Shown here piece after piece: positions 1 through 64,000 of a stretch of 64,000 bases of DNA (within the stretch, counting starts at the first letter, position 1; each line of letters opens with the position of its first letter). Under the pieces are notes generated by a model that was not told the origin of the DNA, did no database searches, and saw only the letters and a program-made list of their open reading frames with translations. The stretch is taken from contig NZ_CP152049.1 of assembly GCF_038630985.1 (NCBI RefSeq), positions 4,173,501 to 4,237,500 on the forward strand, read 5' to 3'. This DNA is from Paenibacillus sp. FSL H8-0548. Its GTDB lineage: Bacteria; Bacillota; Bacilli; Paenibacillales; Paenibacillaceae. Made by a program: the position numbers and the translations under genes.

Positions 1-5
1 AATGA

Positions 6-332
6 TCAATCATATTGAAATCCTTTTAACGAGGCTATAGCTGCCATTCCGCCAGTAACATTGTGGAGGCTGCTATAGCCTTGTTCTTCTAAGTATTGGC
101 ATACGGCTGCACTTCTGACGCCATGAGCGCACACGATGTATATCGGTTTAGAATCATCTATTTCACCTAAACGAGTGGGTATCGTATTCATCGGGATTAA
201 AATTGAAGCATCCATATGATAAAAATCCCATTCAAAAGCTTCTCTTACATCGATCACTTGATTTCCATCAATTTCGCCATTCTCTATATGTTCAAGCAAT
301 GCTTCCGGTGTCATTTCCTGCCAGTTATTCAT
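6..332 (-). CDS. Rhodanese-like domain protein
   Basis: Single-domain rhodanese of 108 residues. The active-site loop CAHGVR lies at residues 68-73 with the nucleophilic cysteine at C68, and the N-terminal CH2A-like stretch VIDVRE is also present. Such proteins carry persulfide sulfur and donate it to thiol acceptors in the cytoplasm. The start has a good GGGAGG ribosome site about 9 bases upstream. The gene is divergent from serA. The family is clear, but the physiological sulfur acceptor cannot be told from sequence. Confidence 0.88.
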   Translation of the reverse strand: MNNWQEMTPEALLEHIENGEIDGNQVIDVREAFEWDFYHMDASILIPMNTIPTRLGEIDDSKPIYIVCAHGVRSAAVCQYLEEQGYSSLHNVTGGMAAIASLKGFQYD

Positions 333-473
333 GAATAAATACCTCCCTTGTCGGATTTTGAAGCCTATGATGCTTGAATCATAACGAAATTTTCACAATT
401 CAGCAAGTTTGAGGATTGCTTTTGTCTATCTTCTTGCATTAAAATAGAAAAGTCTACGATCGATGATCAAACT

Positions 474-514
474 CTCGTCCCGCTGCTGAACATCGGTACC
501 GGACGAGGGTTTTT
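474..514 (+). terminator. Terminator-like hairpin in the serA leader
   Basis: CTCGTCC (474-480) pairs with GGACGAG (501-507) and is followed by a T run at 510-514. It lies between the divergent rhodanese gene and serA, 58 bases before the serA start, so no plus-strand gene precedes it. It could attenuate serA transcription. I see no T-box (no GGGTGGNACC motif) and no recognised riboswitch. A weak promoter-like pair, TTGCTT (416-421) and TAAAAT (440-445), lies just upstream. The hairpin is seen; an attenuation role is inference. Confidence 0.5.
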
Positions 515-571
515 CTGTTCATATTAAGCGAAGCTATCATGCTTCGCCCCATTTTAGGAGGCATACTTCAC

Positions 572-2164
572 ATGTTTAAAGTGTTAGTTTCCGATCCAAT
601 TAGCGATTTGGGCATTCAGCAGCTTGTTGATGCGTCAGATGTCGCAGTCGACAAAAAGCCTGGATTAAGCGAAGACGAATTAGTTGCTATTATTGGTGAG
701 TACGATGCATTGCTTGTTCGCAGCCAAACACGTGTAACACCAAGGATTATGGAAGCTGGTAAACAGCTTAAAGTCGTTGGCCGTGCTGGCGTAGGTGTCG
801 ATAATATCGACCTGGAAGCCGCTACGCAGCGTGGTATTATCGTAATTAATGCGCCCGATGGCAATACGATTACAACTTGTGAGCACACATTTGCCATGAT
901 GATGGCAGTTGCACGCCACATCCCGCAAGCGTACATGAAAACTGTAAATGGTACATGGGATCGTAAATCCTTCCTCGGAGTTGAGCTTCGCGGCAAAACA
1001 CTTGGCGTACTTGGTATGGGCCGTATCGGCAGCGAGGTTGCAAAACGCGCTAAAGCCTTCGGTATGAATATTATGGGTTATGACCCGTTCATGACAGAGG
1101 AAAGAGCAGAGAAAGCTGGCGTGAAGCTAGCTAGTGTAGATGAAATTGTTCGCAATGCAGATTTCATGACTGTGCATACGCCTCTGACTCCAGAAACTCG
1201 TCATATGATCGGCAAAGCTCAATTTGAAGTAATGAAGCCAGGCATGCGTATCGTTAACTGTGCGCGTGGTGGGATCATCGACGAAATCGCGTTAATCAAT
1301 GCCATCAATGAAGGTATCGTAGCTGGTGCCGCATTTGACGTATTTGAAGTGGAGCCTCCTGCTGAGGATCATCCTTTCTTATCACATCCGAAAGTTATCG
1401 TTACACCGCATCTTGGCGCTTCAACTGTAGAAGCACAAGAGAACGTTGCGATTGACGTTTCAGAGCAAGTGCTTCATATTCTTCGCAACGAGCCATTTAT
1501 TAATGCCGTAAATATGCCGCCGATTCCTGAGAATCTGCAAAAAATTCTTCAGCCATACTTTACACTTGGCGAGAAGCTAGGCAGCTTTATTGCTCAAGCC
1601 ACAGAAGGCGCTGTTACGGAAATCGTAGTTGGCTACTCCGGTGAGCTGGCAGAGGTTGATACCCAGCCGCTAACTCGTCATATCGTTCGCGGTGTGCTTG
1701 CGCATCATTTAGGCTCAGAGCAAGTTAATGTCGTGAACTCGCTTCATCTTGCTAAGGTTCGCGACGTAAATATTGTGGTTCAAAAATCACATGCTTCGAA
1801 AGATTTCACGAATCTCGTTACAGTCTCCCTTCGCACGAAGACTGAAGAGCATGTCGTTTCCGGTACTTTGCTGACGGGCTATGGTCCTCGTATTGTACAC
1901 ATTGATAAGTACCCTGTTGACGTTACGCCAGAGGGCAATCTTATTCTAATCTCGCACAACGATAAGCCTGGTATTATCGGACGCGTAGGAACGCTGCTTG
2001 GCAACAACGATGTTAACATCGCTACGATGCAAGTAGGACGTCAGCTTGTTGGCGGATCAGCAATCATGGTATTGCGTGTTGACAAAGCTACTCCGAAGGA
2101 TGTTCTTGTACAGTTGACGAGTATGCCTGAACTCAATACTGCCAAAGAAATTACACTTATTTAA
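572..2164 (+). CDS. serA: D-3-phosphoglycerate dehydrogenase
   Basis: SerA oxidises 3-phosphoglycerate to 3-phosphohydroxypyruvate with NAD, the first committed step of serine synthesis. The 530-residue protein has the long Bacillus-type layout: substrate and nucleotide-binding domains (Rossmann GMGRIG at 148-153), catalytic R232 (CARGG), E261 and H280 (TPHLG), an intervening ASB domain, and a C-terminal ACT domain (about 455-530) of the type that senses serine. I start at ATG 572 because a TAGGAGG site (555-561) sits before it. An in-frame ATG at 539 has no such site and adds 11 residues unlike the family. Confidence 0.96.
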   Translation: MFKVLVSDPISDLGIQQLVDASDVAVDKKPGLSEDELVAIIGEYDALLVRSQTRVTPRIMEAGKQLKVVGRAGVGVDNIDLEAATQRGIIVINAPDGNTITTCEHTFAMMMAVARHIPQAYMKTVNGTWDRKSFLGVELRGKTLGVLGMGRIGSEVAKRAKAFGMNIMGYDPFMTEERAEKAGVKLASVDEIVRNADFMTVHTPLTPETRHMIGKAQFEVMKPGMRIVNCARGGIIDEIALINAINEGIVAGAAFDVFEVEPPAEDHPFLSHPKVIVTPHLGASTVEAQENVAIDVSEQVLHILRNEPFINAVNMPPIPENLQKILQPYFTLGEKLGSFIAQATEGAVTEIVVGYSGELAEVDTQPLTRHIVRGVLAHHLGSEQVNVVNSLHLAKVRDVNIVVQKSHASKDFTNLVTVSLRTKTEEHVVSGTLLTGYGPRIVHIDKYPVDVTPEGNLILISHNDKPGIIGRVGTLLGNNDVNIATMQVGRQLVGGSAIMVLRVDKATPKDVLVQLTSMPELNTAKEITLI

Positions 2165-2174
2165 TAAATACAGC

Positions 2175-2212
2175 AAGAGCCAACTGGATTTTTCCAGTTG
2201 GCTCTTTTTATT
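2175..2212 (+). terminator. Rho-independent terminator of serA
   Basis: A perfect 13-bp stem, AAGAGCCAACTGG (2175-2187) with CCAGTTGGCTCTT (2194-2206), is followed by a T run. It begins 10 bases after the serA stop codon. Confidence 0.95.
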
Positions 2213-2311
2213 ATATAAGTTGAACTAAACATTTACGTTTTGGTCGCTGCGTGAGTAGATCATTCTGAAGAGTCGCTCTCTATTCCGACACATCCTACAC
2301 CAACATATTAG

Positions 2312-2407
2312 TTACTGACTTACACCCCAATGCTATCCCCTATCCTATCCTGCACTAGCAGATTACTGACTTCCCCTGTTCCCATCCCATCCCATCCTAT
2401 CCTGCAC
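2312..2407. repeat. Imperfect 51-bp tandem repeat in non-coding DNA
   Basis: TTACTGACTT occurs at 2312 and 2363, and TCCTATCCTGCAC ends at 2355 and 2407, giving two imperfect units offset by about 51-52 bp. CCCAT/CCTAT runs lie between. An inverted copy of TATCCTGCAC occurs at 2575-2584 (GTGCAGGATA). No reading frame with a ribosome site covers this stretch. Function unknown. Confidence 0.6.
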
Positions 2408-2445
2408 TTTTGCAGTATAGGAGCTGTTTCCTCAGCATTCTCCTA

Positions 2446-2474
2446 GCCTATGTTGTACCCCGTACAACATAGGC
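2446..2474. repeat. Perfect 13-bp hairpin with CCC loop
   Basis: GCCTATGTTGTAC (2446-2458) and GTACAACATAGGC (2462-2474) are perfect inverted copies around a three-base CCC loop. No T run follows on either strand, so it is not a standard terminator. It lies in the roughly 630-bp gene-free stretch between serA and resE (2213-2842), which otherwise holds the tandem repeat noted separately, a GCCGTCCTTTAGCGGC motif at 2677-2692 (similar to 10719-10734), and nothing else I can name. Confidence 0.7.
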
Positions 2475-2842
2475 AGCCTCATCTAACCATCTAGAGCCGA
2501 AATTCAACTATTCTAATGCATATATACAATATAGAATCATGTTGAAGAGAAGAATGAGTGAAGTTACTGCAAACGTGCAGGATAGCTTATACATAACTTT
2601 TCCTGCAGTTCATTCTTGTTCCCAATCTTCGTTTTAAACCCCGAATAATCTGTATAGCCTAGGTGAAACGGCTTTCGCCGTCCTTTAGCGGCTTCAGCGC
2701 GTTTCATTCCGGAGAAATATAGAGAAAGTATGGCGAAATGATCTACTTTACATCTAAAAAATTGCCGATCCTTTTACCATCGGCAGTCATCGACGGATTA
2801 TGCATGTTTCACGAACAACAAGAATTATCTCCTGTAATCTAC

Positions 2843-2868
2843 AAAAAAAGCGTTCCCGAAGGAACGCT
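2843..2868 (-). terminator. Terminator of the res operon
   Basis: On the minus strand AGCGTTCC (2861-2868) pairs with GGAACGCT (2849-2856) around TTCG, followed by seven T residues. It overlaps the resE stop codon and closes the resABCDE transcript. Confidence 0.92.
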
Positions 2869-4339
2869 ATGACAAGGACTGATGGGCTTCGACAGGAAGC
2901 AATATCGTAAACGTGGTACCCATGGACTTACTGCTCTCGACGGATATCCGTCCATGATGCAAATCAATGAGATTTTTGACAATCGCAAGTCCGAGACCCG
3001 TACCGCTTGAAGAACCACGTTTTCGCGCTTTATCTGCTTTGTAGAACCGTTCAAATATATAAGGAACATCCTCAGCAGGGACACCTTGTCCTTCATCTCT
3101 AACGATAAGCTGGACATACTTGCTGCCATTGACCACTTCATGCCTGCCAACAATGGTAATAGACTTTCCTGACGGCGTGTGGCGTAAAGCATTATCAAGC
3201 AGATTCGTAAGCACCTGCTCCAGACGATCCTCATCCGCTTCCTTAACCATAAGAGGATCTCGCGTAAGCTCCGCAAGCAGCTTAACCTCTCTCTCTTTCG
3301 CGTACACCTGGAATTTCCGGTGCACACGCTTCAGCACATGCCTTAAATCCACCTCTTGGAAGTTCATATCCGCATGGCCAGCTTCCATTCGAGCGATATC
3401 AAGAAAACCATTGACAAGACGGCCCATCCGAAGCGATTCGTCATAAATGACTTGCACAAGATCTTTACGTTCTTCCTCTGAGACAACGATGTCATCCAGC
3501 AGCGCCTCACTATAGCCTTGAAGCATCGAAAGCGGCGTCCTGATCTCATGCGAAATATTAGCTACAAAGTCTTTCCGCATCTTCTCAAGCTTATGCTCCT
3601 CAGTTACGTTACGAATGACCGCAACTGCTCCGCGTACAATACCATTAGACTGTAATGGAGCCATTACGACAGACCACACACTGCTCAAAACATGAATATT
3701 ATCTGTCGCATCGTGTCCTTCAAGCATTACGTTTTGAAAGATTTCTCGCAGCGGCATCGGAACTTCAGAATTTGAAGTTAAAGTATCAAAAATTTCTCCT
3801 TGCCATGCAAGCTCTACACCTGACCACTGATTGATTAATAAATGTCCGCTCGGGTTCGTAAGGATCACTTTTCCAGCTGCATCGAACGTAATAACGGAAT
3901 CACCCATACTTCGCAAAATACTTGCTAGATGATTTTTCTCATGGTTCAAATCATGGATGAGCTTATCCAGCTGTTCAGTCATATGGTTGAACGTGTCAGC
4001 AAGCTCTCCTATCTCATCACTAGACACAATATTTACCCTTGTGCTGTAATTACCTTGTGAGATGGAAACAGCCGCATCCTTAAGTTGAAGTAACGGCTGC
4101 TGTATTTTTTTGGATAGAAAAAAAGCGAAAAAGGTTGACAATAAAAATCCGATAATCGCTGTTAGTACGAACAATACCTTCACTTGATGCGAATTATCTT
4201 CTAACCAGATATCTACATACTGGAGAAGGAATACACCTACGATGAGCAATACAACTACTACAAGCAGCATAATTGTCGCCCAAAGCTTACCGACTACACT
4301 CCGCCAAAGCTTGCCGAATGAACGATGCCACAACTCCAT
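2867..4339 (-). CDS. resE: Sensor histidine kinase ResE
   Basis: Membrane histidine kinase of 490 residues that phosphorylates ResD in response to oxygen or redox state. Visible parts: two transmembrane helices (about 20-41 and 54-74), HAMP (76-128), a PAS-like domain (about 135-245), the H-box with H264 in NISHEIRTP, N-box N383, G1 DEGQG (415-419) and G2 GTGLGLA (446-452). The loop between the helices is only about 12 residues, so the large extracellular sensor domain of B. subtilis ResE (589 residues) is absent. Sensing probably relies on PAS/HAMP. It abuts resD with no gap, and its stop lies in the operon terminator. Confidence 0.9.
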   Translation of the reverse strand: MELWHRSFGKLWRSVVGKLWATIMLLVVVVLLIVGVFLLQYVDIWLEDNSHQVKVLFVLTAIIGFLLSTFFAFFLSKKIQQPLLQLKDAAVSISQGNYSTRVNIVSSDEIGELADTFNHMTEQLDKLIHDLNHEKNHLASILRSMGDSVITFDAAGKVILTNPSGHLLINQWSGVELAWQGEIFDTLTSNSEVPMPLREIFQNVMLEGHDATDNIHVLSSVWSVVMAPLQSNGIVRGAVAVIRNVTEEHKLEKMRKDFVANISHEIRTPLSMLQGYSEALLDDIVVSEEERKDLVQVIYDESLRMGRLVNGFLDIARMEAGHADMNFQEVDLRHVLKRVHRKFQVYAKEREVKLLAELTRDPLMVKEADEDRLEQVLTNLLDNALRHTPSGKSITIVGRHEVVNGSKYVQLIVRDEGQGVPAEDVPYIFERFYKADKARKRGSSSGTGLGLAIVKNLIDLHHGRISVESSKSMGTTFTILLPVEAHQSLS

Positions 4340-5056
4340 TTACTTAGGCACCTCAAGCTTATAGCCTACACCCCATACAGTCGTAATCATCGCAGCGGCA
4401 TCAGGCGACACTTTGTTCAGCTTCTCACGCAACCGCTTCACATGTGTATCTACGGTCCTCAAATCTCCAAAAAACTCGTAATTCCATACATCCTTCAGCA
4501 GTTCCTCACGTGAGAACACCTTATCCGGCGATACAGCCAAATAATGGAGCAGCTCATATTCCTTAGGCGTTAAGCTAACTTCCTGGCCACCAGCAGTAAC
4601 ACGATGTGCATCATGCTCGATGACAAGATGAGGGAAAACGATATTATTGCTCGAATTAATTTCTTTCGTCAAAAATGCTGTTGCCGAAGAACGGCGCAAA
4701 ATAGCTTTCACACGATAGATAACCTCGCGCGGGCTAAATGGCTTCACAACATAATCATCTGCACCGACCTCAAAGCCTTGAACACGATTCATCTCTTCGC
4801 CTTTGGCAGTAAGCATAATGACAGGGGTTGCCTTTACTTGACGCAGACGTGAGCAAACCTCAACGCCATCAATGCCAGGAAGCATTACATCCAGCAAAAT
4901 AAGCGCGTAATCGGTGTTAGACGCGAGTCTAAGCGCCGTTTCACCATCCTCTGCTTCGTCAATCGTATAGCCTTCCTTCTCTAGATACATCTTGAGCAGA
5001 CGACGAATACGTTCCTCATCATCTACTACCAATATTCGGCTTGAAAAATCAGACAT
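4340..5056 (-). CDS. resD: Response regulator ResD
   Basis: OmpR/PhoB-type regulator of 238 residues. The receiver domain has acidic D12-D13, phospho-acceptor D56 (LLDVMLPG), T83 and K105 (VVKPFSPRE). The C-terminal winged helix spans about 130-235 and ends with the family pattern VWGVGYKLE. In Bacillus, ResD activates respiration, cytochrome c assembly and anaerobic genes. Its resA-resB-resC / resE context supports this identity over WalR or PhoP. Confidence 0.92.
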   Translation of the reverse strand: MSDFSSRILVVDDEERIRRLLKMYLEKEGYTIDEAEDGETALRLASNTDYALILLDVMLPGIDGVEVCSRLRQVKATPVIMLTAKGEEMNRVQGFEVGADDYVVKPFSPREVIYRVKAILRRSSATAFLTKEINSSNNIVFPHLVIEHDAHRVTAGGQEVSLTPKEYELLHYLAVSPDKVFSREELLKDVWNYEFFGDLRTVDTHVKRLREKLNKVSPDAAAMITTVWGVGYKLEVPK

Positions 5057-5083
5057 TGGGCAATACTCCTCTCAAACTATATA

Positions 5084-6343
5084 CTAAACACCAGAATAGG
5101 AATGTAAGCCTGCAATTACAAGGTTAACCCCAACAAGAGTAAACAATACAATGACAAAACCGATTACAGCAAGCCAAGCCGAACGATGTCCTTGCCAGCC
5201 GCGTGATAAACGGAAATGCAAATACGCACTATAATACAGCCATGTAATTAGAGCCCATACCTCCTTGGGATCCCAGCCCCAGAAGCGGCCCCATGCGATA
5301 TTCGCCCATATCATCGCAAATATCAATGCGCCTAGAGTAAAGATTGGGAAACCAATCGCAATAGTGCGATAACTGATTTCATCCAAATCCTCTGGGTCTA
5401 CACCTTCCATATACGGGTGAATCACAGCCCCAAGAGGCTTGCGGAATACTAGACGAAACAGCCCATACAGCAAGCTGCCCGAGATAATAGACCAAACCAC
5501 CGTATTCAGCTTACGCCCGGAATTTGCGCCATTCATCCAAGATGGTGCTTCAAAAAACGCATCACTCATACCAATGAAACTGTCCACTTTAACCGTCTCA
5601 CTATTAAACGGCTTAACAATAGGAGGAAGCGTGTAATAAGCAGTCTCCGAAGTCGTTGATTCGATTCCCTTAGCATCAATCACAGATTTATGCTGAATAA
5701 ATTCTGCCTCGTAGCCCGCTCCTCTGAACGCGAATACTGCAATGATAAAACCAACGATTAAGAGCATGGAATACAAAGAGAATTCCACCCAAAACTGTTG
5801 TCTCTTTGCTTCCTTTGTTTTACCTTTAAAATCGATCACACGCAGCAGATACATCAATCCTGCAGCAAAGCCGACTGCAAAAAACGCTTCGCCAAGTGCC
5901 GCTGTCGTTACATGCACCTTAAGCCAGTAGTTGTTAAGGGCCGGTATTAAAGGCTGTACCTCTTGTGGAAAAACTGATGCGTAGGCCACAATAATAACCG
6001 TTAACGGCAAGGTGAACATGCCCAGCAGCGGTTTTCTATAAATGGCGAAAACAATTGTGAAAGCAATCATGATTGCCATTCCTAGAAATGTCATAAACTC
6101 ATACATATTACTTGTCGGTATTTGTCCGCTGCCTGCCCAGCGTGTAAAGAAGAAAGTCAAATGTGCCGCCAACCCTAGACTGGACGTTATGAATGCTACT
6201 CTACCCCAGCGTTTCTCATGCTTCTCGGGGTCTCGGTTGCTCCATTTCTTACCCGCAATGGCAAGCACATAAAACATAAATGCAAAACAATAAAGAAAAA
6301 ATGCGAATATAAATGCATCGCTGCTAAACTCGACTAATTTCAC
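5084..6343 (-). CDS. resC: Cytochrome c biogenesis protein CcsA/ResC
   Basis: Polytopic membrane protein of 419 residues. It carries the tryptophan-rich haem-handling motif WGRFWGWDPKE at 351-361, followed by conserved histidines (YLHFR, GHRSAW). With ResB it forms the System II haem export and ligation complex that attaches haem to apocytochrome c outside the membrane. A GTG start with a GGAGGG site overlaps the resB end by 4 bases, indicating translational coupling. Confidence 0.92.
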   Translation of the reverse strand: MKLVEFSSDAFIFAFFLYCFAFMFYVLAIAGKKWSNRDPEKHEKRWGRVAFITSSLGLAAHLTFFFTRWAGSGQIPTSNMYEFMTFLGMAIMIAFTIVFAIYRKPLLGMFTLPLTVIIVAYASVFPQEVQPLIPALNNYWLKVHVTTAALGEAFFAVGFAAGLMYLLRVIDFKGKTKEAKRQQFWVEFSLYSMLLIVGFIIAVFAFRGAGYEAEFIQHKSVIDAKGIESTTSETAYYTLPPIVKPFNSETVKVDSFIGMSDAFFEAPSWMNGANSGRKLNTVVWSIISGSLLYGLFRLVFRKPLGAVIHPYMEGVDPEDLDEISYRTIAIGFPIFTLGALIFAMIWANIAWGRFWGWDPKEVWALITWLYYSAYLHFRLSRGWQGHRSAWLAVIGFVIVLFTLVGVNLVIAGLHSYSGV

Positions 6344-8004
6344 GCGTTGTTCCCTCCGTTATCAAGCGCTTTCGGATCTACGGTTATCCCTATTTTTTGA
6401 AGCGCCCATGCAACATCTGAACGCATACCGTACCAGTTTTTATTCGTATGAGCACCTAATGAAAGGTTACCATCATCAACTCGCAGCCATATCCGACGAT
6501 GCTGCCAATAGGACCCCATCAACAGACCGACCATAGAGAAGAATGCGCCAATCCAAACATAAGGCAGCGCCTTGTCGATGCGGACATTCAAATACGTAGA
6601 TGCTTCAGAGAAATCTACATTTTCCATCCCGTCGACTCGAATTTCAATCTTATCCGCAATTTTATGATTAATAACATCCTGCGAAAATTTCACCTTATCC
6701 TTTTGCATTGGAAAATACATGTATGGCTCCCCTTCCGGATCTAAACCCGGACCTTTAACCGTAAAGACAAATGCAGGAGCAATCGGATCACGTGACAGCG
6801 TCGTAGGCTCGCCGTTGTCCCCTATCGAGAATTCCATGTAATTCGCGTACAAATCAAGCGTGTAGGGCCCAAGCTTGTGCTGAAGAGCAGAATCCTTCAT
6901 CGGAAGATCGAACGGCCCGTATTTCTCACCTGTTTCTTTATTAACGAGAATAGGGTGAACTGCGTTCAAACGAGGCGTCATATCAAAGTCAAATTGATAC
7001 AGCTTTAAGCCCTTGTAATTTAGCGGTTCGTTGACGATGATGTTATGCCGCTTCACTTCCTGGAGCTCAGGCTTCTGCGTTTGATCATTGCAATTGCTTA
7101 CGCACTCATACAATATGGCTTTCGTCTCGAAGAGCTTTGCACGAGCCGTCCCTTTCAGCTTGTCTGGCAGCTCATCATCGTTATAAAACTCAACAGTAAA
7201 CTTTTCGTTTTTCACAAAATAATTTGTATTCGCAATTTGTACGGTATCACCATCGGCTATCGTTATGTAGCTATCCATTTGCCAGCTTGGTATGCTTCTA
7301 GCCAGTATCGCTAGCAAAAACAATATGAGACCTATATGGTTAATATAAGGTCCCCAACGGCTAAAACGATTTTTCTCAGCTAGCAGTGAAGAACCGTCCT
7401 GATGAATCCGATAGCCCTTCCGTTTCAGCTGTGCTCCAAAATCAGATACCCATTTTTCTTCATCGCTTTCGAGTTGATGCTTGAACACTGTCTTTTGCCG
7501 ATGAATAAACTTTAGATGCTTGCGAATTTGCTGCTTGCTAAGCGCCCGATATAACGGTAAAACTCTATCTAGGCTGCAAATAACTAGCGAAGTCCCGATC
7601 ATAACCAGCAAGCCGATGAACCACCAGGTTTCGTATGTATGGGATAAACCTGTCAAATAGTATAGTTTACCAAGAAAACCATACGTTTCTTCATAATAAA
7701 CTGAAGCATCAAAGTTGTTGATAAATGTGTTTTCCTGCGGATAAATTGTACCGAGCATTGCCGTTAAAAAAGTAAGAACGATTAAATAAATCGCAATCTT
7801 AACGGACGAAAAAAAATTCCAAATTTTATCGATATAGCTTGGATTGCTCTTTTGTGATCGACGGGCTACCCCATCGTATCGCATCTCTAGAGGCAAATCT
7901 GATATATCATCGTTTTCGAGCGGCTTTCCACAGCTCTCGCAAAGCACGGTGCCGACTGAGTTTTGATGACCGCACTCGCATTTTGTATTTTCTACCACTA
8001 ACAC
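6340..8004 (-). CDS. resB: Cytochrome c biogenesis protein ResB
   Basis: ResB family member of 554 residues, partner of ResC in System II cytochrome c maturation. It begins with a small zinc-ribbon-like motif (C9, C11, C22, C25), as in Bacillus ResB. Hydrophobic helices follow near 73-93, 127-147 and 220-237, then a large extracytoplasmic domain and a last helix near 470-490. A GTG start with an AGGAGG site 7-8 bases upstream is chosen. It lies directly downstream of resA. Confidence 0.93.
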   Translation of the reverse strand: MLVVENTKCECGHQNSVGTVLCESCGKPLENDDISDLPLEMRYDGVARRSQKSNPSYIDKIWNFFSSVKIAIYLIVLTFLTAMLGTIYPQENTFINNFDASVYYEETYGFLGKLYYLTGLSHTYETWWFIGLLVMIGTSLVICSLDRVLPLYRALSKQQIRKHLKFIHRQKTVFKHQLESDEEKWVSDFGAQLKRKGYRIHQDGSSLLAEKNRFSRWGPYINHIGLILFLLAILARSIPSWQMDSYITIADGDTVQIANTNYFVKNEKFTVEFYNDDELPDKLKGTARAKLFETKAILYECVSNCNDQTQKPELQEVKRHNIIVNEPLNYKGLKLYQFDFDMTPRLNAVHPILVNKETGEKYGPFDLPMKDSALQHKLGPYTLDLYANYMEFSIGDNGEPTTLSRDPIAPAFVFTVKGPGLDPEGEPYMYFPMQKDKVKFSQDVINHKIADKIEIRVDGMENVDFSEASTYLNVRIDKALPYVWIGAFFSMVGLLMGSYWQHRRIWLRVDDGNLSLGAHTNKNWYGMRSDVAWALQKIGITVDPKALDNGGNNA

Positions 8005-8015
8005 AGTAAAACCTC

Positions 8016-8546
8016 CTACAGCTGAAGCAGCCGCTCAATCCGTTCATCAATTTCTAACTCTGTCATACCGCCTACCTTAATTTCCATAATGGAACCATCC
8101 GGCTTAATGAAAAAGGTGGTTGGATACGACTTTAGCCCATAGCTGCGTTCCGTTTTACGATTAACATCACGCAAAATAGGATAATTCAATTCAAAGCGAC
8201 GCACAAAATTGTTCACGGTTAACGTATCCTCGCTTAAGTTAATCGCAAGAATGACGAGGCCTTGATCCTTCCATTTGGCATACTGTCGTTCGAATTCCGG
8301 CATTTCCTTTACACAAGGAGGACAAAATGTGCCCCAAAAGTTGACTACAACAGCGTTGCCTTCATAATCAGACAACTTTTGTGTATTTCCCTTTAAATCA
8401 ACAAGCGCAAATTCCGGCGGCTTGCTGCCTTCCTTGAGCGGACCTTTATCATCAGCGGCAAATAAGGTGGTACCGATTGCATAGCCACCAATAATCAAGA
8501 CGGCAATCAAAATAACAATCTGTACCGTCCTGCGCGATTTCCCCAT
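8016..8546 (-). CDS. resA: Thiol-disulfide oxidoreductase ResA
   Basis: Membrane-anchored thioredoxin-like protein of 176 residues. One N-terminal helix (about 5-27) precedes a TlpA/ResA domain with the CxxC active site C75-P-P-C78 (FWGTFCPPC) and the cis-proline region SYPTTFF. It reduces the haem-binding cysteines of apocytochrome c before ligation by ResBC. I chose ATG 8546 because a GGTGGTG-like site precedes it. A GTG at 8561 would add five residues but has a poorer site. Confidence 0.9.
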   Translation of the reverse strand: MGKSRRTVQIVILIAVLIIGGYAIGTTLFAADDKGPLKEGSKPPEFALVDLKGNTQKLSDYEGNAVVVNFWGTFCPPCVKEMPEFERQYAKWKDQGLVILAINLSEDTLTVNNFVRRFELNYPILRDVNRKTERSYGLKSYPTTFFIKPDGSIMEIKVGGMTELEIDERIERLLQL

Positions 8547-8593
8547 AATAAAATTCACCACCAGCTTCTTTCTACGTTGCTCCGAATACTACC

Positions 8594-8599
8594 ATTATA
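8594..8599 (-). promoter_or_regulatory. Candidate -10 box of the res operon
   Basis: A perfect TATAAT reads on the minus strand about 48 bases before the resA start and just after the rluB-side hairpin. No good -35 hexamer stands at 16-18 bases, as would fit an activator-dependent promoter (ResD is known to control resA in Bacillus). Only the -10 is seen; the rest is inference. Confidence 0.4.
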
Positions 8600-8602
8600 A
8601 CG

Positions 8603-8633
8603 AAAAGTCGACGGCAATAACTGCCGCCGTCGA
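8603..8633 (-). terminator. Hairpin terminator after rluB
   Basis: On the minus strand TCGACGGC (8626-8633) pairs with GCCGTCGA (8608-8615), followed by CTTTTCG. It overlaps the end of the spore and rluB transcript and precedes the res promoter region. The T run is short, so termination may be partial. Confidence 0.65.
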
Positions 8634-9380
8634 TTACTTTTTATGAACTTTATGTGTCTTGCTATTCGCAACAGCAAGCAGTTCTTTGATTTCTTGAGGT
8701 GTTAAATGGCGATACTTCCCTCTGCCTAGATTCTCAAGACCAAGTTCACCAAAACGAATTCTCTTCAGCCTGATAACCTTATGTCCAATGGCTTCAAACA
8801 TACGGCGAACCTGACGGTTGCGGCCTTCGAAAATCGTAATCGTAATCGTTGCTTCATTTCCTTCCGTATCCACATCGTGGTACTCGAGCATCGCTGGTGC
8901 AGTCATGCCATCCTCCAGCTTAATGCCCTTTTCCAGCTGTTCTAATGCAGTACCATGCGGAATCCCTTTGACTGTTGCACGGTAGGTTTTCGGTACGTGA
9001 TGACTTGGGTGCGTTAACAAATTGGCAAACTCGCCATCATTCGTTAATAGTAAAAGCCCTTCCGTATCATAATCCAATCGTCCGACCGGATATACTCTCT
9101 CTTTGATGCCAGGTAAAAAATCAGAAACCACCTTGCGGCCTTGTGGGTCCGTGGCGCTAGTGATAACCCCTTTGGATTTATTTAGCATAAGATAGAGCTT
9201 CTTCTCGCTCCGAATGGCCTTGCCGTTAACCGTAATGGTATCGACAGCTGGATCTGCTTTCACTCCAAGCGTCGTAATTTTCTCACCATTGACCTCAATC
9301 ATACCTGCCAAAATCATTTCTTCACATTTGCGACGAGAAGCTACTCCCGCTGCGGCTAATATTTTCTGTAAACGTTCCAA
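8634..9380 (-). CDS. rluB: 23S rRNA pseudouridine synthase RluB
   Basis: RsuA/RluB-type pseudouridine synthase of 248 residues. An N-terminal S4 RNA-binding domain (ERLQKILAAAGVASRRK) precedes the catalytic domain with D103 in GRLDYDTEGLLLLTNDG. B. subtilis RluB modifies 23S rRNA at the equivalent of U2605. I start at TTG 9380, where the AGGTG site and the family start ERLQKIL agree. Upstream ATGs at 9401 and 9404 lack a ribosome site. Its place between spmB and resA is conserved in Bacillus. Confidence 0.9.
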   Translation of the reverse strand: MERLQKILAAAGVASRRKCEEMILAGMIEVNGEKITTLGVKADPAVDTITVNGKAIRSEKKLYLMLNKSKGVITSATDPQGRKVVSDFLPGIKERVYPVGRLDYDTEGLLLLTNDGEFANLLTHPSHHVPKTYRATVKGIPHGTALEQLEKGIKLEDGMTAPAMLEYHDVDTEGNEATITITIFEGRNRQVRRMFEAIGHKVIRLKRIRFGELGLENLGRGKYRHLTPQEIKELLAVANSKTHKVHKK

Positions 9381-9434
9381 TGCTTTCACCTCACTCTCCA
9401 TCATAACGATATGAAGAACAAAGTACAAGCTCCA

Positions 9435-9971
9435 CTAACCGAATATGTATAAGCAAATGAAAATTGCTGCTAAAAAACCGACTAAGTCGGAAAATAATCC
9501 TACTTTAAGAGCATACCGTGAGCGCCGAATGCCAATTGCGCCAAAATAAACGGTAAGCACATATAAGGTCGTATCCGTACTGCCTTGAATCGTTGAAGCG
9601 ATTCTTCCGATCATCGAATCAGGACCGAAGGTCTGAATCAGATCAGTAGTAAAAGCTAGTGAGCCCGCGCCAGTCAATGGCCGAAGTATGCCAAGCGGCA
9701 ATACTTCGCTAGGAATACCAGCAAGGTCAAAGAGCGGCCTCACAGCCGATAGCATGAGCTCTAATGCGCCAGAAGATCGGAACATGCTGATCGCAACCAT
9801 CATGCCTACCAAATGCGGGATAATATTGATGGCCGTTCCAAAACCATCTTTAGCTCCCTCAACGAATGTTTCATATACAGGAACCTTGCGCCTGAGTGCT
9901 GCATAAAGCGGAATAAATACGATAATAGCAGGAATTAACCAGGAGGAAAAGCTTGAAAATAAGTTATACAA
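9435..9971 (-). CDS. spmB: Spore maturation protein SpmB
   Basis: Integral membrane protein of the nucleoside-recognition (Gate) family, about 178 residues. The family patterns VPVYETFVEGAKDG and GSTDTTLYVLTVYFG are visible. SpmA and SpmB are needed for spore core dehydration in Bacillus. TTG 9971 is preceded by GGAGGTGAACAGG at correct spacing. A GTG at 9980 is too close to that site. It overlaps the spmA end by a few bases. Confidence 0.9.
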   Translation of the reverse strand: MYNLFSSFSSWLIPAIIVFIPLYAALRRKVPVYETFVEGAKDGFGTAINIIPHLVGMMVAISMFRSSGALELMLSAVRPLFDLAGIPSEVLPLGILRPLTGAGSLAFTTDLIQTFGPDSMIGRIASTIQGSTDTTLYVLTVYFGAIGIRRSRYALKVGLFSDLVGFLAAIFICLYIFG

Positions 9972-10626
9972 CCTGTTCACCTCCAGCAGCTGGCGGAGTC
10001 ACCTTCTTCTCGTGATGCCTTCGTGGGGCGGATGGGTCTATAGATGGTGGCGGAGATTTGCGCCTATACCAGCGATCTGCTAAAATAGCCGCACCCGTCG
10101 CAACAAACGTTGCGGCAAGCGTCGTCCCGATAATTTCCGCCGGGTTTGCCGATCCGTAATTCATCCTGATCGCAATTAGGGTTGTCGGGATAATGGTAAT
10201 GCTAGACGTATTAAGAGCGAGAAGCGTACACATCGCCGGTGTCGCAGTTTCCGGATCAGGATTCAGCTTTTGCAGCTCCTGCATCGCCTTTATTCCCATT
10301 GGGGTAGCAGCGTTTCCAAGACCAAACAAATTAGCGCTTAGATTACTCATAATATAGCCAATTGCAGGATGGTTGCGAGGAACATCAGGAAAGAGCATGC
10401 GCACAATTGGACCGAGCAAACGAGCCATTTTTTGCAATAATCCAGCATCTTCCGCTATTCGCATCATCCCCAGCCAAAAAACCATTATGCTTATTAAACC
10501 AAAGCTTACGGTTACGCCAGATTTCGCGCCCTCGAAGGCAGCTTGCGTCACTGCATCCATCTTGCCTGTAAACGCTGCTACTACCACGCTTGCCACAATG
10601 AAAAACAACCAAATCCAATTTACCAT
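9964..10626 (-). CDS. spmA: Spore maturation protein SpmA
   Basis: Membrane protein of 220 residues with a Gate domain. Typical SpmA segments are MRIAEDAGLL, GNAATPMGIKAM and LALNTSSITIIPTTLIAIR. It acts with SpmB and DacB in spore core dehydration. A strong GGGGAGG site precedes ATG 10626. The last 35 residues are charged and proline-rich, longer than in B. subtilis SpmA. Confidence 0.92.
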   Translation of the reverse strand: MVNWIWLFFIVASVVVAAFTGKMDAVTQAAFEGAKSGVTVSFGLISIMVFWLGMMRIAEDAGLLQKMARLLGPIVRMLFPDVPRNHPAIGYIMSNLSANLFGLGNAATPMGIKAMQELQKLNPDPETATPAMCTLLALNTSSITIIPTTLIAIRMNYGSANPAEIIGTTLAATFVATGAAILADRWYRRKSPPPSIDPSAPRRHHEKKVTPPAAGGEQVV

Positions 10627-10718
10627 GAAGGCCGCCTCCCCAACTATGCACCTAACTACAGACTAAGCAGCGTCTCCCTCGCTAAATAGCCTGCATTTCT
10701 TAAGCGATTACGGCTGAT

Positions 10719-10734
10719 GCCGTCCTTTGACGGC
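10719..10734. repeat. Intergenic GCCGTCC-type motif
   Basis: GCCGTCCTTTGACGGC here closely resembles GCCGTCCTTTAGCGGC at 2677-2692, also non-coding. It lies in the 163-bp spmA-dacB gap, which also holds two copies of AAAGCTCGTC. These may belong to a species-specific intergenic repeat family. No function is evident. Confidence 0.45.
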
Positions 10735-10789
10735 AAAAGCTCGTCCCGCAGTAATAATAAACGCCAAAGCTCGTCGAACCTGTGCTGTC

Positions 10790-11986
10790 TTATATTTCAA
10801 ATAACATGTCCAGCACTTTTGAGAACGATTGATACCATGCTGAATCTCCATCTTGGTTAAGCTTCTCTGCTTTTCTGAAATCAGTCAGTGTCTGCAATGT
10901 TTTTCTAGACGTCTCAGGAAGCTGCAGCCTGCTGCTTGCTTGATCATAGACTGGAGAGGCACCCATTTTATCATTATTCATATACCACTCCAGCATTCCG
11001 CGTTCGCCTAATAAATAATGAATTGAATCGGTGTTAAGCAGCACTAAGCGAGATTGAATACTTTCCGTTTCCTGCTCCGCCACAGGGTATTTAAATGTGC
11101 GTCCAATTATATAGGGATACCCTGCAATCGCTTGCCCCTTTGCAGCTATCTCTTGCAATGGATAGTTGTTAAAGCCCCAATCGAGCATTTTACGATGGTC
11201 TGCCCAATCATCACTATCATTAATCGTTACAGCTGCAAGCTGTTGGCCTTGCCTTGTCGCGGAACTTACTAGACAACGAAGTGTTTTTTTCGTATATCCT
11301 GTTTTCACACCATCCGCGCCATCATACATCGTTAGCATCTTATTTTTGTTCGTGTAGCTGTACTCCCATTTTTCATGGGGATTTGGTACTTTTTTCACTT
11401 TTGTACTTACAATCTCAGCAAACACTTCATTTTTCAGAGCATATGCGGTAAGCCTGGCTAAATCATTAGCAGAGGAATAGTGTTCAGCCTGATCTAGTCC
11501 ATGCGGGTTTTGAAACTTAGAATGGGTTAAACCGATAAAGGCTGCTTTCTCATTCATGAGATGCACAAAGCCCTCCTCAGAGCCTCCCACATGCTCCGCT
11601 ATAGCCGTTGCGGCATCATTGCCAGACCTAAGCATTAGGCCATAAAGCATATTCGAAAGGCTCATTTCCTCTCCCAGCTGAAGATAAATAGAGGAACCCT
11701 CCTTACCTACCGCTCTCTTGCTTGTCTTAACCATATCCGTCAGCTTGCCATGCTCGATCGCTACGATCGCAGTCATGATTTTCGTCAAGCTCGCTATTCC
11801 CATCGCTGTATCACCATTATTGCTATACAATATTCTGCCCGACTCCACATCGAAAAGCGCCGAAGCTTTTGCGTTCGTATACAGCGAGCTCGGCTTAGCG
11901 GCTGCCTTTGGCAAGGTGCTTGTACCAGTCATGAATACAGCTATTAAGACAAATAGAGCAACTCGCTTTACCTTTAAGAAATGCAT
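10790..11986 (-). CDS. dacB: Sporulation D-Ala-D-Ala carboxypeptidase DacB
   Basis: Low-molecular-weight penicillin-binding protein of about 398 residues. It has an N-terminal signal/anchor (first about 30 residues) and the three penicilloyl-serine transferase motifs: S66-L-T-K69, S121-G-N123 and K228-T-G230. DacB trims peptide side chains of spore cortex peptidoglycan and so lowers crosslinking. The neighbouring spmA-spmB genes favour dacB over dacF or dacA. ATG 11986 is preferred; a TTG at 11992 is nearer the AAAGGA site and cannot be excluded. Confidence 0.88.
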   Translation of the reverse strand: MHFLKVKRVALFVLIAVFMTGTSTLPKAAAKPSSLYTNAKASALFDVESGRILYSNNGDTAMGIASLTKIMTAIVAIEHGKLTDMVKTSKRAVGKEGSSIYLQLGEEMSLSNMLYGLMLRSGNDAATAIAEHVGGSEEGFVHLMNEKAAFIGLTHSKFQNPHGLDQAEHYSSANDLARLTAYALKNEVFAEIVSTKVKKVPNPHEKWEYSYTNKNKMLTMYDGADGVKTGYTKKTLRCLVSSATRQGQQLAAVTINDSDDWADHRKMLDWGFNNYPLQEIAAKGQAIAGYPYIIGRTFKYPVAEQETESIQSRLVLLNTDSIHYLLGERGMLEWYMNNDKMGASPVYDQASSRLQLPETSRKTLQTLTDFRKAEKLNQDGDSAWYQSFSKVLDMLFEI

Positions 11987-12087
11987 ATCCAATCGATCCT
12001 TTCTTAAAACGTTAGTAGAAAAACATCTGATTATTTACTTGAGTATATGCTTGTACATGACACTCTAGACGAAAACTAGCTAACAAA

Positions 12088-12114
12088 AATGAAAAACTGC
12101 CCTCACGGGCAGTT
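12088..12114 (-). terminator. Terminator of the scpAB-ytfIJ transcript
   Basis: On the minus strand AACTGCCC (12107-12114) pairs with GGGCAGTT (12095-12102) around GTGA, and T residues follow. It stands just after the ytfJ stop. Confidence 0.9.
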
Positions 12115-12117
12115 ATG

Positions 12118-12609
12118 TCATAACAGGTGATCATTTGTTTCGATGTGTCCACTCACTACAGTTTGCGATGGCTCGACGTATGCTGCATGACTTGATGAAG
12201 ACGACTGCTTCATCATGGTTTGAATCTTATCAAAAACATGCGGCGCAGAATCGATGACTCGCTCAAGCAGATGCGTTTGATTATCAAGTGGAACAATTTT
12301 GACGCCATGCGTGCCTACAACTAAAAACGCAATTGGCGTAATCGATACGCCTCCGCCGCTGCCCCCGCCAAATGGCATCGACACAGATGCATGCTGTGCA
12401 TCTGATTGTGATCCATTTTTATGATCGGCATCATCTAATCGAATATCACTGCCGCCCGCTACAAATCCGAAGCCAACCTTTGAGATTGGCATAATAATAC
12501 TGCCGTCCGGAGTCTGTACGGGGTCACCCACAATCGTATTGACGTCAACCATCTCTTTAATGTTTTCCATTGCCGTTTGCATTAAGCCTTGAATAGGATG
12601 TTCTGCCAT
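12118..12609 (-). CDS. ytfJ: Spore protein YtfJ (GerW family)
   Basis: GerW/YtfJ family sporulation protein of 163 residues. Features are MAEHPIQGLMQTAMENIKEM at the start, GFGFVAGGSD, and a glycine-rich patch MPFGGGSGGGVSITP. In B. subtilis the homologue is made in sporulating cells and affects germination with L-alanine. ATG 12609 follows AAAGGAGG at eight bases. Longer upstream frames only overlap ytfI. The C-terminus is serine-rich. Confidence 0.9.
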   Translation of the reverse strand: MAEHPIQGLMQTAMENIKEMVDVNTIVGDPVQTPDGSIIMPISKVGFGFVAGGSDIRLDDADHKNGSQSDAQHASVSMPFGGGSGGGVSITPIAFLVVGTHGVKIVPLDNQTHLLERVIDSAPHVFDKIQTMMKQSSSSSHAAYVEPSQTVVSGHIETNDHLL

Positions 12610-13274
12610 GCTTTGACGCCTCCTTTCATTTTCCTCATCCGAACTAAAAGCTGCAGTCCGGCAAGAATAGCATATCCGAAGCGGATTTGAGCTATGCATG
12701 ACCATTCGGTTTGAAATGCTGGGCATTGATAAATCGGCTGCACATTCATTTTCGGCTCAGCCTTCAGCTTAACCATTTGAGATAAAAGTCCGATAATGGA
12801 CGTCTTCACAGACCAGACTGCTCCAGTTGCCATAGCTGTCCACATCGCATCTCCAGTTCCGACTGAAGTCGTCCAATTCCATTCTAGAAGTCGAATTTTC
12901 GTGAGCGTCTTTCTAGCCCATCCGGTTAAATCCCGTGTCATTTGCAATAAGCTTTTAAACTTATCAATATAATTTGCAACTCTTTCGGCATCTATGTCCT
13001 CATTAAATTGCTGCCATGTGTTTAGACCTGCATTCGTCTTTGAGACCTGCTCCTTCAGCTGGACCGATGTTCCGGTAAATTGAATGATCGGCACTTTGTA
13101 GCGATATCGGATAAGACCGAATAGTGCTTTTATATTCAATTCTGCATCATCATCGCTTCCTACTCTGCGAAGATGTCCTTTAATGACAACCTCAGATCGT
13201 AGAATAACTACTAAAATGAGCAAAAAAAAGAGACCGACCGCCGTGTTCCAACCGTAGGGGTAACCGAGCACCAT
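12582..13274 (-). CDS. ytfI: DUF2953 membrane protein (YtfI-like)
   Basis: Protein of 230 residues with one N-terminal transmembrane helix, then a soluble region with the DUF2953 signature LLEWNWTTSVGTGDA and MATGAVWSVKT. Its function is unknown. It is usually next to ytfJ in spore formers, as here, with a 28-base overlap. ATG 13274 has a GGAGG site eight bases upstream. A role linked to sporulation is inferred only from the neighbour. Confidence 0.85.
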   Translation of the reverse strand: MVLGYPYGWNTAVGLFFLLILVVILRSEVVIKGHLRRVGSDDDAELNIKALFGLIRYRYKVPIIQFTGTSVQLKEQVSKTNAGLNTWQQFNEDIDAERVANYIDKFKSLLQMTRDLTGWARKTLTKIRLLEWNWTTSVGTGDAMWTAMATGAVWSVKTSIIGLLSQMVKLKAEPKMNVQPIYQCPAFQTEWSCIAQIRFGYAILAGLQLLVRMRKMKGGVKAWQNILFKA

Positions 13275-13332
13275 GATGCTTCCTCCGTTTCCCATATGTA
13301 GGTTGAATATAGTATGACCCGGCGGTCAAATC

Positions 13333-13935
13333 TCATTCTTTTATTTCTTCAAATGTTATTTGTCGGTTATCCAGACGATCGAATAGAAGCTGCGTCTGTT
13401 CCTCCAGCGCTTCATCCAAATCCACTTTCCCCGGCTCTGGGAGCTCCTTTATGGATGGCAAACCAAAATAATCTAAAAATGATTTCGTTGTTCCGTACAA
13501 AATTGGTCTGCCAATCTGCTCGGCACGTCCAACCTCTTCAATAAGATCCTTCGACACAAGCGATTGAATCGCTCTATCACTTTTCACACCGCGAATTTCT
13601 TCGATCGATATTCTCGTTATCGGTTGTTGATAAGCAACAATAGATAGTGTCTCTAAGGCAGCCTGAGATAGCTGTGCACGTGTTGGCGTATAGGCCATCC
13701 GTTCAAAATAAGGTGCGTGATCCAAATGGGTCGTCAATCGATAGGATGCTGCAACCTCAGCGATTTGAATACCGCGTCCTTCACGCTCCAGATCTCGCTG
13801 CAAATCGTAAACCAAATCAGAGGCTAGGTCCGCATCCAGCTCCAAAATATCAGCAAGCTGCCGCTTCGTCAAACCCTCATCTCCTGCCATAAACAGCAGG
13901 CCCTCAATAATCGTCTTCAACTTCTGGTAATCCAA
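13333..13935 (-). CDS. scpB: Segregation and condensation protein B
   Basis: ScpB (200 residues) is a tandem winged-helix protein that joins ScpA and SMC to form the bacterial condensin acting in chromosome segregation. The family core LSIVAYQQPITRISIEEIRG and KSDRAIQSL is clear. I start at TTG 13935, which fits the family N-terminus (LDYQKLKTIIEGLLFMAG) and a GGAAAGGAG site. An ATG at 13977 would add 14 unrelated residues. It overlaps scpA by 32 bases. Confidence 0.92.
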   Translation of the reverse strand: MDYQKLKTIIEGLLFMAGDEGLTKRQLADILELDADLASDLVYDLQRDLEREGRGIQIAEVAASYRLTTHLDHAPYFERMAYTPTRAQLSQAALETLSIVAYQQPITRISIEEIRGVKSDRAIQSLVSKDLIEEVGRAEQIGRPILYGTTKSFLDYFGLPSIKELPEPGKVDLDEALEEQTQLLFDRLDNRQITFEEIKE

Positions 13936-14683
13936 CTTGTGACGACTCTCCTTTCCAGTGAATGACGATGTCGTCAAACAACTGATGCTGGTAGCAACGA
14001 ATAGACTTCATCTTCATAAGCTCCAGAATCGCTAGAAAAGTGACTACAATTTCGTGCCTGTCCATATTTTCACGTATAAGCCGAGAGAACTGAACCGTAT
14101 TAAATTCTTTAAGCACCTCGACGATATCCCGAATTCGATCCTTGACCGATATTTCATCCCGCTGAATCGTTGAAACGATATTACGTCTGGACGCACGACG
14201 AAGCGCCTTCTGAAAGGCTAAAATCAAATCCGATACATGCAGCCCTTCGACCGGATTGGTTTTTTCTTGTTTCATGAAGGGGGTCATATCTTCCGGTTCT
14301 CGTGAATAAACAAGGCTGCGCTCAACTTCCTTCTCACGCAGCTGCTCGGCTATTTTTTTGAATTTCCGATATTCAACTAGCTTCTGGATCAGCTCATCAC
14401 GAGGATCCAACCCATCATCAGGCCATTCCTCGTAATCATCTTCAAATATAGGAGGCTTAGGAAGAAGCTGCTTGCTCTTTATCGCCAAAAGGGTCGCCGC
14501 CATTACCAAAAACTCGCTCGTAACCTCCAGCTCCAGCTCCTTCATCGCATGCAAGTAATCCATATATTGAATCGTAATCTCGCTAATAGACACTTCATGG
14601 ATATCGATTTCGGATTTGTCGATCAAATGGAGCAATAGATCAAGTGGTCCCTCAAATGAATCCAGCTTATAAAGCACTGACAC
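13904..14683 (-). CDS. scpA: Segregation and condensation protein A
   Basis: ScpA kleisin of 259 residues that bridges SMC heads in condensin. The N-terminal motif LDSFEGPLDLLLHLIDKSEI and the winged-helix C-terminus (VTFLAILELMKM) are typical. GTG start with a GGAGG site eight bases upstream. It lies between ribH and scpB as in Bacillus. Confidence 0.94.
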   Translation of the reverse strand: MSVLYKLDSFEGPLDLLLHLIDKSEIDIHEVSISEITIQYMDYLHAMKELELEVTSEFLVMAATLLAIKSKQLLPKPPIFEDDYEEWPDDGLDPRDELIQKLVEYRKFKKIAEQLREKEVERSLVYSREPEDMTPFMKQEKTNPVEGLHVSDLILAFQKALRRASRRNIVSTIQRDEISVKDRIRDIVEVLKEFNTVQFSRLIRENMDRHEIVVTFLAILELMKMKSIRCYQHQLFDDIVIHWKGESSQVGLPEVEDDY

Positions 14684-14719
14684 TTACAGTTCCTCCCGCC
14701 AAGCCATTTCGATTGTTTC

Positions 14720-15190
14720 TTAACCTTGCAATTGCTTCGTTAAATTAGCCATTTCAATTGCGCTGGCTGCTGCTTCATAACCTTTATTGCCCGCTTTCGT
14801 GCCTGCACGCTCAATGGCTTGCTCGATTGAATCTACCGTCAATACGCCAAAAATCGTAGGAATGCCTGTTTTCAATGCGATGGCCGCTACACCTTTAGCA
14901 GCCTCATTGCATACGAAATCAAAATGCGGCGTTGAGCCACGAATAACTGCACCAAGCGTTATAACAGCGTCATATTTACCGCTCTCCGCCATTTTTTGTG
15001 CAATTAACGGAATTTCAAATGCTCCTGGAACCCAAGCTACCTCTACATCAGAGTCTTGAGCGCCATGACGCTTGAACGCATCTAACGCACCTCCAAGAAG
15101 CTTGCTTGAGATAAATTCATTAAAACGTCCAACTACTACTCCATATTTTAAACCTTCTGATACTAAATGTCCCTCATAAATTCGTGTCAT
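14720..15190 (-). CDS. ribH: 6,7-dimethyl-8-ribityllumazine synthase
   Basis: Lumazine synthase of 156 residues. It condenses 5-amino-6-ribitylaminouracil with 3,4-dihydroxybutanone 4-phosphate to form the riboflavin precursor. Signatures are [18 protein letters not shown], and the catalytic-histidine region [16 protein letters not shown]. It is the last gene of the rib operon. Confidence 0.95.
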
Positions 15191-15212
15191 TTGTAATCAT
15201 CCTTCCTTTTCA

Positions 15213-16448
15213 TTAAATAATATAGTCAATTCCTTCATAGCTAAGCAAATGTCCAAGCTTATTTTTCTTCGTGCGCAAATAGTTTTGGTTGTCTTCGTTG
15301 AGTTCCATCTGAATCGCAACACGCTCAACGACCTCTAGTCCATAGCCTTCAAGCCCTTTGATTTTGCGAGGGTTATTGGTTAACAAGCGCATTTGGCGAA
15401 CGCCAAGATCCTTCAAAATTTGCGCGCCTATTCCATAATCGCGCAAATCGGCTGGAAAGCCAAGCTTTAAATTTGCATCCACCGTATCGAAGCCTTGTTC
15501 TTGCAATGCATATGCCTTAAGTTTATTAATGAGCCCAATGCCTCTGCCCTCTTGGCGCATGTAAAGAAGTACACCGCTTCCTGCCTCTTCAATTTGCTTT
15601 AGTGCAGCCTCAAGCTGTGGACCGCAGTCACAACGGTGTGAATGGAACACATCGCCAGTTAAGCATTCAGAATGAACGCGTACAAGCAATGGACGTTCAG
15701 GATCAATGTCGCCTTTCACAAGTGCGATATGCTCTTTATTGTCAACGATATTTGTATATGCAATTGCCCGGAAAGTTCCAAAATCGGTAGGCAGCTTAAC
15801 ATCAACCGCCCGCTCAACTAGTTTCTCCTTCGCATTACGATATTCGATCATGGCTTGAATCGTAATAAGCTTCAAATTATGCTTCTCTTTGAATACGATC
15901 AGGTCAGCTAATCGTGACATCGTGCCGTCTTCATTAATGATTTCGCAAATAGCTGCTCCAGGCGAAGATCCGCACATCACAGCCAAATCAATGGCAGCCT
16001 CTGTATGTCCTGCACGACGGAGCACTCCGCCTGATTTTGCGATAAGCGGGAATATATGTCCTGGTCTGCGGAAATCGGACGCTTTCGTCGTTGGATCAAG
16101 AAGCGCCTTGACCGTCTCCGAGCGCTCATATGCTGAGATACCAGTAGTCGTTCCTACATAGTCAACGGATACAGTAAATGCTGTACCATGGTAATCCGTA
16201 TTGTGAGTGACCATTGGCGGCAAATCAAGCTGCTCCGCACGCTCTTGCGTAATCGGCACACATACAAGCCCGCGCGCCTCCGAGATCATGAAATTAATCA
16301 CTTCCGGCGTTGTCCTATCCGCCAGCGCGATTAGATCCCCCTCATTTTCCCTATCCTCATCGTCTACTACAATGACTGGTTTCCCAAGCTTTAGATCCTC
16401 AAGCGCATCCTCAATCCGATCAAATGGGGTTTTATCTGTTTGTTCCAT
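15213..16448 (-). CDS. ribBA: DHBP synthase / GTP cyclohydrolase II
   Basis: Bifunctional riboflavin enzyme of 411 residues. The N-terminal half (about 1-200) is DHBP synthase with acidic metal motif [10 protein letters not shown] (29-38). The C-terminal half is GTP cyclohydrolase II with the zinc cluster [19 protein letters not shown] and RQEGRGIGL. Together they start both branches of riboflavin synthesis. ATG 16448 has an AGGAGG site nine bases upstream; a GTG/TTG-type extension to 16472 is not supported. Confidence 0.95.
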
Positions 16449-16512
16449 ATGGGATTCCCTCCTTTGTGACAACCAAGCCTTTGTAAGGCTTATTTTTTTC
16501 TAAATACTCTTA

Positions 16513-17172
16513 TTACAAGAAACCATTTTCCATAAGAAACGATGTCGTTAGCTTTGATTGTGATTTTGCCGAATCTGGCCGCTTGAAATGCAGCAGATGA
16601 TCCACGTATTTACCAATGACATCACATTCTATATTGACTGTATCGCCCGCATGCTTGTGCTGTAGGGCTGTTTCGCCAAGAGTGTGCGGTATAATCGAGA
16701 CAGCAAAGGAATTTGCTTCTGTATCAACTACCGTAAGACTTATACCATCTACCGTTATGGAGCCCTTCGGGATAACGTAACGAAGCATATCTGCATCGCT
16801 AAGTTGAACCGTGTAGACCACCGCGTTGGCGTCCGTTTCGCGTCTAGTAATCGTTCCGGTACCATCAATATGCCCCTGAACAATGTGACCGCCAAACCTT
16901 CCGCCAGCTTGCATCGCTCGCTCCAAATTCACACGTTCACCAGCACGAAGCTGATGAAGGTTGGATTTGCGATACGTCTCAGGCATCACATCTGCTGAGA
17001 ATGAAGCCGCGTCAAATGAAGTAACCGTTAGACATACACCATTTACCGAAATGCTGTCTCCAAGCATAACGCCAACGGTCACATGTGCTGCCCCGATGAC
17101 AAGCTTCATGGCCTCACCTTGCTTCGTGATCCCTTTCATTTTCCCCACTTCTTCCACTAATCCGGTAAACAT
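16513..17172 (-). CDS. ribE: Riboflavin synthase alpha subunit
   Basis: Riboflavin synthase of 219 residues with two lumazine-binding repeats, starting at the conserved MFTGLVEEVG. The motif RFGGHIVQGHIDG lies in the first repeat region, and ISLTVVDTEANSFAVSIIPHT in the second. It dismutates two lumazines into riboflavin. The gene lies second in the rib operon. Confidence 0.95.
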   Translation of the reverse strand: MFTGLVEEVGKMKGITKQGEAMKLVIGAAHVTVGVMLGDSISVNGVCLTVTSFDAASFSADVMPETYRKSNLHQLRAGERVNLERAMQAGGRFGGHIVQGHIDGTGTITRRETDANAVVYTVQLSDADMLRYVIPKGSITVDGISLTVVDTEANSFAVSIIPHTLGETALQHKHAGDTVNIECDVIGKYVDHLLHFKRPDSAKSQSKLTTSFLMENGFL

Positions 17173-17201
17173 GGGCTTCCTCCCCTAAAGGTTTGCAAAT
17201 G

Positions 17202-18299
17202 CTAATACAAAGGATAACCTGCTACACGAATGTCCTCGCCAGCCATTTCCACACTCACTCTTTCAAGCTGTATGGCATCCGCCATTTTCTCGAATCCCGA
17301 AAATGTAAAGGTTCCTGGCGCATTCGCTCCACCTATAATTTTAGCAGCATAATAAAGAACAATTTTATCGATAAGACCAGCTTCCAGCATCGCACCGTTT
17401 AGTTTGCCGCCGCCCTCTAGCAGAATCGATCCGATCTCCAGCTCTCCAAGCTTTATCATGCCAATGCTTAAATCAACTTTCTCTCCACTGCCACACGTAA
17501 CGACTTCAATTCCTTTAGCTTCCAATGCTTGCTTATGTTCTTCGCTAGCTTGGCCGGAGGTTAGTACGATAGTCCGTACCGTCCGATCCGTTACAACCCT
17601 CGCATCCAGCGGCAAACGAAGCTGTGAATCTACGATGATGCGAACCGGATCAATAGCAGGAACTGACGCTCTCGTGTTCAGCAAAGGATCATCCGCCAGC
17701 ACCGTTCCAATTCCGACCATAATCGCCTCATGCTGATGACGCAGTGTATGAACCTGCTCACGTGCTGCTGTGCCAGTCACCCAACGGCTATCACCAGTTC
17801 GAGAAGCAATCTTGCCATCAAGAGTACTTGCTGTCTTCAAAGTAACGAAAGGGAGCTTAGTTGTGATATACTTATTGAATTTTTCGTTCATTTGCTCTGA
17901 CCGCTGTTCGAAGACGCCTACAGTGACTTCAATGCCTTCTTCACGCAGTCTTGCGATGCCTCGGCCAGATACCTCTGGATTGGGATCACCGCTTGCGACA
18001 ACTACTCTCGCAGCTTTCGCAGCTATAATTCGTTCACAGCATGGCGGAGTTTTACCGAAGTGACTGCACGGCTCCAAGGTGACATAAACGGTAGAGCCCT
18101 CGGCTTCCTCTCCAGCCATCTGAAGCGCATGCACCTCTGCGTGACCTGTTCCGCGCTTAAGATGCGTCCCAATTCCGAGTATTCTTCCATCCTTAACGAC
18201 AACGCAACCAACAACTGGATTAATTCCTGTCTGTCCCGTTGCCTTTGCAGCCATATCCAAAGCTAGACTCATGTAATATTCATCATTCAAAATGTCCAT
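17202..18299 (-). CDS. ribD: Riboflavin deaminase/reductase RibD
   Basis: Bifunctional enzyme of 365 residues. The N-terminal deaminase domain has zinc ligands in GTGHAEVHAL and LEPCSHFGKTPPC. The C-terminal reductase domain carries KTASTLDGKIASRTGDSRWVT and ILLEGGGKLNGAML. First gene of the rib operon. ATG 18299 lies right after the T run of the riboswitch terminator, and the AGGGGTG in the terminator stem may be its ribosome site. Confidence 0.95.
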   Translation of the reverse strand: MDILNDEYYMSLALDMAAKATGQTGINPVVGCVVVKDGRILGIGTHLKRGTGHAEVHALQMAGEEAEGSTVYVTLEPCSHFGKTPPCCERIIAAKAARVVVASGDPNPEVSGRGIARLREEGIEVTVGVFEQRSEQMNEKFNKYITTKLPFVTLKTASTLDGKIASRTGDSRWVTGTAAREQVHTLRHQHEAIMVGIGTVLADDPLLNTRASVPAIDPVRIIVDSQLRLPLDARVVTDRTVRTIVLTSGQASEEHKQALEAKGIEVVTCGSGEKVDLSIGMIKLGELEIGSILLEGGGKLNGAMLEAGLIDKIVLYYAAKIIGGANAPGTFTFSGFEKMADAIQLERVSVEMAGEDIRVAGYPLY

Positions 18300-18303
18300 A
18301 AAC

Positions 18304-18341
18304 AAAAAACACCCCTATCGGCAAACATTCCGACAGGGGTG
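18304..18341 (-). terminator. FMN riboswitch expression-platform terminator
   Basis: On the minus strand CACCCCT (18335-18341) pairs with AGGGGTG (18310-18316), with inner CGG/CCG pairing and a six-T run at 18304-18309. It ends five bases before the ribD ATG. The 3' arm AGGGGTG can also act as the ribD ribosome site, so the same hairpin could both stop transcription and hide translation initiation. Confidence 0.88.
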
Positions 18342-18518
18342 ATGAAAGAGTTTCGAGATCTACGACAAAACCGATGAGCGTTGTCGGCTTTAACCACCGA
18401 CCACACCATAATCGCTTTTATTGCGATGACGGTTTTTGAATACGCTAAAAAAACAAACCTATCATGCCTGTGAAATAATACACAAGCAAATAAGCTAATC
18501 GTTATAGCTGTCGAAGCA

Positions 18519-18722
18519 TCCCCTTCTCCCATCCAGACTTTACTGTCGGTCCCGGATTTACACCAGGTCCACCGTTTCAATTCACTTTCTCTCGAAATTA
18601 ATCGAGAAGAAAGCTCATTAAACCGGGTCACGGACTGACGAGAGGCACAGAATTTCGGTTGTCCGATCTATCTGTGCCGTCCCGATCACCGCCGGTTAGG
18701 AATTTCACCTGACCCCGAAGGA
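18519..18722 (-). promoter_or_regulatory. FMN riboswitch (RFN element)
   Basis: On the minus strand the RFN signatures appear in order: CCTTCGGGGTCAGGTG, AAATTCCTAACCGGCGGTGA, GTCCGTGACCCG, ACGGTGGACCTGGTGTAAAT, CCGACAGTAAAGTCTGGATG, and GGGAGAAGGGG closing P1. It binds FMN and turns down ribDEBAH. The leader from aptamer to ribD is about 420 nt. Weak promoter-like elements stand at 18772-18777 (TTGAAC) and 18747-18752 (CACAAT, 19-base spacer), inside the short host segment left between the riboswitch and the prophage. Confidence 0.96.
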
Positions 18723-18801
18723 AGCTGCATAAATATTTCATTGCTTATTGTGACGGTTAACGTTAATTCGTGTTCAAAACCGTTGTTTCATAAGGTTCTA
18801 A

Positions 18802-18824
18802 AAGATATGCGACTATCATATCGT
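18802..18824. other. Candidate attL core
   Basis: AAAGATATG (18802-18810) and CATATCGTT (18816-18824 region) form near-perfect inverted arms around a central CGACTAT-like 7-base spacer, the layout of a tyrosine recombinase core site. It lies between the host riboswitch and the first phage gene. The matching attR would be outside the window, so this is a candidate only. Confidence 0.35.
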
Positions 18825-18856
18825 TTCCTTTGGAGAGATGTCATATCGCAACATTT

Positions 18857-18887
18857 CCTACCAATACCCTACCAAACACCCTACCAA
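18857..18887. repeat. Three CCTACCAA direct repeats
   Basis: CCTACCAA occurs at 18857-18864, 18868-18875 and 18880-18887, spaced 11-12 bases (about one helical turn). They sit 33-63 bases inside the phage from the candidate core, as expected for integrase arm-type or excisionase sites. The repeats are seen; the role is inferred. Confidence 0.6.
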
Positions 18888-18937
18888 GGATTTAAGGCTT
18901 TTCGAATTAACTTTGAGGAAATATTACCACTCTAAAA

Positions 18938-18967
18938 ATAAAAAAGCAAGGATTTTCATCCCTGCTC
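18938..18967 (-). terminator. Terminator at the left end of the early operon
   Basis: On the minus strand AGCAGGGAT and ATCCTTGCT pair around GAAA, followed by TTTTTTATTTTT. It overlaps the stop codon of the last early gene and should insulate the rib operon from phage early transcription. Confidence 0.88.
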
Positions 18968-19156
18968 TTGTTTACCCTCAAGCCATATAAAGAAAACATC
19001 TCTCGGAACTTTAATCATTTTGTTTTTCCCTATACGGTTAACATGGAAAGGCGGATCAGCCAAAAGCTCATATGTTCCGCGTCTTCCGATGTTTAATATT
19101 TCTTGAATATGAGCTGGTTCTAAAACGAGTGGAAATTCATCTTTTGATTTAACCAT
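18956..19156 (-). CDS. Excisionase-like helix-turn-helix protein
   Basis: Small protein of 66 residues with a MerR/excisionase-type helix-turn-helix: LEPAHIQEILNIGRRGTYEL followed by a wing ending KVPRDVFFIWLEGK. This fold is shared by phage excisionases and other small DNA-binding proteins. Its place next to the candidate attachment site supports an excisionase role but does not prove it. GGGAGG lies ten bases before the ATG. Confidence 0.65.
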   Translation of the reverse strand: MVKSKDEFPLVLEPAHIQEILNIGRRGTYELLADPPFHVNRIGKNKMIKVPRDVFFIWLEGKQEQG

Positions 19157-19209
19157 CCTGTATATTCCTCCCTAAAATAATTATGAAGACGATAGCTTAT
19201 TCTAACCCT

Positions 19210-19833
19210 TTAAAATAACGTCCCCTGCCATCCTTTTGATACTTTCTCATGCGCCCGCTGCACATACTTATCAACTGCACCCTTGCTGATTGCCAGCGCC
19301 TTAGCTATCTCCGCATGGCTGTAACATTGCCCGAACGCTAATACGTAGCACTCTCGCTCCTGCGGGCTGAGGATTCCCAACACTTCCTCCAGCTTGTGCC
19401 GTTCTTCTTCGGTGATGGTCGATCCGCTGCGGGAATTGTACTGATTGCTGAAATTAGCCATAATCATCGGATCAAGCAGCACAGTGTTTTGATACACGCT
19501 CCTACGCTCGATACCTCTCTTAGTACCTGGCTGCCTGCCGGTGTGAAGCCACTCGATAACAAAATTCGCATCGGAGATCATCTCCCTAAGGTCCTGCAGC
19601 TCGTTCCATAAACCGTCATTCGCCGACCGCCATTGCTTGTACACGTCTCGATGCTGCTTTTCGCCCATCTGCTCCAGCGTCATGCCGCTTTCCTGCTCGA
19701 TATACAACTCTATTTCCCGTCTGCGCGCAGTAAGCATGCGCAGCGTGGCTCTATATGATTTTTTAAGGTCCTGTAGATCAACGAGAAATCCGCGATCATC
19801 CACCTTACTCAATGCGTCCCTTGCCTCACCCAC
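19210..19833 (-). CDS. Sigma-70 region 4-like late regulator
   Basis: Protein of 207 residues. The N-terminal half is charged and coiled-coil-like; the C-terminus holds a sigma region 4 helix-turn-helix (LSPQERECYVLAFGQCYSHA, EIAKALAISKGAVDKYVQRA). Such proteins in Bacillota phages switch on late genes. It is the next-to-last early gene and would precede the terminase genes in the circular phage, which fits. GTG start behind AAAGGAG. A perfect 9-bp hairpin (AAGCCCCAG 19856-19864 with CTGGGGCTT 19871-19879) lies in its leader and may act on its expression. Confidence 0.75.
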   Translation of the reverse strand: MGEARDALSKVDDRGFLVDLQDLKKSYRATLRMLTARRREIELYIEQESGMTLEQMGEKQHRDVYKQWRSANDGLWNELQDLREMISDANFVIEWLHTGRQPGTKRGIERRSVYQNTVLLDPMIMANFSNQYNSRSGSTITEEERHKLEEVLGILSPQERECYVLAFGQCYSHAEIAKALAISKGAVDKYVQRAHEKVSKGWQGTLF

Positions 19834-19885
19834 TTACGTCACGCTCCTTTGTGGGAAGCCCCAGCCGAAACTGGGGCTTTATGTT

Positions 19886-19990
19886 TTACTTAACAGCAAT
19901 AATTAGCAAGATAACGCCTATCCAAAAGACTGCGCAGAACAGACCCGCAAAGCCCCAACAGATGATAAACGACCAGTTCCAGCGTTTCAT
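19886..19990 (-). CDS. Small single-pass membrane protein
   Basis: A frame of 34 codons (MKRWNWSFIICWGFAGLF, then a continuous hydrophobic segment ending VILLIIAVK). It starts with an ATGA overlap on the stop of the gene upstream and has an AGGAA-type ribosome site, so translational coupling is likely. One transmembrane helix fills most of the protein. Function unknown. Confidence 0.6.
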   Translation of the reverse strand: MKRWNWSFIICWGFAGLFCAVFWIGVILLIIAVK

Positions 19991-20742
19991 TCGAGTTCCT
20001 CGTCATTTTCAGGAGCATCGAATTCGTTTTCGTCGTAGTCTCCGTTGTCGCTGTCTCCAGTTTCGGGCTCGTCATCTTCAGGCTCGGTGAATGGTAGATC
20101 GTTACCTACTCCATGCATCGGATCATTTTCGGCAGCCGCAGCAGCTTCTTCTAGAGTGAGCTGGTTCTTATCTTCAACACCTTCAACAACACCGTCAGCT
20201 CCGACCACAACCGTGAGCCCTTCATGCGGCGGTGCAGGCGGATCTTGTGCTGTGCCCGCATCGTCTATTGTGAGCTGCCCGGGGTTAACCTCTTTGATCG
20301 CCCGTGCCAGCCTTTTTACATCCTCAGTAATCGTTCCATGTCGCCTGATAACCTCAACGTAGGCTTCAATGTCGGGCGGAACGGTTTTCAACAAAGGACG
20401 ACCATCTGTAGCATACAAGGTTACACCGTGCTTGCTTTGTTTTGTATCCAGTGAAAACAATGCATGATCGAGTACATATTTCTTTTGCGGATCGGTCATT
20501 CTAGTCCACATTTCGGCGTTGAGTTGCAGAATTACATCCTTTTCCATAGAGGTTCTGAGATCGTCGGCCAATACTTTGAACTTTCCAAAAACCGTCTTCC
20601 CTTTGCTGTTCCAGCCGCCATGTTTCATCTGGATTAAGATTTCTGTTTTATTAAATTCCTTATGGTTTTGATTAATCATTTCATTAAGCATGCTATAAAC
20701 GTCCAACGATGCTTCCCTATGAAACTTCTCTGCTTTAGCCAT
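19987..20742 (-). CDS. Phage metallopeptidase-like protein lacking HExxH
   Basis: Protein of 251 residues. The segment MTDPQKKYVLDHALFSLD, followed by DGRPLLKTVPPDIEAYVEVI and RRHGTI, resembles putative phage metallopeptidases, where the first part normally reads DHELCH. Here the motif is DHALFS, so the catalytic glutamate and second histidine are gone. The C-terminal 40 residues are highly acidic. Family assignment is from memory of the pattern and moderate; catalytic loss is directly visible if it is right. It may be a DNA-mimic or structural relative. Confidence 0.5.
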   Translation of the reverse strand: MAKAEKFHREASLDVYSMLNEMINQNHKEFNKTEILIQMKHGGWNSKGKTVFGKFKVLADDLRTSMEKDVILQLNAEMWTRMTDPQKKYVLDHALFSLDTKQSKHGVTLYATDGRPLLKTVPPDIEAYVEVIRRHGTITEDVKRLARAIKEVNPGQLTIDDAGTAQDPPAPPHEGLTVVVGADGVVEGVEDKNQLTLEEAAAAAENDPMHGVGNDLPFTEPEDDEPETGDSDNGDYDENEFDAPENDEELE

Positions 20743-20780
20743 CTATATCTCTCCTCGGAATAATATTTAGAATAATTTCT

Positions 20781-21194
20781 TTACTTTTTGCCAATCCCCA
20801 TCTGAAGCAGCACGTGGTTTATTTCAAGCTTCGTGAGCCCAAGCCTACTTGCCAGTTCCCGTCTTGGAAGATGTTTATGTTTATTCAAAAACTGGCGTTG
20901 CTCAGCCGTTGGACGCATTGATTTAAGGTGATTCGCGATCTCGTCGGGATCTTGAGCAGCATCCTTATGCTCACGATCCGATACAACGACAAACTCAATT
21001 TCCGTCCTGGAATAGCGGTATTGTCTAGTGACCCCTTCTTTATTGACCAGACCTTTTTCGACCAACCATTGCAATGATCCGATTAGATAGCCGTTTTTAA
21101 TTTCTAATCGACTTAGTATTTCGCCGTACTTGACACCTTCGCCAAATGGAATCACTTTGAGGATCGATTCTAGCCTCTCGCTAATCGCAATCAC
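20781..21194 (-). CDS. Winged-helix DNA-binding protein, unknown
   Basis: Protein of 137 residues with an N-terminal winged helix (GVKYGEILSRLEIKNGYLIG, SLQWLVEKGLV) and a C-terminal helix-turn-helix-like segment (LPRRELASRLGLTKLEINHV). It is likely to bind DNA; target unknown. GTG start overlapping the upstream stop by four bases (GTGA). Confidence 0.6.
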   Translation of the reverse strand: MIAISERLESILKVIPFGEGVKYGEILSRLEIKNGYLIGSLQWLVEKGLVNKEGVTRQYRYSRTEIEFVVVSDREHKDAAQDPDEIANHLKSMRPTAEQRQFLNKHKHLPRRELASRLGLTKLEINHVLLQMGIGKK

Positions 21195-21970
21195 GTCTCG
21201 ATCACCTCACCCAGCACCCGTTTCAATTCCTCGGCATTGTCGGTCAGCCGTTTTAATATCCTTGAAGCGTTAGGATTAAGCCCGCCGGCAAGCGCCTGCC
21301 TTAGCTCGTCCTGCCAACTATCACTCCACGAATTAATCGATAAACCTTTCTCGCGCAGTACTGCAATAACTTGTTGCAGGAGTTTGTGGTCTGACTCGTA
21401 TCTTTCTCGTATCCGCTCCATGCTTTTGGCACCCGTTCGCAACTCGATCATTTCTGTTTGCAACTTACCGGAAACATGATTCGCCAAACTATTTCGCTCA
21501 GCTTTGTCAGCGATCCATGCCTCGAAATACTCGCGAGATGAGCTATAAAAAGGATGCCTGTCCGAGTTGAGCTTAGACATAATGATGTATTGATACATTT
21601 TTGCGGGAATATCAATGTGGCGGTACTTCGGCTGCCGCTGGGCGATGATCTTGCCTGACTCAGGATAGTACCAGTACAAACCAACGCCTTCATCGAGCTC
21701 GTCTTTGGTAATCAGTCCCTTAGGACAAACAAATGCAAATGTATTGCAACTCCCGAGATAGTTGGGCCATTTCTTGTCCGATATGAAATCACTTCGGCTA
21801 ACCTTGATCTCGTATCCGTATAAACAAGGATTAGTCCAAGATTTCGCCATAGCCATTGCATCCATTCGGTAATTTTTGCTTTCGCTGTATAGCGTGACTT
21901 CCGTCATAAAGAAATCGTCTGTATGCTTTTTCGCGAGAGCTTGCTTGATTTGATCGGCTTTCACCATCAT
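21191..21970 (-). CDS. MmcB-like PD-(D/E)XK nuclease family protein
   Basis: Protein of 259 residues. The core MDAMAMAKSWTNPCLYGYEI, KVSRSDFISD, NYLGSCNTFAFVCP has the D...E-x-K layout of MmcB-family DNA repair nucleases. Its C-terminal third looks helical. I start at ATG 21970, six bases after GGAGG. This leaves an 81-base gap upstream holding a LexA-box-like site, in line with a damage-response role. Confidence 0.65.
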   Translation of the reverse strand: MMVKADQIKQALAKKHTDDFFMTEVTLYSESKNYRMDAMAMAKSWTNPCLYGYEIKVSRSDFISDKKWPNYLGSCNTFAFVCPKGLITKDELDEGVGLYWYYPESGKIIAQRQPKYRHIDIPAKMYQYIIMSKLNSDRHPFYSSSREYFEAWIADKAERNSLANHVSGKLQTEMIELRTGAKSMERIRERYESDHKLLQQVIAVLREKGLSINSWSDSWQDELRQALAGGLNPNASRILKRLTDNAEELKRVLGEVIET

Positions 21971-21996
21971 TTCCATCCTCCTCTCCCGGATAATTA

Positions 21997-22010
21997 CGAT
22001 CATACGTTCG
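21997..22010 (-). promoter_or_regulatory. Weak LexA (DinR) box
   Basis: Minus-strand CGAACGTATGATCG differs from the Bacillus consensus CGAACRNRYGTTYC at two positions. It stands just upstream of the MmcB-like gene. Weaker than the other three boxes in the prophage. Confidence 0.4.
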
Positions 22011-22051
22011 GTTTTAGAACAAAAAAATATATGCCACGCTCTTCCGTACAT

Positions 22052-22381
22052 TTAATCCATCTTATAATAGGTCGTTACGTCCCAGCCGCGCTGCTTGAGC
22101 TCTTTGGACATGGCCTCAACAGCTTTTGTGCGCTTGTCGCCTTGCCCGCCACTCGTTGGCTTAATCATGTAACCTCTGCCGATCCAGCCCCAAAGCGTCT
22201 TAGCTCTGCAATATAGACCAGCTGCCTTGATCGCATCAAGCACTTTGGTTTCCCGCGCTCTTGGAATTTGTAGAAAGCAGCTGTCTAAATTACAAGTGCC
22301 TCCATCATCCGAATCTTTCACAGCTTCGCAGGCTATTTGATTAGCCTCTCTAAGATCATTTGTCAGTTTAGCGTAATCCAA
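22052..22381 (-). CDS. Hypothetical phage protein
   Basis: Protein of 109 residues from a TTG start with GGGAGG eight bases upstream. It has a basic C-terminal half and conserved-looking CNLDSCFLQIPRAR and TLWGWIGRGYMIK. I do not recognise a family. It lies between the MmcB-like and XF1762-like genes in the early operon. Confidence 0.6.
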   Translation of the reverse strand: MDYAKLTNDLREANQIACEAVKDSDDGGTCNLDSCFLQIPRARETKVLDAIKAAGLYCRAKTLWGWIGRGYMIKPTSGGQGDKRTKAVEAMSKELKQRGWDVTTYYKMD

Positions 22382-22409
22382 TGTTTATTCCTCCCATGTA
22401 TTTGCGTAT

Positions 22410-22868
22410 TCAGACCTTCACTTCATCGACCGTGAACTCCCATAGCGTTTTTTGGCCCGTGGGATGCTTGTCGATCCTTGGGCGTGTCGGGCAATTCCAA
22501 CTTCCACCTTTTGTTTGATGCAGGATTCGCCATCCGGCTGCCCGCAGGCTTGTGCCTGGCTCGGTAATCAATGTGTATGTGACCAACCTCCGGTAACCTA
22601 ATGATCGAGCAGCACGCCACGCAGCTGCGTAAAGCATGGAAGCTACATTTTTCGTGCCATCCGTACAGCACCTTGTCACTTCCAGCGTCCGGCCATTGTC
22701 ATAAGCCCTCGCCACTGGCCGCCCTACCATCACAACGCCTACAACTCTCTGATCATCAGCCACAGCAATACTGTACTTGTGACCTTGCGGCGCCGGATGA
22801 TGGCGGTGATACTGCTTAACGTATTCGCAGGCATCAGCGTAGCTTATGGGCTGCAACTCTATCGTCAT
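22410..22868 (-). CDS. XF1762 family protein (GNAT-like)
   Basis: Protein of 152 residues with the XF1762 pattern: YADACEYVKQYHRHHPAPQG, VVGVVMVGRPVARA, LEVTRCCTDGTKN, SLRAAGWR. The fold is probably related to N-acetyltransferases; substrate unknown. It is common in phages and mobile elements. It overlaps the tyrosine recombinase stop by ATGA. Confidence 0.75.
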   Translation of the reverse strand: MTIELQPISYADACEYVKQYHRHHPAPQGHKYSIAVADDQRVVGVVMVGRPVARAYDNGRTLEVTRCCTDGTKNVASMLYAAAWRAARSLGYRRLVTYTLITEPGTSLRAAGWRILHQTKGGSWNCPTRPRIDKHPTGQKTLWEFTVDEVKV

Positions 22869-23413
22869 AGCGTGAACCCGCTGACTGCATCGTCAATCAT
22901 GTCCTGGTTAATGCCTATATAGCGCATTGTCAGAGATGGGTAGGCATGGTTAAAGATATTCTGAAGCATCGCAACATCCTTTGTTTTCTGATAGAAATGA
23001 TAGCCAAATGTCTTCCGCAACGTATGAGTTCCGATTTCCTCCAGGCCGCATTGATCGGCTGCCCAGTTTAGTATCCGATACACCTGCACCCTGCATATGC
23101 CCGTTTCTCCACGCGTCCGATAGGAGGGAAACAAAGTAGCTTCCGCCTTCATCCCCTTGGTGTAGTCTTGGATAACGCGACTCAAGTCGGCGTTAATCGG
23201 AACCCACTTCTTCTTGCGCGTCTTCCCTTCAATCAGGCTGATGTGTGTCCTGTTGCGGACGTCCTTCACTTTAAGGCGCAATATGTCGCCAATTCTCAGC
23301 CCTGTGTTGATGCCGAATACAAAGATGAACCAGTCTCGCTTTGACCTCGATAACAGCAGTTGCTTCATCTGCTCAATCTTCTCTGGATCGCGTATCGGCT
23401 GCACAAATTGCAT
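22865..23413 (-). CDS. Small tyrosine recombinase (catalytic domain only)
   Basis: Protein of 182 residues with a complete tyrosine recombinase active site: R40 (GLRIGD), K64 (GKTRKK), H130-x-x-R133 (HTLRKT), H156 and nucleophile Y165 (TMRYIG). The N-terminal core-binding (SAM-like) domain and arm-binding domain of phage integrases are missing. It sits deep in the early operon, not at the phage end, so it may resolve dimers or recombine DNA during replication. Start at ATG 23413 after AAAGGGG. Confidence 0.85.
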   Translation of the reverse strand: MQFVQPIRDPEKIEQMKQLLLSRSKRDWFIFVFGINTGLRIGDILRLKVKDVRNRTHISLIEGKTRKKKWVPINADLSRVIQDYTKGMKAEATLFPSYRTRGETGICRVQVYRILNWAADQCGLEEIGTHTLRKTFGYHFYQKTKDVAMLQNIFNHAYPSLTMRYIGINQDMIDDAVSGFTL

Positions 23414-23446
23414 ATCTTTCACCCCTTTCGTGATGTTAAGGTCTAT

Positions 23447-23716
23447 TCATCGAGATACTTGCGTGCTAAATGAGTATGTGACTGTTAATTCAACTTCAAA
23501 TTTATGATTGCATTTCTCACAATTTGTTGATGTTTCAGCACCGTCTACCCATCCCGATTTGAATCTAATATCTGACGTATCCTGCTGTTCGTGTCCGCAT
23601 TTGGGACATACCGGTACGTCCGTATGGTCCAAATCGAAACCTGTTCCAAAACAGACGTTACAAGGCTTTCCGTCAAATATCTTTTCTCCTTCACAAACTA
23701 AGCACGTTTTAGCCAT
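23447..23716 (-). CDS. Zinc-binding phage protein
   Basis: Protein of 89 residues with two metal-binding modules: a DnaJ-type CLVCEGE...CNVCFGTG pair and a CPKCGHEQ...CEKCNHKF pair. Likely a double zinc ribbon; function unknown. ATG 23716 lies ten bases after AGGAGAG. Confidence 0.65.
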   Translation of the reverse strand: MAKTCLVCEGEKIFDGKPCNVCFGTGFDLDHTDVPVCPKCGHEQQDTSDIRFKSGWVDGAETSTNCEKCNHKFEVELTVTYSFSTQVSR

Positions 23717-23758
23717 TACCAACTCACTCTCCTAGCACGTTTGATATTCACTGAGATA

Positions 23759-24346
23759 CTAAATAACTTTCCCGCCGTGTCGTTCTGGCCTCGTAGCGTT
23801 GTAGGCCATTTTCTCGGAAATTGCTTGGTCGAGGTCAAAATCATAATAAGATGCAAGCTCTGCAACGTTTTGGAGAACAACCGCTAAATTAAACTCTTTC
23901 CACGAATCTGCTCTTGCGCAGTCGGTTAGGTTTCCGTGAATGATGTTCAGATTATCTGTGAAAGATAAACCGCTGTTCACACGCCATTTGACAGTCACTC
24001 TACCGTACCAGCTATGAAGCGCTTCTCCCCAGCCGTTTTTGCCAGCAGCATCAAATATGCGAATGCACACGTCAGCCAACTCCGATGGGATGCCACAAGG
24101 TTTTCCTAAAACCCAGTCACCATCACCAAAAAGCAACTCAGTTCTAAAATCTTCAACAGTTCCACCACCGAACTCATACTCATACCAAACCTCATTCGGC
24201 TGCTTGCCGTTCCGATAGTCCTCCAATGCCTCGCTAACCTCCGAGTGCATAAGAGCAACCAATTCTCCGTAAGTGCGCTCCTCTTGCCACCAACCCTTAA
24301 CTACTGCGTTTTCATGTGCTGCCTTGACCAATTCGTTAATCTTCAT
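23759..24346 (-). CDS. MazG-like nucleotide pyrophosphohydrolase
   Basis: Protein of 195 residues. Helix pair LVALMHSEVSEALEDYRNGK and PSELADVCIRIFDAAGK shows the ExxE...ExxD metal pattern of all-alpha NTP pyrophosphatases. Phage MazG-like enzymes adjust nucleotide pools or lower the alarmone response. An extra 60-residue C-terminal helical part follows. Confidence 0.75.
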   Translation of the reverse strand: MKINELVKAAHENAVVKGWWQEERTYGELVALMHSEVSEALEDYRNGKQPNEVWYEYEFGGGTVEDFRTELLFGDGDWVLGKPCGIPSELADVCIRIFDAAGKNGWGEALHSWYGRVTVKWRVNSGLSFTDNLNIIHGNLTDCARADSWKEFNLAVVLQNVAELASYYDFDLDQAISEKMAYNATRPERHGGKVI

Positions 24347-24359
24347 CGTTTATCGCTCC

Positions 24360-25457
24360 TCAAAATAGTAATGTTTGCCCTTCAAACTGTAGCTTCGGCT
24401 GAACCGTCGCAATTCGGCGCTCAGCAATTTCGACGTATTGCTCACCTATTTCAATGCTTGTGCATTCCCGACCATTCTCCAGCGATACTTTTTCTGTGGT
24501 ACCACTTCCACCAAACGGGTCCAGTACGCGCCCGCCAACCGGAGCGCCAGCTAAAATGCATGGTTCGATCAGCTTTTCAGGAAACGTTGCGAAATGTGCT
24601 TCCGGAAAAGCTTGAGTGGCCACAGTCCAAACGCTGCGCTTATTTCGCATGCCATTGTACTCGATATCCTCTCTATCTTGGCGATGTTGCTGTGGCTGGC
24701 CGGGCGGCGGGGATACATTAACCTCTCGGGCAAAGGAATGTGATTTAATCCGTTTGCGTCCTCTTTCTTCCTTATCAGTTCCATGACCAAAACCAACTCC
24801 GGTACCGACCCGAAAATTCCCTACCGTCTTACGTTTGCCGCCCTCTTGGTTGTCAAAAGTCTCATTCCCGGTGTAACTGCCCCCCCGGAAACCGTTTGCC
24901 CATTCATTCTGCACTCCTGGCTCTTTAATTGCTTCAGCATCATAATAGTACCGATCTGCTTTGGAGAGCAGGAACATGTACTCATGTGACTTTGTCGGAC
25001 GGTCCTTGATACTCTCCGGCATTGGGTTGGGTTTGCTCCAAACATTATCCATGCGGAGATACCATCCATCTGCTTGAAGAGCAAAGGCTACACGCCAAGG
25101 AACTCCAATTAAGTCCTTAGCCTTCAGTCCAATTGCTTTACCAGCGCTGTAGAAACTGTCTCCGTAATTAAGCCACAATGTCCCATCATCTCGCAGCACA
25201 CGCCATACTTCTCGAAAAACCAGCACCGTGTGAGCAACGAACATTTCAGGCGTAGGCTCTAATCCCAAGCACCCTGCCCAAGCGGGAACAGTTAGCGGCG
25301 GTAGTCCTGGCATTGGCGTATATGTTACCTCCGGCCAATCGCTCGGCGGGATTCCGTAATCTCGTAATCCCCAATAAGGAGGCGAGGTGACGCTTGTATG
25401 AAAGTGTTGCTCCGGAAACGTCTGCATAACGATACGGCAATCACCCTGTAAAATCAT
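24360..25457 (-). CDS. Orphan DNA methyltransferase
   Basis: Site-specific DNA methyltransferase of 365 residues, beta-type order: the catalytic motif SPPYWG (25-30) comes before the SAM-binding motif DPFGGSGTT near the C-terminus. SPPY is usual for N4-cytosine and some N6-adenine enzymes. No restriction endonuclease is adjacent, so it probably protects phage DNA or modifies regulation. Specificity cannot be read from sequence. Confidence 0.88.
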   Translation of the reverse strand: MILQGDCRIVMQTFPEQHFHTSVTSPPYWGLRDYGIPPSDWPEVTYTPMPGLPPLTVPAWAGCLGLEPTPEMFVAHTVLVFREVWRVLRDDGTLWLNYGDSFYSAGKAIGLKAKDLIGVPWRVAFALQADGWYLRMDNVWSKPNPMPESIKDRPTKSHEYMFLLSKADRYYYDAEAIKEPGVQNEWANGFRGGSYTGNETFDNQEGGKRKTVGNFRVGTGVGFGHGTDKEERGRKRIKSHSFAREVNVSPPPGQPQQHRQDREDIEYNGMRNKRSVWTVATQAFPEAHFATFPEKLIEPCILAGAPVGGRVLDPFGGSGTTEKVSLENGRECTSIEIGEQYVEIAERRIATVQPKLQFEGQTLLF

Positions 25458-25594
25458 GACTCTGCCTCTCCCAGCAATTCATCTATACACTTCACGCAAA
25501 CATCGCGTTCGTTCCATCGTTTGAGCTCCTTCTTGCGCTTAATCTCGCCGCATACATCGCATTTACAATGGCTTAAAGTGACAACGTTGCTCAT
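25454..25594 (-). CDS. Small zinc-finger protein
   Basis: A frame of 46 codons with CKCDVCGE and CVKC cysteine pairs, so a likely single zinc finger. It begins with an AGGTGG site, overlaps the end of the HNH gene, and ends in an ATGA overlap with the methyltransferase start. The tight coupling and cysteine pattern support a real gene. Confidence 0.65.
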   Translation of the reverse strand: MSNVVTLSHCKCDVCGEIKRKKELKRWNERDVCVKCIDELLGEAES

Positions 25595-26216
25595 GACTCC
25601 ACCTCACATAGCTTTCAAATTCCAGTGCGTTTGCTGGTTTTTTTCGCTCACCGATCTTGCGGTATAAATCCGCCAAGATAACTCCAGTCCTGGTAAGATC
25701 AGCATCGTTTTGAATCAAACCATTGTTATTCATGATCGCAAGTTGAGCTCGTGATACCAAAATCAAGTTGTCCGGATCAAAATTCCTTCGATTTCTATCA
25801 CCGAATATCACAGCTTTTCCTTTAGGTACTGGACTGCAGTTGTGCTTTTCCCATTCGATCAAGTGCTTACCGCGCCATTTATTAGGATCAGCTATCTTGA
25901 TGTCTACATAATCGTCAGTGTTGACCCTTTCGGTGCCCACTGGTAAATAGTTGTGAGGCCTGTTTCCTTTATGGAATCGGGTTTCTTCACCGCCGACCCA
26001 TGTCCTCTTTTGCCCTTTGTTGAAAGGCATGCGACCTTTTTCAAACCTTCCTGTCAATCCACTACTTAACAAATTGTTCTTTTTAAATGACTTAATTTGA
26101 GACTCGCGAATCAACAAACCGAAATGCTCGTTAAATTGTTGAGTTAAATCAGCATTGCTCCGACCTGCTACATTGGCCTTAATAAACTCTTTTTGCTCAG
26201 GAGTAAATCGATGCAC
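25563..26216 (-). CDS. HNH endonuclease
   Basis: Protein of 217 residues with an HNH core: RGKHLIEWEKHNCSPVPKG, VIFGDRNRRNFDPDNLILVS. The N-terminal helix-turn-helix-like part (FTPEQKEFIKANVAGRSNAD) resembles free-standing phage HNH homing enzymes. It may cut DNA for its own spread. GTG start with GGAGGG seven bases upstream. Confidence 0.82.
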   Translation of the reverse strand: MHRFTPEQKEFIKANVAGRSNADLTQQFNEHFGLLIRESQIKSFKKNNLLSSGLTGRFEKGRMPFNKGQKRTWVGGEETRFHKGNRPHNYLPVGTERVNTDDYVDIKIADPNKWRGKHLIEWEKHNCSPVPKGKAVIFGDRNRRNFDPDNLILVSRAQLAIMNNNGLIQNDADLTRTGVILADLYRKIGERKKPANALEFESYVRWSHEQRCHFKPL

Positions 26217-26219
26217 CTA

Positions 26220-26450
26220 TCATCCCTCCAGCATTTTCGGGATAGACGTATCCGCATTCAACCTGTCATCGGCTAGTCTTCTCGCTTCCAAAACCAAACT
26301 GCCGTTAGAGATTATTTGTGAAGCTACACTCGTCACAGCTTTGGCTCTGTTGATTTCCTCAGCTAATTTATCGCCGCTCAGATCCTCGTCACTTAAACGC
26401 TCTAGCTGCGAGAATAAATGATTATTCAAATCTCCTAATGTGTTTCGCAT
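26220..26450 (-). CDS. Small helical phage protein
   Basis: Protein of 76 residues, probably all helical (MRNTLGDLNNHLFSQLERL, EEINRAKAVTSVASQIISNG). Similar small proteins are frequent in Bacillota phages near HNH genes; function unknown. ATG 26450 follows GGAGG by six bases; upstream frames lack a site. Confidence 0.65.
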   Translation of the reverse strand: MRNTLGDLNNHLFSQLERLSDEDLSGDKLAEEINRAKAVTSVASQIISNGSLVLEARRLADDRLNADTSIPKMLEG

Positions 26451-26451
26451 G

Positions 26452-27504
26452 TTAATCCTCCTCTTCTTCCTGATCAATCTCACAATGCGAATCCGTGAAG
26501 CAGCCACAGCCGCCAATGTCATAACGGTCAATCAATTCTGCGCCTCCATACATTGCCCGCTCGGCCTTATCGTCCTGGTTAAGCTGGCGTATCGGATAAG
26601 GCTGCGAATCCTTTTTCATGAAGCTGTACTGTTGAATCTTTGCGTACCTTACTGCAGCTGACCCTGCTGGATGAACGTAAAATCCCGGTCTTGATGCTCG
26701 GTCATAGAAGTAATCGCGGTAAGCATCATCAAGTTCCTTGAGCATTGGCTCTTGAACATGTAATGGAATTTTATCCTCGTCCGGTATTGGCGTTTTGTCT
26801 TTGGGATCATTGCCCTTTGTTATATACCGATATGCTGACACACACATTTTCAAATGAAACTCCTGCTCCATGATCTTCTCGAACACTTCTGGAAGCTGCT
26901 CCTTAAGCAGTTTGTAATGTCCTTGGCCAGCCTTCACACAGCGGCCGTGGCAGTTGTTGTGCGAGAATCCCAGTTTGTACAACTCCGGCTTCTCGATGTT
27001 GTACTTCTTCAACACGTCTTCTTTCCAGATGTTGTTTTCGATTAGTGGGAAAACCACTTTGAATGGTGCCCAGTTTTTAGATATGGCACCTTCACGGTGC
27101 ATCTCGTCGAAGCCAATCCCGAAATATAGAGTAGCATCTAATATGAAATCCGATTCCTTCAAGAAATGCTCATTCCGCCAGTGAGCGACTGCCGGCAACT
27201 TACCCCTTTTGAGAAAATCCATACCAACACGCATCTTCAAGATCTTAGAGCAGTCGCCAATCATACTGTTGTAAACCATCTTTTTTTCAAACATCAGCTG
27301 AATCGGGTTAAGCCCCATGCTATGCGTTAGAAGTGGAAGCTGAAGCTTATCCGAACCTTCTCGCAGCACTCGGTAACAATCTGGATGTTCCCATAGCGTA
27401 TCCGTGAAATACATCACGATATTGTCATTGGGGTTTTGTTCTTTAACCCAATCAGCAACAGACAGGCTTGCGGTTCCGCCGCTTGAAAAGATAATGTGAT
27501 TCAA
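26452..27504 (-). CDS. PAPS-reductase-like PP-loop enzyme
   Basis: Protein of 350 residues. An N-terminal PP-loop SSGGTAS (7-13) binds ATP; further motifs are YFTDTLWEHPDC, FSHNNCHGRCVKAGQGHY and a C-terminal GGCGCF. This is the phosphoadenosine-phosphosulfate reductase fold used by sulfur-transfer and nucleotide-activating enzymes. Phage members have no assigned reaction. The CHGRC and CGC cysteines suggest metal or persulfide chemistry. TTG start overlapping the upstream stop (TTGA). Confidence 0.75.
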   Translation of the reverse strand: MNHIIFSSGGTASLSVADWVKEQNPNDNIVMYFTDTLWEHPDCYRVLREGSDKLQLPLLTHSMGLNPIQLMFEKKMVYNSMIGDCSKILKMRVGMDFLKRGKLPAVAHWRNEHFLKESDFILDATLYFGIGFDEMHREGAISKNWAPFKVVFPLIENNIWKEDVLKKYNIEKPELYKLGFSHNNCHGRCVKAGQGHYKLLKEQLPEVFEKIMEQEFHLKMCVSAYRYITKGNDPKDKTPIPDEDKIPLHVQEPMLKELDDAYRDYFYDRASRPGFYVHPAGSAAVRYAKIQQYSFMKKDSQPYPIRQLNQDDKAERAMYGGAELIDRYDIGGCGCFTDSHCEIDQEEEED

Positions 27505-27680
27505 TCCCCCACCTCTTTCCTTTTCCTACCGGACCAGCTCATAAAATCCCGTTCTTTCGGCTTTATCTCAGCCTTCTGTGCGTGCTCCTCATCCGTCATC
27601 TGCCGCACTGCAATGTCAGAGTTAGCCTTGCGATCGATGTCCAGTTTAGGACGCGGCACTGGCTGTAAGCGGCGGCTCAA
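27501..27680 (-). CDS. Small hypothetical protein
   Basis: A frame of 59 codons (MSRRLQPVPRPKLDIDRKAN at the start, charged throughout). TTG start and stop each overlap neighbours in the pattern TTGA, and it exactly fills the gap between two genes. No clear ribosome site, so translation would depend on coupling. Function unknown. Confidence 0.5.
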   Translation of the reverse strand: MSRRLQPVPRPKLDIDRKANSDIAVRQMTDEEHAQKAEIKPKERDFMSWSGRKRKEVGD

Positions 27681-27865
27681 CGTGGGTATGCAGGTTTGAT
27701 GATCTGCTGCAACTTCGGATAGTGTTGTTCCGCTGGACGAAGTTTTGCTAGCTGCTGCTTAGCATGGTAGATATCATCAAGTGATGCGAATGGATCATGA
27801 TAAATGATTGTCAGCAGCTCCGTCTCATTCGCTTTGGTAATGTCTGGCTGCTTCACTTTTCCCAC
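27677..27865 (-). CDS. Small hypothetical protein
   Basis: Protein of 62 residues, basic and helical, no recognised family. It overlaps the preceding gene by 13 bases and lies in the early operon. Confidence 0.55.
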   Translation of the reverse strand: MGKVKQPDITKANETELLTIIYHDPFASLDDIYHAKQQLAKLRPAEQHYPKLQQIIKPAYPR

Positions 27866-28287
27866 CGACCTATACGGGTGAGATCTTCCGCGAATTTATC
27901 AGTATCGAATTCAAAGGTTGCCGAATGTCGAATCCATAAGCTATCCCGCTTTAAAAAATTCCCTTTCAATCCGAAGACAGCGCCTTTGTAATAGAGGTAT
28001 TTACTATCCCAACTTCCCTCGATATCCAGTACGGGCGATTTCATTTTGAAATGGTCCCGAATCCTAGTAATTAGTTTGTTCCAATCTTTTTCCGCGAAAG
28101 AAATTGAACCGTTTTTATACCAATCCAATGCAGAGTAATCGGTACTGTCATCAGGATCGCGAGATTGCCGTCCGTGTTGCCTCTCGATATCTTGTCCAAG
28201 CGTTAACAACGTTTCATGAGTTATCTCCACATGAAACGCGTATCCGTGTTTATCCGGAAGTGGGTTATATCTTTGCTTTTCTTTCAA
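27853..28287 (-). CDS. Hypothetical phage protein behind a LexA box
   Basis: Protein of 144 residues, not recognised. It contains SWDSKYLYYKGAVFGLKGNF and a charged N-terminus. TTG start with GGAGGG upstream. A consensus LexA box at 28306-28319 lies 19 bases before the start in a 74-base gap, so it may have its own damage-inducible promoter. Confidence 0.6.
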   Translation of the reverse strand: MKEKQRYNPLPDKHGYAFHVEITHETLLTLGQDIERQHGRQSRDPDDSTDYSALDWYKNGSISFAEKDWNKLITRIRDHFKMKSPVLDIEGSWDSKYLYYKGAVFGLKGNFLKRDSLWIRHSATFEFDTDKFAEDLTRIGRWEK

Positions 28288-28305
28288 CCTGAGCCCTCCA
28301 TTTCA

Positions 28306-28319
28306 GAAACATATGTTCG
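28306..28319 (-). promoter_or_regulatory. LexA (DinR) box, perfect consensus
   Basis: Minus-strand CGAACATATGTTTC fits the Bacillus SOS consensus CGAACRNRYGTTYC at all positions. It sits in the gap before the gene starting at 28287. Confidence 0.75.
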
Positions 28320-28361
28320 GTTTTTAGGCAGCAGAAATCCCTTTGCTGAGAGATAGTGCGT

Positions 28362-28931
28362 TTATTCCGTTTTTGCGAGCATGGCACTTACAACCTCAAT
28401 TTGATATGGGTAAGTGTCTACAGGAGGACTGAGTTCTCGCATGTGGTATAAATTCATTGCGATTCGAGCCATGATATACGCGTCAACAATGTTGTCATTC
28501 TTGTGCTTGTATCCGAAGTGTTGAAACACTGCTTCCAATACCACGGCTTTGCCCTCTTTGCCGCTTAACCTCTCTTTCTTGCCGGCTTCGCCCTTCCACC
28601 CAGTTACGCCGACATACTTTTTAACCGATGCAGGCATGAGTTTGTTGAATTTCAATTTACGGCGATGTACCATGCTCCGCAGCCCGCCGTGTATCATCCC
28701 AGTTGTAATGCCTCTTTGGGTACCTGGAGCAGCATCCTCGATAACGACCTCATCGCCAGGCTGCAGCAACACATAAAGCTGATCTTGTAAGCTAACAAGC
28801 TGCTCGATGGATATACCGCCTTTCTCAACCTTTCCAGCACCCTTCAATTCAACCTCGACCAACACCTCGCCAAGCTCATTCAAAGCAACGAATCCAGTTT
28901 TAGTCGCCGGATCGACTCCCACGAATCGCAT
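28362..28931 (-). CDS. RuvC-like Holliday junction resolvase
   Basis: Protein of 189 residues with an RNase H-like fold: D7 ([10 protein letters not shown]), E65 (VVIEDAAPG), and D146/D150 ([10 protein letters not shown]) as metal ligands. Phage resolvases of this type debranch DNA before packaging. It overlaps the LexA-domain gene upstream by 32 bases. Confidence 0.78.
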
Positions 28932-29334
28932 TGCTCTCGACCTCCCTCTTACCTGTTATTTGCAAGCTGCGTGGCCTACCGCCTACTGCGTTGCGTTTGA
29001 TGTAACCTTTCTTCTCCAGTCGTTCCAGATGGCCGTGAACAGTCGATCCAGATGCAAGTCCCACACCCTCGGCAATCTCCCGCACAGATGGTGGATAACC
29101 ATTAGCACCGACAAATGCTACGATAAAATCAAATGTCACCGCTTGGCGCTTATTTATCGGTTCTAGCCCTGATGCAAGCTGCGGAGTTCGCGCTGCATAG
29201 ATTTCAAGCGCCCGCCGCATCGTGCTGATGTTGATCGGCTTGCTGGATGCTAGACACACCTGCACTTGAGCGATAACCTGCTCGTCCGTCATTACGAGGG
29301 AGTCGAGCTGCTTTGAGAATTCGGAATTAGCCAT
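28900..29334 (-). CDS. LexA-type DNA-binding domain protein
   Basis: Protein of 144 residues. The C-terminal half matches the LexA N-terminal winged helix: [50 protein letters not shown]. It has no S24 peptidase domain, so it cannot self-cleave. It might compete at LexA-like sites or control phage genes. ATG 29334 follows GGAGG by nine bases. Confidence 0.75.
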
Positions 29335-29809
29335 CTGTAGGTGCCTCCTTGGTGAGAGTGGAGAGGACAGAACGAGCCTTTTCGCCTTCATCTCTTTCGA
29401 TATAAGCAAACTCAAAATTATTTACATCAAGCTTTACATACGTTTGGTGATGAGAGTAAAATTCCAGCGCTTCCTTCATGGCGGTGTGTTCGGCACGTAA
29501 TTTCTTAGTCGATTCTTTCAGCATATCTAATTCGTCTGAAGCATTAACGAGATCATTTACACAAAATTTAGTCGCATTCTTCTGAACGTCGATAGCGAAG
29601 AGCGCCTTCTCCAATTCACCCTCAAGATACTTGTGGCTGCTTAATGCTACTTCTTTACCTCTTCGTTCCTTCTCCAGTTCATCAAGGAGGTAAGAGACGT
29701 AACCAGTCATTTTCCGTTCTGCTTCAACCCGATATTCAACTTCAGCAAGATTCCTAGCATGCTCACCACATGTGACTATCGCATAATCATGTTTTATTTG
29801 GTCTATCAT
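29327..29809 (-). CDS. Coiled-coil hypothetical protein
   Basis: Protein of 160 residues, mainly charged helix with coiled-coil character ([40 protein letters not shown]). No family recognised. Start overlaps the preceding stop as TAATG. Confidence 0.6.
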
Positions 29810-29973
29810 TACGTCACCTCTCTCGAAATCTCCATCAACGCAGGAAATGTCTGACGCTTTATGTCCTCCAAAACTTCCATTGCTTGGTGAAATGTCAGTC
29901 CATCATCAGAAATCATTGCGGTTAATCCCGCTAAAATTAATTGTTGGCTTCTTTTGGTTAGATCCATTTTCAT
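29809..29973 (-). CDS. Small helical hypothetical protein
   Basis: Protein of 54 residues (MKMDLTKRSQQLILAGLTAM). ATG 29973 is ten bases after GGAGGG. It overlaps the 3' end of the next upstream gene by about 68 bases. Function unknown. Confidence 0.5.
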   Translation of the reverse strand: MKMDLTKRSQQLILAGLTAMISDDGLTFHQAMEVLEDIKRQTFPALMEISREVT

Positions 29974-30130
29974 TTCGCTTATCCCTCCTAACAATTCCTC
30001 GTTTCAGATAAACCGCCGGCAGCAGATACACTTCGCCGATCGCCTTACCCCGATCATCCAAAACGATCTCCCAAGGGATATCATTGTAGAAGGGATCGAT
30101 TTCCACATGCTTTCGCGGCAGCCGCTTCAT
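29906..30130 (-). CDS. Small hypothetical protein
   Basis: Protein of 74 residues, basic, with IDPFYNDIPWEIVLDDRGKA. Start ATG 30130 overlaps the previous stop as ATGA. Its 3' end overlaps the next gene substantially, which is unusual, so its exact end or reality is less sure. Confidence 0.5.
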   Translation of the reverse strand: MKRLPRKHVEIDPFYNDIPWEIVLDDRGKAIGEVYLLPAVYLKRGIVRRDKRNENGSNQKKPTINFSGINRNDF

Positions 30131-30345
30131 TTCAAACGCCCCATACGCTTGCGGCTCCAATGGATAAGCGAATCTATCTTGCGATACTGCGGTCTAGTAT
30201 CCCTGTCAGCCCCTTGCTGGTGCTTGGTGTAATAATGTCGAGTCTCTACCCATATCTCATCATGATGGAGCTCACAGAGCGGTACTTGTGCAAAGGTGGC
30301 GGTTGCTCTATCGGTACAGCCTGGCATCTTGCATAGCGGGTGCAT
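30127..30345 (-). CDS. Small Cys/His protein
   Basis: Protein of 72 residues with CKMPGC and CELHH, a likely single zinc site as in HNH-like or treble-clef fragments. Function unknown; lies just downstream of dnaB. Confidence 0.58.
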   Translation of the reverse strand: MHPLCKMPGCTDRATATFAQVPLCELHHDEIWVETRHYYTKHQQGADRDTRPQYRKIDSLIHWSRKRMGRLK

Positions 30346-30360
30346 GGTTAGCCTCCTCTC

Positions 30361-31773
30361 CTAAACCATTTGCTCATGATCATCGACCGTTGTTTGACGA
30401 TCGAGGTTGACCATCTTACCGTAATTTCTCCGGAATGCTAGTTCAACCGTCCCCGTTTTGCCATTCCGCTGCTTGGATATGATAACTTCGATGATGTTTT
30501 TCTTCTCCGTTTGCTTGTCGTAGTAGTCATCCCGATAAAGGAATCCTACAATATCAGCATCTTGCTCAATTGATCCCGACTCACGAAGGTCTGACATCAT
30601 CGGGCGCTTATCCTGCCGCTGCTCTACGCCACGACTGAGCTGTGATAGAGCAATGACTGGCACTTCAAGCTCGCGGGCAATTTCTTTAAGAGTTCGAGAG
30701 ATTTCCGAAACCTCTTGCTGCCGATTCTCTCCGCTACGACCGTTCCCACGAATGAGCTGCAGGTAGTCGATCAGGATCATGCCCAGGCCTTTTTCCTTTT
30801 TAAGCTCACGGCATTTGTAACGGATCTCGCCGACCGTAATGCCCGGAGTATCATCGATGAAAATATTAGCATCTGAGAGGATGCCGATCGCGTTGGTCAT
30901 CTTGCCCCAATCGTCCGGTTCGAAGTAGCCTGTTTTAAGTTTCTCACCGTCGATATTGCCTTCAGCTGAGATCATCCTTTGCACCAGCTGCGTAGCCGAC
31001 ATTTCGAGACTAAATATAGCGACGGTTTCCTTGGCTCTAATACCAACGTTCTGCGCAATGTTAAGCGCGAATGCCGTCTTACCAACTGATGGCCGAGCGG
31101 CAATGATGATAAGATCACTTTTTTGAAAGCCGGCCGTCATCTTGTCTAAATCGGTTAGCCCGCTTGGCATACCAGTAATGCCTTCGTTGATGTGACGGTT
31201 GTTGAATCTTTCTTCTGTTTGATCAAAAACCTGAAAGAGTGCATCTTTCATCGTGACAAACGCTTTCGGCGGCTTGTTTTCTGCCGTCAACTTAGATATG
31301 CGTTTTTCAGCCAAAGCAACAAATCCAGCAACGTCCTGCTCGGATGTAGCATGCTTTACCAACTCCCGAGCGATGAGAAGCGATTCTCTCCGCAGGGACA
31401 TGTCCAAGACGATATCTGCGTAATAGGAAATGTTTGATGCTGTCGGAACGGAATTGGTTAGTCGAGCAAGGTAAGAGACATTTCCTATTGCTTCGAGTTT
31501 TTCATCATCCTGTAGAGCGGCGCTTACCGTCACAATGTCGATAGCGGCTTTTGAATCGTATACATCACACATCGCTTTATAAATCGTTCGATGGGCCTTC
31601 TCGTAAAACTTCCCCTTATTCAGCCGGTCCTTCACCTTTTCAAAAGCTTCTGCGTTAAGAAGGATCGAACCAATTACTGCCTGCTCCGCTTCTAGGTTGT
31701 ATGGCTCTGCGTCTGGCATGCCGAGATAATCTCCTTGATCGTCGTCAGCAGCATTTTCATAAGGCCAACTCAT
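30361..31773 (-). CDS. Replicative DNA helicase DnaB-like
   Basis: DnaB-family helicase of 470 residues. The N-terminal domain starts PYNLEAEQAVIGSILL; the RecA-like domain has Walker A ARPSVGKT (226-233), FSLEMSATQLVQRM and DYLQLIRG. It unwinds the phage replication fork. ATGA overlap with the loader gene upstream. Confidence 0.95.
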   Translation of the reverse strand: MSWPYENAADDDQGDYLGMPDAEPYNLEAEQAVIGSILLNAEAFEKVKDRLNKGKFYEKAHRTIYKAMCDVYDSKAAIDIVTVSAALQDDEKLEAIGNVSYLARLTNSVPTASNISYYADIVLDMSLRRESLLIARELVKHATSEQDVAGFVALAEKRISKLTAENKPPKAFVTMKDALFQVFDQTEERFNNRHINEGITGMPSGLTDLDKMTAGFQKSDLIIIAARPSVGKTAFALNIAQNVGIRAKETVAIFSLEMSATQLVQRMISAEGNIDGEKLKTGYFEPDDWGKMTNAIGILSDANIFIDDTPGITVGEIRYKCRELKKEKGLGMILIDYLQLIRGNGRSGENRQQEVSEISRTLKEIARELEVPVIALSQLSRGVEQRQDKRPMMSDLRESGSIEQDADIVGFLYRDDYYDKQTEKKNIIEVIISKQRNGKTGTVELAFRRNYGKMVNLDRQTTVDDHEQMV

Positions 31774-32120
31774 CCTTGTTCACCCCTAATCATCTTGCGT
31801 CCGTTTTCCCAAAATCCATCCGGAGGTTCAGAATCTTGAACTGACCAGTTAGAAAGAAGTGCAAAATGTTCAGTTGTCTCCAGCTTTAAAGTGTCGTGGT
31901 TACGAGTCTGCTGTAGATCATTCCGAATAATGTCAGCAATTGAAGGAAACCATTTCGGTTGATTATCGATATAGAAGTTCAGGTTTGCGATTCCTGATTC
32001 AAACGGAACGGAAGCCAGTCTCTCTATCCATAAAGCTATCGTTTCATCCTCTAGCTCAATTTGGTTCGGGTAAGCTGCCGATGCTTTGAACAGGATATAC
32101 TTCGCTTCTTCCGGCAACAT
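31770..32120 (-). CDS. Helicase loader/inhibitor, G39P-like
   Basis: Protein of 116 residues. The N-terminal part (AKYILFKASAAYPNQIELED, ETIALWIERLA) with a following WFPSIADIIRND resembles the SPP1 G39P family, which binds and loads the phage DnaB helicase. Its place between initiator and dnaB matches SPP1 genes 38-39-40. It overlaps the initiator end by 65 bases. Confidence 0.7.
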   Translation of the reverse strand: MLPEEAKYILFKASAAYPNQIELEDETIALWIERLASVPFESGIANLNFYIDNQPKWFPSIADIIRNDLQQTRNHDTLKLETTEHFALLSNWSVQDSEPPDGFWENGRKMIRGEQG

Positions 32121-32916
32121 TTCCGCTCGCCCCCCCGCCCAATAACTTTTCTTTATTTTTTCTATGCTTTGTTTGTTTTTGAGGAACTAGATCGTTTACA
32201 ACCTTTGGGTAAAAGGTATAAGGATCTCTTTCAGGTAAGAATTTTTCGAAGTGTCCCTTTTCCAAGAAATCTAGTAATCCCCATCTAGTATTAAGCTTGT
32301 AATTAGGATTGTTCAAAATCTCATCGTATGAAGTAATAGCCTGCATGATTTCATCAGCGGAATAATGGTTCAACTTGTACGAAATTTGTAGTTTGATCTG
32401 AGGGGTTAAGATTCTATGCTTTACCAAATCTTTGTTCATCCAATGATCGAAAATAGAAGTATTAATATCTTTTAAGTTCTTTTCTTTCTTTACATTCTTA
32501 TTATTGTTCCGCGTTTGTTCCGTGACTGTTCCAAGTTGTGTTCCAAGTTCCATTGTCCTATAACCTCCAAACCCTTGATATTGCTCATAATTTAGCACTG
32601 TAAACACTGTTCCAAGTTCATGTGTTTTCGTGCAGACTCTCTGCAAGCGTTCTAACCGCTTAATTGTGCGATTTATAGTGGATACGGAATAGGTTTTCAC
32701 CTGCCGATTCTCCACATATGATAGGTCTTCTTGCAGCTTTCGAGTTGATCGGAGCCACTCCCCGCGCTGAAGGGTAAGGTCGTCTGAGACCTTAACACCC
32801 TCCTCTGCGAATACTGCTTTTCCATAGATTAAGAAGAACAATCTAAATTCGACGATGTTTTGCCAGATCGGATTTTCGAATAGCTCCCTGCTTGTTTGAA
32901 AAGCACCGCCTGCCAT
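32056..32916 (-). CDS. Phage replication initiator
   Basis: Protein of 286 residues. The N-terminal winged-helix part (TSRELFENPIWQNIVEFRLF, VSTINRTIKRLERL) and C-terminal domain (HWMNKDLVKHRILTPQIKL, TRWGLLDFLEKGHFEKFL) match phage replisome-organiser proteins. The middle linker (TMELGTQLGTVTEQTRNNN) is encoded by GTTCC iterons, the likely origin. It would recruit the loader and helicase encoded downstream. Confidence 0.82.
   Translation of the reverse strand: MAGGAFQTSRELFENPIWQNIVEFRLFFLIYGKAVFAEEGVKVSDDLTLQRGEWLRSTRKLQEDLSYVENRQVKTYSVSTINRTIKRLERLQRVCTKTHELGTVFTVLNYEQYQGFGGYRTMELGTQLGTVTEQTRNNNKNVKKEKNLKDINTSIFDHWMNKDLVKHRILTPQIKLQISYKLNHYSADEIMQAITSYDEILNNPNYKLNTRWGLLDFLEKGHFEKFLPERDPYTFYPKVVNDLVPQKQTKHRKNKEKLLGGGASGNVAGRSEVYPVQSIGSLPEPN
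32506..32613. repeat. GTTCC iterons, candidate phage replication origin
   Basis: GTTCC occurs at 32506, 32517, 32528, 32540, 32547 and 32609 (minus strand GGAAC). The first four are spaced 11, 11 and 12 bases, one helical turn. They lie within the initiator gene beside an A+T-rich tract at 32461-32505. This is the usual layout of initiator-bound phage origins. Confidence 0.68.
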
Positions 32917-32931
32917 TTCACCTCACCTGCT

Positions 32932-33537
32932 TTATTCTTCCTGTCGATCTTCGGCTAGGACTTCGCGGATAGCATGAGTCAACACTTTCGCAAGCCGTTC
33001 AACTGGTACCGGTGACTCAACCCGCATATCCTCTAGCGCTTGAGTAAGGCTGGTAACAATCTTGTCCTCAGTGCTTGGCGGTTCCTCGACGGTGTAGCCG
33101 TTAACGAGGGCTGAAATAAGCGTCCAGCCATTTTCAAATGCATATTCTCTGATGATATTGACTCTATCTGAGTAACAATGTCTATCTCCGTATGCCGTCA
33201 TGTGCCAAACGATATAATCAATGTCACGCCCATCAATTACCAGGCTTTCAACCACCTCTGCCACTTCCCTCGGCAACGAAACTTTTTTAGCTTCGCGGGT
33301 TTCATTCAATTCACTGGCGAGCTGAGCGACGTTATCAATAAGGCGATCATTGTCTTTCGCAAGCTGTCCGAACTTGCGAACTGTATCTGCCTCATCCTCT
33401 TTGGAAATCTTGAGTTCAAGCTCTATTGCTTCAGCGTGAGCGACAAGGCCGCGCACCGTATCGCCGTGGAATATAGCAGCGATTCTGTCCATGCTATCTT
33501 TAATCATTTGAAATTTCTGTGGTTCCATTCGCTTCAT
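32932..33537 (-). CDS. DUF1642-like phage protein
   Basis: Protein of 201 residues. After a coiled-coil-like N-terminus, the part SLPREVAEVVESLVIDGRDI with EYAFENGWTLISALVNGYTV fits DUF1642, a small phage domain of unknown function. ATG follows GGAGGG by about nine bases. Confidence 0.6.
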   Translation of the reverse strand: MKRMEPQKFQMIKDSMDRIAAIFHGDTVRGLVAHAEAIELELKISKEDEADTVRKFGQLAKDNDRLIDNVAQLASELNETREAKKVSLPREVAEVVESLVIDGRDIDYIVWHMTAYGDRHCYSDRVNIIREYAFENGWTLISALVNGYTVEEPPSTEDKIVTSLTQALEDMRVESPVPVERLAKVLTHAIREVLAEDRQEE

Positions 33538-33552
33538 TCAAATCACCCTCCT

Positions 33553-34158
33553 CTATTTTCTCCACACCACTGGGGATAGCTCGGCATGAGCTGGCACCCA
33601 TACTGGTTTTCCGTATTTCTCTACGTAGCTCAATTTATTAACAAAATTATCAACCGGCTGCTCTGCATGCATTGCTTGCAACAGCGCCAGCGTGCCCTCT
33701 ACATCTGCCAGCGCTCGGTGAGCTCCATTAAGATCAATGTTATATTTGTTGCACATATCGGTTAGCGTGTGCGGGTACGGCGTCCGGTCCCGAGCAATCG
33801 TCAGCGTGTCTATAAATGGATTGGCAAAGGTAATCTCCGAAATACGAAACATTGCATAATGAAGAAACGCGAGATCGAACGTTGCATTATGAGCTACAAG
33901 CAGCGTCTGCGGGCCCATCACCCTGCGTAGGTTAAGGAAGGCTTGCTTCTCATCCATCCCATTAACCAGATGCTCATCAGTGATTCCCGTCAGCTCAGTG
34001 ATCTTCGGCACCAGCTTGCCGTCATATTTTACGAAGGTGCGAAATTCGGAAACCTGAATGCCTTTGATGACGCGGATCGCTGCCATCTCAACAACCCTAT
34101 CCTCTACTGGACTGAGACCACTTGTTTCAAAATCAAAACAACAAATATCGTCTAGCAC
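33553..34158 (-). CDS. DEDDh 3'-5' exonuclease (DnaQ-like)
   Basis: Protein of 201 residues with all catalytic residues: D9 and E11 (CFDFETSGL), D95 (HNATFDLAF), H147 and D152 (GAHRALADVEGT). It resembles the proofreading subunit of DNA polymerase III and may serve phage replication or recombination. GTG start. Confidence 0.88.
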   Translation of the reverse strand: MLDDICCFDFETSGLSPVEDRVVEMAAIRVIKGIQVSEFRTFVKYDGKLVPKITELTGITDEHLVNGMDEKQAFLNLRRVMGPQTLLVAHNATFDLAFLHYAMFRISEITFANPFIDTLTIARDRTPYPHTLTDMCNKYNIDLNGAHRALADVEGTLALLQAMHAEQPVDNFVNKLSYVEKYGKPVWVPAHAELSPVVWRK

Positions 34159-34920
34159 TTAAATCACCGCCAATTTATAATGTTTGTTCTTCACAAGTCC
34201 CTTTTCGAACAAAGCCAGCTTTACAGCCTTTTCGGCTTTATCCGCTGTATTGTTGTTTTGGCTCATGTGAGTCAAATAGATTTGCTCGCCTCGTCCTTGG
34301 ATCAGCTTGGCTAATGCCTCGGCAGCCGCATCGTTAGACATATGGCCGATGTCGGAGAGTATCCGATATTTCAAGCCGTCATGATATTTCGTGTTAGAAT
34401 TGAGCATTTCGATATCATGATTGCATTCGAACACGTAGATGTCGCTGTGCTCCATGGCTACAAGCATTTCTTCGTTAACGCAGCCAGTGTCCATCAACAC
34501 GCTTACCTTTTTGTCAGCCGTATGGACCGTGTAACCAAAAGGCTCCATAGCATCATGAGATATATTGAAAGCTTTCACGTTCATGTAGTGGTTCTGGAAA
34601 GAGGCGAAGCCAGTAAACCCATTCGTTTTAACTATCCGTCCACTATCCAGCCTGCCAATCGCCTTGAGTGTCCCCACGCTGCCATAGACCGGAATCTTGA
34701 ATTTGTCGGCGAAAGCAATGCCTGCGCAATGATCTTGATGCTCGTGTGATATGAATATCGCATCAATCTTAGTAGGATCATAGTTTTGAACAAGCAGCAG
34801 CTTCTCGATCTTAGTTTTGGAAGGTCCAGCGTCTATTAAGACACTGGACCCTTCCGTAGCAATGTAGATACATGACCCTTTTTCAGAGCCAGTTGATAGG
34901 ACTTTGACGATGGTTGCCAT
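34159..34920 (-). CDS. MBL-fold metallohydrolase (YycJ/WalJ-like)
   Basis: Protein of 253 residues with the metal motif H59-x-H61-x-D63-H64 (SHEHQDHCAG) and later histidines in SHDAMEP and LTHMSQNN. YycJ-type members act as DNA exonucleases, so a role in phage recombination next to Bet is likely. Start overlaps the Bet stop (TAATG). Confidence 0.8.
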   Translation of the reverse strand: MATIVKVLSTGSEKGSCIYIATEGSSVLIDAGPSKTKIEKLLLVQNYDPTKIDAIFISHEHQDHCAGIAFADKFKIPVYGSVGTLKAIGRLDSGRIVKTNGFTGFASFQNHYMNVKAFNISHDAMEPFGYTVHTADKKVSVLMDTGCVNEEMLVAMEHSDIYVFECNHDIEMLNSNTKYHDGLKYRILSDIGHMSNDAAAEALAKLIQGRGEQIYLTHMSQNNNTADKAEKAVKLALFEKGLVKNKHYKLAVI

Positions 34921-35816
34921 TATTCGAGCTCTTCATCGCCAGCAGCCTTCTCGGCGATTTCCATTTCCATCACCTTGAGCAGTCCGTTTAACTCTTCGAG
35001 CGTCGGCTTCTCACCGGCAACTTTGCAATTAGCTTGCATGTAAGCGGCCTGCGCATCTTTATCAGTAACGCCTAGTGCCTTAAACGCTGTTGATATCTTC
35101 TGCCGAACCTGTGCCGTTTCGTTTACCTTGGCAGCAGCAGGAGGAGACTCAATCTCTCTCGGTTGCCCCTGCACTTCATCAGCCTCTGCTGTAATGTCGC
35201 GGCGTACATAGGACTCTGGAGCGCTAGAAGCGTTATCTGCGTTGATATATTCATCCTCAGCTACCTCGATGCCGAATTGACGTTTGAATGAACGTTTGAT
35301 CGCATGCTTAACGATCATGTCATCGAAATAATCCTTCCACATACTGCCGTTACGGCCTTTCAGAAGGTGCTCAACTTGATCGTTCGTAATGATAACCGCC
35401 ATGTTCGGAGTGCCTTCGCGGTACGATACGCAATAAGCCCCAATCGTTTTACCGCGCTGTAATGTTTTAATCTTGTGAATTGGTTCGCCAGTAACTACAT
35501 CAATTTCGAATTCGTCATTTTCCTTGACCTCAGAAGCTATAAAGCCTTTATACTGCGAGTTCTTCTTGGCGAGAGCGACGATGCCTTCAACAGCTATTTG
35601 AATGCTCATGACCGGGCCATCCTTGCCGTTGTAGGTGATGCAATAAATCTGATTAAGGAAAGGATTAAGACCTGAACTAGCACAAGTCTGAACGAACAGA
35701 GCGAACTGCTCATTGCTTGTACCTTTCGCGATCGTGCCTTTCAGTGTTTCTAATTCGTTCTGAGTGAAGTTTCCGACAAGTAACTGCGTGTTTACAGGAG
35801 CGATTGCTTTTGTCAT
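34920..35816 (-). CDS. Bet/RecT-family annealing recombinase
   Basis: Protein of 298 residues. The signature LFVQTCASSGLNPFLNQIYC, MSIQIAVEGIVALA and VKHAIKRSFKRQFGIEV matches phage single-strand annealing proteins of the lambda Beta group. It anneals complementary strands in phage recombination. The C-terminal 90 residues are a low-complexity linker and small helical tail. Confidence 0.88.
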   Translation of the reverse strand: MTKAIAPVNTQLLVGNFTQNELETLKGTIAKGTSNEQFALFVQTCASSGLNPFLNQIYCITYNGKDGPVMSIQIAVEGIVALAKKNSQYKGFIASEVKENDEFEIDVVTGEPIHKIKTLQRGKTIGAYCVSYREGTPNMAVIITNDQVEHLLKGRNGSMWKDYFDDMIVKHAIKRSFKRQFGIEVAEDEYINADNASSAPESYVRRDITAEADEVQGQPREIESPPAAAKVNETAQVRQKISTAFKALGVTDKDAQAAYMQANCKVAGEKPTLEELNGLLKVMEMEIAEKAAGDEELE

Positions 35817-36196
35817 TAGTTCTCATCCTCCAAATTTAGAATCTTCATTACATATGTCAGGGCATCTCTTGCGCCTAAATCGTAAGATGAATTTAGTGTG
35901 AAATTTTCTGCAAAGCCCAAAATTTTCACTTTATCGTTAACTGATACATGTGTAGGGGCGAATTCAGCAGCCGTCCTCATTGGCCTAGGTGCATCTAATA
36001 ACTTGACGTAGATTAACTCATCAATCGCATTTCGGATGCTCAAAGCTTCCGAAACATTCAACGTTTTAGGGTTGAAATCGTGAAACGGAAATGCAAGCCT
36101 TATAAATAGCTGATTGCCTATGGTGTCCGATTGAAGAATGAGACAATCTTCTGTCCGAAAGGGCTCAACTGATCCGATAACTACTGTTTTAATCAC
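35816..36196 (-). CDS. Hypothetical phage protein
   Basis: Protein of 126 residues between the SbcC-like and Bet genes, coupled to both by overlapping start and stop codons (GTGA, TAATG). No family recognised. Its position suggests a part in recombination. Confidence 0.6.
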   Translation of the reverse strand: MIKTVVIGSVEPFRTEDCLILQSDTIGNQLFIRLAFPFHDFNPKTLNVSEALSIRNAIDELIYVKLLDAPRPMRTAAEFAPTHVSVNDKVKILGFAENFTLNSSYDLGARDALTYVMKILNLEDEN

Positions 36197-37737
36197 ACCT
36201 TCACCCCATCCACTTCGATTTGCAAATCTTGATCGTGAACAGCCCGACCTGTAATCACCTGGTCATATGCTGCGATAGGCCCTGTATACTCTCCGATGCC
36301 ATCGATAAACACCGGCGTTATGAGGTCCGACTGCTTGAATAGGACCTCTGTCAGCTCCAATCCCGCGCCGATCTTCTCCCCTGCGGAAAGGGTAATATAA
36401 TCCTTGCCGTCCTTCTGAACGCTGAAATCGGGTTCATACTCTTTACGAGAAGCTACATATTTAAACAGACGAATCGAAAGGGTTGTAAACTTGGATTGAA
36501 TCTCAGAAGCTTGCAGTTCAGCTTCCTTTGCCCGAAATGCTTTGATAGCGTCTATGATAAATGTAGATTCTCGAAGGCTGGCAAGTGTTGATTCCTCAGT
36601 TGCTTCGGCTGCCGTAACCTCTGCTGCTAGACGCGTGCGCTCTTGGTGTTCACGAATTTTGCGTTGCAGTTCTTCGTACTTCTCATTGATTTCTCGTACC
36701 TTCTCCTGCTGCACAGAAACATCAATCCATTCAGCTTCATTGAAGGCCATGCGTGCCTCATTTCGCTTTTCTTTTAGGGCGGCGAACGTTACTCGATATA
36801 ATTCAATTCTCCGGTCCTTATCAGCTTTAACAGCCTCGACCGACTCATCTCGTAAAGACTGCTCACATTTAGGGCAAGTATCCTTAATAGCCTCGTCTCT
36901 GAGCTTAGGCCATGCATCAACCGTATCCTTTACTTGCTGTTCGAGTTGTTGCAGCCTGACCTCTAATGCTTTGTGGTGGGAATTGATTGAGGACGCATCT
37001 ACAATAACTTTACTTTCTCGTGCGACATCCTCTTTCAATGCAGCGGCTTTTGATTCCATTTCAGAAATATCAGAAGGGGCTTCTGTAAGCCGACCGAGCA
37101 TTTCATTAAGCTTCTTAACAGCACCTACCGCCTCAGTGTGTGCCTTGTCCAGCTTTGGCTTTGCATCCTTATGTTTTGTTTCCAAATCGTTAACGGAGTT
37201 CTTCTTCGTGAGTTCAGCCAGCTTATCAGCTTGTAACTTGTCCATGCCTTGAAATACTGTTTTATTTAGCGGCGGAGTCACGCCCTGCATCAACAATGCG
37301 CGCTGCTTGGCCCAATGTAAGCCAAAGAAGAATGCCGGGAAGTATAAGGACATGAACTCCTCTTGCGAGAAGAGGGACGCGACTGCGGCTTCATATTCCT
37401 TCGCGGGCCGCGGTATGTCATTTACATAGAAGCTGTTTGTCTTGCCTGCTATCTCCCGAGCAAACTTGTATTCCGTGCCGTCGACCGAAATCAATATAGA
37501 AGCGAAAACCCGATCGTATTTATAATTGCTTGGACGTGGACTGTTTTTGGCTGAAGTGTAATCAGCGCCGAGCAGATCCTTGCCCCAAAACACCCATATA
37601 GGAGCGGTACCGATGGAGGTCTTACCTTCACCATTACGACCGGATAATGCCGTTACGTTGCCGTAGTTGACCGTCTTGGAACGCAGTCCGGCGAAGTTCT
37701 CGACTGCTGTTTCGATGAAGCGAACTCTCTTTGCCAA
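36193..37737 (-). CDS. SbcC/Rad50-like ATPase with zinc hook
   Basis: Protein of 514 residues. Walker A GRNGEGKT (33-40), a long coiled coil, a CPKC zinc hook (C288, C291), a second coiled coil, and a C-terminal signature TLSAGEKIGAGLELT with Walker B PVFIDG. It is a half-size SbcC. No SbcD nuclease follows; the nearby MBL enzyme or exonuclease may be its nuclease partner. TTG start after GGGAGG. Confidence 0.85.
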   Translation of the reverse strand: MAKRVRFIETAVENFAGLRSKTVNYGNVTALSGRNGEGKTSIGTAPIWVFWGKDLLGADYTSAKNSPRPSNYKYDRVFASILISVDGTEYKFAREIAGKTNSFYVNDIPRPAKEYEAAVASLFSQEEFMSLYFPAFFFGLHWAKQRALLMQGVTPPLNKTVFQGMDKLQADKLAELTKKNSVNDLETKHKDAKPKLDKAHTEAVGAVKKLNEMLGRLTEAPSDISEMESKAAALKEDVARESKVIVDASSINSHHKALEVRLQQLEQQVKDTVDAWPKLRDEAIKDTCPKCEQSLRDESVEAVKADKDRRIELYRVTFAALKEKRNEARMAFNEAEWIDVSVQQEKVREINEKYEELQRKIREHQERTRLAAEVTAAEATEESTLASLRESTFIIDAIKAFRAKEAELQASEIQSKFTTLSIRLFKYVASRKEYEPDFSVQKDGKDYITLSAGEKIGAGLELTEVLFKQSDLITPVFIDGIGEYTGPIAAYDQVITGRAVHDQDLQIEVDGVKV

Positions 37738-37743
37738 AGAAAT

Positions 37744-37935
37744 CTACCTCCCATTCGTGAAACGTTGAAATTTAATGCCGTAGTACATCCGAGCCTTGCG
37801 CTCGCGGCGGCTTAAGATGCTGCCATAAACCTTTTTGATTTGTTCAGAGACGTATGAGACGCCGATCGTACCAGGCTTATAAGGGCTCTTTTTGCCTCTC
37901 GAGCGAAGCTTGCGTTGTAATGGATTATGATTCAT
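37744..37935 (-). CDS. Small basic phage protein
   Basis: Protein of 63 residues, very basic (LQRKLRSRGKKSPYK, SRRERKARMYYG). It may bind nucleic acid. ATG follows GGAGG by nine bases. No family recognised. Confidence 0.55.
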   Translation of the reverse strand: MNHNPLQRKLRSRGKKSPYKPGTIGVSYVSEQIKKVYGSILSRRERKARMYYGIKFQRFTNGR

Positions 37936-37966
37936 GGATAATTACCTCCAATTAAATGATTTGTGG

Positions 37967-38034
37967 TACACTAGCTTTGAATAATTTGCTTGTGGCTCTA
38001 ACGCGACGGCCATCGCTGTTAGGGCTTTTCCTTT
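37967..38034 (+). ncRNA. Candidate short antisense RNA / plus-strand hairpin
   Basis: An extended -10-like TGGTACACT (37964-37972) is followed 15-20 bases later by a strong stem GGCTCTAAC / GTTAGGGCT with inner CGA/TCG and then TTTTCC. This could make a short plus-strand RNA opposite the early operon. No -35 is evident. Alternatively the hairpin serves minus-strand transcript folding. Confidence 0.25.
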
Positions 38035-38299
38035 AGAATGGTAATTCGTCTGAGACCGTGTAATTAGGGGTTTCGTCATCATCGACTACGATTGTCTTGT
38101 AGGTTACTACGACTGGCATGTACTCAACATGTACAATCGCTTCGCCATCTTCGTCTAGAATGTGATATTCAGAGCCGTGCCTACATACATATTTTTCAAT
38201 TCGATTTACGACCCGCTCATCAACTTCATCGCCTACTGTATAGGTCTGCTGCTGGTTTTGGCCAACTGTGATTGATTGGATAACTGTTTCTCTTTGCAC
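38033..38299 (-). CDS. Hypothetical phage protein
   Basis: Protein of 88 residues, acidic and beta-rich by look, ending in YTVSDELPF. GTG 38299 is nine bases from AAAGGAGG; an earlier GTG overlaps that site. No family recognised. Confidence 0.55.
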   Translation of the reverse strand: MQRETVIQSITVGQNQQQTYTVGDEVDERVVNRIEKYVCRHGSEYHILDEDGEAIVHVEYMPVVVTYKTIVVDDDETPNYTVSDELPF

Positions 38300-38377
38300 T
38301 GTTTTCACCTCCTTTAAAGCTCAAAATGCCGTTTTTGGCAAAAAATAATAAGGGTACGTGATTTCGCGTTGGCGGAA

Positions 38378-38518
38378 TCAAGCCCAATCCCTCCAATACC
38401 CCTGCTGCCAGCCATCAATAAACTGCTCCAGCGTAATTCGATACAGGTGCCAAATCTTTTGACTAACAAACCAATCAGCTAGATAATCAAGCAGCTCGTC
38501 CGATATGCGGTTAGACAT
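38378..38518 (-). CDS. Small hypothetical protein
   Basis: A frame of 46 codons rich in Trp and Tyr (SDELLDYLADWFVSQKIWHL, QFIDGWQQGYWRDWA). Its ATG overlaps the stop of the gene before. No family recognised. Confidence 0.5.
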   Translation of the reverse strand: MSNRISDELLDYLADWFVSQKIWHLYRITLEQFIDGWQQGYWRDWA

Positions 38519-38678
38519 AGCGACTCATTGCAGCCTGCGCCACAACCATCTTGTTTAACTGGATAAGTGACTGCTTACGTACAAAGGCAGCGATCTTAGG
38601 GCGACCAGCGTCTGTTAAACGCTTCTCGAATTTTGCTAAGACAAGAAAGTTTTCGCGGTGCTTATTTAGCTTGTTCAT
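38511..38678 (-). CDS. Small basic hypothetical protein
   Basis: A frame of 55 codons (MNKLNKHRENFLVLAKFEKR). AGAGGA lies about nine bases before ATG 38678; an ATG at 38687 is too close to it. Likely helical and nucleic-acid binding by charge only. Confidence 0.5.
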   Translation of the reverse strand: MNKLNKHRENFLVLAKFEKRLTDAGRPKIAAFVRKQSLIQLNKMVVAQAAMSRYV

Positions 38679-38695
38679 AGAGCTCATCCTCTCGA

Positions 38696-38860
38696 TTAGA
38701 TTAGCCCCACATCGCCACGTGTGCGGTGTCCGAGTGGAAGCCGACGATTAACGTACCGTGTAGCTGAGCGATGCTGCGATGGGCGCGTGGTGTCTTTTGG
38801 GACCATGTACTCGTAATATTCGGCAGGCCATGCGCCACCTACTTTAGAGATGTAGTACAT
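38696..38860 (-). CDS. Small hypothetical protein
   Basis: Protein of 54 residues starting at ATG 38860, eight bases after GGAGGTG. It overlaps the end of the previous gene by 22 bases. Rich in Arg and Tyr; function unknown. Confidence 0.5.
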   Translation of the reverse strand: MYYISKVGGAWPAEYYEYMVPKDTTRPSQHRSATRYVNRRLPLGHRTRGDVGLI

Positions 38861-39054
38861 GCCGGAGCACCTCCGTGTGGCTGAGCCTTCATCTCTGCCA
38901 TGAGCGTCTGCATTGCCGTATCGAAAGCAGGCCAATCTCCCATCGGTGCGACTTCGATAGACGCAGGTCCGAGATTGATTAACGCCTCTCCAAAAGTTTT
39001 GGTATCGCGCTTTGCTGCGGCAATCATCTTTGCAGCAATTTCAGCTGTTGTCAT
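38839..39054 (-). CDS. Small hypothetical protein
   Basis: Protein of 71 residues (MTTAEIAAKMIAAAKRDTKT) with AAAGGAG before the ATG. Helical; function unknown. It follows the antirepressor gene. Confidence 0.6.
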   Translation of the reverse strand: MTTAEIAAKMIAAAKRDTKTFGEALINLGPASIEVAPMGDWPAFDTAMQTLMAEMKAQPHGGAPACTTSLK

Positions 39055-39071
39055 AGTGCTGCTCCTTTCTT

Positions 39072-39872
39072 CTAATAAAGTGGAAGAGAGTTTTCCTTTT
39101 CCTTGGCAAGCAGTCCAACCAAAATTTCATTGAACTTGTCCAGAACACCCATGCGCACCATTACATCAATGCCGTTCACCTTCTGTTTGAGAGTGCTAAC
39201 CGCGTAAAATTTACCCGTCTTATCGAAGTAAGCATCATTGATACGGACACGTTCATTTTCAACTCGCTGCCGAACGTCGATGCCGTGCTTAGCCTGCATG
39301 ATGTCGTAAATGCGGTTATACACTTCGTTATGGCCTAACCGAGTCCAGCGGACGTATTCGTCAACTCGCTTGACAACTGCTGTGTGATTAGGTGCTGCGG
39401 TTAAGTTGGTGGTCAATGTATCGACACGGGATTTAACTGCTTCAAGCTCCTTCCTATCCTCTGCTTGCTCAAGTTGCGTTCTAGCAACGCCGTCGAATAT
39501 GGTTTTGAACATCTGCATTTCAGGGCTGAGTAGAGATGTATTGATGGTTTGCTGTTTATATCGTTTTTCAATATCGATGAAGTATTTACGAGCTTTGCTG
39601 CCCTGCTCGTTGTTCTCAACCATACAGAGTTCCTTAGCCATATCGAGCTTTAAAACATAATCAATCGATTTGCCACCGCTTTCTAAAATTTTAGAAACCG
39701 TTGCGTAATCATCGTTTTCAGCGAATCCATATTTAGTGATTCGGTTTTTTATCCAATCAGCGAATTTAGAACTGACATCCAAAAACTCATGAAGCTCGCG
39801 ACCGTCAACAACCTTCTCGCCTGCATCAGTTTCATATATAGGCAGCAATTCATTTACGATTAACTTCTTCAT
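39072..39872 (-). CDS. Phage antirepressor (AntA + ORF6C-like)
   Basis: Protein of 266 residues. The N-terminal AntA domain reads VVDGRELHEFLDVSSKFADW and MAKELCMVENNEQGSKARKY; the C-terminal part resembles ORF6C or KilA-C domains. Antirepressors bind and inactivate phage repressors. A LexA box at 39937-39950 lies 65 bases upstream, so DNA damage would raise its synthesis. ATG 39872 follows GGGAG by six bases. Confidence 0.85.
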   Translation of the reverse strand: MKKLIVNELLPIYETDAGEKVVDGRELHEFLDVSSKFADWIKNRITKYGFAENDDYATVSKILESGGKSIDYVLKLDMAKELCMVENNEQGSKARKYFIDIEKRYKQQTINTSLLSPEMQMFKTIFDGVARTQLEQAEDRKELEAVKSRVDTLTTNLTAAPNHTAVVKRVDEYVRWTRLGHNEVYNRIYDIMQAKHGIDVRQRVENERVRINDAYFDKTGKFYAVSTLKQKVNGIDVMVRMGVLDKFNEILVGLLAKEKENSLPLY

Positions 39873-39936
39873 TTTCATCTCCCTTTCGTGTAGTGGTGAT
39901 ATTACTTGTAACATCACTAACCTAATAAATGTAAAC

Positions 39937-39950
39937 AGAACACACGTTCC
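39937..39950 (-). promoter_or_regulatory. LexA (DinR) box before the antirepressor
   Basis: AGAACACACGTTCC matches CGAACRNRYGTTYC at 13 of 14 positions. It stands about 10 bases downstream of a perfect TATAAT (minus strand, 39960-39965), so bound LexA would cover the transcription start of the antirepressor. Confidence 0.7.
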
Positions 39951-39955
39951 GTTGC

Positions 39956-39970
39956 GCTAATTATATTAGC
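39956..39970. promoter_or_regulatory. Palindromic operator GCTAAT-TAT-ATTAGC
   Basis: Perfect six-base arms around TAT overlap the TATAAT of the antirepressor promoter. Nearby are other inverted pairs (GTGAT...ATCAC around 39888-39916; GATATAT...ATATCG around 39998-40013). A phage repressor or the Cro-like protein may bind here. Confidence 0.5.
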
Positions 39971-40025
39971 GGTGATATAATCCTATTTGTGAGATGGGAT
40001 ATATCGTAATATCGCTATTAAGCTA

Positions 40026-40259
40026 TTAGTTCGCAAGGTCTTGAAATACATCATCAACAGTTGTGTTGAAATATTTAGCAACTTTGAATGCGAATGTGAT
40101 CTCAGGATTAGATCGGCCGCTTTCTAGTTCACGAACAAAGCTTTCGGTAATATCAAGCACAATGGATAAAGAGCGTTGAGTTTGTCCATATTGTAAACGT
40201 AATTCCTTAAATCGATCACGTTTTATAATAGTACGAGGGGCGGCTTTTCTTCGAGCCAT
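40026..40259 (-). CDS. Cro-like XRE regulator
   Basis: Helix-turn-helix protein of 77 residues (RFKELRLQYGQTQRSLSIVL, DITESFVRELESGRSNPEI). Divergent from the CI-like gene and first in the early operon, the place of Cro. GGAGG site upstream of ATG. Confidence 0.82.
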   Translation of the reverse strand: MARRKAAPRTIIKRDRFKELRLQYGQTQRSLSIVLDITESFVRELESGRSNPEITFAFKVAKYFNTTVDDVFQDLAN

Positions 40260-40299
40260 ATAACATACCTCCTTTCGTATTTATTTGCATATTACTTGC

Positions 40300-40345
40300 G
40301 GACTTCTAAAGCACATCCATAATATAGCATGGACTTTTAAAGTCC
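40300..40345. promoter_or_regulatory. Repressor operators between cro and cI
   Basis: GGACTTTTAAAGTCC (40331-40345) is a perfect 15-bp palindrome. GGACTTCTAAAGCAC (40300-40314) is a degenerate copy 31 bp away, about three helical turns. A weaker third copy with TTCTAAA lies at 40376-40390 by the cI start. These are the likely CI/Cro operators. Confidence 0.75.
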
Positions 40346-40389
40346 GTCAATGGGTTTTCAAAATATATTTATTCGAGGTGTTCTAAATC

Positions 40390-40779
40390 ATGGCTGAGGA
40401 CAATAACATGAGTAAGTTGACCGGCGAGAGAATTCGTGCGTTACGCAATAAATCGGGGCTGTATCAAGCTGATCTAGCGGAGAAGCTGGGTGTCGTTCGC
40501 GAAAACGTATCTAAATACGAGCTCGGCAAGGTCACTCCTCCAAGCAACGTTCTTAATTCATTGGCTGATTTGCTGCATACTTCTACTGATTATTTGCTTG
40601 GTAAAACAGAAAACTCCACCCCTGTTGATCCAGAGATGGAGTTGAATAAAGATATCGAACTTTCAGACAGTCAATTATTAGAAAAATACAACTTCAAAGT
40701 TGATGGTCAATCCATTGATGAGGAAACGATTAAAAGGATTCTTGATTATCTACGAGCTGAGAAACGACTGAAAGGCTAG
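40390..40779 (+). CDS. CI-like repressor (XRE), no peptidase domain
   Basis: Protein of 129 residues: a helix-turn-helix (GERIRALRNKSGLYQADLAE, RENVSKYELGKVTPPS) and a short C-terminal part typical of ImmR-like repressors (LLEKYNFKVDGQSIDEETIK). There is no S24/LexA peptidase, so it cannot self-cleave on DNA damage. No ImmA-type protease gene is adjacent. GAGGTG lies nine bases upstream of the ATG. Confidence 0.82.
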   Translation: MAEDNNMSKLTGERIRALRNKSGLYQADLAEKLGVVRENVSKYELGKVTPPSNVLNSLADLLHTSTDYLLGKTENSTPVDPEMELNKDIELSDSQLLEKYNFKVDGQSIDEETIKRILDYLRAEKRLKG

Positions 40780-40794
40780 TCGTTTCTTTTTTTT
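40761..40794 (+). terminator. Terminator of the CI-like gene
   Basis: GAAACGACT (40761-40769) pairs with AGTCGTTTC (40778-40786), followed by eight T residues. It overlaps the end of the coding sequence. Confidence 0.93.
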
Positions 40795-40955
40795 GATTAA
40801 CTAAACCAAGGACAACGCTTCTATCGCCGATTCCTAATCGTTCAACATACAATATTAAATCAACTTCTACTTTGCCTATGACACTCACTCCCAGTTGGTG
40901 TATTATGGTTACATACTTATGTTACTACTATAACATCTTTTCCATTTTTATTCAC

Positions 40956-40969
40956 CGAACATACGTTCT
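40956..40969 (+). promoter_or_regulatory. LexA (DinR) box before an XRE gene
   Basis: CGAACATACGTTCT matches the Bacillus SOS consensus at 13 of 14 positions. It lies 40 bases upstream of the small XRE regulator at 41009. Confidence 0.7.
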
Positions 40970-41008
40970 TAATTTTACAAACAACTACCAACATGAAAGG
41001 AGATCAAA

Positions 41009-41245
41009 ATGGCGTTCCTTCTTGGGGAATGCCTGTTACTCGATGTGCTCAAAAAGAGAGGTATGAAACGAGCTGCTTTCGCAGGAAAGATGGATTGTTC
41101 ACGCGCCTTTGTGACTCAATTAATACGCGGTGAAGCTTATATGTCACTTGAATTCGCTATTAATGCAGCTCACCTCCTTGAGTGTCAAGTGACCGATTTT
41201 TATGTGCTAAATATCGGTAAGAGACGGAGTAACAGGAATGAGTAG
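41009..41245 (+). CDS. XRE-family regulator
   Basis: Protein of 78 residues with a helix-turn-helix (MKRAAFAGKMDCSRAFVTQL, IRGEAYMSLEFAINAAHLL). AAAGGAG site upstream. Its promoter region holds a LexA box and it follows the CI-like gene. It could be a second repressor or an SOS-made modulator; target unknown. A short hairpin GAGTAG/CTACTC follows the stop. Confidence 0.72.
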   Translation: MAFLLGECLLLDVLKKRGMKRAAFAGKMDCSRAFVTQLIRGEAYMSLEFAINAAHLLECQVTDFYVLNIGKRRSNRNE

Positions 41246-41272
41246 ATTTTCTACTCACCCTCGAGATTTTTG

Positions 41273-41287
41273 TTAAGTACTACTTAA
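41273..41287. promoter_or_regulatory. Palindrome TTAAGTA-C-TACTTAA
   Basis: Perfect seven-base arms around one base in the 130-bp gap between converging genes. Possible protein-binding site; role unknown. Confidence 0.4.
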
Positions 41288-41375
41288 CGAATGCCATCAT
41301 TGTATAATTATTTTTCGAGAATTGCTGTCGCTTAATGTCGAATAATAATTTGTAAAGATTGACAATAGAAGCTCC

Positions 41376-41975
41376 TTATTTAACAAACCTCTGAACCATC
41401 TCTTCTGCCCCACCTTGAAAAACTTTAAATGATCGCATCCCAACATCAAAACGTTGTGCCCCAACGATCCAAACATAAGGAAACACTTTCTTCAGCTGCG
41501 GCTGCCACTCTGCTTTTTCCCATTCGCCAGTCAGATAATGTTGTTCGTATCTATTCATTTTGTCGATGATCATCTTCTCTGTGAACGCACTGTTCTGGAT
41601 CTCAATATAAAACGGCGCCCCTTTCCATATAGCGAATGCATCAGGCTCTGGCAGTCCCTTCCCTCCTATCTTCGGTTCGACTTGAAAGATACGAGGCGCT
41701 TCGTGCCGGCGCAACTGCTTAAAGAAGTCGGCAATCGCTAAGAAGTGCCCTATCTTTTGTGAGTCCTTCTTAATGCTATGCTGCGGGAAGTATAAGTACT
41801 TACGACGTTCTTTCGACACAGTTACAAGCCCCTCCCTCCGTAACCGCAGCAACGTCTTATTAGCTTCCGTAATCGGATTTTTGACATGACCATAATGGAG
41901 CTCCGCTACATCGTCGCGCGTTAAGCAGCGGAACCTTTCAAGGTCAGCAACAATAGCTTTATCCCGCGCAATCAA
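41376..41975 (-). CDS. Replication-relaxation family protein
   Basis: Protein of 199 residues. The N-terminal winged helix (ADLERFRCLTRDDVAELHYG, TEANKTLLRLRREGLVTVSK) and central part (EPKIGGKGLPEPDAFAIWKG, with a PD-(D/E)xK-like look) fit the replication-relaxation family found on plasmids and phages. TTG start overlaps the FtsK-like stop. It forms a module with the FtsK-like gene. Confidence 0.75.
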   Translation of the reverse strand: MIARDKAIVADLERFRCLTRDDVAELHYGHVKNPITEANKTLLRLRREGLVTVSKERRKYLYFPQHSIKKDSQKIGHFLAIADFFKQLRRHEAPRIFQVEPKIGGKGLPEPDAFAIWKGAPFYIEIQNSAFTEKMIIDKMNRYEQHYLTGEWEKAEWQPQLKKVFPYVWIVGAQRFDVGMRSFKVFQGGAEEMVQRFVK

Positions 41976-43192
41976 AACGGTAGCACCTCCAATTCAAAAT
42001 CCTCATCATCTAGCCCTTGTGCGACCTCCTGTGACATTTCATCCTCTACCCTTTTGTATGGCTCCAACAATACTCTTGCCTGCTTTAAATCCAAATGTGG
42101 AGCCTGCACGAAGCGCAACCCATCGAGCTTATGAATCATCAAACCCTTTTGACTCTGCTTAATGTGAGCTGCTTCTCCGCTACCGAGTGTGATGCGGCTA
42201 TTTATTTCGTCAGCGTGTCGGAAAGCCATACGGACCGTAAGGTTATTTTTAAGCTTACCGTCAAGTACATCCGCATCCGGACGTTGCATGGACAAAATAA
42301 GAAACACGCCGAGAGCTCGACCTATGGCGCTTATCTCTTCGATTATCTCCATGCAGGCATGCTTCTGCAGCAAGCTCACTTCGTCGATGGCTACAACAAT
42401 ATAATTCGGTCGCAAGTTGTCAGGCAGATCAACCACATCCGCCAGCCCTTCACGATCCAATAAGCTGCCACGCTTCTGCATTTCCTTTCTAAGCTTAAGC
42501 AATATCCGGTGTAGGTTTGGTGCGTCGTTTACTATTTCATTAGCTATACCTCGAAACAAATGAAACTCCGAACGTTTAAGATCTCCCCCATAAAGTTCCA
42601 ACCGATCACCAGCCAATCGGATCAACGTTGCCAGGATAGAACGCAGCTCTACCGACTTGCCCGAACCCGTTTCGCCGGCTATGAGTAGATGCGGGTGCTC
42701 GGTCATGTCATAAGCAATCGGACCAGTGCGGCTGCGTCCCACATAGATCGGTAGTACCATTCCTTTGCATGCTGCAGCTGCTTCCTCGTCGTTGTAAGCA
42801 AATATCGATATGCCTTCATTGTATACATTTAGTGCAAATGTTTTAACGGTTCCGCTGAGCTCGATGTGCTCACCGAAAACTTGCTGGAACAACCAATCAT
42901 GCTCATAAACCTCTTTCGGATTCATCCCTGTTGGAACGGTGAACACCACTTGTTTATGATCCAGTGACACACTCACCCGCTGTATTGTCGGGTGCAGAAT
43001 GACGTCCTTAGCATTCTTGCCCCAACCACGCTTAACCTTTTTGCCCAGCTCCCCAGCTCGAAAAGCTTTCATGATGTTTCGCCTCAGCTCCGTTGTGGGC
43101 ATGGTTGCGTATGTCGTCCAAGCTACGTAAGTGCTTGCCACAATCCCTGCTACCTTGGCCGCAACTACTGCACTAGTGCCAATGAACATCAT
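41972..43192 (-). CDS. FtsK/SpoIIIE-like DNA translocase
   Basis: Protein of 406 residues. N-terminal hydrophobic helix (about 5-27), Walker A GETGSGKS (173-180), Walker B IVVAIDE (D270, E271) and the family segment SMQRPDADVLDGKLKNNLTV. Similar genes are in Bacillus phages and in conjugative elements. It may pump plasmid-like phage DNA or aid segregation. ATG after GGGGGA. Confidence 0.88.
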   Translation of the reverse strand: MMFIGTSAVVAAKVAGIVASTYVAWTTYATMPTTELRRNIMKAFRAGELGKKVKRGWGKNAKDVILHPTIQRVSVSLDHKQVVFTVPTGMNPKEVYEHDWLFQQVFGEHIELSGTVKTFALNVYNEGISIFAYNDEEAAAACKGMVLPIYVGRSRTGPIAYDMTEHPHLLIAGETGSGKSVELRSILATLIRLAGDRLELYGGDLKRSEFHLFRGIANEIVNDAPNLHRILLKLRKEMQKRGSLLDREGLADVVDLPDNLRPNYIVVAIDEVSLLQKHACMEIIEEISAIGRALGVFLILSMQRPDADVLDGKLKNNLTVRMAFRHADEINSRITLGSGEAAHIKQSQKGLMIHKLDGLRFVQAPHLDLKQARVLLEPYKRVEDEMSQEVAQGLDDEDFELEVLPF

Positions 43193-43220
43193 ATACCAAT
43201 CCCCCTAATCTACTGCTGTA

Positions 43221-43272
43221 ATTAATGCGGTTGATACTCTAGTAATTAGTGCATTAGCATAACCGCATTAAT
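43221..43272. repeat. 12-bp perfect inverted repeat upstream of ftsK-like gene
   Basis: ATTAATGCGGTT (43221-43232) and AACCGCATTAAT (43261-43272) flank 28 bases that hold more TAATTA/GCATTA elements. It lies about 30 bases before the FtsK-like gene. It may be an operator for the module, or a cis-site for replication-relaxation or transfer. No T run, so not a terminator. Confidence 0.6.
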
Positions 43273-43329
43273 ACAAGCGATAATGCCGAAATAACGCGAA
43301 AGTTTGTTTTTGTTTCGAAGCACGGAAAA

Positions 43330-43473
43330 TTAGGAGAAGGGGAAAAGGATGAAGTGAGAAAGCGGGCGGACGACAGTGTGCCCAAAAATCCAACAAATAT
43401 ACGCGCCGCCTAAAAAAGAAATTATTACCAATCCCCAACCGATGACATCTGATAATTTACCCGTGCGAGTCAT
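43330..43473 (-). CDS. Small membrane protein
   Basis: A frame of 47 codons starting MTRTGKLSDVIGWGLVIISF with one strong hydrophobic helix. ATG overlaps the previous stop as ATGA. Part of the FtsK-like operon; function unknown. Confidence 0.6.
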   Translation of the reverse strand: MTRTGKLSDVIGWGLVIISFLGGAYICWIFGHTVVRPLSHFILFPFS

Positions 43474-43673
43474 AGCACTACACCGAATATATGAGCAGCA
43501 TGACGCAGCACACCCCGCAACAAATCCAAAACAATGTAAGCACATGCCACATGAGCGACGACCTTGACGAAAACCACTTTCCCACCATGCCCACGCTCCT
43601 CCATAAACCGACTTGCCATATCAGACGCAATCGCAATTCCTAATATTTTCATCGCTGGCACCAAAATGACCAT
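43470..43673 (-). CDS. Small membrane protein
   Basis: Protein of 67 residues with two hydrophobic stretches (MVILVPAMKILGIAIASDMA and VAHVACAYIVLDLLRGVL). First gene of the FtsK-like operon and coupled to the next small membrane gene. Function unknown. Confidence 0.6.
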   Translation of the reverse strand: MVILVPAMKILGIAIASDMASRFMEERGHGGKVVFVKVVAHVACAYIVLDLLRGVLRHAAHIFGVVL

Positions 43674-43833
43674 TGAGCACCCACTCTCCCTCGTGTCGAA
43701 AACTGCAAATTAAGTAGTGCAGTAATCGGTTATGAGCTATCCTATGGCGCATAGCTTGTCAAAAATGTCTACGGTTTTGGAATAAATTTTCATAGAGTTG
43801 TCCACACTTCTAATATAAAGGAGTGTGAACATA

Positions 43834-44055
43834 ATGGGACTAGGTAAACCGAGAAGTCTGTTGGGGAAGTTTATTGATAAGATCGGGTTGAAACAGCGGG
43901 ACTTAGAGGAAGCTGCGAACTTGAGCCGGAACGAGGTGATAAAGTTATGCGACGGGAAAACGTATAGGAATCCTTATCCTGAGACGAAACAAAAGGTTAT
44001 AAGCGCATTACGCAGGAAAGGTCACGACGTTCGGGCTGATGATTTTTGGGAATGA
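43834..44055 (+). CDS. Helix-turn-helix protein
   Basis: Protein of 73 residues: LGKFIDKIGLKQRDLEEAAN, LSRNEVIKLCDGKTYRNPYP is an XRE-like fold. Divergent from the FtsK-like operon, so a likely regulator of it. AAAGGAG lies ten bases before ATG 43834. The 160-bp divergent gap holds an AGCTAT...ATAGCT inverted pair. Confidence 0.7.
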   Translation: MGLGKPRSLLGKFIDKIGLKQRDLEEAANLSRNEVIKLCDGKTYRNPYPETKQKVISALRRKGHDVRADDFWE

Positions 44056-44126
44056 TTTCCGAAACCAATAGTAATAGTTGGAAGTATATAGTATCATCTA
44101 ACTATATTTTACTAGGAGGGGTTTCA

Positions 44127-44741
44127 TTGAAAAAGAAATTATTGTTGTCATTATTAGTCGTATCATTAATGTTAGCGTCCGCAGGAGTTGGAGCTTATGC
44201 CGCTGCCAAGAAGATGACTTTAGTCGTTGACGGCACAGTTGCAAAGGTTGATCCAATCTTACAAAACGGAGTAACGTATGTGCCGCTTCGCGCAGCCGCT
44301 GAATTGCTTGGAGCGACTGTTAACCTGGATTCAAAGACGAACACAGTAACGGTGACGTCAAAAGGAACTACAGTAACGCCAGCTAGCAATAACTCGAAAA
44401 CCATTGGTAAGGTGACTGTCACGATTAATAAGGTTACTCAGGATGCGGACTCGCTTAAGGTTTATGTTACCTATATAAACAAGTCAGACAAGGCTGTCTC
44501 TCCTGCAGAAAGCCTTTCGAAAATAGTATCTAACGGTAAACAATACGACTACGACACCATGTTTAACTTCGACAGATACTATGATACTGGCGTCGATAAT
44601 GCTTCTGGCAGCTTAGAACCAGGCGTTACAGCTAAATCGGTATTGTTTTTTCCGCCTGTTGCCAATCCAACAAAAATCAATATCCTAGTACAACCTAATT
44701 ATGAAGAATTCCGTTTTAATGACATCGTGGTCGGAAAATAG
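44127..44741 (+). CDS. Secreted stalk-domain protein (Cu-amine-oxidase-N type)
   Basis: Protein of 204 residues with a signal peptide (KKKLLLSLLVVSLMLASAG), then a copper amine oxidase N-terminal (stalk) domain (GVTYVPLRAAAELLGATVNL, DSKTNTVTVTSKG), and a C-terminal beta-rich part like DUF4352. Such proteins are abundant in Paenibacillus. TTG start 44127 follows AGGAGGGG. As a plus-strand gene in a minus-strand prophage it is a probable lysogenic cargo gene. Confidence 0.78.
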   Translation: MKKKLLLSLLVVSLMLASAGVGAYAAAKKMTLVVDGTVAKVDPILQNGVTYVPLRAAAELLGATVNLDSKTNTVTVTSKGTTVTPASNNSKTIGKVTVTINKVTQDADSLKVYVTYINKSDKAVSPAESLSKIVSNGKQYDYDTMFNFDRYYDTGVDNASGSLEPGVTAKSVLFFPPVANPTKINILVQPNYEEFRFNDIVVGK

Positions 44742-44745
44742 AGAA

Positions 44746-45054
44746 ATGAAAAAACTCATATTAATATTAGTCATAGGACTAGCTCTCTTAGTTGGATGCA
44801 GTAACTCATCTCCTGCTTCATCAAGCGGAAAGATTACAAAAGCTGATTTCGAATCACTTGAGGTTGGAATGACCATCGAGGATGTATTTGCACTTATAGG
44901 AGAAGGCGAACTCTCAGTCGAATCCGGAACTGTGGGCGAGGAACTTCACACAGCGGCTTATACTTATGATGGTAAAGGCAGTTTGGGAGCTAACGTACAA
45001 CTCATGTTTCAGGGCGGCAAATTAATAACTAAAGCTCAGGCTGGATTAAAATAA
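44746..45054 (+). CDS. Small lipoprotein, SmpA/DUF3862-like
   Basis: Protein of 102 residues with a lipobox (LALLVGC) and a fold like SmpA/OmlA or DUF3862: ITKADFESLEVGMTIEDVFA, LMFQGGKLITKAQAGL. Surface-anchored; function unknown. It follows the stalk-domain gene by four bases, so they form an operon of likely lysogen-expressed genes. Confidence 0.78.
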   Translation: MKKLILILVIGLALLVGCSNSSPASSSGKITKADFESLEVGMTIEDVFALIGEGELSVESGTVGEELHTAAYTYDGKGSLGANVQLMFQGGKLITKAQAGLK

Positions 45055-45069
45055 CCTGCTAATCACACG

Positions 45070-45109
45070 AAAGCCCCCACCAACCGCGAGGTCAGTGAGG
45101 GCTTTTTTT
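45070..45109 (+). terminator. Terminator of the cargo operon
   Basis: AAGCCCCCAC pairs with GTGAGGGCTT, followed by seven T residues, after the lipoprotein gene. Confidence 0.88.
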
Positions 45110-45206
45110 ATAATCTAACAATTCGTTCCCATTCTGTTCTTGCTTACTGCTCAAGCCTGTCATGCTATATTTTATTTAACAATAATTAGATTCGGGGTAG
45201 TTGTGA

Positions 45207-46208
45207 ATGAGGAGAAAAGAAACGGTTTACTACAACAAAACCAAAGAAGAACTCAAACATGAATTAAAACAGAAGGCAAAAGATCTTGGGCGAACGCCTA
45301 GGATAAAGGATATAGAAAACCTTACTTTATATACAAATGGATTTGGGAGCTGGAACAATGCTTTAATCGCTGCTGGATTTAAACCTAACCCACGAAGGGC
45401 TCCTGATTACGCCAACTTATCAGAACAGGAGCTAATTGATCTAGTCCGTCCGCAGTTGTATCCCTTAATAAAACAGAAGGAATACGAGAAAATTAGAAAA
45501 GAGTTCAACTTCCCTTCCGGAGCTTATTTAGCTGTCCGCATGGGTGGTTGGAACAATTTTTTATTAAAAGCAAAAATTCCAATTTCCACCACAACTGAAA
45601 CTGATGAAGAGTTAATAGCAATGTACAGGCGTCTTTCAGATAAGCTCGGATATCCTGCAAAAATTAGTGATTTAAATGAATCCGATGAAATCCCTAATTA
45701 CAGCATATTCAACACGCGTTTTGATGGTATCAACAATCTCAGGAGACTGGCTGGTCTCCCACATAATGAGTCACGCCCAATGATAAAAGATGAAGAAATC
45801 CAAAACGCGCTCATTTTTGTAAGGAAGAAGTATGGCGAAATAGAATACATGGAATTAATCGAAGTCTTGAAAACCGAAGGTTTGCCCTCTGCTCGAACAT
45901 TATTTATTAGGTTAAAAGCAGATGGAATAAAGCATTTGTGGGAAATAGCAAAAGAACTTGAGGAGCAATTAAATATTTGCAAAGCTTCTGATTGTACTAA
46001 TAAATGCAGTCCACGAAAATCCTACTGCTCCCATACATGCAGACATAGAGAGTCGGGACGTAGACGTCGCGAACGTAGAATAGCACTAGGAGTTTGCTTA
46101 CAATGCGGCGGAGAAAAAGACCGTCCTGAATCGGACCATTGTTCAGAGTGTTATGCCTATTTCCACAAACGATATAAAAACTCTACGACTGCTAAGATGG
46201 ACACTTAG
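45207..46208 (+). CDS. Homing-endonuclease-associated repeat protein with zinc fingers
   Basis: Protein of 333 residues. At least three repeats of the homing-endonuclease-associated type (LGRTPRIKDIENL...GFGSWNNALIAAGF; MGGWNNFLLKAKI; LGYPAKISDLNES) are followed by two cysteine clusters (CKASDCTNKCSPRKSYCSHTC and CLQCGGEKD...CSEC). No HNH or other nuclease motif is seen, so it is probably a sequence-specific DNA-binding protein or a relic of a homing enzyme. A+T-rich relative to neighbours. Confidence 0.75.
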   Translation: MRRKETVYYNKTKEELKHELKQKAKDLGRTPRIKDIENLTLYTNGFGSWNNALIAAGFKPNPRRAPDYANLSEQELIDLVRPQLYPLIKQKEYEKIRKEFNFPSGAYLAVRMGGWNNFLLKAKIPISTTTETDEELIAMYRRLSDKLGYPAKISDLNESDEIPNYSIFNTRFDGINNLRRLAGLPHNESRPMIKDEEIQNALIFVRKKYGEIEYMELIEVLKTEGLPSARTLFIRLKADGIKHLWEIAKELEEQLNICKASDCTNKCSPRKSYCSHTCRHRESGRRRRERRIALGVCLQCGGEKDRPESDHCSECYAYFHKRYKNSTTAKMDT

Positions 46209-46218
46209 CGGTCTTTTT
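46187..46218 (+). terminator. Terminator of the repeat-protein gene
   Basis: GACTGCTAAG (46187-46196) pairs with CTTAGCGGTC (46204-46213, one mismatch) and five T residues follow. It overlaps the stop codon. Confidence 0.85.
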
Positions 46219-46347
46219 ATTGTTCACTCCATGTTCGTATGTGTTCGGTTGCATTAGGTAACCTATCGTGATATATTTATATCAACAGCAAGAGACGCGA
46301 AAAACCAATAAGCCGGACACCGGATGAGGACAAAGGAGATCATTAAC

Positions 46348-46599
46348 ATGGAAAATTACATCATCAACTACAACACTGGAATCACGGAAGAAGTTAGCGT
46401 TGCTGACTTACAGGAAGCTAAAGAAATTGCAAAGGCTGGCATTAATTACACTCAACAAAATATCACTATTGAATCTTTGAATGGCGAAGAAATCACAACA
46501 GCGCGCTGGTGTGGTGTCCGTCCATCGGAAGAGGATGAAGTCCTAGAAATCATAGGCGGCGGTTTTTACCAAACTTGGAGTGACGACTTGGGGGAGTAA
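46348..46599 (+). CDS. Small phage protein
   Basis: Protein of 83 residues (MENYIINYNTGITEEVSVAD, then a domain with TARWCGVRPSEEDEVLEIIG). Similar short proteins occur in Bacillota phages; function unknown. AAAGGAG upstream of ATG 46348. A second frame directly downstream may be joined to it by a -1 shift. Confidence 0.65.
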   Translation: MENYIINYNTGITEEVSVADLQEAKEIAKAGINYTQQNITIESLNGEEITTARWCGVRPSEEDEVLEIIGGGFYQTWSDDLGE

Positions 46600-46793
46600 T
46601 ATCGCCCCTTGAATACGTTGGAGCTGCGTGGATCGCTGAACGAATTGGCACTACGCGGCAAAACGTAACTAAAACAGCTCTAGCGATGTTGGAATCGCGT
46701 TACCGTGGTAAAGAAAAGCGATTCACGCGTCCAGATGCAATGTTCGAGGGGCGGCCACTTTGGTTAAAAAATAGGTTTGAGGAACAAACATAA
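46584..46793 (+). pseudogene. HTH-like frame without a start codon
   Basis: An open frame in -1 relation to the gene before it encodes PLEYVGAAWIAERIGTTRQN, VTKTALAMLESRYRG and on to EGRPLWLKNRFEEQT. It looks like a small DNA-binding domain. No ATG, GTG or TTG is available before the conserved part. A GGGGG run at 46590-46594 would allow a -1 shift from the upstream gene, or the start is an ATA, or the gene is broken. Confidence 0.5.
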
Positions 46794-46824
46794 TAAAATG
46801 CCTGATTTGAGGAGGTCAATATAT

Positions 46825-47325
46825 TTGCTACAAGATAGAACATGTCGCGAGTGCAGTTGCTCTTTCAAGGGCGGCCCTCGCGCTTACTATTGTGTCCCTT
46901 GTAGGACGGAACGCGCCAAGTTAACAAATGCAGAGTACAGGAGACGCAAACGAAGAGGGTTAACTCGCCCGATCGGAAGCATCGACACCTGTGAGCGTTG
47001 CTCCGAACCCTATACCGTCGAGGGTGGATTGCAACGTTTTTGCCCTAAGTGCCAACCTATCCATAACGCAGAGTATGACCGACAAACAGCTTTACCTGTT
47101 TATCACGCTAATAAAGATCAAATAAACCCAACTCGCAACCTAAAAAGGCGTATTAGGGATAATCACTGCGTCATATGCGGGAATGAGTTTGAACCAGTTA
47201 ACGGTAGCACGACTTGTAGCAGCGAATGCAAGAAAGTAAATAAGAGGAATATTTACAAAGCATTCTACGAGAGGGCGAAAGAAAATAAACAATTATCAGA
47301 ACAAAAAAAGCCCCCAACCAATTAA
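46825..47325 (+). CDS. Multi-zinc-finger protein
   Basis: Protein of 166 residues with four cysteine clusters: CRECSCSF...CVPC, CERCSEP...CPKC, CVICGNEF, CSSECKK. The TTG start is nine bases after GAGGAGG; earlier starts at 46777 and 46798 lack a site. Resembles HNH-fringe or FPG-like zinc proteins of mobile elements; no catalytic motif. Function unknown. Confidence 0.7.
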   Translation: MLQDRTCRECSCSFKGGPRAYYCVPCRTERAKLTNAEYRRRKRRGLTRPIGSIDTCERCSEPYTVEGGLQRFCPKCQPIHNAEYDRQTALPVYHANKDQINPTRNLKRRIRDNHCVICGNEFEPVNGSTTCSSECKKVNKRNIYKAFYERAKENKQLSEQKKPPTN

Positions 47326-47342
47326 GGTCAGGGGCTTTCGTT
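47303..47342. terminator. Bidirectional terminator between convergent genes
   Basis: AAAGCCCC (47307-47314) pairs with GGGGCTTT (47331-47338), with a T-rich run after it on the plus strand and seven T on the minus strand. It ends both the zinc-finger gene and the late lysis operon. Confidence 0.88.
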
Positions 47343-48005
47343 TTATTTGCGAGACAGCACGATCGTATTGAGCCAAGATATTTCCGACAGAGTGAGCTTC
47401 TTGCTTTTAACCTTTTCAGCCCATGCCTTATCAGTGATAATCCCTTTATCGAGCAGGCTTTGCACCGCAACGTCGAGTTGACCCCATTGATTGTTTGTCA
47501 ATTCCAATTTATCCTCATCCTCCTTCTGCGGCTCCACGACTGGCGCTGCTACTTTGTAATAGTCTTGCAGGTATTTGGTAGGCTCGACAACTCCCGCCTC
47601 TGTAACGGTCCACCCGAAGCTCGGAGAAGCTGTTTTCCGGATCTCATAATGCAAATGATTGCCCGTACTTGCACCTGTAGTACCCTGATTGCCGATTTTC
47701 TGTCCGCGTAACACCTGCTGACCCACTTTAACGACAGCCGCGCTGAGATGTGCGTATAAGTGCAGGTAGCCTTTGTCATCTTTAATTGCTACGACGATCC
47801 CCATCTCGGCGGGTATACCGATACCAGGAATACCCTGCTTTGCATAGATGACTGTACCGGCTACAAAGGCATATAAAGGACCATTGCCGGGCGTAACAAC
47901 CAAGTCGACACCACGATGAAATATTGGAATCATCTTGATAGGATGATCTCGCATCCCAAACGGACTGGTTAGGCGGTAGTTGCTGTCGTAATCCCAATTA
48001 GCCAC
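47343..48005 (-). CDS. M23 peptidase endolysin
   Basis: Protein of 220 residues. LytM/M23 zinc peptidase with H30-x-x-x-D34 (HRGVD), the H82-x-x-x-H86 region (HLYAH) and H117-x-H119 (HLHYE). The C-terminal 70 residues are a helical wall- or SLH-like binding part. It cuts peptidoglycan crosslinks at lysis. No signal peptide, so it needs the holin. GTG 48005 follows AGGAG by nine bases. Confidence 0.88.
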   Translation of the reverse strand: MANWDYDSNYRLTSPFGMRDHPIKMIPIFHRGVDLVVTPGNGPLYAFVAGTVIYAKQGIPGIGIPAEMGIVVAIKDDKGYLHLYAHLSAAVVKVGQQVLRGQKIGNQGTTGASTGNHLHYEIRKTASPSFGWTVTEAGVVEPTKYLQDYYKVAAPVVEPQKEDEDKLELTNNQWGQLDVAVQSLLDKGIITDKAWAEKVKSKKLTLSEISWLNTIVLSRK

Positions 48006-48348
48006 TTTTACCAACTCCTGCATTGTAATCAGCGACCGCTTTCTCGATGGCCGCTTTAATCTCCGTTGCAGTCAGGCTTGAACCAATCTTAGCTAAATGA
48101 TTAATAACGTAGCCTTCAGCTGCCTTAAGTTTAGCTCGTCCACTGCCGCTGCCTATCGTTGCCTCAAACAAAGCAACAGCCTCACCGGCGATGCGATGCA
48201 GGACTTCGCGTTGCTGAGCCGTGGTACGAGTCTCTAGCCACGTCTTAACCTTACCTTGCAACATAGCGATGACACCGATAATAAACGTCACTAGCAAGCC
48301 AATAAGAGCCTGTACAACTGTATCTACGTAAGGTTGTAAAATATCCAT
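47998..48348 (-). CDS. LLH-family holin
   Basis: Protein of 116 residues with one N-terminal transmembrane helix (VVQALIGLLVTFIIGVIAML) and a charged helical tail (AEGYVINHLAKIGSSLTATE), as in LLH holins. It permeabilises the membrane at lysis. Overlaps the endolysin start. Confidence 0.85.
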   Translation of the reverse strand: MDILQPYVDTVVQALIGLLVTFIIGVIAMLQGKVKTWLETRTTAQQREVLHRIAGEAVALFEATIGSGSGRAKLKAAEGYVINHLAKIGSSLTATEIKAAIEKAVADYNAGVGKSG

Positions 48349-48367
48349 GAATGATCACCCTCTCAAA

Positions 48368-48658
48368 TTAATTTACTAGGCCGCCATTTGCTATGATTGT
48401 AATAGCGGATAATACAATGGCACCGATGATCGTGGTGCCGCCCCAAAAAATGATCTTGTCGATGCCATCCAATCTATGGTGTGCTGACTTGGCTTTGTCT
48501 AGTGCTTCGCGGGAGATGTCATTATTGACCTCTAACTTATCGACTAGCCTTTGTACAGTCGTGGTCAAATCATTTATGTTTTTCGCCCCCACCTCTTGCA
48601 GCACCTGTACCCTTCCAACTTTTGCTGCTATATCAGTTAATTGCTGCTCTTGGCTCAC
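48368..48658 (-). CDS. XhlA-like holin-associated protein
   Basis: Protein of 96 residues: a coiled-coil N-terminus and a C-terminal transmembrane helix (IIFWGGTTIIGAIVLSAITI), as in haemolysin XhlA of PBSX, which helps the holin. GTG start overlapping the subtilase stop. Confidence 0.85.
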   Translation of the reverse strand: MSQEQQLTDIAAKVGRVQVLQEVGAKNINDLTTTVQRLVDKLEVNNDISREALDKAKSAHHRLDGIDKIIFWGGTTIIGAIVLSAITIIANGGLVN

Positions 48659-49674
48659 TGGCTCACCTCCCTCGTAAGGGTCACTTTTTTAGCTGTGTTG
48701 TCCCAATCCACTTGCCAGCCCGTAAGCTCGGCTACGTCCCGCAGACCGACAAGATTACGCCCTGCTATGAGCTGTGGTGCAGCATACAGCACATGAGACT
48801 GACCGTTGACCTTTGCCATCGTATTGCCTGCCCACATCTCAATGATGTCATATACGGGCTCTTTGACGATCTCAGGCAGCCGCAGTACGCCGTGACCTGT
48901 CTTTTGATCGTAACCAGGAGCTTCGATGTCTTCTGCATGAGTTATTGCAAATTTGAATGTCTCGGAGAATGCCGGCTTCCGTTTGTTGTCTTTAATAAAC
49001 TTCTGCTTCCACAACGCGATCAAACCAACAACCCACGGACACGAAAAGCTTGTACCCGATACACCCATTAGCTTGTCAGCAAAGAGCTCAGATGGTATCT
49101 GCAGACCGTCCGCAAAGCCGCACACGTCGAGGTCATCGCCGTAACGATCCCAAGAGGAATAACCATTAGAAAGCGGTCCAGTAAATCCGTTATAAGTGCC
49201 CCACCGAACAGCGCCAACCGACAGCCACGTTTTCTTTCGGGAAAATCCTGTTAAGCTGTCTGCCTGAGCTCCATCGTTACCAGCAGAACAAACAAAAAAG
49301 ACACCCGCGTCGAGTGCCTTTTGCTCAAGTACATTAAATTCTGCTGTGCTATAGCTGCCGGTACCGGAATAATTGTACAGGTCGATGCCATTGTCGATGC
49401 AGTACTGTAGATTCGCTAGCCAATCACGCCCCATAAGATGGACCTCAACGTCAGGAGAGGCGAGTAGCAGCGTGTCGACAACGTTTTGACAATGACCGTC
49501 CACATTGCCAGTAAAGCGCGCTTCGAACGGGTCCAACACCTTACCACCCCAACGCGCGAGGTTTTTACAGGTGCTGGCTGCAACCTCATGCACCGCTATC
49601 TTAATCCCCTTGCCTGTATATCCCGCAGCATGCCATTGATCGACGCGGCAATAAGTCAGCTCGCGTTCGTTCAT
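48655..49674 (-). CDS. S8 subtilase-like protein with stalk domain
   Basis: Protein of 339 residues. Subtilase features: H61 in GHCQNVV, oxyanion N133 in CSAGNDG, and S209 in SGTSFSCP. The usual Asp motif (VAVIDTG) is replaced by KIAVHEV, so D is missing, though E30 or H29 may serve. The last 60 residues form a copper amine oxidase N-terminal-type (stalk) domain (AGRNLVGLRDVAELTGW). Located in the lysis cassette, so a virion or lysis-linked protease, or a processing enzyme for fibres. Confidence 0.8.
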   Translation of the reverse strand: MNERELTYCRVDQWHAAGYTGKGIKIAVHEVAASTCKNLARWGGKVLDPFEARFTGNVDGHCQNVVDTLLLASPDVEVHLMGRDWLANLQYCIDNGIDLYNYSGTGSYSTAEFNVLEQKALDAGVFFVCSAGNDGAQADSLTGFSRKKTWLSVGAVRWGTYNGFTGPLSNGYSSWDRYGDDLDVCGFADGLQIPSELFADKLMGVSGTSFSCPWVVGLIALWKQKFIKDNKRKPAFSETFKFAITHAEDIEAPGYDQKTGHGVLRLPEIVKEPVYDIIEMWAGNTMAKVNGQSHVLYAAPQLIAGRNLVGLRDVAELTGWQVDWDNTAKKVTLTREVSQ

Positions 49675-49811
49675 GCTTCAAACGCCTCTCCGACTATTAG
49701 TAAATATTCTTCTGCCGTGATCGTGTTTGTCCGTACGCCATCCTTAACCTGCTCCAATGTCCAAAGGTTGCGGTCATAAAACTTTTTAATCCGATCAAAC
49801 CATGCACTCAT
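49671..49811 (-). CDS. XkdX family protein
   Basis: A frame of 46 codons (MSAWFDRIKKFYDRNLWTLE, ITAEEYLLIVGEAFEA) with the XkdX pattern of PBSX-like phages, found next to tail fibre and lysis genes. Overlaps both neighbours by ATGA. Confidence 0.8.
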   Translation of the reverse strand: MSAWFDRIKKFYDRNLWTLEQVKDGVRTNTITAEEYLLIVGEAFEA

Positions 49812-50200
49812 GCTCCAACACCTCCAGTCATGATTGTGTACCAAATATCCGCTATATCTGTGTCGTGCTCAGATATCCTTGCATCTTTAAGCATTGTGTC
49901 ATACCACAGATCAGCAGACTCCGCTTCCAGCTGTTCAATGCGTTCCTGCTCCGGTGACTTCGGTGGCTCGGGCGCTGGCGGTGTAACAACCTCGATCTCA
50001 GCAGACAAAAACTCGCCTTTTGCGTTAACTGTGATTATGACTGTGCCGCCATTTACGTGTGAGTACCAAATTACTCTAGCTTTATCCTCATCCTTTATGA
50101 TGCAACTGGCAGATGTTTCGGGAAGCTCAGGGATGGAGACCCCGCCCATAGAAGCACTAATTAGCACTCCTGTTTCTATTGAATACTCTACTAATAACAT
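49808..50200 (-). CDS. Tail-region hypothetical protein (XkdW-like position)
   Basis: Protein of 130 residues with a beta-rich N-terminus, a proline-rich linker and a coiled-coil tail. It lies between the tail fibre gene and xkdX, where PBSX has xkdW; sequence similarity is not obvious. Likely fibre or baseplate accessory. Confidence 0.6.
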   Translation of the reverse strand: MLLVEYSIETGVLISASMGGVSIPELPETSASCIIKDEDKARVIWYSHVNGGTVIITVNAKGEFLSAEIEVVTPPAPEPPKSPEQERIEQLEAESADLWYDTMLKDARISEHDTDIADIWYTIMTGGVGA

Positions 50201-50211
50201 TTACATCCCTC

Positions 50212-52278
50212 CTAGTTCGTTAAAACGCTAGCAGCGTTAGGATTATCAAATACTTCTGTTCCGCATAAAGTGACATTTCTGACGTATAAAGACGAGGCGC
50301 CCGATACATAAACGATGAACATCCCATTCTCAATCGCAACAAAGTCTAAAGAGAACGCCACGTAGCTCGTTGAAGATGTAGAAGCCCCAGGAACTTGGTC
50401 GGCTGTAAGATTACCTGCGTTGTTAGCCCCAAATCTAAGATCAAAACCCGAACTGCCGCTGCTGACGCGCATTTCTCCTTTTAGGCGGTAGATACCAGGG
50501 TGTTTAACTCTGAAAGATTTTATCGTACCCGTAGAAGCTCTCTCTGTAGGTGCTGATAGTATCACCGTATCGCTTGGAGTGATGTATGTTTTGTGGAGAG
50601 GCGTCCAAGTTGACCAATAACCATTAACACAAACGCGCGACCAAACCATGGGAGTGCCCCATTCAGTAAACTGTTGCGCGCAGTATCCGGTTACATCATT
50701 GTAACGACTTACTGTTAAGTACCCCGAAACGCCAGTCATAGGGGCGTTTACAGAATTATACGTAAAGTACTTGCCGTCCTCAGTTATTGTATTAAGATTA
50801 GTATTTTGGGGAAGAGTTATTGTTTCATTACTTATTTGAGTCCAAGTAGTCCATCCTAAACCGCCGTCTTGAGTTCGAGTCCATACGCGATTAGCAAAGA
50901 ACTCATAAGCTATTTGTCTTGTATATTGTCCGTCAAAATACCCTGTAACTTCTAGATAAATGCGATTACCTATTGCTGGCGGCATGTTTGCGCTATTGCT
51001 CGTCAAGTCATATTTGCCGTTTGCTGTAACGGTATTAGGGTTTGTGTTAGCAGCTAGAATCTTTGTATTTACCTTGTCGAAAGCTATATCAGCTATCCCT
51101 GCAGCAGCCTGCAAGCCTGTCTCCAACCTATTCATATTTGCCGCATTGATCGGCGTCCCTGCCTGCGTCACGATGCCTGGCGATTGGGTTATCTCGTATC
51201 GCTCCATTGGAGCCCACGGTGTTGCTACTGAGCCTAGTTCGAGTTGAAGATTAGCAAAGTTGAAATTGCCTGCCGCCACATTTGAAACTTCAATTCGTAT
51301 ATACGCAGCGTTACTTTCTGTAGTAAAGGTCTTCGCGGAAACGCCTGTATAACTGAATTTTGATGAAATTATGGATTTGTTAGAATCTAAAGTTCGTATA
51401 TTCGTTACGCCTGTGTTCACAGAATTATTGAACGCATACTGTTGATTCGGTAAACACGACACATCTAGGATGGACGCTTGAGTAGCCGCCGTAGCATTAA
51501 GCGTCAGCGTATAGTCATCCTGCGGTACGCTGCCCTCTTTCATGTAGATTTCCAACTCGACGAAATCTGTGTTGATCGTTGATGCTATCGTGCCGTTTGA
51601 TGCGTCGGCGTAGGCTAAGAAATGGAAGAAGCCGTCATTTCCGATCAATTGGTTTCCGCTAATTGATGCAGAAGACGTTTCAGTATGAGTCAATTTACTA
51701 ACGGTTCCGCTAGCGTGATTGGACATTGCTTGCCAACTCGCAGACGTGTGTAACCAGCGAGAAAAATATGCTTTGTTTCCAGCGGGTCCTGAGCCAAAGC
51801 CGTACCAGTTATACGTAAGTTTCGAAATGTTCGCTTTAAGCCAAGCCACACGCTCCGCAGTTGTAATAGCAGAGCCAAAGACGCCGACTCCATAATTGCG
51901 GATTACGTGTTCTATGAGATTAAAGGAAAATAGATTTTGCACGATTGATCCGTTAATTAAACTCGTAGTCGTGTACAGGTTTCCATCCAGTGTTGACAGC
52001 CTGTTAGTTTCGGCAGTTGCTAGCTCGTAACTAAAAACTGATGGCGCAAGTAAGACTGATGATGTGGACGACGCTTTTGTAATATGCGGGTTTACCGCAG
52101 TACTACCACTCACCTTCCCAACAAAATTAGCCTGCCGCATCCGAGTGTTTTCGTGGAGCGTCCAACCCTCGTTAAATGGCGGTATGAGGTTCTTAGCGCT
52201 CCCGCCGTTGCTTTTAATCATGTATCTTTTTGCGTGTTGTACTGCTCTGTCTAGCCATGTCATAGGCGTAAAAGCCAT
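50212..52278 (-). CDS. Tail fibre with pyocin-knob repeats
   Basis: Protein of 688 residues. The middle has at least two pyocin-knob-like repeats (ANGKYDLTSNSANMPPAIGN; EDGKYFTYNSVNAPMTGVSG) ending in WTRTQDGGLGWTTW and WSRVCVNGYWSTW. The C-terminus is beta-rich and probably binds the host surface. N-terminal end attaches to the baseplate. ATG 52278 is preferred over an upstream GTG-type start. Confidence 0.8.
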   Translation of the reverse strand: MAFTPMTWLDRAVQHAKRYMIKSNGGSAKNLIPPFNEGWTLHENTRMRQANFVGKVSGSTAVNPHITKASSTSSVLLAPSVFSYELATAETNRLSTLDGNLYTTTSLINGSIVQNLFSFNLIEHVIRNYGVGVFGSAITTAERVAWLKANISKLTYNWYGFGSGPAGNKAYFSRWLHTSASWQAMSNHASGTVSKLTHTETSSASISGNQLIGNDGFFHFLAYADASNGTIASTINTDFVELEIYMKEGSVPQDDYTLTLNATAATQASILDVSCLPNQQYAFNNSVNTGVTNIRTLDSNKSIISSKFSYTGVSAKTFTTESNAAYIRIEVSNVAAGNFNFANLQLELGSVATPWAPMERYEITQSPGIVTQAGTPINAANMNRLETGLQAAAGIADIAFDKVNTKILAANTNPNTVTANGKYDLTSNSANMPPAIGNRIYLEVTGYFDGQYTRQIAYEFFANRVWTRTQDGGLGWTTWTQISNETITLPQNTNLNTITEDGKYFTYNSVNAPMTGVSGYLTVSRYNDVTGYCAQQFTEWGTPMVWSRVCVNGYWSTWTPLHKTYITPSDTVILSAPTERASTGTIKSFRVKHPGIYRLKGEMRVSSGSSGFDLRFGANNAGNLTADQVPGASTSSTSYVAFSLDFVAIENGMFIVYVSGASSLYVRNVTLCGTEVFDNPNAASVLTN

Positions 52279-52685
52279 TAGATTATCACCCCTTGATCCC
52301 CGCAAACTGTTGCTCCGCAATATCTAAAGCTCTGAAAGACTAGTAGACCGTAGTCCATTAGTAGTTTGATGTTTTGTTCTAGGCGTACGGCGTCTAAATA
52401 AGAAAAGCCCTTTCCGACAACCCATGTTTCCTTGGGTCCGTAATCAGGCGGTGTTAGGAATGCAACTCGTACTGAATCAAGATTATTCTCGATGCGGTTG
52501 ATGCTGGATAGCACATCGACATACGTCTGCGTCCGGTTCGTGACTGTTGTCATTGTGGGCGTTGTGTACTGGATGCTGTTCAGGTAAGCGACAAGCTCTA
52601 TAATGTTGTTCTCGATGCGATTCCAGTCAGCAGCATTAATTGAGTCAGTCGGCAGCCAATCCAGTTTGGGAGCAATCCATGGCAT
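52278..52685 (-). CDS. Baseplate/tail fibre adaptor, hypothetical
   Basis: Protein of 135 residues, rich in Asn with paired NRIENNIIELVAYLNSIQ and NRIENNLDSV segments. Overlaps neighbours by TAATG. Probably a baseplate or fibre part, from its place only. Confidence 0.6.
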   Translation of the reverse strand: MPWIAPKLDWLPTDSINAADWNRIENNIIELVAYLNSIQYTTPTMTTVTNRTQTYVDVLSSINRIENNLDSVRVAFLTPPDYGPKETWVVGKGFSYLDAVRLEQNIKLLMDYGLLVFQSFRYCGATVCGDQGVII

Positions 52686-54256
52686 TAGTTAACACCCCCG
52701 CGGGATTCTGTTCTGCCTTCAAGATAGCCACGGTATGTCAGTTCGGTTTTGGTAATCATAGCCGTCATATCGCCGCCGTAGGTGTTCTCGATGGCTATTA
52801 CATCTGCTAATTCCATCGCAGGATTACCACGCCAATTTATAGAATATTTAGCTCTGTATTGCTTCTGATCCATGATCCAAGCGGCAACGGAAGAAGCTTG
52901 TGCTGATGTGTTGATAAGCGTGTTGCCTTCGAGCTTCAGCACATCGCCAATGTCGACGCCTGATGCTGTCACAGTCGCTACGACAGACGTTTCAAGGTCA
53001 GTCCAGTACGTTACATCAACTTGCTTCACAACGCGCTCTAGCTCAATCTTGGGCTCGCTGTAGATGTTGTCGAAGTCGACTCTATCAACTGGCGTTCCTA
53101 ACGAGACTTGCTTAAGCGTGATTACGTTGTCGCGGGTAACGTACAGATTACAGCACCCAGCAATGGCGATCATTTGGATGATTGTTCGGCAGTCTGTATT
53201 CTTGACAAGTGTATTTGTAACAATGCCACTAAGTGCAGAGTCCAAGTGGTAATTGCTAATGCCGCAATAGTTGAATATCGTAGTCGCAACCTGAGCAAGC
53301 GTTTGAGGTGAAGGTGATGTATTCTCCGTGAAAAAGTTTGCCATCAAATCAAGGTTTGTTCGAGCTGAAAAAGAAGCGGTAAACGATCCTTCATCGCTCG
53401 TCCAATCCCACAGCAGATACTTACCTAGTGGGACGTATTCAACCGCGCCATTCGGTAGCACTAGGCCAATTTCCGCAATGACTTCTTGCCGCTGCTGCAA
53501 GTATTTAACATAGCCATCAGGGTTAAGGATATTAAACGCCCTGTTGAAGTTATCGACGGTAAAACGGAATTCGGGTGACGGAAGTGAACCACTTGTCATA
53601 TCCATATCTTCCATTATGTTAAAACTGATAAGTTTTTCGTCGTCATAAGTAGCAAGAAACCCGAAGTCAACCTCAAGAACTCGCGCCCTGCGGTTGCCCG
53701 CGCTCCACTTGGTGATAGTGAGCACAATCTTTTTGTAGCCCTCTAACCGACCGAATAAGGCGCATAAAGCCAGTGTGTTTCCTGTTACATTAACGGTCTG
53801 TATCAGGGCGTTTGAAGCGTCGTAGGCGCTGGCTGTAAAGTCTGTAGCACACTCGTCATTGCGCTGGTCAAAAGCTACTGTTAGCCCCGCGCTAGTGTGC
53901 GGACTGCCGAATGTAATTGTGATTACTTGCGGTACCGAGAATACGCCATCAGCTCCACAAAGAGCGCTCGACACAAAACCAACCTCGCCATTGTTAGCAA
54001 CTGCTGCATCAGGAAAAGAAAAAGAACCGTCCAATTTGAAACGGTCCTGTTCGAGCGTAGCGAGGTTGTGGCTGCTGGTCCTTATATCGTTATTGATCTG
54101 AGCTTTGGAGCTGATTGACGCCTGCTCCGTTGTTGTAGTGATGCCGTTAACGTCCCCCGCTGCTGTAACGTCAGATATATTAAAAGTCACGCGGCCTGTC
54201 GTTTGCATGGTTGGCGCATAAATCGCATCTTTAAAATCTTGTGATACTGGATACAT
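52685..54256 (-). CDS. Tail-tip / baseplate protein
   Basis: Protein of 523 residues. The N-terminal YPVSQDFKDAIYAPTMQTTG and central beta-rich domains (EFRFTVDNFNRAFNILNPDG) fit a siphovirus tail-hub (Tal or gp58-like) protein. It would close the tail end and hold the fibre. Family named by place and pattern. Confidence 0.7.
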   Translation of the reverse strand: MYPVSQDFKDAIYAPTMQTTGRVTFNISDVTAAGDVNGITTTTEQASISSKAQINNDIRTSSHNLATLEQDRFKLDGSFSFPDAAVANNGEVGFVSSALCGADGVFSVPQVITITFGSPHTSAGLTVAFDQRNDECATDFTASAYDASNALIQTVNVTGNTLALCALFGRLEGYKKIVLTITKWSAGNRRARVLEVDFGFLATYDDEKLISFNIMEDMDMTSGSLPSPEFRFTVDNFNRAFNILNPDGYVKYLQQRQEVIAEIGLVLPNGAVEYVPLGKYLLWDWTSDEGSFTASFSARTNLDLMANFFTENTSPSPQTLAQVATTIFNYCGISNYHLDSALSGIVTNTLVKNTDCRTIIQMIAIAGCCNLYVTRDNVITLKQVSLGTPVDRVDFDNIYSEPKIELERVVKQVDVTYWTDLETSVVATVTASGVDIGDVLKLEGNTLINTSAQASSVAAWIMDQKQYRAKYSINWRGNPAMELADVIAIENTYGGDMTAMITKTELTYRGYLEGRTESRGGVN

Positions 54257-54264
54257 GCGCTCAC

Positions 54265-54615
54265 CTACATTTCAATTATTGTAAATTTCAATTCTTTGTA
54301 CCGCGCAACCCCGTTGATAAAATCCAATATCTCTAACGATCTGTCGGATGCATAAAAAGATAATGTTTTAAATGTGTTTGTTTTTGGGTCAAGAAAAGTG
54401 ACTACAAAAGAAGCAGCATCAACAGCGGTTAAAACCTTGGCTGTGTCCTCTGCGTTTAAATAGGTCCACGATAAATCAAATGTAATTTTCTTAGCAATGA
54501 TCTGCCTTAACATGGAAGCACGAGCGTTACGCTTCGATTCCCCAACGTCTTTTAATCCTGGTGTGTATTTGGAGGGAGTAGGCATGTCTACTCCGTTTAT
54601 TTTCAAAAGTGCCAA
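54265..54615 (-). CDS. DUF6711-like tail protein
   Basis: Protein of 116 residues (LKINGVDMPTPSKYTPGLKD, then RNARASMLRQIIAKKITFDL). It resembles the small tail protein DUF6711 found just after tape measure genes. Probably a distal tail protein. TTG start after GGAGGGG. Confidence 0.65.
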   Translation of the reverse strand: MALLKINGVDMPTPSKYTPGLKDVGESKRNARASMLRQIIAKKITFDLSWTYLNAEDTAKVLTAVDAASFVVTFLDPKTNTFKTLSFYASDRSLEILDFINGVARYKELKFTIIEM

Positions 54616-54627
54616 CCTTACCCCTCC

Positions 54628-57102
54628 TTATGACGTAGTTATCATAGAACCGCCAATACGTTTATTTTCCGCTGCTGTATATTGGTGAAGTGCTCTCGCT
54701 ACCGATACCCCATCAAGTTGAATTACTGTGTCGCCTTTGTCTTGTCCTTGTGCCAAACTCATAGCAGTCATGACAGCAGAACCAAGAGCTGCTGCGATCT
54801 TATCCGTAAATGATGTATTTTCAAGTGGCACGATCATTTCGGCACCAGCTTCACCCGCAACATAGTTGCCCATGTTGGTTGTACCTTTGGTGATCCCACC
54901 TCGAGCGAGCTTAGGAATTTTAGGGATTGTAATGCCGATTGTTTTACCACCAATATCAACAGATGTCAGTTTGTTCATCCCGTCGATAGCTTTATTTATC
55001 ATGTCTAAAACAGCGTTAAGCGGAGCCTTAGCAGCGTTAGCAAGTGAATTGAACACCCGTGTAAACACACCCTTGACAGCTTCCCAGCTATTCTCCCAAT
55101 CACCTGTAAATACATCAGTTACATAATTAAGAAGGTTGACAACAAAGTTTTTGAAGCGGTTGATGTTATCACCCATATTTTCAAATGCGATTCGGAATAC
55201 CTCCATGAACCTTCCGCCGACATAAGTAGCAAAAGGCTTCATTAAATCCCATAAATACTGAGCGATATCCACGATCTTTTTCCAATTTGATAGGAACACG
55301 CCGCCGAAATATTCAGCCAACGGCTTAATTGCATACTTCCAAAAGAAATTAAAAATGGCTGACAACGCCTCAACCGCTGGTCCAAATACATCCTTGAAGA
55401 AATTGGCGATCGGTACAAGAACGTTTTGCCATAGTATCTTAGCTGCATCGCTAACGAATCCAAACGCCACACCCAGCACATCTTTAAGGATTGCGGCTAG
55501 CGGCGCGATTACTTCGGCGTGGAACTTTTTCATGAACGATCCTAGTGGAACGAGAACGTTATCCCACAGCCACTTTATTGTGCTAGTTAACTTTTCCCAA
55601 GCTTTAATAAAGGAATCTGCGATGAATTTACCAAACGGTACCAGAACACTATCCCAAAGCCATTTAGCAGTGTTACCAATCTTTTGTAAGATGCCGTCTA
55701 CCACACCTTTGAATTTCTCATTGGTGCGGTAGAAATATACGAAAGCAGCAACAGCAGCTGCGACAGCTGCAATGATGGCGGCGATAACCAGTATAGGACC
55801 GCCTAGCAAACCAGCGATTATCGTTACGGCGCTCTTTACGCCTGCGACAATTGACGTCCACTTAGCCGCTCCAAAAGCCAAGACCATAGCTGTGCCAACA
55901 CCTGCAAGTGAGGAGATGATTAAGTCGGAGTTCCGTTTAATGAAATCCCTCATCTCTCCGTAAGCAGCTTTGACTCTGTTTGCCATCTCCTGCACTTTAG
56001 CAGTAACTTCTAACGTTGTTTCAGCGAGCCCCCCCATAGACAAGTCATCTAATATCATACCGCCGCCCGCCGCCGTTGCATCGTCTGCATCAGCGCCTGA
56101 AGCACTATCAGATTCTTTGCTCAAGTTATTCACCTGGTCAAATCCTTGTAGATTATCAGCCGCCGCTTTAGCCTTTTTACCCGCTGCTTTATATGCGTCA
56201 CCCACACCTGTAACTGCTGCTGCTTGTTTAGCTGCGGCTTTGGCTTGAGCGTTAACGTTTGACGCTTTGCCGAATAAAGCCTGCGAAAACTGAGCCACAA
56301 GCTGCATAGCGCGATCTAGAGCTAACGCAAACTTAGTTAGGATTGGGATGGCGATGTTTAGTAGCGGCATAAAGGCCTGTCCAACGCCTAGTTTGACGTT
56401 ACGCATTACAGCTATAAACGTACCGAGGTTGGACGCTGTATTAACTGCGACCTCTTCACCGTACTTCTTTGCTGATTGCTCCATGATCCCAAATAGCCGG
56501 ATCTGTTGTTGCGTTTGAAATGATAGCTGCGCCCAGCTCCTGCCGTTTGCAAAGTTTTTGAACGCTTCCGTTGATTCCAACATAGCAACGTTGACGTTTA
56601 CACCTAAATCCTCGATGGCCTCTGTATTACCCAGCAAACCGGAGCGTATCCGAAACATAACATCATCCATATCGCGGCCTGTAGCACCTGAGATAACCGC
56701 AGACGTTTTGAGTATGTTCGTGGTTAAATCCTTGATCTCTTTGGATGTGTTCGCAAATGTGCCGATAAGGTTCGAGAATACCGCGCCATACTCAACAGCT
56801 TCTTTTCGCGAGATGCCGAAAGCGATAGCGCTTTGCTCGGCCCATTGCTTAAACTCGCCAGCACTGGTTTGCATCATCCTGTTTATTTGCTGCAGAGATG
56901 CTTCATACTTCATCGCATCGTCGAGAGCTGACTTTATCCCAAACCCTGCACCGATGGAAGCGAGCGCCACGCCGATTCCTGCGACGATCTTGCTCACGCT
57001 GCCCTTAAACCCGTTCAGGTCGCTTTTTGCTTTTCCCATCTCACGGCGCATGGCTGAAAAGTCAGCTCCTGCACGGATCATTAACTGTTTAACTAGTGAC
57101 AT
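54628..57102 (-). CDS. Tail tape measure protein
   Basis: Protein of 824 residues: long helical N-terminus, a membrane-like stretch near 395-450, and repeats of the LWDNVLVPLGSFMKKF type (W-x-x-x-LVPxGxF) at 490-600, then a C-terminal part with MGNYVAGEAGAEMIVPLENT. Length sets tail length in siphoviruses. The VP-x-G/N-x-F repeats are typical of Bacillota tape measures. Confidence 0.92.
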   Translation of the reverse strand: MSLVKQLMIRAGADFSAMRREMGKAKSDLNGFKGSVSKIVAGIGVALASIGAGFGIKSALDDAMKYEASLQQINRMMQTSAGEFKQWAEQSAIAFGISRKEAVEYGAVFSNLIGTFANTSKEIKDLTTNILKTSAVISGATGRDMDDVMFRIRSGLLGNTEAIEDLGVNVNVAMLESTEAFKNFANGRSWAQLSFQTQQQIRLFGIMEQSAKKYGEEVAVNTASNLGTFIAVMRNVKLGVGQAFMPLLNIAIPILTKFALALDRAMQLVAQFSQALFGKASNVNAQAKAAAKQAAAVTGVGDAYKAAGKKAKAAADNLQGFDQVNNLSKESDSASGADADDATAAGGGMILDDLSMGGLAETTLEVTAKVQEMANRVKAAYGEMRDFIKRNSDLIISSLAGVGTAMVLAFGAAKWTSIVAGVKSAVTIIAGLLGGPILVIAAIIAAVAAAVAAFVYFYRTNEKFKGVVDGILQKIGNTAKWLWDSVLVPFGKFIADSFIKAWEKLTSTIKWLWDNVLVPLGSFMKKFHAEVIAPLAAILKDVLGVAFGFVSDAAKILWQNVLVPIANFFKDVFGPAVEALSAIFNFFWKYAIKPLAEYFGGVFLSNWKKIVDIAQYLWDLMKPFATYVGGRFMEVFRIAFENMGDNINRFKNFVVNLLNYVTDVFTGDWENSWEAVKGVFTRVFNSLANAAKAPLNAVLDMINKAIDGMNKLTSVDIGGKTIGITIPKIPKLARGGITKGTTNMGNYVAGEAGAEMIVPLENTSFTDKIAAALGSAVMTAMSLAQGQDKGDTVIQLDGVSVARALHQYTAAENKRIGGSMITTS

Positions 57103-57117
57103 GATTCTTCCTCCTTC

Positions 57118-57477
57118 CTAGTAGACTGTGCCGCCAAAAGCAGCGTTTAATTTCATGGCAACCGCGAGCATGTCGTCAGGCGTTTGTTCTTTCTTCTGCG
57201 GCTCTTCTTCTTTATAGCCAAACGCTTTTTCAAAGGTTGGGAACTTTTTGTAAAGAGGAAGCTTTGCATTCATATAAGCCAGGAACGACCGTTCTTTTGC
57301 TGCTGCTTCTTCCACTCCGAGAAAAACTTCTACGCAAAGGTTTAATTCATGTGGAGTCATTTCGTAATACTCACTTGGTTTGATGCCGATCCTGAATGCC
57401 GACTTCAAAGATTCGTCCCAGTCGAACGGTGTTACTTCTGTGCTCGGCGTGTTGCTCGGTTCTTCGGGACTTGTGCG
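57118..57477 (-). CDS. Tail assembly chaperone, -1 frameshift extension
   Basis: In the -1 frame relative to the gene ending at 57432, an open frame of 119 codons continues from the slippery site to a stop at 57118. Its conserved part is SAFRIGIKPSEYYEMTPHEL, NLCVEVFLGVEE. Expression as a fusion of about 227 residues with the upstream product is expected (lambda G/GT type). A TTG at 57408 is a weaker stand-alone start. Confidence 0.78.
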   Translation of the reverse strand, partial: RTSPEEPSNTPSTEVTPFDWDESLKSAFRIGIKPSEYYEMTPHELNLCVEVFLGVEEAAAKERSFLAYMNAKLPLYKKFPTFEKAFGYKEEEPQKKEQTPDDMLAVAMKLNAAFGGTVY

Positions 57478-57800
57478 TTTCCCGTTCTTTTGCCCATCCC
57501 TTTTGCGAAAGCTTCTTCGATTTTCTCCAAGATGTGGTCATAGTCTGCCGCGTCGATTAGGTCCTCCATCATGTCCAACGTCAAGGTTTCGTCATTATCT
57601 TTGGCATCTTTTTGAAGGCCAAAGAATAGAATTTCTTCGATTTGCTCTAGCTGCTCAACTTGGCTCATCTCCGTGCCGTCTTCCAGTTCCTCCACACTCG
57701 CTTCACCGAGTGCCAGCATTCGTTTAAGAGCCTTATGACCAAAGCGAAGCTCGCGCTTTCTATCCAATTCAATCCAAACTACATCATTGTTATTTGGCAT
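57432..57800 (-). CDS. Tail assembly chaperone (gpG-like)
   Basis: Protein of 122 residues with WIELDRKRELRFGHKALKRM and acidic helices. Lies between the tail tube and tape measure genes, where gpG-type chaperones lie. Its end carries the frameshift site GGGAAAC (residues 107-108 are Gly-Asn), so most product stops at 122 residues and some continues. Confidence 0.82.
   Translation of the reverse strand: MPNNNDVVWIELDRKRELRFGHKALKRMLALGEASVEELEDGTEMSQVEQLEQIEEILFFGLQKDAKDNDETLTLDMMEDLIDAADYDHILEKIEEAFAKGMGKRTGNAQVPKNRATRRAQK
57477..57483 (-). promoter_or_regulatory. Slippery heptamer GGGAAAC
   Basis: On the minus strand G GGA AAC fits X XXY YYZ in the zero frame (ACG GGA AAC) of the first chaperone, and the -1 frame is open from there on. 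It is near-identical to the lambda G-T site GGGAAAG. Confidence 0.78.
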
Positions 57801-57814
57801 CTATAATCTTCCTC

Positions 57815-57854
57815 TCGAAATAAAATAAGGTCAGAACGCGAGCGCTCCGACCTT
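57815..57854 (-). terminator. Terminator after the tail tube gene
   Basis: On the minus strand AAGGTCGGAGCG pairs with CGTTCTGACCTT and ATTTTATTT follows. Likely partial termination to keep tail tube in excess. Confidence 0.75.
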
Positions 57855-57859
57855 GTGAA

Positions 57860-58564
57860 TTATGCTGTTTTGATTAGTGAAACATCGTAAATTTTAGGCG
57901 CTTTGCTGGCCTCATAAGCAATGATCGTCAACCGTTTACCGACGTTGATTGTCAACGGAATGGCTGCCGACGGACTGCCAGTAACAAGGTCTTGCGAGTA
58001 CACGCCGTCAATATATAGCTTGAGTGTGTGTGCTGCCGCTGTAGCCGTCACAGTTGCCGATACAGCCGTTACACCACTAAAGCTATACACACGGTTGCCA
58101 GCCGCGAAAGCTGGCGCTAGTGTGCCGCCTGTGCCTGTTACAGCAAGAGCAGTCAAACCGCCGGATTGTGTAAGGCCAAACGATGGAGCGCCAGAAACCT
58201 TAATCGTAGCTTCGAAGGAAATGGTATCCTCAAGCTCCGCACCTGTAGTAAAGCCAGTTACTACGCCGCTGAATGTCCATGAGCCACCCCCAGGAAAAAT
58301 AATTGTGTAGGGGTTAGTGCTGCCCAATTGAAAAGCGTCATACAAGGCAATTTGACCGTTTGTATCTTGAGCGTCAAAGTGACCGCTAATACCTACTTCG
58401 CCACCATCCTTAAAGCCGCCCGTAAATTCACGGTAGCCGCCAGATGAAGAAAGTGTCGTAATGTCGATTGTTTCGGCCGAAAGTTCCAAGCCCGCGATGG
58501 ACGTCAAGCCTGCGATAATATTAGCGCCGATTTGAATAGTTGTTCCTAATGCCCGTTGTATCAA
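57860..58564 (-). CDS. Major tail (tube) protein with Ig-like end
   Basis: Protein of 234 residues. The first 150 are tail tube (LELSAETIDITTLSSSGGYR, FQLGSTNPYTIIFPGGGSW); the last 85 form an Ig/cadherin-like beta domain (YSFSGVTAVSATVTATAAAH). Such domains decorate the tail surface. TTG start after GGGAGG by seven bases. A hairpin after the gene suggests high expression. Confidence 0.85.
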   Translation of the reverse strand: MIQRALGTTIQIGANIIAGLTSIAGLELSAETIDITTLSSSGGYREFTGGFKDGGEVGISGHFDAQDTNGQIALYDAFQLGSTNPYTIIFPGGGSWTFSGVVTGFTTGAELEDTISFEATIKVSGAPSFGLTQSGGLTALAVTGTGGTLAPAFAAGNRVYSFSGVTAVSATVTATAAAHTLKLYIDGVYSQDLVTGSPSAAIPLTINVGKRLTIIAYEASKAPKIYDVSLIKTA

Positions 58565-58576
58565 GGTAAAACCTCC

Positions 58577-58975
58577 CTAAAAATGTACTTTGAAAACGAT
58601 GTTGCACCTGTTGAGTCGCGGCAATGGCTCATACAACTCCACTGGCGGCTCATATGTTAGCTCGGTAATAAAAAGAGCGCCTGAGCCAATGGCCCGACGC
58701 TCGAAGCTTTGTAAAAGATTTATGACTGCGGAAGTGAGCTGCTTAAGTTCTCGGTACGTAGTCGCAAGAATGTAAAGCTCGCAGTTAACCGTTTTGTCAG
58801 CGCTGAAACCGCCCAACGTCTTACCGTTAACCCCTTCACTTGATTCGTACAGCACGTATGGAGCCTTAAGCGGCTGTTTGTTATCGTCCTGCTCCGGCGC
58901 GAATAGCGGAAACACTTTGCCGAGCAAGTCGGGTATAGTCTCCAATTCGTCCGACAAAGCCGCTTCGAAACTCAT
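58577..58975 (-). CDS. DUF3168-like tail terminator protein
   Basis: Protein of 132 residues (PYVLYESSEGVNGKTLGGFS, CELYILATTYRELKQLTSAV) in the position of tail terminator/completion proteins. It caps the tail tube at the head side. Confidence 0.72.
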   Translation of the reverse strand: MSFEAALSDELETIPDLLGKVFPLFAPEQDDNKQPLKAPYVLYESSEGVNGKTLGGFSADKTVNCELYILATTYRELKQLTSAVINLLQSFERRAIGSGALFITELTYEPPVELYEPLPRLNRCNIVFKVHF

Positions 58976-58979
58976 AGTT

Positions 58980-59435
58980 TCACCTCGCCCTCAATGCCTT
59001 TGTTATTTCTTCAACGCCAACTTTGACGATCGCTGTTTCAATTGCTCGCTCATTCTCGGTGATCGCTTTTCGCAGATATCGGAAGCCAGGAATATAACGA
59101 CCGCTGACAGTAAAATAACCGTACTCCTGAGAGGACGGATAATAGTAACGGATGCCCGTTGCGGTTTCCTTAACGAAAACGTCATTCTTGGCGGGGTCCA
59201 TCTTAATATCGAAAACCTTCTTGCCTTTTTTCGTTGTCTTCTCAGCGCGCATGACAAGACCGCCCTTAAGGTTTCCGGTATCTACAGGAGCATTGGCTTT
59301 AGCGGATTTAAAAGCGATCTTTGCGCCAGCCCTTGCCGCCTTACCAGCTACCTTTGTAGGGACTTTTTCGAGCTCTTTAACTGCTCGTACCAACTCGTCC
59401 ATGCCTTCAATATCAAACCCGCGTCTACGAGCCAT
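58980..59435 (-). CDS. HK97 gp10 family protein
   Basis: Protein of 151 residues: AKANAPVDTGNLKGGLVMRA and YYPSSQEYGYFTVSGRYIPG match HK97 gp10, a head-tail joining protein. ATG 59435 follows GGGGGG; an upstream ATG at 59465 lacks a site. Confidence 0.88.
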   Translation of the reverse strand: MARRRGFDIEGMDELVRAVKELEKVPTKVAGKAARAGAKIAFKSAKANAPVDTGNLKGGLVMRAEKTTKKGKKVFDIKMDPAKNDVFVKETATGIRYYYPSSQEYGYFTVSGRYIPGFRYLRKAITENERAIETAIVKVGVEEITKALRAR

Positions 59436-59437
59436 CG

Positions 59438-59746
59438 TCAGCCCCCCATTGGGAAGCGAGAACAAGTAAGCTCAAGCACCTCGCCGTTTTTAGAATACGT
59501 CCGGACGACATGATATACAGTGCCTTCGTATCGCAATTTGGGCTCGTCTTGATACTCTACTTTACGGACCGCGATAATGATTTCAGGTTTCATGCCTACT
59601 GCTGCAGCTTGGTAAAACTCTCTAGCGCCGACAGACTTCACATCGCACATAACTTCACGCGGTGTACCGTCAACTGGGACGTTTTCCTTATATTCGTTTT
59701 TTTCTATAGTAACGGGAATCAATCCGACGACCGACCGCCACATCAT
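59438..59746 (-). CDS. Head closure protein
   Basis: Protein of 102 residues: REVMCDVKSVGAREFYQAAA and YEGTVYHVVRTYSKNGEVLE match phage head closure (HK97 gp9 / SPP1 gp16 type) proteins. ATGA overlap with the connector gene. Confidence 0.82.
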   Translation of the reverse strand: MMWRSVVGLIPVTIEKNEYKENVPVDGTPREVMCDVKSVGAREFYQAAAVGMKPEIIIAVRKVEYQDEPKLRYEGTVYHVVRTYSKNGEVLELTCSRFPMGG

Positions 59747-60048
59747 GGCGACACCGCCGGAGGTTCGGCTGTATATTCTTGCGAGAGCGTGAGGTGCATC
59801 TTGAGCATGTCATAAGACTTCTGAAAACGTTCTGCGTCGCCATTGTCGTACCCGAAATTAGCCTTGCAGTACGTTGTAATAGCTCGCTTGATCAGTGGGT
59901 CTCCGTCATCATTAACCTTGGATTCAATTGTGCCAGCAAGCCGCAGATCGTCCCGCGCTGCATCTATGAGATCCACAACCTCGGAATCAAACGACGTTGT
60001 TGATACACTGATTCGCAAGGCTGCTTTTACATCGCTCAATATCGCCAT
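59743..60048 (-). CDS. Head-tail connector (gp6-like)
   Basis: Protein of 101 residues: AALRISVSTTSFDSEVVDLI, DAARDDLRLAGTIESKVNDD and FGYDNGDAERFQKSYDML fit the gp6/gp15 adaptor family that binds below the portal. Confidence 0.85.
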   Translation of the reverse strand: MAILSDVKAALRISVSTTSFDSEVVDLIDAARDDLRLAGTIESKVNDDGDPLIKRAITTYCKANFGYDNGDAERFQKSYDMLKMHLTLSQEYTAEPPAVSP

Positions 60049-60052
60049 AGGC

Positions 60053-60658
60053 TTACACCAACAGTTCTACATGTACGACTGTGCCATTCAAAGCGCTACT
60101 GAGATCGATCGTATTACTTTCAAGCGCCGACGCATTGATCACAACAGCAGGAGCCGTTCCTTCTTTAGCACTGGAACGATAGGCTGCAATTACAGAGTTG
60201 CGCGAAAGCTTGAAGGGAATACCAAGCTTTTCGTTAAATCCGATCGCTGTCGTTGCTCCAGTACCATCATGAGCTGGGATCGTTATTTTAGTGATTGTCG
60301 CGAAAGCTTTATTGCCTTGAACAGTTCCGGCAGTATCTACTGTAAAAGCTGGTAACGTTTCGGTTATCACGTCACCCGCTGCGTTAGTCCCTTCTACAAT
60401 TACCTGAATCGCTTTAATGTCGCCCGCTGTGCCGCCTGCCGTAGCAGTAAGAGCGCGAGGCCATGCAGGATTAACAATTCCTGTAGTAACGACAGACGTT
60501 GAAGCTGTGCTCGTTACCGCAGTTTTGACACCAGCGGTATCAGCAACCACCGCTGCAATTGCTGGAATCTCTAGAACAACAAGATTTGCAGCTGAAACGA
60601 TTGTCCCTGCGTCCGACCTAATGCTTTTAACTTTCTTCAAATCCACTGGATATGCCAT
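60053..60658 (-). CDS. Hypothetical virion protein (possible decoration)
   Basis: Protein of 201 residues, rich in Ala, Thr and Val and beta-like. Lies directly after the capsid gene, where head decoration or fibre proteins lie. No family recognised. Confidence 0.6.
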   Translation of the reverse strand: MAYPVDLKKVKSIRSDAGTIVSAANLVVLEIPAIAAVVADTAGVKTAVTSTASTSVVTTGIVNPAWPRALTATAGGTAGDIKAIQVIVEGTNAAGDVITETLPAFTVDTAGTVQGNKAFATITKITIPAHDGTGATTAIGFNEKLGIPFKLSRNSVIAAYRSSAKEGTAPAVVINASALESNTIDLSSALNGTVVHVELLV

Positions 60659-60672
60659 CTAAATACCTCCAA

Positions 60673-60711
60673 TCAAAATACGCGCTTCAACCAATGGGCT
60701 GAAGCGCGTTG
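60673..60711 (-). terminator. Terminator after the capsid gene
   Basis: On the minus strand ACGCGCTTCA pairs with TGAAGCGCGT around a short loop, followed by ATTTTGATT. Probably partial, giving excess capsid transcript. Confidence 0.75.
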
Positions 60712-60714
60712 TTG

Positions 60715-61902
60715 TTAAGCTCCTTTTTTAACGATGATAACGCCGTTTGGATCGATCAGTTTGCCGTCAGCGATTAAGATTGCTTTATCCACCCATTGGT
60801 TTTTGTCGTGATCCAACCAACGGTACATTTGCATTTGCATGTTGCTGTTAATTCCGTAGTCCGAGAGTTTAACATACACAGCAACAACATCACCGGTCGC
60901 AGCAGTATCGTACGGTTTAACAACATCATCTTCGACCAAGATGACTTCACGACCACCGAAACGTTCTTGCGGTCCGTCGACGATGCCGTAGTTAACACGA
61001 CCGATTGGTTGACCGTTAGCGTCTACCATACCGTCGATATAACCTTCAAACGTACCGGCAGCCATAATAAATGAACCGCCTGCACGGTAAGTCAATGGGA
61101 TTTTCCCAAATACTTTTTTCTTCCAAGAATCCCATGCCACGAAGTCCGCAGATGTAAGTGTGATGATCTGAGCAGCTGGGACGCGTGTGTCCAAAGTAAT
61201 CCCGAGCGGTTGTCCTGCGCCACTGCCATTCAAGATGGCGACATCAAGCGCTTTGGTCATCGCTTCAACAATCAAAGTGATGATAGTAGATTCGAAGCTC
61301 GCCAGTGTAACCGTTTCGGAAAGTAGCGACTCAGCAACCTTGCACTCTAAGCCATAGTAGCTAAACGATACCGAAGTGTTAGCCGGTACTTTAAGGCGGT
61401 CAGAAGGTGTTGTCTCATTGATCCATGTCGCAGTAGGGCTAAGCGACGAGATCGGAATGTTCACGCCGCCTTTGATGTTAAGCTTACGTACGCGATCAAA
61501 GATCTGACCGTATGTTTTAAGCTTGCGGATGATTTCGTCTACGATGGTCGTCGGGATTACAGCCGCGGAATCAGTAGTGCTCGTGAATGCATCGGCACGG
61601 TATTCAGCAGCCAACGGAGCGCCCGTTTTGCAGAAATTCATGAACGCAGTACGGTAATCAATCGTGGAATACTTGTCTGCTACTTCCAGTTTATCTCTTT
61701 CTTCAATAGTTGGATTTTCAACTGCAGGAGGCGTAGCTGCAGGGATACCACCCTTTAATGCGGCACGTTTTTCGAGCAAAGTCTTTTCAGCGTTCAAATC
61801 GCGAATTTCTGTTTCGAATGCTGTAATTTCTGCTTCGGTAGCAGAATCAACTGCGGAGCGGATTTCTGTCAAACGATTTAAGATTTCTTGGATACGGTTC
61901 AT
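60715..61902 (-). CDS. HK97-family major capsid protein
   Basis: Protein of 395 residues. The first about 100 residues form a coiled-coil delta domain to be removed; the mature fold includes FVAWDSWKKKVFGKIPLTYR, GTFEGYIDGMVDANGQPIGR, and KLSDYGINSNMQMQMYRWLD. Processed by the protease encoded upstream. Confidence 0.94.
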   Translation of the reverse strand: MNRIQEILNRLTEIRSAVDSATEAEITAFETEIRDLNAEKTLLEKRAALKGGIPAATPPAVENPTIEERDKLEVADKYSTIDYRTAFMNFCKTGAPLAAEYRADAFTSTTDSAAVIPTTIVDEIIRKLKTYGQIFDRVRKLNIKGGVNIPISSLSPTATWINETTPSDRLKVPANTSVSFSYYGLECKVAESLLSETVTLASFESTIITLIVEAMTKALDVAILNGSGAGQPLGITLDTRVPAAQIITLTSADFVAWDSWKKKVFGKIPLTYRAGGSFIMAAGTFEGYIDGMVDANGQPIGRVNYGIVDGPQERFGGREVILVEDDVVKPYDTAATGDVVAVYVKLSDYGINSNMQMQMYRWLDHDKNQWVDKAILIADGKLIDPNGVIIVKKGA

Positions 61903-61921
61903 ATATAATATCCTCCTCGGA

Positions 61922-62500
61922 TTAACACAAAGTTTTTAGTTGCAATTTCTTACGGCGTAACTTGTCGTCGCTGTACGTTTTGTACGGGTCCTTCTCACTG
62001 CGGACATCCACTTCACTATCCTGGTATGCCGGGAAGCCCGTAGGACTGATTTCAAACAAGTCAGCTTCCTTGACAGTGCGGACGATGTTGTCAGGGTCCT
62101 TCTCGTCCCATTCCTCTACCTTTTGCCGGAAGCCGAAGCTTACGCCATCTACATCTCCGCGCTTGATAGATTCATAGGCATTGTCACCCATTGGACTATT
62201 AGGCAAATCTATTTCAAAGCGCAGCCCCACTTCATCCTCAGTGAGTCGCAGAGTTCCATTTTTCGTCCTGCCTAGCACTTGGTTCGTGTCATGACTCCAC
62301 AACGCGCGCTGGTCAAAGTTAGCAAGGGAGTTAGTGAACGCCCCTTTGTTAAACTGTTCTTGGAATCTGCGCCAGTATCCGAGTTTTTGAGAAAGTGTGT
62401 CCCATTTAACGGCATAACCTTCAACGGTTCTAACGCCTTCCTCCGACTCTCGGATCTCAACTTTGTAGTCAGGCAATTCACGTTTCTCCGTTATCGTCAT
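61922..62500 (-). CDS. HK97-family prohead protease
   Basis: Protein of 192 residues: VEGYAVKWDT, FNKGAFTNSLANFDQRALWS with catalytic H (WSHDTNQVLG) and S (GVSFGFRQ) regions. It removes the capsid delta domain and scaffolds maturation. ATG 62500 follows GGGGGTG; overlaps the portal end by 23 bases. Confidence 0.92.
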   Translation of the reverse strand: MTITEKRELPDYKVEIRESEEGVRTVEGYAVKWDTLSQKLGYWRRFQEQFNKGAFTNSLANFDQRALWSHDTNQVLGRTKNGTLRLTEDEVGLRFEIDLPNSPMGDNAYESIKRGDVDGVSFGFRQKVEEWDEKDPDNIVRTVKEADLFEISPTGFPAYQDSEVDVRSEKDPYKTYSDDKLRRKKLQLKTLC

Positions 62501-63734
62501 TCTTCTTCTCACCCCCTTTCACTTTTGGTGGCTCTGCTGAGCCCTTTACCTTGCCCAACTGGTACTCGCTGGCTTTGTCTGCATCTATAAAATTCAAGCT
62601 CATAATCCGCTTCTCGCCGTTTTCGACAGGCGGAAGGTTAAATACCTCAAGCCCTTGATTGATTGACATCATGCCACGGTCAACCAATGTTTCAATGATC
62701 TTGACCTTGGTATCGTTACTGGCATACTGCAGCCGGTTGGCTTCAAATAAGATTTCATTCCCGTGACCCTGAGCTCGATCACTGAAAATTTTGTACGTAA
62801 ACTCTAATCCCATTTGTAGCGCGAATGACTCAATCATGGATTCATAGAAAGCATTCCATTCTGACTCCGAATAATTGGACTGAACAATTTTAGAATTTGT
62901 GCCAAAATAGCTATGGACCTTGTTTTCCATAGCTGACATTTGTTTTTCGTCGATCATTTTAGGATCTGACTTTAACTCGACGTATTCCGCTTTCGAGTCC
63001 GTAGCAGCTATACCGCCGTTGTTGGAAGCAGATAAATACTTGTCTTGAAAGTCTTGCCGCTGCTTTTCCATGTCCGTATCTTTAATCATCCCAGTGAATT
63101 TCAAGATTCCTCGCAGCATAGCGGACGTTTTAACGGCATTAGCTATACCTTGATTCGTCACCGAGATAAGATTGAGAATCGGAGTAAGCGCGGTACGGTT
63201 AGGCTCGCCAAACATGTCATTATTAAAGTAAAATCTCCGCAGATGAACGACATCCTCGTATGGCGCAACGTACTCTTTGCCATCGTAAAAACGGAATCTA
63301 ACAGCCATTCCTACGCTTGTATTCACCAAATCGACGTTCGATGACGTGAGTGGATAAAACCCCTCAATCTTGTTGTTCTCGTCGCGTCTTATCCAAACAA
63401 ACACGTTATTTGCCATTAAGAATTGAGTCGCCAGGCGGTAGTAGAAGATATAAGCGTTCATAAAACGATTGGGCCGCGTTTGCAGCATCCATTCGATTTC
63501 TGAGGAAGTCTCCTTGATCTTTCCGCCCATTCTCCTTATGTGCTTCGGTTTAAGCTTGCCGACATTTCTAGCGAAAGCGTCAACGGTAGCTCTCACAGTA
63601 TCGCTGTCGTACGATTCGCCAGAAAAGTCATGAAAGATAGGCGAGCTGTTGAGCATTTGCATTTGCGTGCTATTTCGCGGCGGCTGCCTGTTCACGCCGA
63701 ATATCATCTGGAAGAAAGAACGTTTCTCTTTCAA
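62478..63734 (-). CDS. HK97-family portal protein
   Basis: Protein of 418 residues: SPIFHDFSGESYDSDTVRAT near the start, then WIRRDENNKIEGFYPL and SEWNAFYESMIESFALQMGL. It forms the DNA entry ring. TTG 63734 follows GAGGGGGTG. An ATG at 63758 lies before that site. Confidence 0.93.
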   Translation of the reverse strand: MKEKRSFFQMIFGVNRQPPRNSTQMQMLNSSPIFHDFSGESYDSDTVRATVDAFARNVGKLKPKHIRRMGGKIKETSSEIEWMLQTRPNRFMNAYIFYYRLATQFLMANNVFVWIRRDENNKIEGFYPLTSSNVDLVNTSVGMAVRFRFYDGKEYVAPYEDVVHLRRFYFNNDMFGEPNRTALTPILNLISVTNQGIANAVKTSAMLRGILKFTGMIKDTDMEKQRQDFQDKYLSASNNGGIAATDSKAEYVELKSDPKMIDEKQMSAMENKVHSYFGTNSKIVQSNYSESEWNAFYESMIESFALQMGLEFTYKIFSDRAQGHGNEILFEANRLQYASNDTKVKIIETLVDRGMMSINQGLEVFNLPPVENGEKRIMSLNFIDADKASEYQLGKVKGSAEPPKVKGGEKKNDDNGET

Positions 63735-63789
63735 AATTTCACCCCCTCCCCATGACAAATAACCATAACGAGAACCCGCTCGTAATGGT

Positions 63790-64000
63790 CTAGATCATTG
63801 CTTTGAAATCGTTCATGTTGTTGTAAAGGACGGTGTAGGCAATCAACAAAGAAACGGCCCCGTCAATCCGAGCCCGCTGGTTTTTGCCCTTAATCGGGCG
63901 TATGTTGTCGTTGTCGTCATATTTAACCGCCGTGTTCGTCAGATTCCAGAATGTGCACGGATTGTTGTTATAATTAATTCGTTTGCCGGACAGGTCCGCG
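63790..64000 (-). CDS. Terminase large subunit, C-terminal part
   Basis: A partial frame of 70 codons cut by the window edge, ending IDGAVSLLIAYTVLYNNMND. The parts NNPCTFWNLTNTAVKYDDN, then IRPIKGKNQRARIDGAV, match the C-terminal nuclease end of large terminases. It lies just before the portal as expected for headful or cos packaging. Confidence 0.85.
   Translation of the reverse strand, partial: ADLSGKRINYNNNPCTFWNLTNTAVKYDDNDNIRPIKGKNQRARIDGAVSLLIAYTVLYNNMNDFKAMI

What the first reader, a model, noticed from the sequence alone, without database searches (positions are those of the whole stretch)
39872..40969. LexA-controlled antirepressor as the likely prophage induction switch
The CI-like repressor (129 residues) has no S24 peptidase domain and no ImmA-like protease gene beside it, so SOS induction must act otherwise. 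A near-consensus LexA box (AGAACACACGTTCC, 39937-39950) overlaps the presumed transcription start of the AntA-type antirepressor, just downstream of a perfect TATAAT. Another box (CGAACATACGTTCT, 40956-40969) precedes a second XRE regulator. This suggests that host LexA itself holds the antirepressor silent. Such logic is known in Salmonella Gifsy-type phages; I do not know a described case in this phage group.
Basis: partly seen in the sequence, partly recalled or inferred. Interest (0 to 1): 0.85.

Follow-up and report, generated by a model that had tools for sequence, protein, structure and literature searches.

The report
LexA-controlled micro-antirepressor beside phage repressor
Beside the repressor gene of this bacterial prophage, a binding site for the host's DNA-damage regulator sits between a small regulator gene and a tiny overlooked gene that is matched to the repressor's tail, which probably is the switch that wakes the prophage after DNA damage.

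Summary
Against a matrix from 18 lexA promoters, box 1 (antA) scores 14.0 bits (0.59 expected per 64 kb) and is not conserved (0 of the 80 best viral antA loci; 0 of 4 genus relatives). Box 2 scores 18.5 bits (0.016 expected) and is conserved: exact in 16 of 34 loci, window included (0.02 expected), and in 25 of 29 loci of a second XRE clade. Box 2 lies between XRE78 and an unannotated divergent micro-ORF (40730-40879, minus) with an extended -10 (33 of 34) and a coding signature. Micro-ORF type follows the tail type of the adjacent, non-cleavable CI (Mantel r 0.78; partial 0.64). Three loci with an S24-type CI lack box and micro-ORF. Most likely LexA represses a tail-specific micro-antirepressor and XRE78; SOS releases both and induces the prophage. 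In 18 of 34 loci the best-placed start codon is AUU/AUC/AUA. LexA binding, expression and antirepression are inferred. AntA may be a secondary target.

The parts
40956..40969 (.). box 2, CGAACATACGTTCT, conserved LexA box between XRE78 and the micro-ORF
   Evidence: 18.5 bits; exact box in this place in 16 of 34 loci, window included, and in 25 of 29 loci of a second XRE clade
40730..40879 (-). micro-ORF (49 codons, proposed ATA start; alternative GTG at 40888 overlaps the Shine-Dalgarno), proposed CI-tail antirepressor
   Evidence: family coding signature. The window's own copy is among the weakest in similarity (nearest-neighbour score 0.24)
40888..40892 (-). Shine-Dalgarno GGGAG of the micro-ORF
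   Evidence: sequence
40927..40935 (-). extended -10 TGTTATAGT of the leftward (micro-ORF) promoter; box 2 would then cover about -36 to -49
   Evidence: motif in 33 of 34 loci, 1.6 expected from mononucleotide shuffles
40612..40643 (-). terminator-like hairpin that would end the leftward transcript inside cI (antisense)
   Evidence: similar in 25 of 34 loci (no shuffled control)
41009..41245 (+). XRE78, small HTH regulator (PF13443), divergent partner of the micro-ORF
40390..40779 (+). CI-like repressor, 129 aa, XRE HTH plus type B tail, no S24
40759..40788 (+). terminator-like hairpin of cI
40026..40259 (-). Cro-like XRE, 77 aa, first gene of the early operon
39072..39872 (-). AntA-type antirepressor (second early gene); the searches used a query that began at 39881
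   Evidence: PF08346 E 6.4e-27
39937..39950 (.). box 1, AGAACACACGTTCC, possible weak LexA box or part of a terminator-like hairpin
   Evidence: 14.0 bits; hairpin 39934-39953; not conserved
39960..39965 (-). TATAAT upstream of box 1, no -35 match

Best explanation
Box 2 is a LexA operator in a divergent promoter. In the lysogen, host LexA silences XRE78 (rightward) and a micro-ORF of about 49 codons (leftward). The CI-like repressor has no self-cleaving domain; its short C-terminal tail is the point of attack instead. After DNA damage LexA self-cleaves, the micro-protein is made, binds the tail of its own CI (probably the dimerisation element) and takes CI off the DNA; the cro/antA early operon then fires. 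XRE78 probably tunes the micro-ORF promoter, as the partner factor does in TF-smORF modules. Shown here: the sites, their conservation, a genuine leftward gene with promoter motif and coding signature, and covariation of micro-protein and CI tail. Inferred: LexA binding, SOS expression, CI-tail binding, initiation at AUU/AUC/AUA, the role of XRE78.
For: Exact GAACN4GTTC 33-58 bp before the XRE start in 16 of 34 loci, window included (0.02 expected, at most 1 in 300 shuffles), and in 25 of 29 loci of a second XRE clade (two of the 25, L266 and L282, were known beforehand from L054 and L123, so 23 of 27 are new). 18 of 18 relatives and the host carry an exact box at lexA. Micro-ORF: extended -10 in 33 of 34 (1.6 expected); the true frame has no stops and mean BLOSUM62 1.97 against 0.52 with 14% and 19% stops in the other frames; pN/pS 0.44. 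Micro type follows tail type: Mantel r 0.78, partial 0.64 given HTH and XRE78, micro against HTH given tail 0.07; nearest neighbour shares tail type in 28 of 33 (7 expected). No CI of the 34 matches a model of the S24 region (Pfam on 5 of them); the three loci with an S24-type CI have no box and no direct repeat within 400 bp, and their divergent gene is a free-standing S24 domain. One clear micro/tail similarity, L292 (z 5.8).
Against: No binding, expression or induction data. In 15 of 34 loci the site is a direct repeat GAACN6-9GAAC rather than a LexA palindrome, and 3 of 34 have neither. Tail and micro-ORF are neighbours and overlap, so linkage explains part of the covariation; tail and HTH also correlate (r 0.65), and micro against XRE78 given tail is 0.16, p 0.04. 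Five of 33 nearest neighbours have another tail type: three of type D go to A, and the two F loci do not find each other. General tail mimicry is not supported (HHalign E 0.035, probability 1.5%; own tail ranks at 0.48 against 0.5 by chance). The extended -10 is found in only 14 of 29 loci of the second clade. The window's own micro-ORF has an ATA start and weak similarity to its relatives. The protein database gave no relative for the two micro-proteins searched, 2 of 34, at limited sensitivity.
Confidence: 0.7

Rival explanations
1. One reading: LexA at box 1 silences antA, and AntA is the main antirepressor that inactivates CI after damage.
For: Box and TATAAT are real; AntA has the antirepressor domain; only 0.0013 such sites expected in the cro-antA gap.
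Against: 0.59 expected per 64 kb; no exact box at antA in the 80 viral loci examined or in four genus relatives; no -35 and a hairpin reading; antA also lies downstream of cro, so it is probably under CI as well (inference).
Confidence: 0.12
2. The leftward transcript works as antisense RNA against the 3' end of cI rather than as a protein.
For: The micro-ORF overlaps cI in 34 of 34 loci and the transcript would end inside cI (minus-strand hairpin in 25 of 34); 18 of 34 copies have a near-cognate codon at the start.
Against: Coding signature in the part that does not overlap cI, no stops in frame; covariation with the CI tail at protein level in the non-overlapping part.
Confidence: 0.1
3. XRE78 is itself the SOS-induced antirepressor or CI-competing repressor, and the micro-ORF is secondary.
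For: XRE78 is well conserved (10 invariant columns in 24 sequences), and LexA boxes also precede a second XRE clade.
Against: XRE78 is also present where CI is S24-type and no box exists; it follows the CI tail less than the micro-ORF does (micro against tail 0.78, tail against XRE78 0.32).
Confidence: 0.12
4. The boxes are bound by the phage's own LexA-like DNA-binding-domain protein (28900-29331), not by host LexA, as an activator site.
For: The prophage encodes a LexA DNA-binding domain without S24, like GIL01 gp6 (PMC6182141, abstract and section 17 read); G005 and G012 carry one about 13 kb from XRE78.
Against: 13 of the 18 genomes searched show no second match above 30 bits, and 7 of those 13 have the exact box; the boxes match host lexA promoters.
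Confidence: 0.07

Closest known systems
Gifsy antirepressors GfoA/GftA/GfhA (Lemire 2011, PMC3121763; abstract and passages read)
   Same: Non-cleaved repressor inactivated by a small protein whose gene LexA controls.
   Different: There the antirepressor gene lies outside the immunity region; here it is beside cI, divergent from an XRE gene and tied to the CI tail type. No sequence relation was tested.
TF-smORF modules (Silpe 2023, PMC10432266; abstract and passages read)
   Same: A transcription factor gene (XRE in some) divergent from a small ORF whose product inactivates its own cI.
   Different: Those modules are SOS-independent and were sought beside autoproteolytic cI; phages with non-proteolytic cI were set aside. 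Here a LexA box sits in the middle and cI has no S24.
GIL01 LexA/gp7/gp6 (PMC4551915 search listing only; PMC6182141 abstract and section 17)
   Same: Host LexA used directly by a Firmicute phage; a truncated LexA homologue is present in both.
   Different: GIL01 has no dedicated repressor; this prophage has a CI.
ICEBs1 ImmR/ImmA (recalled; the ImmA paper was seen only in a reference list)
   Same: Small XRE repressor without S24.
   Different: No ImmA-type (M78) match in the window or near it.

Membership tests
Gram-positive LexA (DinR) operator | Match to the motif of lexA promoters of the same bacterial family | tested here: met
   box 2 18.5 bits, box 1 14.0 bits, matrix from 18 lexA promoters
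Gram-positive LexA (DinR) operator | Conserved position before the same gene | tested here: met
   met for box 2: 16 of 34 and 25 of 29; not met for box 1: 0 of 80 and 0 of 4
Gram-positive LexA (DinR) operator | Bound by LexA, released after damage | not testable with these tools
   needs footprint and transcription data
Gifsy-type LexA-controlled antirepressor | Repressor lacks self-cleavage domain | tested here: met
   no S24 in the window CI; no match to the local S24 model among the 34 CIs
Gifsy-type LexA-controlled antirepressor | Small ORF under a LexA box, outside the immunity region | tested here: not met
   box and small ORF present, but beside cI
Gifsy-type LexA-controlled antirepressor | Small protein binds and inactivates repressor | not testable with these tools
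   only covariation with the CI tail
TF-smORF module | TF gene divergent from a small ORF next to cI | tested here: met
   34 of the 40 loci assembled; further loci, read by eye
TF-smORF module | SOS-independent, autoproteolytic cI | tested here: not met
   LexA box present, S24 absent
TF-smORF module | TF activates the smORF; smORF inactivates cI | not testable with these tools
   none
ImmR/ImmA | M78 protease beside the repressor | tested here: not met
AntA/AntB antirepressor | PF08346 domain | tested here: met
   E 6.4e-27

The most novel reading that the evidence does not exclude
Paenibacillaceae prophages carry an exchangeable cassette, a CI tail plus its micro-antirepressor, that is swapped between different CI DNA-binding domains and different XRE partners. 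It is wired to SOS by a LexA box only where CI cannot cleave itself, and the micro-antirepressor is routinely started from AUU, AUC or AUA, which would hold it at a low threshold level and hides it from gene finders.
Probability: 0.5. Interest if true: 0.82.

Novelty: new variant of a known kind. Interest (0 to 1): 0.72.

Why it matters
It would explain how Firmicute prophages with small, non-cleavable repressors and no ImmA answer DNA damage, a case that the TF-smORF study (PMC10432266, passages read) set aside. It gives a directly testable rule: the repressor's tail, not its DNA-binding domain, decides which micro-antirepressor works. Near-cognate start codons would also mean that a class of switch genes is missing from annotation.

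Tried and rejected
AntA as a conserved LexA target: 0 of the 80 viral loci kept, out of 148 relatives (three loci had only 218-255 bp of upstream DNA). General mimicry of the CI tail by the micro-protein: HHalign not significant; mean own-tail score 2.6 SD above permuted tails and 9 of 60 at shuffle p<=0.05, with L292 the clearest case. A correlation of micro-protein and tail between the two clades (r 0.32, permuted maximum 0.23) is inflated by L123, which belongs to the second clade. Micro-protein relatives in the protein database: none for the two queries tried. att sites: no shared word of 15 or more between the flanks searched. Phage records: DNA comparison of 36000-43900 gave 11 records with about 1% of the query each; by protein only Psychrobacillus PVJ1 has a distant XRE78, with no exact box between its CI and that gene. 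A first translation of host LexA was out of frame and was redone.

Rows dropped: 40 loci were assembled; six are not among the 34: L146, L159, L215 (S24 type, reported apart), L129 (duplicate of L155), L219 and L229 (no convincing CI or micro-ORF; no exact box). L223 was removed as a copy of L147. The 34 were chosen for having a micro-ORF, so its presence in 34 of 34 is no finding. Of the 30 loci fetched, L162-L166 (E 1.1e-9 or worse) were not used; none has an exact box, L166 a one-mismatch one. Weaker hits were not fetched. The S24 model was built from L146, L159 and L215 themselves, so for L215 it is no independent test; Pfam confirmed S24 in the CIs of L146 and L159. In the second clade L284 was a near-duplicate, L296 and L297 were not used, and its CIs were not scanned for S24. 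In one search micro-ORF frames of the second clade were chosen by eye, and L282, L291, L293 were left out. L123 and L282 are one locus counted in both sets. The terminator count has no shuffled control. The pN/pS value uses only pairs above 45% identity.

Full report
What was claimed and what is there. Both boxes, the TATAAT and the genes are at the stated places. The window lies at 4173501-4237500 of a single 7.35-Mb chromosome; named relatives of XRE78 are mostly in Paenibacillus. The CI-like protein has no S24 domain, and the two M78 matches of the genome lie about 0.8 and 0.25 Mb from the window.

Strength of the boxes. A LexA matrix was made from 91 sites in the lexA promoters of 18 family genomes; each of the 18, and the host's own lexA, has at least one exact GAACN4GTTC. 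Host recA has a one-mismatch site. Box 2 scores 18.5 bits (0.016 such sites expected per 64 kb), box 1 14.0 bits (0.59 expected; 0.0013 in the 145-bp cro-antA gap). Box 1 also folds as a short terminator-like hairpin.

Conservation. AntA relatives: no exact box within up to 350 bp upstream in the 80 viral loci examined, the best 80 of 148, and none at antA in four genus relatives, two of which match only the C-terminal half. XRE78 relatives were found in 78 of 394 family genomes at E<=1e-3 and in viral contigs. In the 34 distinct loci with the full module (window included), an exact LexA palindrome lies within 90 bp of the XRE start in 16 (0.02 expected; at most 1 in 300 dinucleotide shuffles), and a direct repeat GAACN6-9GAAC in 22 (0.48 expected), 15 of them without a palindrome; 3 have neither. 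A second XRE clade was searched after the pattern had been seen: exact box in 25 of 29 loci at -45 to -57, and an ORF in the place of cI 157-255 bp upstream in 29 of 29. Two of these 25 (L266, L282) were known beforehand through L054 and L123, so 23 of 27 are new. The extended -10 described below was found in 14 of the 29.

The overlooked gene. Between the end of cI and the box, on the opposite strand, 34 of the 40 loci assembled have a micro-ORF of 42-60 codons whose end overlaps cI; the other six are three S24-type loci, one duplicate and two unresolved. Its leftward extended -10 TGNTATNNT is present in 33 of 34 (1.6 expected from mononucleotide shuffles), and a minus-strand terminator-like hairpin follows its stop, inside cI, in 25 of 34 (no control for the hairpins). 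The part that does not overlap cI shows protein-level conservation: no stops and mean BLOSUM62 1.97 in frame, 0.52 with 19% and 14% stops in the other frames; pooled pN/pS 0.44 for pairs above 45% identity. In the window it is 40730-40879, minus.

Start codons. ATG 12, ATT 8, ATA 6, ATC 4, GTG 2, TTG 1, CTG 1 of 34. In 15 of the 18 ATT/ATA/ATC cases an in-frame stop (often the TGA of AGGAGTGATGA) lies at most three codons upstream; in 8 of the 18 no ATG/GTG/TTG follows in the next 22 codons. The window copy is one of the three exceptions: a GTG at 40888 is in frame but overlaps the Shine-Dalgarno; L142 and L128 have an upstream GTG or TTG. Frameshifting from the ATG inside TGATGAC, or a later start in some loci, is not excluded.

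Link to the repressor. CI proteins fall into tail types A-F by their last 48 residues (L123 stands alone), with HTH types partly shuffled between them. Similarity of micro-proteins (non-overlapping part) correlates with that of tails (Mantel r 0.78; partial 0.64 given HTH and XRE78; p 0.0005 with 2000 permutations), but hardly with HTH once the tail is accounted for (0.07, p 0.05); with XRE78 given tail it is 0.16 (p 0.04), and tail and HTH correlate too (0.65). The nearest neighbour by micro-protein has the same tail type in 28 of 33 (7 expected, maximum 19); the five misses are three type D loci that go to A and the two F loci. For example L148 has the HTH type of L139/L140/L158 (tail B) but tail and micro-protein of type A, and L142 has the HTH type of L141 but tail and micro-protein of type E. 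Three loci (L146, L159, L215) have an S24-type CI; they have no box and no direct repeat within 400 bp and no micro-ORF was seen; their divergent gene is a free-standing S24 domain of 91 aa (PF00717 E 2.4e-8, 1.6e-11, 7.3e-9), similar to the CI domain itself (BLASTP E 3e-7 for L146). None of the 34 CIs beside a micro-ORF matches an S24 model (model built from those three; Pfam run on five of the 34). So the gene divergent from XRE goes with the C-terminal part of its CI, and a LexA-type box is seen only where CI cannot cleave itself. Direct mimicry of the tail is clear in single cases (L292, z 5.8) but not in general.

Mechanism. Shown: box, its conservation, a genuine leftward gene, covariation with the CI tail, complementarity with S24 (three loci). 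Inferred: LexA binding, damage induction, CI-tail binding, near-cognate initiation, XRE78 as tuning factor. AntA may be an additional, phage-specific LexA target.

Literature. Gifsy antirepressors (PMC3121763, abstract and passages) and TF-smORF modules (PMC10432266, abstract and passages; non-proteolytic cI set aside there) are the closest. A Paenibacillus larvae phage paper (PMC4168068, passages) names antirepressors and a LexA-like product but, in the passages seen, no LexA control. Searches for LexA with antirepressor in Gram-positives, Bacillus, Firmicutes or Paenibacillus, for smORF antirepressors under LexA, and for AUU or near-cognate starts with antirepressors listed no title or abstract that describes this module; four of these lists were cut (15 of 36, 15 of 503, 12 of 88, 12 of 29), and subscription papers are not covered.

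Noticed in passing
window 28900-29331, minus: LexA DNA-binding domain without S24 (PF01726, E 8.6e-21), like GIL01 gp6; the genomes G005 and G012 carry one about 13 kb from their XRE78.
   Followed up: partly
window 28306-28319: GAAACATATGTTCG, 16.8 bits, stronger than box 1, just upstream of the minus-strand ORF 27853-28287.
   Followed up: no
L039:8781-8794: CAAACATACGTTCT, 17.2 bits, upstream of an Acb2/Tad1 anti-CBASS-type gene (PF24729, E 2.2e-22), to the right of the window.
   Followed up: no
L127, L128, L141, L150-L153, L156-L158, L214, L216, L224, L232, L233: Direct repeats GAACN6-9GAAC at the box-2 position instead of the LexA palindrome; which protein reads them is unknown.
   Followed up: partly
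window 39896-39917: Near-perfect palindrome GTGATATTACTTGTAACATCAC between box 1 and antA, possibly an operator of another regulator.
   Followed up: no
L146, L159, L215: Free-standing S24-domain gene divergent from XRE78 beside an S24-type CI.
   Followed up: partly
L199: A contig named Pseudoxanthomonas sp. J31 carries a Paenibacillus-type module; contamination or a wrong label is likely.
   Followed up: no
L265:3872: Psychrobacillus phage PVJ1 has an exact LexA-type box before its integrase and an unannotated distant XRE78.
   Followed up: partly
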